Part shown: positions 1 through 14,457 of the stretch, piece after piece
How the letters are laid out: each line of letters begins with the position of its first letter
How positions within the stretch are numbered: position 1 is the first letter of the stretch
NCBI GenBank assembly: GCA_021158055.1
Contig: JAGGVJ010000002.1
Location: forward strand, 1-14,457
Direction: 5' to 3'
From: Candidatus Iainarchaeum sp.
GTDB lineage: Archaea > Iainarchaeota > Iainarchaeia > JAGGVJ01
Length of the DNA stretch: 14,457 nucleotides
Program-made: the position numbers and the translations under genes
Notes under the pieces: model-generated
The model's input: only the letters and a program-made list of their open reading frames with translations
What the model was told of the DNA's origin: nothing
Databases searched by the model: none

Positions 1-418
1 AATCAGCAGACGCGTTGCCATAATACAGATAAATATCAGTCGAACCGTTTGCGGGAATGCTTGGAACCTTCACCCACACCTTCGTGTTTGCAGTGTTGCA
101 ACCTGATTCAACCCAATAACTCAACTCCTGTGTTCCGGAAGTGTCGGCAAACCTCAAATCACCACAATCACTATTCATCGTATCATCTGCAATCAAAGAC
201 AAAGAATCAAACTCAACCAAAACCTGAAAATCAGTGAGTTCAGAACCGGAAGAATCAGTCACAGTGATTGCTTTCCTGTACTCCCAGTCAGCATCCCACC
301 AGGTCCCCGCTGACAAAACAAGGGGAAACAAAAATATTAAGAAAACAGTGACAAGAAACCAATTAAAGAACTTCAAATTAAAACAGCCAGAAACTGTTTT
401 GAAACCAACTACGCTCAT
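1..418 (-). CDS. Secreted DUF2341 surface protein, N-terminal part (runs off the window)
   Basis: Reading the minus strand from the ATG at 416-418 gives 139 open codons to the window edge, so the C-terminus is missing. Residues 17-36 form one long hydrophobic stretch rich in F, L and V, ending near Ser36-Ala37, which looks like a Sec signal peptide. The mature part begins with a WWDADWEYRKAITV segment. It then shows the DUF2341 pattern: a DFQVLVEF strand, a D-C-G-D-L-R-F segment (84-90), LSYWVES (99-105), VWVKVPSIP (114-122) and DIYLYYGN (128-135). DUF2341 is a beta-sandwich domain found in large extracellular proteins, often beside LamG-like or other adhesion domains. The gene is therefore probably a cell-surface or secreted protein; its ligand is unknown. 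A GGTG motif lies 10 nt before the ATG. Confidence 0.82.
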   Translation of the reverse strand, partial: MSVVGFKTVSGCFNLKFFNWFLVTVFLIFLFPLVLSAGTWWDADWEYRKAITVTDSSGSELTDFQVLVEFDSLSLIADDTMNSDCGDLRFADTSGTQELSYWVESGCNTANTKVWVKVPSIPANGSTDIYLYYGNASAD

Positions 419-432
419 TTTTAAAACACACC

Positions 433-483
433 TTGCATTTATTTTTAACTTGCATTTATTTTTAACTTGCACTTATTTTTAAA
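433..483 (-). repeat. Three tandem 17-bp repeats in front of the DUF2341 gene
   Basis: Copies lie at 433-449, 450-466 and 467-483. The first two are identical (ttgcatttatttttaac) and the third differs at two positions. Read on the minus strand, each copy is GTTAAAAATAAATGCAA-like and contains an archaeal TATA-like stretch (TTAAAAATA). The array ends 15 nt from the start codon of the surface-protein gene. It may be a multiplied promoter or regulator-binding element; the repeat is seen directly, the role is inferred. Confidence 0.85.
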
Positions 484-650
484 TACCACTTAAATTTGTG
501 ACAAACTATAGCAACCACATAAAAATAATCATTTAAATTCACAACAATAAAACTATAATAGATAAACAAAATAAAAGGCAGTATTTAATCATTTTTTTTA
601 AAATGCATAAAAACACACTAAACGTTGATTATTCGTTGATTGACTTAATG
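484..650. other. AT-rich divergent intergenic region
   Basis: Together with the flanking elements this is the gene-free stretch between the DUF2341 start (418) and the HMG-CoA synthase start (757). I see no convincing coding sequence here. It holds a short direct repeat, cgttgatt, at 623-630 and 634-641, and several AT-rich tracts that could hold promoters for either side. Nothing resembling a tRNA or other structured RNA is visible. Confidence 0.5.
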
Positions 651-666
651 GGTTTTTGCAAAAACC
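651..666. promoter_or_regulatory. Perfect 16-bp palindrome upstream of the mevalonate operon (candidate operator)
   Basis: The sequence ggtttttgcaaaaacc is its own reverse complement over all 16 bases. It ends 7 nt before the TATA-like box at 674-681. A dimeric regulator bound here would sit at the BRE/upstream-activation position of the HMG-CoA synthase promoter. The symmetry is seen; the operator role is inferred. Confidence 0.5.
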
Positions 667-673
667 GAAAAAG

Positions 674-681
674 TTATTTAA
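674..681 (+). promoter_or_regulatory. TATA-like box for the HMG-CoA synthase operon
   Basis: The motif ttatttaa lies 76 nt upstream of the ATG at 757. Transcription would start near 700-706, giving a leader of about 50 nt. That leader contains partly repeated words: caaatcaaatatc at 685-697 and 728-740, and aacttacaaa at 708-717 and 722-731. The ribosome binding site is GGTGA at 748-752. Confidence 0.45.
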
Positions 682-756
682 TTTCAAATCAAATATCTTC
701 CATACAAAACTTACAAACTAGAACTTACAAATCAAATATCAAAAACCGGTGAAAAC

Positions 757-1803
757 ATGAAAACAGGAATAGTCGGATACGGAACATACATTCCAAAATA
801 CAGGATAAAAACCGAAGAAATCGCAAGCGTGTGGGGAAAAGACGCAGACCGGGTCAAAAAAGGGCTCATGGTAAAAGAAAAATCAGTTCCCGCGCCGGAC
901 GAAGACGCAATCACAATCGGGGTCGAAGCCGCAAGAAACGCGGTTGTTCACTCGGGAATTGACGTTAAAAAAATCGGCGCAATCTACATGGGTTCAGAAA
1001 GCCACCCGTACGCAGTAAAGCCAAGCAGCGCAACAGTCGCGGAAGCAATCGGCACAACACCAAACCTGACCGCAGCCGACTATGAATTTGCGTGCAAGGC
1101 AGGAACCGCGGCAATCCAGACAAGCATGGGGCTTGTCTCGTCAAAAATGGTTGAATACGCAATGGCAATCGGAGCAGACACATCACAAGGACAGCCTGGA
1201 GACGCACTCGAGTTCACGGCTGCAGCGGGAGGGGCGGCATTCATAATCGGGCGCGAAGACCTTGTCGCAGAAATCAACGACACTTTTTCGTTTACCACCG
1301 ACACCCCTGACTTCTGGCGGCGGGAAGGACAGGAATTTCCAAGGCACGGGGCAAGGTTTACAGGAACACCCGCTTACTTCAAGCACATAACCGGCGCCAC
1401 AAGAGGACTGCTTGAAAAAACAGGCGAAAGCATTGAAGAATTTGACCACGTTGTGTTCCACCAGCCAAACGGAAAATTTCCGAACGCCGTAGCAAAAATA
1501 CTCGGGGTGCCAAAAGAAAAACTCACTGCCGGGCTCAAAGTGGTTGACTTTGGAAACACTTATTCCGGGGCAACACCGCTCGGTATTGCAGCAGTGCTTG
1601 ATATCTGCAAAGCAGGAGACAAAATCCTTGCAACATCATTCGGGTCAGGAGCGGGAAGCGATTCTTTTTCAATAACCGCAACAGACAAACTGCTTGAAAA
1701 AAGAAAGACACAAAAAACCACTGTCCAAAAATACATCGACAACAAAAAATACATCAACTACGCAATTTACGCAAAATACAGGAAAAAAATAAAGGCAATT
1801 TAA
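757..1803 (+). CDS. Archaeal hydroxymethylglutaryl-CoA synthase
   Basis: Condenses acetyl-CoA with acetoacetyl-CoA to give HMG-CoA, the second step of the mevalonate pathway that supplies isoprenoids for archaeal membrane lipids. At 348 residues it has the usual archaeal length. Visible landmarks are the [10 protein letters not shown] start, Glu81 in [13 protein letters not shown], the nucleophile Cys113 in [10 protein letters not shown], His235 in [10 protein letters not shown], and GNTYSGATP (266-274). The lysine-rich YID-KKYINYA tail is also typical. GGTGA lies 4 nt before the ATG. The thiolase and DUF35 genes follow. In archaea these three proteins form a complex that channels acetoacetyl-CoA from thiolase to synthase, overcoming the unfavourable thiolase equilibrium. 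Function is assigned with high confidence from the motifs and the gene order. Confidence 0.95.
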
Positions 1804-1862
1804 CAAAACAAATCAATAAAATGAAACACGGTTAACAAAATAACAAAACAAAAGGCGATTAA

Positions 1863-3026
1863 ATGAAAGAAGTTTACATCATCGGAACAGGAATAACTAA
1901 ATTCGGCGAACTCTGGGACAAAAGCTTTCGCGACCTCGCAGTAGATGCCGGAATACAAGCAATAGCTGACTCAAAAGTTGACGTCAGTGAAATAGACGGG
2001 GTCTTCGGAGGCACCATGAGCTCGGGAAGATTCATAGGACAGGAGCATGCGGCAGCACTAATCGCAGACTACGCGGGAATAACCCCGAAACCGGCAATAA
2101 GATGCGAAGCAGCATGCGCTTCAGGAGGCGTTGCTTTCCGCGCAGGGTACTTTGCTGTCGCGTCAGGCGCAATGGACACAGCAGTAGTCGGAGGCGTTGA
2201 AAAAATGACAGACGTCTTCACAGAACAGGCAGCAGTAACTCTTGGGGGCGCGGGAGACCAGGAATGGGAAGTGTTCAACGGAGCAACTTTCCCTGCACTG
2301 TATGCGCTGATTGCAAGACGGCACATGAAAGAATTCGGCACAACCGAAGAACAGCTTGCTCAAGTCGCAGTCAAAAACCACCTGAACGGCTCAATGAACC
2401 CAATCGCGCAATACCAAATGCCGATAACAATTGAAACCGTAATGAACTCAAGCCCTGTCGCCGACCCGCTAAAACTCTTTGACTGCTCGCCGATAACAGA
2501 CGGCGCAGCAGCAGTGGTGATTGCTTCAAAAGAAGTTGCAAAAGAACACTGTGAAAAACCAATCAAAGTACTGGCATCAGCACAAGCATCAGACACCCTT
2601 GCACTGCACGACAGGAGAAAAATAACAACTCTAGACGCAACACGCTTTGCCGCAAAAGACGCGTTTAAACAGGCAGACACAACCCCCAGCAAAATAGACA
2701 TTGCAGAAGTACACGACTGCTTTACAATAGCTGAAATCTGCGCAATCGAAGACCTTGGCTTTTTTGAAAAAGGAAAAGGAGGAAAAGCAACCGAAGACGG
2801 ACTGACCGCGCTTGAAGGACAATTGGCGGTAAATACTTCCGGAGGGCTGAAAGCATGCGGCCACCCGGTCGGAGCAACAGGAATAAAACAAATAGTTGAA
2901 GCAGTCAAACAACTCAACCAGGAAGCAGGAAAACGCAACAGAAAAAATGTTGATCTGGCATTAACCCACAACGTCGGAGGGACCGGCGCAACAGCAGTGG
3001 TTCATATCCTCGGGAGGGGATACTAA
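1863..3026 (+). CDS. Acetyl-CoA C-acetyltransferase (archaeal thiolase of the mevalonate pathway)
   Basis: Makes acetoacetyl-CoA from two acetyl-CoA, the first step of the mevalonate pathway. The 387-residue protein has the archaeal thiolase pattern: a short [16 protein letters not shown] start, the acylated Cys85 in [10 protein letters not shown], the [10 protein letters not shown] segment, the C-terminal [14 protein letters not shown] motif, and [14 protein letters not shown] near the end. It follows the HMG-CoA synthase after 59 nt. A degenerate site (ggcga) lies 4 nt before the ATG. Its stop overlaps the next start by one base (TAATG), so it is translationally coupled to the DUF35 gene. 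Other members of this thiolase branch resemble SCP-2/nonspecific lipid-transfer thiolases, but the neighbourhood makes the biosynthetic role most likely. Confidence 0.93.
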
Positions 3027-3430
3027 TGGCAAGCAATTCAATTTCATTGATGTGGAGAGGAATACAACAGCGCTACAATTTAATCGGAACAAAATGCAAA
3101 ACCTGCGGCCAGGCATTTTTCCCGCCAAGAAAAAACTGCCCAAAATGCAGGAGAAAAGGACAAATAGAAGAACTGAAATTCTCAGGAAACGGAAAAGTGT
3201 TCAGCCACTCGGTTGTCCACGCACCGCCGGAAGGATTTGAAAACCAGGTTCCGTACATCATCTCGCTTGTGGAACTTGAAGAAGGCCCTCTTGTAACTGC
3301 ACAAATCGTTGACTGCGAGCCAAGTGAAATACAAATAGGAACCAAAGTCAAAAAAGTATTTCGAAGGGTAAGTGAAGGCGGAAAAAGCGGAATAATCAAC
3401 TACGGGTACAAATTCGTGCTTGACAGGTAG
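3026..3430 (+). CDS. DUF35 OB-fold protein with zinc ribbon (thiolase/HMG-CoA synthase scaffold)
   Basis: A 134-residue protein. It begins with a rubredoxin-like zinc ribbon (Cys24, Cys27, Cys38, Cys41 in CKTCGQAFFPPRKNCPKC), followed by an OB-fold of the DUF35 type (GNGKVFSHSVVHAPPEGFENQ, then ELEEGPLVTAQIVDC). In archaea this protein bridges thiolase and HMG-CoA synthase, and its OB-fold region helps form the shared CoA-binding site. Start and stop of the thiolase overlap here as TAATG, and a GGGAGGGG site sits just upstream of the ATG. It is the last gene of the operon; a possible bidirectional terminator follows at 3473-3498. All four zinc ligands are present, so the protein looks intact. 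Confidence 0.93.
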   Translation: MASNSISLMWRGIQQRYNLIGTKCKTCGQAFFPPRKNCPKCRRKGQIEELKFSGNGKVFSHSVVHAPPEGFENQVPYIISLVELEEGPLVTAQIVDCEPSEIQIGTKVKKVFRRVSEGGKSGIINYGYKFVLDR

Positions 3431-3472
3431 ATTATTTGAAATGATTAAAAATAAGTGCGGGGGGCGCAAAAC

Positions 3473-3498
3473 AAAAACTTAAAGGAAAAAAAGTTTTT
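3473..3498. terminator. AT-rich inverted repeat between convergent genes (candidate bidirectional terminator)
   Basis: aaaaactt at 3473-3480 pairs with aagttttt at 3491-3498 around a 10-nt loop. The stem is weak, but T-rich tracts follow on both strands. It lies between the ends of the DUF35 gene (3430) and the TYW1-like gene (3501). Archaeal termination depends mainly on T-runs, so it could serve both transcripts. Confidence 0.4.
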
Positions 3499-3500
3499 CC

Positions 3501-4457
3501 CTAAAACTTTATTTTCATGCCCTTGCTATTGTTTGAAAACAGCACAACCCTGCTTGCGGGAACCTCTGCAACTATTTCCATCCCGCAGTGTTCTGCAACC
3601 TGTTTTGAAAACTCCTGCACTTCAGCGTGCGAAGGCATGTTTTCAATTGAAAGCCTGTGCCTTGAATACCCCACAAACATGTAAGCTTTTATTTCCACAA
3701 AATCGGTCTGGCTTTTCTTTATCAGTTCAGCGTATCCTTTCGGGTCAACCATGTTGATGTTTTTCACGGCGGTTATCCTCAAAACCCGCCTGGTGTCAAG
3801 TGAAGGAAAAAGTTCAAGGGAATCGTTTATCCTTTCCCATGAGTTTTCAATCAATGGAGCATTGATTTTTTTGTGAAGCTCCTTGCTTGGGGCGTCAAGA
3901 GAAAGGTAAAGCTGGGTCGGAAGCGAATCCAGATTCTTCAGTACTTTCGGGTTGTTTGCGTTTGACACAAGAAAAGTAGTCATGTTCCTTTTGTGAAAAG
4001 CACTTATCAGGTCGCTCAGGTAAGGGTACATTGTGGGCTCGCCCGAAAGGCTTATTGCTGCGTGACGCGGGTCTTGCGCTTCCTTTAAAAGTTCCTGGTT
4101 GAACAACTCGGGGGCTCCGAAATAACCGCTTAAAAGAAGCCTTTGTCCCTTGATGCAGTCGTCAATTATTTCATCTGGCTCATCCCAGCATGAATCCTTT
4201 GGGACATCATCTGCAATCTCCCACGGCCTCCAGCAAAAAATACACTGCTGGGTGCAAAAGTTCACTGCCGGCGTCATCTGCAGGCACCTGTGGCAGTTTA
4301 TCCCGTAAAACTTTTCCTTGTAGCAGACCCGCCCTGTCTTTATTTTTTCATGAGTCCAGTGACAGATTTTCACTGCCGAGTGGCCGCCGACCAGGTAATA
4401 GTGCTGCCGCTTGAGAACGCGAACCGCAGTGTCTGACAATAAAGGTTTTTTATTCAT
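3501..4457 (-). CDS. taw1: TYW1-type radical SAM enzyme (4-demethylwyosine synthase, archaeal Taw1)
   Basis: Builds the tricyclic imidazopurine core of wyosine on G37 of tRNA-Phe from N1-methylguanosine and pyruvate. The 318-residue protein carries both cluster motifs of the archaeal enzyme. The radical SAM cluster is Cys68-x3-Cys72-x2-Cys75 (CTQQCIFCWR). A second cluster is formed by Cys32, Cys45 and Cys58, spaced 13 and 13 as in the Methanocaldococcus protein. The glycine-rich SLSGEPTMYPYLSDLI segment and the C-terminal SRHRLS and HAEVQEF segments are also typical. GGTG precedes the ATG by 5 nt. It lies 108 nt downstream of the aldolase gene on the same strand and could share its transcript or use its own promoter (a gatatat stretch lies in the gap). 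Unlike eukaryotic TYW1 it has no flavodoxin domain, as expected for archaea. Confidence 0.93.
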   Translation of the reverse strand: MNKKPLLSDTAVRVLKRQHYYLVGGHSAVKICHWTHEKIKTGRVCYKEKFYGINCHRCLQMTPAVNFCTQQCIFCWRPWEIADDVPKDSCWDEPDEIIDDCIKGQRLLLSGYFGAPELFNQELLKEAQDPRHAAISLSGEPTMYPYLSDLISAFHKRNMTTFLVSNANNPKVLKNLDSLPTQLYLSLDAPSKELHKKINAPLIENSWERINDSLELFPSLDTRRVLRITAVKNINMVDPKGYAELIKKSQTDFVEIKAYMFVGYSRHRLSIENMPSHAEVQEFSKQVAEHCGMEIVAEVPASRVVLFSNNSKGMKIKF

Positions 4458-4565
4458 TTAAACACCAGAAACTAAACTCAAACCAAGATTTTCTGAAAAC
4501 AATATTCTAATGAATATATCACTAATTGTCACTAACAACAGTCTTCAGAGAATAAAAATTTTGTT

Positions 4566-5486
4566 TTATTTTTTTGTGTAAATCTTCAATGCTTCGGCAA
4601 CGGTTTTGTCTTCAAGAGTGATTGCCGAAATTGCATTGCACATCTTGACTGCTTCCTTCAGGCCTTTCTGGTGAATGTTTCTCCCGGTGGCGTTCCCACC
4701 TGCACCGGCGACATGGACCTGGTCGTGAACTGTCTTCAAAAAGGCTTTTGCGCCAACTGACTTTCCACCTGCGCAAATCACTTTTGTCCTGCCTGCCGAA
4801 AGCACCGCCTCTTTTAGATACTCCGGTGACGAGCTTCCTTTTTTCTGGGGGTAACTCACTTTCACAAAATCAGCACCCAGACACGCGGCAACCCCGGTTG
4901 CACCTGCAATCAAGTGCGGGTCTTTTTCGTCTTTAACTGCTCTTCCCCTCGGGTAAATCCAAATCACTGCAATCAAGCCGTTTTCATGGGCTTCGCGGAC
5001 AACCCTTGAGGCCTGTTCAAGCATCATTTCCTCAAATTCGCTTCCAAGGTATATCGTGTAACCGACCCCAAGAATGTTGAGGTCTGAACCTGACTTGAGT
5101 TCCGCCACGTCCCGCACTTCAACAAGCAGATTGCTAAAGGGCTCTGCCTGCTTTGTTTTCACAAGATTTGTTTTTGAATTGAGTTTCACAAGAAACGGCA
5201 CGTTACCGTAATCAGGCCCGTACCTTGAAATCAAGCCGAACTGCGCTGCAAAAACCCCTATGTTTGACCTGGCAGCTATCTGAAACAAATGCTCTGGATC
5301 CGCATCGGCTTTGGAAATGCCATTGCCGAAAAAGTCATCGTTTAAATGCTCTATCTTCTGGTCCCCTGCGAAAAGCATGAGCCTGCCGGTTCCCTTAGTT
5401 ATTTTCATGTAATTTTTAACATACTGATCTTTTTTAGCTTTTGGGACATCTAAAGGCACAAGCACGTCTTTTTTTGTTATTTTCAA
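4566..5486 (-). CDS. Class I fructose-bisphosphate aldolase family protein (archaeal FbaB/DhnA type)
   Basis: A TIM-barrel aldolase that forms a Schiff base with its substrate. From the chosen TTG start at 5484-5486 it is 306 residues. Key sites are GDQKIEHLN (41-49), WIYPRG (176-181, with the acid/base Tyr178), the Schiff-base Lys209 in ADFVKVSYP, and the phosphate-binding loops CAGGKS (238-243) and GAGGNATGRNIHQ (261-273). An upstream frame adds 15 residues, but a GGGGTG site lies 5 nt before the TTG and the TATA box at 5531-5540 fits this start. It most likely works in glycolysis/gluconeogenesis. A related archaeal enzyme, the MJ0400-type ADH synthase of aromatic amino acid synthesis, has the same fold and cannot be excluded. 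It is somewhat longer than the usual 260-280 residues. Confidence 0.85.
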   Translation of the reverse strand: MKITKKDVLVPLDVPKAKKDQYVKNYMKITKGTGRLMLFAGDQKIEHLNDDFFGNGISKADADPEHLFQIAARSNIGVFAAQFGLISRYGPDYGNVPFLVKLNSKTNLVKTKQAEPFSNLLVEVRDVAELKSGSDLNILGVGYTIYLGSEFEEMMLEQASRVVREAHENGLIAVIWIYPRGRAVKDEKDPHLIAGATGVAACLGADFVKVSYPQKKGSSSPEYLKEAVLSAGRTKVICAGGKSVGAKAFLKTVHDQVHVAGAGGNATGRNIHQKGLKEAVKMCNAISAITLEDKTVAEALKIYTKK

Positions 5487-5530
5487 AACAACACCCCTCA
5501 AATTAACAATAAATAATGTAAAAACAACCA

Positions 5531-5540
5531 AGTATAAATA
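5531..5540 (-). promoter_or_regulatory. TATA box of the aldolase gene
   Basis: On the minus strand this reads TATTTATACT, a good archaeal TATA box. Transcription would start near 5510, leaving a leader of about 25 nt with the GGGGTG site at 5492-5497 and the TTG start at 5486. The spacing supports the TTG start over the longer frame. Confidence 0.55.
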
Positions 5541-5605
5541 CGTGAACTACCCCACCTTAACGGTTGACCTATATGCTTTCATTTATCTTACACCCCAACA
5601 CAAAA

Positions 5606-5615
5606 TTATTTAAAT
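5606..5615 (+). promoter_or_regulatory. TATA-like box upstream of the PRC-barrel gene
   Basis: The motif ttatttaaat would direct a start near 5632-5638, exactly where the 24-bp repeats begin. The mRNA would then carry the whole array in its leader of about 150 nt. The aldolase promoter points the other way in the same gap. Confidence 0.45.
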
Positions 5616-5631
5616 TAGTGCATAGTTATGA

Positions 5632-5727
5632 ATAATAGTAACAATTATCAACAGGATAATAGTAACAATTATCAACAGGATAATAGTAACAATTATCAAC
5701 AGGATAATAGTAACAATTATACAACAG
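5632..5727 (+). repeat. Four 24-bp tandem repeats in the leader of the PRC-barrel gene
   Basis: Copies start at 5632, 5656, 5680 and 5704. Each begins ataatagtaacaatta and ends in a caacag word. The first three are identical and the fourth has a 1-nt insertion near its end. Degenerate remnants continue to the PRC-barrel start codon: the word atacaacag recurs at 5719-5727, 5742-5750 and 5761-5769, the last directly before the GGTGA site. Because 24 is a multiple of 3, one frame stays open and would encode an N/Q-rich repeat (NSNNYQQD), but that frame has no ribosome binding site. Confidence 0.9.
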
Positions 5728-5781
5728 AAATATTAATTATTATACAACAGAATAGTAATGATACAACAGATGGTGATAATT

Positions 5782-6039
5782 ATGGTCAAATACACAATAG
5801 CAAGGCAGTTGGCAAGCAAAAGAATCGTTACAAGCAGGGGTGACGAAATCGGGCGCTTAAGCGACATGGTTGTAAACGAAAACACAGGCGACATAGAATC
5901 AATGCTGATTGAGCCAAACAGCGACTCAAAAATAGCAAGAAAAGCAGAGCACGAAAACGGTCTTGTAAAAGTGCCTTACTCCGCAGTCATCGCGGTAAGC
6001 GATGTTGTAATCGTTGACGAAAGAGAAATAACCGAATAA
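5782..6039 (+). CDS. PRC-barrel domain protein
   Basis: An 85-residue protein made almost entirely of one PRC-barrel domain: ARQLASKRIVTSRGDEIGRLSDMVVNENTGDIESMLIEP, then LVKVPYSAVIAVSDVVIVDE. PRC-barrels are small beta-barrels that occur in the photosynthetic reaction centre H subunit, in RimM, and in many short archaeal proteins. In archaea some are linked to cell division (CdpB proteins); most have no known role. I chose the ATG at 5782 because GGTGA lies 5 nt upstream; an in-frame ATG at 5758 lacks such a site. It is preceded by the 24-bp repeat array and followed after 10 nt by a 49-residue membrane protein with its own GGTGA site, so the two are probably cotranscribed. Confidence 0.88.
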   Translation: MVKYTIARQLASKRIVTSRGDEIGRLSDMVVNENTGDIESMLIEPNSDSKIARKAEHENGLVKVPYSAVIAVSDVVIVDEREITE

Positions 6040-6049
6040 AGGTGAAGAA

Positions 6050-6199
6050 ATGAAAGACGAATACTTTGCAGCAATAATCCTTGCGGGAGTCATTTCAGGT
6101 CTTGGAGCCGCAGCATTTCCGACAATCAACACTTTCCTGCAGATATTTCTGCTGACGGTGATTGCACTCGTTGGAATATGGTACACTATGGAAAAATAA
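6050..6199 (+). CDS. Small two-helix membrane protein, unknown function
   Basis: Encodes 49 residues starting MKDEYFAAIILAGVISGLG and ending WYTMEK. Residues 6-23 and about 28-46 are hydrophobic, with a short FPTINT turn between, so it should form a helical hairpin in the membrane. GGTGA lies 4 nt before the ATG, the standard spacing here, and the gene starts 10 nt after the PRC-barrel stop; both argue that it is real. Its last 14 bases overlap the 3' end of the convergent NFACT gene. I do not recognise a family. The context suggests a membrane partner for the PRC-barrel protein, which is inference. Confidence 0.75.
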   Translation: MKDEYFAAIILAGVISGLGAAAFPTINTFLQIFLLTVIALVGIWYTMEK

Positions 6200-7385
6200 T
6201 CTTTATTTTTCCTGTTTTTACATTTAGCCCCCCAAAAAATTTCGCTTCAGGCATGCCTTTTTCCTTTGCATCATTTAGAATTTCTGAAATTTTCTTATAG
6301 GAAAAACCTTTTTTTCTCGCTTTCTTTACTGAAGAGAGCAGGGAATCCACCTCTTTATAATGCAGGTAAATCAAATCCCCAATCTGCTTGAAGTCAACTA
6401 TTTGCTTCTCAAACTTCTTAACTGCTACTTCCTGCTGGGCAACTTTGCGTTTCACCTTAGAGACGGCGTCGTTTTGGACCGTGCGCTTCTGCAAAAGAAA
6501 CCTTTGAGCAACCAGCGGAGTAAACACACTGTCAACCGCGTCATTGAGCGAATCAAACCCTTCACTTTTTTCTGACGGCCTGGTTTCTTTCAATTCAAAA
6601 GAAACAACCCTTTGCTTTCCATAAACACGCGGATTGGTCTCCTGCGAACCCGAAACCATGCTTAAAATTGCTGAACAAAGCAAATCCAGCTCTTTTTCAG
6701 TTGCCTTTGAAGCAGGGCTTTCCTTATCAAGACCTGCCAACGCACACGCTTCTTCAAGATAAACAGAGCCCAGATTTACGCTTGTAACAAGAGTCCTGAT
6801 AACATCAGAAGTGCTTTTTCCAAAAGCCAGTGCAAGCTTCTCCTTTGTCAATTCTGTGGGGTTCAGCTTGGATGTCACCGGAAACACATAATCCTGCTTT
6901 GGCCTGAGGGTTCGTTTCGACCAGTCCTCAAACTTAAACGGGCGGATTATCTTTTTTTCCGAATCGCAAAGAACCATGTTTCCCGAGGCAAAAAGCTCAA
7001 CCATCAAAAACAGGTGATTTCTGGTATTCAGCTCAATGACAATAACACGGTCAAATTCGTGCTGGAAAACATCTTTTATCTTAAGCCCTGAAACATGTTT
7101 CCTGAGAAACATCGCAAACCCGGACGGCTTTTGCGGCGCGGGAATCTTAAAAGAAGTAAGCGCAAGCCACCCTGAAAGGTCAACCAAAAGATCTTTTGAA
7201 CCTGTTCCCGGCAGACGAAGCCGGAACTTAAAAAGCGACTCGCCAAGCTGCTGGACGTTTTCAACGTACGCGCCTTTAAGGCACACGAGCTCTTTTGCAA
7301 GAAACGAAAAATCCAGGTTTGTCAAGGGCAAAGGGCCCTGACTGCTCTTTTTCTTTACCTGTGGCTTTGATTTTAAAGCAGGCAT
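6186..7385 (-). CDS. NFACT-family protein (RqcH/Tae2/NEMF N-terminal region only)
   Basis: NFACT proteins (RqcH, yeast Rqc2, human NEMF) bind 50S/60S subunits blocked by peptidyl-tRNA and recruit tRNA to add C-terminal tails to stalled chains. From the ATG at 7383-7385 this is 399 residues. A basic tail of about 20 residues precedes the NFACT-N domain (LDFSFLAKEL..GAYVENVQQLGESLFKFRL, LRKHVSG). The conserved Asp-Arg pair, essential for tailing in RqcH, is at 112-113 (EFDRVIVIEL). A helix-hairpin-helix region (about 193-220) and a lysine-rich coiled coil (about 305-345) follow. The protein stops just after, so the NFACT-R (DUF814) domain of full-length homologues (about 550-700 residues) is absent. 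A GTG 12 nt upstream is possible, but the GGTGG..GAGG purine-rich site favours the ATG. It lies 68 nt after the geranylgeranyl reductase gene on the same strand. Confidence 0.85.
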   Translation of the reverse strand: MPALKSKPQVKKKSSQGPLPLTNLDFSFLAKELVCLKGAYVENVQQLGESLFKFRLRLPGTGSKDLLVDLSGWLALTSFKIPAPQKPSGFAMFLRKHVSGLKIKDVFQHEFDRVIVIELNTRNHLFLMVELFASGNMVLCDSEKKIIRPFKFEDWSKRTLRPKQDYVFPVTSKLNPTELTKEKLALAFGKSTSDVIRTLVTSVNLGSVYLEEACALAGLDKESPASKATEKELDLLCSAILSMVSGSQETNPRVYGKQRVVSFELKETRPSEKSEGFDSLNDAVDSVFTPLVAQRFLLQKRTVQNDAVSKVKRKVAQQEVAVKKFEKQIVDFKQIGDLIYLHYKEVDSLLSSVKKARKKGFSYKKISEILNDAKEKGMPEAKFFGGLNVKTGKIKIIFP

Positions 7386-7453
7386 TTCCTCAACCACCCG
7401 AACATTAACTTGTTCACACGTAAAACAATAAAAAAATAAAACAAAGCGAAAAA

Positions 7454-8644
7454 CTAAAGGAAAGCCTTCATTGACTTAAACAAACCCGGCCGCTCAACAA
7501 ACAGTTTCGCAAACGTAAACCAGTTGTTCCCGAAAGCAAAGTCAAGCAGGTCCTCCCCCATCCCCAATTTTTCCGCAATGAAATCCATGTCGTCATTTGA
7601 AAGGACTTCAAAAAACTGCCTCACTTTCCACACTTTCTTGAGCTGGTTTCCCCTCTGGTTCAGCCAAATCCTGTTGTATTTTGACAAAAAATCAGCTGAC
7701 AAGTCACCTTTTTCAATTGCCTCAACAGCAGTTTGCGCGGCAATAATCCCTGCTTCCTGAGCAAGGGCAATCCCCCCGCCATCCATGGGGTTTACCTGGT
7801 GAGCGGCGTCACCAACAACCATGAAACCGTCAAGAACCATATTATCCATTATTCCGCCGACAGGTATTCCACCCGCATTTATTTCAATCGGGGACGCGTC
7901 CTTAAATCTGGGGTCTTTTGCAATCCACTTGTCAAGGTAATACTTTGCGGTCTTTTCTGAATTGCCGCCTATCCCTATCCCGACGTTTGCGACATCTTCT
8001 CCCTTTGGAAAAATCCAGATGTACCCGCGCGGAGCAATATCTGTTCCGAAATACATTTCAAGAGCGTGCTTGTCTCCAAGTCTAATGTTTGCCATTTCAT
8101 ACTGGAAACCGGAATCCATGTCAACAAGCTTGTTTGTGGTGTCAAGGCCGGCGCTTCTTGCCATCCTCGAATCCACGCCGTCACACGCAATCACTACTTT
8201 GGCGCGGATTTCATACTCATCACCCATTTCATTCACTTTCGCGCCAACCACTTGAGAACCCTCTTTTATAACTGAAAGCGATTCGGTTTTCAGCTTTATC
8301 TTAGCGCCTTTTCTAATGGCTTCGCTTGCAAGGTATTTTTCAAACATTTTTCGCTCAAGAACATAACCATACTGGTTTTTTCCGATTTTTATCTCTTTTC
8401 CGTTTGGAGAAAACACTCTTGCGTTGTTTATCTCCCAGACAGCCCATTTCGGGTCAGGTTCCATCCCGAGCCTTTTGAACCAGCCGCCGCCAAGACCCTC
8501 TGCACAGCGCTTTGGAACGCCGATTTCCTGTTTTTTGTCAACTATGGTCACTTTTGCCCCGAGCTTTCCCGCTTCGATTGCAACGCGAAGCCCTCCCGGA
8601 CCTGCTCCGATTACAAGAATGTCAGTGTCTTTTAAATCAGTCAT
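7454..8644 (-). CDS. Geranylgeranyl reductase family flavoprotein (archaeal lipid saturation)
   Basis: An FAD enzyme that reduces the double bonds of the geranylgeranyl chains on archaeal ether lipids. It is 396 residues from the ATG at 8642-8644. The FAD-binding GAGPGG is at 13-18. PKRCAEG with Cys47 is the conserved substrate-site motif, DGVDSRMAR at 155-163 is typical of the para-hydroxybenzoate hydroxylase fold, Y208-I-W-I-F-P is the family substrate-pocket motif, and GDAAHQVNPMDGGGI (278-292) is the second flavin motif. I chose this start over one 13 codons upstream because a GGAGAGG site precedes it and it overlaps the ferredoxin stop as ATGA. That coupling matches the known need of such reductases for a ferredoxin. 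The last residues are in the usual place, so the enzyme looks complete. Confidence 0.93.
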   Translation of the reverse strand: MTDLKDTDILVIGAGPGGLRVAIEAGKLGAKVTIVDKKQEIGVPKRCAEGLGGGWFKRLGMEPDPKWAVWEINNARVFSPNGKEIKIGKNQYGYVLERKMFEKYLASEAIRKGAKIKLKTESLSVIKEGSQVVGAKVNEMGDEYEIRAKVVIACDGVDSRMARSAGLDTTNKLVDMDSGFQYEMANIRLGDKHALEMYFGTDIAPRGYIWIFPKGEDVANVGIGIGGNSEKTAKYYLDKWIAKDPRFKDASPIEINAGGIPVGGIMDNMVLDGFMVVGDAAHQVNPMDGGGIALAQEAGIIAAQTAVEAIEKGDLSADFLSKYNRIWLNQRGNQLKKVWKVRQFFEVLSNDDMDFIAEKLGMGEDLLDFAFGNNWFTFAKLFVERPGLFKSMKAFL

Positions 8645-8823
8645 TTTTTCCTCTCCTTCAAACTGATTGCGCCAACCGGACACAATTTAACGCAAATCCC
8701 GCAGTCAATACATTTTTCATTTACATCAACCCAGGTTTCCTTCAGATTAAGAGCAACCCTCGGGCAGACACTGACACACGCACCGCAATACATACATTTT
8801 TTTCTATCAATTTTAACAACCAT
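8641..8823 (-). CDS. 2[4Fe-4S] ferredoxin, electron donor for the geranylgeranyl reductase
   Basis: A 60-residue bacterial-type ferredoxin with two complete CxxCxxCxxxCP motifs: Cys10, 13, 16, 20 and Cys38, 41, 44, 48. It should carry two low-potential 4Fe-4S clusters. GGTGA lies 4 nt before the ATG. The stop overlaps the start of the reductase gene by four bases (ATGA), so the two are translationally coupled. In methanogens a ferredoxin encoded beside geranylgeranyl reductase allows full saturation of the lipid chains; the same role is inferred here. Confidence 0.93.
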   Translation of the reverse strand: MVVKIDRKKCMYCGACVSVCPRVALNLKETWVDVNEKCIDCGICVKLCPVGAISLKERKK

Positions 8824-9041
8824 AATCTCACCTGATTATCTCGCCTGAATTATAGAATCACTTGAACTACAAAACAATTTTTCAAAAAATGATTACAATA
8901 GAATTATCAATTACATAATCTAAAAAGACATATGTTGACAACACAATATAATCTGCTTTTTTATGCTTAATAATATGCCTAAAACAACTGCTGAAACAAC
9001 AAACACTAACTTTCAACCAGTTGGCACTAAATAAAAAAGTT
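8824..9041. other. AT-rich gap upstream of the ferredoxin/reductase operon
   Basis: This stretch lies between the ferredoxin start and the terminator of the next minus-strand unit, so it must hold the ferredoxin promoter. On the minus strand a ctataattc word (about 8847-8855) is TATA-like, but it would leave almost no leader, and several other AT-rich words are equally possible. I see no coding sequence or clear RNA structure. Confidence 0.35.
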
Positions 9042-9060
9042 CTTTTTTTCTCAAAAAAAG
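9042..9060 (-). terminator. Hairpin and T-run after the small membrane protein gene
   Basis: c plus seven t (9042-9049) pairs perfectly with seven a plus g (9053-9060) around the 3-nt loop ctc. It directly abuts the TGA stop at 9061-9063. On the minus strand it is followed by a second T-run (acttttttattt). Together these make a good archaeal terminator for the two-gene unit upstream. Confidence 0.6.
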
Positions 9061-9252
9061 TCAGTCAACTGCTTTTTCCACTAAATCCTGCCTTTCAGTG
9101 TGCACGTTTTCACGCGTTCTTGACTCCACGCCTCGCAAGCGCTCTTCCAAGTGATTTATCTTCATTGCAAAAAACCTGAACAACAGGACAATCAACACCA
9201 GAAGAAGCAAATTGAAAAACATGCTTATTGCTGAAAAATCTTCAAAAACCAT
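9061..9252 (-). CDS. Small single-span membrane protein with charged tail
   Basis: A 63-residue protein. Residues about 7-29 (SAISMFFNLLLLVLIVLLFRF) form one transmembrane helix. The remaining 33 residues are highly charged (KINHLEERLRGVESRTRENV and on) and likely form an amphipathic or coiled-coil helix. GGTGA lies 5 nt before the ATG. It starts 35 nt after the stop of the coiled-coil/transglutaminase-like gene and ends at a terminator, so the two form one transcription unit and may act together at the membrane. No family is recognised. Confidence 0.7.
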   Translation of the reverse strand: MVFEDFSAISMFFNLLLLVLIVLLFRFFAMKINHLEERLRGVESRTRENVHTERQDLVEKAVD

Positions 9253-9287
9253 TCACATCACCTTCCGCCAATCACAAACTGCTAAAA

Positions 9288-10748
9288 CTAAAGCTGGGAA
9301 TAATTCCCGTCATTGAACTCATACAAATATTTCTTTATCTTGTGCCCATTGAAATTATACTTCTTTTTCACTGTTTCCTCTACGCCGTAAAACTCAAAGA
9401 AATCATTTGCCTGCAAATCAAAAATGAAAAACTTTTCCCGAAAGGTCGTTTCAACAAACGAATGCCGGGTGCCGTCGTCAAGCAGCACAGTCACCACCTT
9501 TGCGTTTTCATCCCCGATGCCTTTCAGAACAGAGCACAAAAGAATGCTTGCCTCTTCACTGCTCCCGATTTTTTTTGAAACCACTTCGTCCAAGGAGAGC
9601 CAAAAACTTGATTTCATGTCATGCGGCACAACAACAATGTTTGAACGCAACCAGTCAAACGCGCCTCGAGCAACCTTTAAGTATTCTGTTTCAAACTTGT
9701 AGCCCTCCACTCCCGACATGAACCGGGCAACAAGCGTCGCAACAACCTTATCTTTTGGATTTACCAGCGACTTCATCTGGGCCGACGTCTTTGACTCGCC
9801 TGACTCGACTGCGTCCGCGTAACGGTCAATTACTGTCTGGTACAATTTGTTTTTGCCTTCTGCTTCGGCCAGCTTTTCGGCTTCTTTTGAAAGCTGCTTG
9901 TTTTTATCTGAAATGTTCTTGATTTCTTCCTGCAAATCCTTGTTTTCTTTCTGCAGTCCGGCAAACTTTGACTGCTCTGAAGAAACAGCTGACTTTGATT
10001 CATTTACCTTGTACTTGTAACTTTCCATGAGTTCAGAGTACTCGTTTAATTTTTCCCTGAAAGAATCCCTTTCTTTTGCAATGACACTCACCTGGTTGGA
10101 AAGCAAACTCACCTGCTTGGACAAAGAATCGTTTTCAACCTGCATTGCAAGCACGTTCTTTGAAGACTCGTGAGTTGATTCTAACTCGCTTTTGCCTTTG
10201 TCTTCAAGAGCAGCAATCTTTGCTTCAAGCTGGCTTATGTACTCCTTGTATGACAACCCCTGTTTTTCAAGCGAACTGATTTTTTCCTGACTCTTTGAAA
10301 CCCCTGACTTCAACTCGGCAATAGTCAAAACCTGCTTCAAATCCAGGTTTGAGCCCTTATCCAAAAAAGTCTGCAAGTCCCTTAAATCATCCAGCTTTTT
10401 GGCAATCCTGTTTTCTATTTTGCGTTTTTCTTCAGCTATTGCGTTTTTTTGTTCAATAAACTGCCCGTCGGAAATCTTCCCGTCACGGTAAGAAACAGCA
10501 ATCAAGTCCATTTTCTTGTCCAGGTTGTTCTTTTCAATGTTAAGGGCATTTATCTCAGACCAGATGTCGTCTGAAACCCCTTTCAAAGCATTCCTGCTTC
10601 TTATTAAAAAATAAACACCAACGACAATCGCAACAAGGCCCAAAAAGATGATTCCGTAAATTAAAGTATCATCCAAGGGAATCGCCTCAAATATCCCTGT
10701 TCCCAAAATAATCTGTCCAGCCATATTCTCACTCAAAAATTCAACCAT
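9288..10748 (-). CDS. Membrane-anchored coiled-coil protein with a degenerate transglutaminase-like domain
   Basis: A protein of 486 residues from the ATG at 10746-10748. One transmembrane helix (about 29-50) comes first. A long charged segment (about 52-305) follows with repeated EK/LQ heptad-like patterns, clearly coiled coil. The C-terminal part (about 345-450) has the transglutaminase-like pattern: a DWLRSNIVVVP strand, a KKIGSSEEASILLCSVLKGIG helix, RHSFVETTF and FFIFDLQ. In active members the helix starts G-x-Cys; here the position is Ser397 (codon AGT). The His (429) and Asp (444) of the triad remain. It may be a non-catalytic scaffold or have altered chemistry. A TTG 12 nt upstream and an ATG 24 nt downstream are alternative starts; all have similar gtgag-type sites. 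A 63-residue membrane protein follows. Confidence 0.75.
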   Translation of the reverse strand: MVEFLSENMAGQIILGTGIFEAIPLDDTLIYGIIFLGLVAIVVGVYFLIRSRNALKGVSDDIWSEINALNIEKNNLDKKMDLIAVSYRDGKISDGQFIEQKNAIAEEKRKIENRIAKKLDDLRDLQTFLDKGSNLDLKQVLTIAELKSGVSKSQEKISSLEKQGLSYKEYISQLEAKIAALEDKGKSELESTHESSKNVLAMQVENDSLSKQVSLLSNQVSVIAKERDSFREKLNEYSELMESYKYKVNESKSAVSSEQSKFAGLQKENKDLQEEIKNISDKNKQLSKEAEKLAEAEGKNKLYQTVIDRYADAVESGESKTSAQMKSLVNPKDKVVATLVARFMSGVEGYKFETEYLKVARGAFDWLRSNIVVVPHDMKSSFWLSLDEVVSKKIGSSEEASILLCSVLKGIGDENAKVVTVLLDDGTRHSFVETTFREKFFIFDLQANDFFEFYGVEETVKKKYNFNGHKIKKYLYEFNDGNYSQL

Positions 10749-10871
10749 AATCTCACTCAAAACTCAATTATACGTCCATCCAATACACTAAAATAGTTAA
10801 CTCATTTTAACCTTTTCGTAAGTCTCGTTGCGAAAGCCAAAGGTAGTTCACACTACACAACAAACCAACTC

Positions 10872-10880
10872 TTTTTATAC
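10872..10880 (+). promoter_or_regulatory. TATA-like box upstream of the epimerase gene
   Basis: The stretch tttttatac would place the transcription start near 10900-10905, leaving a leader of about 65 nt before the ATG at 10969. The promoter of the minus-strand coiled-coil gene must lie in the same gap. An ATG at 10901, at the predicted start point, opens a 7-codon frame (MKTKQQS) that is out of frame with the main gene. Confidence 0.4.
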
Positions 10881-10968
10881 TTGTTTTCTTTTTCTTTTTA
10901 ATGAAAACAAAACAACAATCGTAAACACATTATCAAAATCCGAAAGACAAACACAAAAAGCTGAAAAC

Positions 10969-11991
10969 ATGAAAATACTTGTAACAGGCGGGACAGGGTT
11001 CATCGGAAAAGCAGTTGTAAAACGATTGTCTGCAAACGCAAAATACGAGCTTATACTCCTTGTAAGAAACCCGCACAAAACACAAAGCGCACCTGAAAAA
11101 ATAAAATTCATAAAAACAGACCTTTTGGACCCGGACCTAGAAGAAAAAATCCCGAAATGCGATTGCGTCGTCCACATGGCCGGATCCATTGACGAACACG
11201 ACACCTCCCTTTTTGAAACCAATGTCGGCGGGACAAGAAACCTTTTAAAGGCATGCGAAGGAAAAACAAAGCAAATAGTTTTTATGAGCACTGCGGGAGT
11301 GCACGGAGAAAGCAAGGGCCAGACAAACGAAAAATCACATTTTTCCCCGCAAACGCTGTACGAAAAAAGCAAGCTTTACTCTGAACTCGCAATCAGGCGC
11401 TCAAACATCCCGTTCACAATCCTTCGCCCGACACTTGTATTCGGCCCGAACAAGTACTGGGCGCAAATATTCAACCTTGCGAAAAAAAGATTCCCTGTGA
11501 TCGGCTCGGGAAAAAACATGTTCCACACCGTGTTTTTGGAAGACGTGGTGGACGCGATAGAAAACGCTGTGAAGCTTCCTGCAAAAAATCAGGAATATTT
11601 GATTGCAGGACCCGACCCCCACACATACCTTGAAACATACACGGAAATAGCTGCATTATTTCAACAGACGCCAGGGTCAAAACTGCCTGTTTTTATTGTG
11701 AAGATCCTTGCCTTTTTCTCGTCGCTTGCAGGGAAAAAAACCATTGTCTCAAAAGAGCACATAACGAGGCTCATCAGAAACAGGTACTATGACACCAGAA
11801 AAGCACAAAGGGAGCTTGCCTGGAAGCCAAAGACAAACCTGAAAGAAGGACTCGAAAAAACCCTTGAGGTCTTAAAAAAATATAAAAAAGTTGAGTTCAC
11901 AAGCCGAAAAGAACAAGCACAGCCCGCAAACAAAAAAGAACCGGGAAATTTGCCGGATTCCAGGCAAAAAAACAAAAAACCACCTGCCTGA
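10969..11991 (+). CDS. NAD-dependent epimerase/dehydratase (extended SDR)
   Basis: A 340-residue extended short-chain dehydrogenase. The Rossmann glycine motif GGTGFIG is at residues 7-13, the VVHMAGS segment follows, and the catalytic YxxxK appears as YEKSK, preceded by the FMSTAGVHGE strand whose Ser is the usual third catalytic residue. LRPTLVFGP and HTVFLEDVVDAI are also typical. Substrates of the family are mostly nucleotide sugars, but membrane-lipid and quinone-linked relatives (NDUFA9-like) exist, and I cannot tell which applies. The last 35 residues are a basic, proline-rich tail, probably disordered. The open frame extends 47 codons upstream, but the Rossmann strand starts at this ATG and a weak GGTGA-like word (gctga) lies 4 nt before it. 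It converges with the GGGPS pair. Confidence 0.85.
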   Translation: MKILVTGGTGFIGKAVVKRLSANAKYELILLVRNPHKTQSAPEKIKFIKTDLLDPDLEEKIPKCDCVVHMAGSIDEHDTSLFETNVGGTRNLLKACEGKTKQIVFMSTAGVHGESKGQTNEKSHFSPQTLYEKSKLYSELAIRRSNIPFTILRPTLVFGPNKYWAQIFNLAKKRFPVIGSGKNMFHTVFLEDVVDAIENAVKLPAKNQEYLIAGPDPHTYLETYTEIAALFQQTPGSKLPVFIVKILAFFSSLAGKKTIVSKEHITRLIRNRYYDTRKAQRELAWKPKTNLKEGLEKTLEVLKKYKKVEFTSRKEQAQPANKKEPGNLPDSRQKNKKPPA

Positions 11992-12029
11992 CCCCCGTTT
12001 GATTCAACCGGTATAATTGACAGGCATAA

Positions 12030-12776
12030 TCATTTTGACTTTATCGCGGAAATCAGCTCGGAAAGATTTGCCCTTATCTCCTGCGGTTTTTCACCTAAGA
12101 GACCTGTAAGGATCATGTCCGCACCTGCCTCAACCTGCTGCCTTGCTTCCTGCGCAGAACTTATTCCCCCGCCGGTTAAAAGCGGAACACCGGTAACTTT
12201 CTTCACAGCACTGATAATTTCAGGTTCAAGAGGTGCGTTCACTCCAAACCCCGCGTCAAGATAAATAAGCGACTTCCCCGAATACTCTGAAAACAAAGCA
12301 TAAGAACGCACAATGTCAAGGTTTTGCCTTGGAATCGGTTTCGCATCCCCGATCCAGCTTGAAATCCCACCCGGCTCCATCACAATGTACGAAGTCGGAA
12401 TGGCATCTACCTCAAGCTCAAACACCGTGGGGGCACCGAGAGCCTGCGCTCCGGTAATCCAGTAAGTATTGTTGGAATTCACAAGAGTCATGAAAAAAAT
12501 AGCGTCAGCGTACTGGCTTACAGCGTTTGCGTTCCCGGGAAAAATAATCACAGGCAAACTGCATTGTTTTTTTATTTCAAGAACCAGCTCATCAAGGTCA
12601 GTCACGTGCACGTTCAAGGCACCGCCGAGAACAATGGCATCAGAACCGACTTCCTCAACTGCCTTCATTATTTCCGAAAGACATTTCGGGTTGTGCTTTT
12701 CAGGATCAAGGTAAGTGAAGTGAAGTTTTTGCGACCTGGCTTTTTCCATGAGGTCGTTCCAAACACCTTTTTTCAT
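12030..12776 (-). CDS. GGGPS-family protein, paralog B (altered EAGSGA loop)
   Basis: Geranylgeranylglyceryl phosphate synthase joins geranylgeranyl diphosphate to sn-glycerol-1-phosphate, the first membrane-specific step of archaeal lipid synthesis. This TIM barrel has 248 residues, the usual length. It keeps the metal-binding Asp24 in FTYLDPEK, FPGNANAVSQYADAIFF (79-95), YWITGAQALGAP, EPGG, and the beta-7 phosphate loop GGGISSAQEA (202-211). The beta-6 loop, normally YLEAGSGA, reads YLDAGFGV (172-179), with Glu, Ser and Ala all changed; the beta-8 loop is TGLLGE. Its start overlaps the stop of paralog A by four bases (ATGA), and a GGGAGGGAG site lies inside the end of A. Of the two, this one is nearer to canonical GGGPS overall. 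Activity cannot be decided from sequence. Confidence 0.88.
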   Translation of the reverse strand: MKKGVWNDLMEKARSQKLHFTYLDPEKHNPKCLSEIMKAVEEVGSDAIVLGGALNVHVTDLDELVLEIKKQCSLPVIIFPGNANAVSQYADAIFFMTLVNSNNTYWITGAQALGAPTVFELEVDAIPTSYIVMEPGGISSWIGDAKPIPRQNLDIVRSYALFSEYSGKSLIYLDAGFGVNAPLEPEIISAVKKVTGVPLLTGGGISSAQEARQQVEAGADMILTGLLGEKPQEIRANLSELISAIKSK

Positions 12777-13540
12777 ATCTTCTCCCTCCCGATTTTTTTG
12801 GTAAAAGACACGATTTCCTTTGCTTTTTCAAACGGGTTGTTTGACTTCTCAATCATTGAAGCAATGTGAATCCCGTCCGCCCCCGCCCGCACAGTGCGCT
12901 CAATGTCTTTCAGGTCCTTTGAGCTTCCCGCGCAAATTACAGGAATGTCAGTGCATGATTTTACGGCCGCAAACATTTCAGGCGTGGGAGGCGCCGGAGC
13001 ACCGCTTCCCGCTTCAAGAATGGTCATCCTGCTTCCGAGGTACTGCCCTGCAAGAGCATACGCCGCAGCCAGATCCGGCTTGTGCCTTGGAATCGGCCTT
13101 GCCTGGCCGACCCACCCCACGGTTTCACCCGGGTCGATTACAATCAGGGAAGTGGGAATCGGTTCAATCCCGAGCCTTTTTATGACCGGCGCCCCAAGCG
13201 CAGGCGCGCCGGTAATCCAATAAGGGTTCATTGAATTCATCAGGCTGTAATAATAAATCGCGTCAGCGTGAGTGGTTATTGTCCCCACGTTTCCGGGAAA
13301 CAAAAGAATCGGCAGATCAATCTCTTCCTTGATCAAACGTGCAATCTGTTCAAGAGGATACCCCTGCGCTCCAGTGGACCCGCCGATAAGAATCACATCT
13401 GCCCCGGCTTCATAAAACGCTTTGGAATTATCAAGCGCTCTTCTCGGCTCTCTTTTCGGGGGATCAATCAACCCGAAAAAACAAACCCCGTCGCTTTCAA
13501 TCACACTGTTTATATGTCTTTCAACTTTCCCGACTTTCAT
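12773..13540 (-). CDS. GGGPS-family protein, paralog A (GGGI loop lost)
   Basis: First gene of the GGGPS pair, 255 residues. It has the usual MKVGKVERHINSVI start, Asp26 in GLIDPPK, FPGNVGTITTHADAIYY, YWITGAPALGAP, IDPGETVGWVGQARPIP, and a canonical beta-6 phosphate loop EAGSGA (176-181). The beta-7 loop, GGGI(R/S)S in the family, is changed to CAGSSKD (203-209), and the beta-8 loop to HIASMIE in place of a V-G-T/N pattern. Phosphate binding should therefore be weaker or different. I chose the ATG at 13538-13540: GTGA lies 4 nt before it, the same spacing as in other genes here. A TTG at 13555 in the same frame lacks a site. It overlaps paralog B by four bases, so the two are coupled. It may be a second prenyltransferase, another TIM-barrel enzyme, or a partner of B. 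Confidence 0.85.
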   Translation of the reverse strand: MKVGKVERHINSVIESDGVCFFGLIDPPKREPRRALDNSKAFYEAGADVILIGGSTGAQGYPLEQIARLIKEEIDLPILLFPGNVGTITTHADAIYYYSLMNSMNPYWITGAPALGAPVIKRLGIEPIPTSLIVIDPGETVGWVGQARPIPRHKPDLAAAYALAGQYLGSRMTILEAGSGAPAPPTPEMFAAVKSCTDIPVICAGSSKDLKDIERTVRAGADGIHIASMIEKSNNPFEKAKEIVSFTKKIGREKI

Positions 13541-13591
13541 TAAATCACTAATCAAAAATTTTAAAAAAACATTAAAAACATTAAAAATCAG

Positions 13592-13621
13592 ATAAAAAAT
13601 ATCTCAATAAAAAATATCTCA
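13592..13621. repeat. Two tandem 15-bp repeats upstream of the GGGPS pair
   Basis: The unit ataaaaaatatctca occurs at 13592-13606 and 13607-13621, perfectly repeated. It lies 52 nt upstream of the paralog A start, where a minus-strand promoter would be. Shorter attaaaaac repeats lie between it and the gene. It may be a promoter or binding element; no role can be read from the sequence alone. Confidence 0.6.
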
Positions 13622-13753
13622 ATCAAACTTTCCGACTGCAAAATTCAAATGATTCGCTGTCTAATCAATCCTTACATCAATCAACTCTTGCATTACTCAG
13701 TTCTTACATATTACACAGTAAACTATTATAAAATTATCAGTCAAAAAGGGCAA
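13622..13753. other. Non-coding gap between the hydrolase and the GGGPS pair
   Basis: The gap between the GGGPS paralog A start and the hydrolase stop is 274 bp. This part is AT-rich with scattered atcaatc words and no supported gene. It is probably the leader or promoter region of the GGGPS transcript. Confidence 0.4.
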
Positions 13754-13785
13754 GTTATTTCGTCAAAAGACGGAAACCAAATAAC
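13754..13785. other. Nested inverted repeat (possible structured RNA or 3' end element)
   Basis: Outer arms gttattt (13754-13760) and aaataac (13779-13785) enclose inner arms cgtc (13761-13764) and gacg (13769-13772) around an aaaa loop, with a 6-nt bulge (gaaacc) on one side. The two stems stack directly on the 5' side. It lies about 30 nt beyond the stop of the minus-strand hydrolase, so it may end that transcript, or fold in the leader of the GGGPS mRNA. The pairing is seen; the role is inferred. Confidence 0.4.
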
Positions 13786-13814
13786 TGCAATGACATTCAA
13801 TAGATTAGAGCTAT

Positions 13815-14447
13815 TCAGAAAAACAAAAACGCTTTTTTAAGGTCTGACTTTGCGTTTCTGCTGACAGGACCGTGGCCCGGCAAAAGTGTTTCAAATCCAA
13901 GACCGGATATCTTTTCAAGCGACTTTTTCAGTTCATCCAGACTGCCACCATGCAAGTCAACCCTTCCGATGCTTCCCCCTGAAAACAACAAATCCCCGGA
14001 AAACAACAGCTTGTTTTTCCTGTCAAAAAACACAACGCTTCCCTTTGAGTGGCCTGGAGTGGAAAACACTTCAAGACTGATCTTTCCGCATTCAATGACA
14101 TCGCCGTCACCGATTTCCCTGTGCACCACAGGCATTACCGGTTCAAACTCACTGAAAAGAGACGCACAGGTATGCTCAGGAGTCAGGTTCCTTGCGTCCT
14201 CAACACCCATTGAAACTGATTTAAAGACGTGGTCGCATGCAATGTGGTCAAAATGATTGTGAGTGTTCAAGACAACATCTATTGAATCGCTGGTCAATCC
14301 GATGTCTGAAAGCGAATCAAGAAGGTTTTGCTTGTCAACGCCCGTGTCAATCAATATGTTTTGATCGCCGCTGCTCAAAAGATACACGTTCGAGCCGAAA
14401 CCCGACTCCTTCAAAACCCACACTCCTTCACACACTCTTTCAAACAA
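13815..14447 (-). CDS. Metallo-beta-lactamase-fold hydrolase (glyoxalase II-like)
   Basis: A 210-residue single-domain metallo-beta-lactamase fold with a full set of metal ligands: His63, His65, Asp67 and His68 in THNHFDHI, His133 in TPGHSKGS, Asp152 in SGDLLF, and His192 in LPGHGP. Such proteins hydrolyse thioesters, lactones or phosphoesters; the short single-domain form with two metal sites is closest to the glyoxalase II-like group, but the substrate is unknown. The start is a TTG at 14445-14447: an AGGTG site at the window edge (14453-14457) precedes it by 5 nt, the same arrangement as in other genes here. It is on the same strand as the GGGPS pair but 274 bp upstream, so a shared transcript is uncertain. 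Confidence 0.88.
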   Translation of the reverse strand: MFERVCEGVWVLKESGFGSNVYLLSSGDQNILIDTGVDKQNLLDSLSDIGLTSDSIDVVLNTHNHFDHIACDHVFKSVSMGVEDARNLTPEHTCASLFSEFEPVMPVVHREIGDGDVIECGKISLEVFSTPGHSKGSVVFFDRKNKLLFSGDLLFSGGSIGRVDLHGGSLDELKKSLEKISGLGFETLLPGHGPVSRNAKSDLKKAFLFF

Positions 14448-14457
14448 AAAAACACCT

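Follow-up and report, generated by a model that had tools for sequence, protein, structure and literature searches.

Two coupled GGGPS homologues of separate ancestry in a Candidatus Iainarchaeum genome, one with a putatively rebuilt acceptor pocket

GGGPS is the starting enzyme of archaeal membrane lipids and sets their stereochemistry. The window, by which we mean the whole 14,457-nucleotide stretch analysed here, carries two adjacent genes for GGGPS homologues, which we call paralogues A and B. A sequence-only reading had reported tandem GGGPS genes joined by an ATGA overlap; both are present in the sequence, and both open reading frames are full length. The locus is made up as follows.

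10828-11991, plus strand: NAD-dependent epimerase-family protein, convergent with B; its place near A-type GGGPS is conserved
12030-12776, minus strand: paralogue B, canonical-lineage group II GGGPS homologue, 248 amino acids, full length
12773-12776, minus strand: ATGA, stop of A overlapping start of B, read directly
12784-12788, minus strand: GGAGG, resembling a ribosome-binding site for B; lies within the end of A, a few bases 5' of the B ATG, read directly
12773-13540, minus strand: paralogue A, A-clade group II GGGPS homologue, 255 amino acids from its ATG, full length
13815-14447, minus strand: metallo-beta-lactamase (MBL)-fold protein, upstream of A; its place near A-type GGGPS is conserved across the class

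This arrangement suggests that A and B would be made together from one operon. A promoter and terminator scan, with bacterial consensus sequences, returned sites no more numerous than in shuffles. Two other window genes were of separate interest: 6186-7397 encodes an NFACT_N-type protein of 403 amino acids that matches profile positions 10-364 of 456 and may lack the C-terminal NFACT-R part, and 9288-10760 encodes a 490-amino-acid protein that combines a hydrophobic N-terminal segment with a long coiled coil and has, at its C terminus, a weak CEP76-peptidase-like match (E=1.4e-4, below the curated cut-off).

A and B are 37-38% identical to each other, and both match the PcrB/GGGPS superfamily profile PF01884 (153.5 and 178.2 bits, respectively; cut-off 23.9) and the NCBIfam profile NF003198 (274 and 271 bits; cut-off 247). 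The AF2 models of both adopt the modified TIM-barrel fold, and their best PDB matches are all GGGPS/PcrB, namely the GGGPS of M. thermautotrophicus, T. volcanium and T. acidophilum. The model of A (pLDDT 91) aligns to the M. thermautotrophicus enzyme (4mm1) with a VIA Z of 36.7 and an rmsd of 1.3 over 236 residues, and that of B (pLDDT 88.9) with a Foldseek TM of 0.9.

In A. fulgidus GGGPS the phosphate is contacted by S169/G170, G194/G195 and V214/G215/N216, and stereospecificity and activity depend chiefly on Y124, Y165 and E167; Ser54 of the M. thermautotrophicus enzyme is 'possibly' a Mg/diphosphate ligand (PMC9385802). Residue numbers here follow the M. thermautotrophicus chain in 4mm1, in which Y130, Y172 and E174 correspond to A. 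fulgidus Y124, Y165 and E167, PMC9385802 printing different numbers for two of the three. The motifs singled out in the sequence-only reading (EAGSGA, CAGSSKD and HIAS in A; GGGISS and DAGFGV in B) were all recovered, and their assignment to phosphate-binding loops agrees both with these published contacts and with an alignment that sets a close homologue against PDB 2f6u and equates the third Gly of GGG with G195 and the Gly of loop 8 with G215, the two positions on which substitutions in A fall. We then compared A and B with 98 relatives (100 aligned sequences), among which 14 columns are at least 98% invariant. The pocket positions at which the pair departs from its relatives, along the window, are these.

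12246-12248, minus strand: B residue 177, Phe where relatives have Ser/Gly; phosphate loop 6
12255-12257, minus strand: B residue 174, Asp in place of Glu; equivalent of A. fulgidus E167, the residue thought to polarise the hydroxyl of the acceptor
12618-12620, minus strand: B residue 53, Ala where relatives have Ser/Thr; M. thermautotrophicus S54, possible Mg/diphosphate ligand
12860-12862, minus strand: A residue 227, Ala against Gly in 98/98 relatives; equivalent of A. fulgidus G215 (G225), phosphate loop 8
12923-12925, minus strand: A residue 206, Ser against Gly in 98/98 relatives; equivalent of A. fulgidus G195 (G204), phosphate loop 7
13145-13147, minus strand: A residue 132, Leu against Tyr in 98/98 relatives; equivalent of A. 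fulgidus Y124 (Y130), glycerol-1-phosphate (G1P) pocket

A departs at three of the 14 near-invariant columns, all three in the G1P pocket, and every other aligned sequence departs at one at most; on this comparison A's departures exceed chance. By our count five of the 14 columns belong to that pocket, and the probability that three random departures would all land there is about 0.03. At the Tyr-Tyr-Glu set A has Leu, Ile and Glu. Its loss of the Y165 equivalent is common to the A-clade and its loss of the Y124 equivalent, which the sequence-only reading had missed, is unique to A among the 98 relatives. Phosphate loop 6 is intact, loops 7 and 8 carry Gly-to-Ser and Gly-to-Ala changes, and Ala for the first Gly of GGG, giving the A-G start of loop 7, is the class norm. 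The Mg/diphosphate Asp (A. fulgidus D13, M. thermautotrophicus D25) is kept in both proteins, and A further retains S54 and E174, so that the prenyl-diphosphate side and the hydroxyl-polarising Glu are present.

B had been thought to have suffered a loss complementary to that of A. This idea is weakened, because B holds all 14 near-invariant columns, to A's 11, and its Glu-to-Asp change at E167 also occurs in seven of seven single-copy enzymes from A-clade genomes outside the class. B has Tyr, Tyr and Asp at the Tyr-Tyr-Glu set and keeps the glycines of loops 7 and 8, its changes being the loop-6 Ser to Phe and the previously overlooked loss of Ser54, both unique against the 98 relatives. The losses thus appear lopsided: to judge from these residues, the acceptor side of A has been rebuilt and its prenyl-diphosphate side kept, with B closer to the standard enzyme. 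By the terms of the sequence-only reading, the same substitutions in a proven single-copy GGGPS would have told against it; Y130L, G204S, G225A, S54A and S177F are each found in 0 of the 98 relatives.

Both proteins could also be ordinary GGGPS that tolerate their substitutions and are retained for redundancy, for dosage or for a slightly different prenyl chain length, an account that we consider unlikely. Gly to Ser or Ala can preserve the backbone NH that binds phosphate, which counts against an altered acceptor. The phosphate contacts are made partly through the backbone, the Glu-to-Asp change of B is standard in related single-copy enzymes, the genome encodes two polyprenyl diphosphate synthases, and the two GGGPS paralogues of haloarchaea are thought to differ in prenyl donor (PMC9385802). 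Against this account, A alone breaks three positions invariant in 98 of 98 relatives, all on the acceptor side, and B has its own two unique pocket changes.

A serious rival, although we would still sooner doubt than accept it, is a mixed A-B hexamer in which A is mainly a structural or regulatory subunit and B the catalyst. The aromatic anchor of the group II hexamer ring interface, W141, is kept in both copies, position 146 is cationic in each (Arg for A and Lys for B), and loss of the hexamer costs the M. thermautotrophicus enzyme about 380-fold in efficiency (PMC9298306). Translational coupling would fit 1:1 production, and the residues lost from A would be free to drift. However, a structural subunit would have no need of D25, S54 and E174, all of which A retains, and both copies of the one other tandem pair in the class, in genome G068, retain the normal pocket of their lineage. 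Redundant ordinary enzymes are less likely than such a hexamer, as is the decay considered below.

A PcrB match was found in 120 of the 143 genomes chosen as relatives and in 73 of the 87 genomes of the window's class, almost always in single copy; the tandem pair of G068 lies at L034:6825-8405. The usual gene order in the class is epimerase, GGGPS, MBL-fold protein and RPA-like protein. The order is epimerase-B-A-MBL in the window and epimerase-MazG-B-A-MBL in G068; A therefore occupies the native slot of the class, and B lies between A and the epimerase gene in both genomes. Separately, we observed a third, very divergent PcrB-like clade (L035:966-1751, L037:4527-5306, L039:5410-6219 and L041:749-1546) that carries QIDPD, replaces the catalytic Glu by Ala (as IMAGGSG in most members) and has TSG at loop 7; two of its members were scored, and both fell below the NCBIfam GGGPS subfamily cut-off.

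The pair had been proposed to have split functions after a duplication. A 44-row maximum-likelihood tree separates A from B: A falls in a clade (100/95) with the class single copies and sequences from other small archaeal genomes outside the class, a clade of GGGPS that is archaeal and probably DPANN, and B groups with Aenigmatarchaeota (94/82) on a long branch. A sister pairing of A and B was rejected (AU test, p=0.012), and the pair is therefore not a lineage-specific duplication, which we consider ruled out. The G068 copy of B groups in the best tree not with window B but with family f2, whose canonical GGGPS adjoins an RNA-cyclase-like gene and a G1P dehydrogenase (G1PDH). A union of B, G068-B and f2 is nevertheless compatible with the data (AU test, p=0.24), so that orthology of window B and G068-B runs contrary to the best tree without being rejected by the test. 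Synteny and tree together would allow either origin for B, which may have been inherited with A or acquired by transfer.

Many DPANN archaea have a GGGPS and lack a G1P dehydrogenase, and the origin of their glycerol phosphate is unsettled. The window's own genome (94.9% complete) gave no match to PF13685 (Fe-ADH_2) or PF00465 (Fe-ADH), and a search of it with the f2 G1P dehydrogenase turned up nothing convincing. Its lipid genes include three members of the UbiA family, a tandem pair of polyprenyl diphosphate synthases, CarS and a geranylgeranyl reductase; at L097:1336-3554, on contig C33 of the same genome, this synthase pair is followed by a second geranylgeranyl-reductase-like gene. In a reduced genome unable to make G1P, one or both copies could be decaying under relaxed selection, as their long branches (1.09 for A and 1.4 for B; median 0.54), the pocket residues missing from both and the failure to find a G1PDH in the genome might suggest. 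Such decay strikes us as improbable: both reading frames are intact, full length and coupled, both models are confident GGGPS folds, and the structural invariants are kept (14 of 14 in B, and 11 of 14 in A with the misses confined to one pocket).

The lack of G1PDH extends beyond this genome. Scoring as strong any G1PDH match of at least 55 bits, we found one across the sampled genomes (loci L036-L082 and L090-L093) in 2 of 44 cases of A-clade GGGPS, in which the loop-6 tyrosine is lost, versus 29 of 33 canonical ones (Fisher p about 1e-14, uncorrected for descent); the association is largely one of a single clade against the rest. G1PDH is missing even from near-complete A-clade genomes, including G003 (one contig, 99%), G007, G093 and G094, and within family f30, G093 has an A-clade GGGPS and no G1PDH and G135 has a group I GGGPS with a G1PDH. 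In family f7 of the class, the four genomes G009, G036, G053 and G080 gave neither a GGGPS nor a G1PDH match; taken with the G1PDH pattern, this would fit what PMC12892359 and PMC8975820 describe for Micrarchaeota. Loss of G1PDH has been inferred in the ancestor of Iainarchaeota, B1Sed10-29 and Micrarchaeota (PMC12892359), and FCB bacteria and some archaea have GGGPS without G1PDH, with use of G3P suggested (PMC6431249, PMC7852524). Because FCB bacteria keep GGGPS in this way, a new acceptor is not a necessary consequence of lacking G1PDH, and since both the pattern and the suggested use of G3P are already reported, that idea is not new; host-derived G1P is a possible supply. A limited literature search found no report tying G1PDH absence to a GGGPS clade whose tyrosine set is altered.

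Our preferred reading, offered tentatively, is that B is an ordinary GGGPS and A a prenyltransferase with a changed or relaxed acceptor, the two having come from different ancestries into one operon. A would be the class's native copy in its native gene neighbourhood; B would derive from the canonical lineage, a B-like copy adjoining A in at least one other class genome, and would catalyse the usual GGGPS step, in which a prenyl group passes to a glycerol phosphate. The acceptor side of A would have been rebuilt, with both stereospecificity tyrosines gone and two of the three phosphate loops altered, and its acceptor might be, for example, G3P or another phosphorylated or neutral molecule in a cell without a recognisable G1P dehydrogenase. 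We favour this role for A because D25, S54 and the Glu are kept and acceptor contacts are lost; the suggestion in the sequence-only reading that one copy takes another acceptor fits its residue pattern. We infer these catalytic roles from residues and gene content, and S54A and S177F mean that B may not be an ordinary enzyme either. In a genome without a recognisable G1P-making enzyme, at least one copy may act on something else. A broader proposal, which we regard as doubtful, is that the whole archaeal (probably DPANN) clade of GGGPS without the loop-6 tyrosine, in genomes without G1PDH, uses an acceptor other than G1P, such as G3P, with A the most remodelled member seen and the A-B pair keeping both chemistries. 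As a pair in which one copy belongs to a clade tied to G1PDH absence and has uniquely lost stereospecificity and phosphate-loop residues, A and B offer concrete enzymes on which to ask whether these archaea use host G1P, G3P or something else.

Several known systems frame the pair. With the group II GGGPS of M. thermautotrophicus (4mm1) both copies have in common the family profile, the TIM barrel, D25 and the hexamer-anchor Trp; A differs from it in lacking Y130, Y172, G204 and G225, and B in lacking S54, E174 (Asp instead) and S177 (Phe instead). Single-copy GGGPS of the same class (such as L045 from G003 and L048 from G005) resemble A in having DPP at strand 1, no loop-6 tyrosine and a loop 7 that opens with A-G, and in sitting between MBL and epimerase genes; unlike A, they retain the other tyrosine, the loop-7 third Gly and the loop-8 Gly, and no B copy accompanies them. 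The tandem pair of G068 resembles that of the window in order, with B and A on the same strand, and differs in that each copy keeps its lineage's normal pocket. The haloarchaeal pair IaH1 and IaH2 likewise places two GGGPS in one archaeon, although these are group I enzymes that differ at the prenyl-length limiter and not in the acceptor pocket (PMC9385802). Finally, MoeO5 has the same fold (Z 27) and is a precedent for another acceptor, 3-phosphoglycerate (PMC9385802), but it is unlike the pair in its 16% identity, its bacterial antibiotic pathway and its farnesyl donor.
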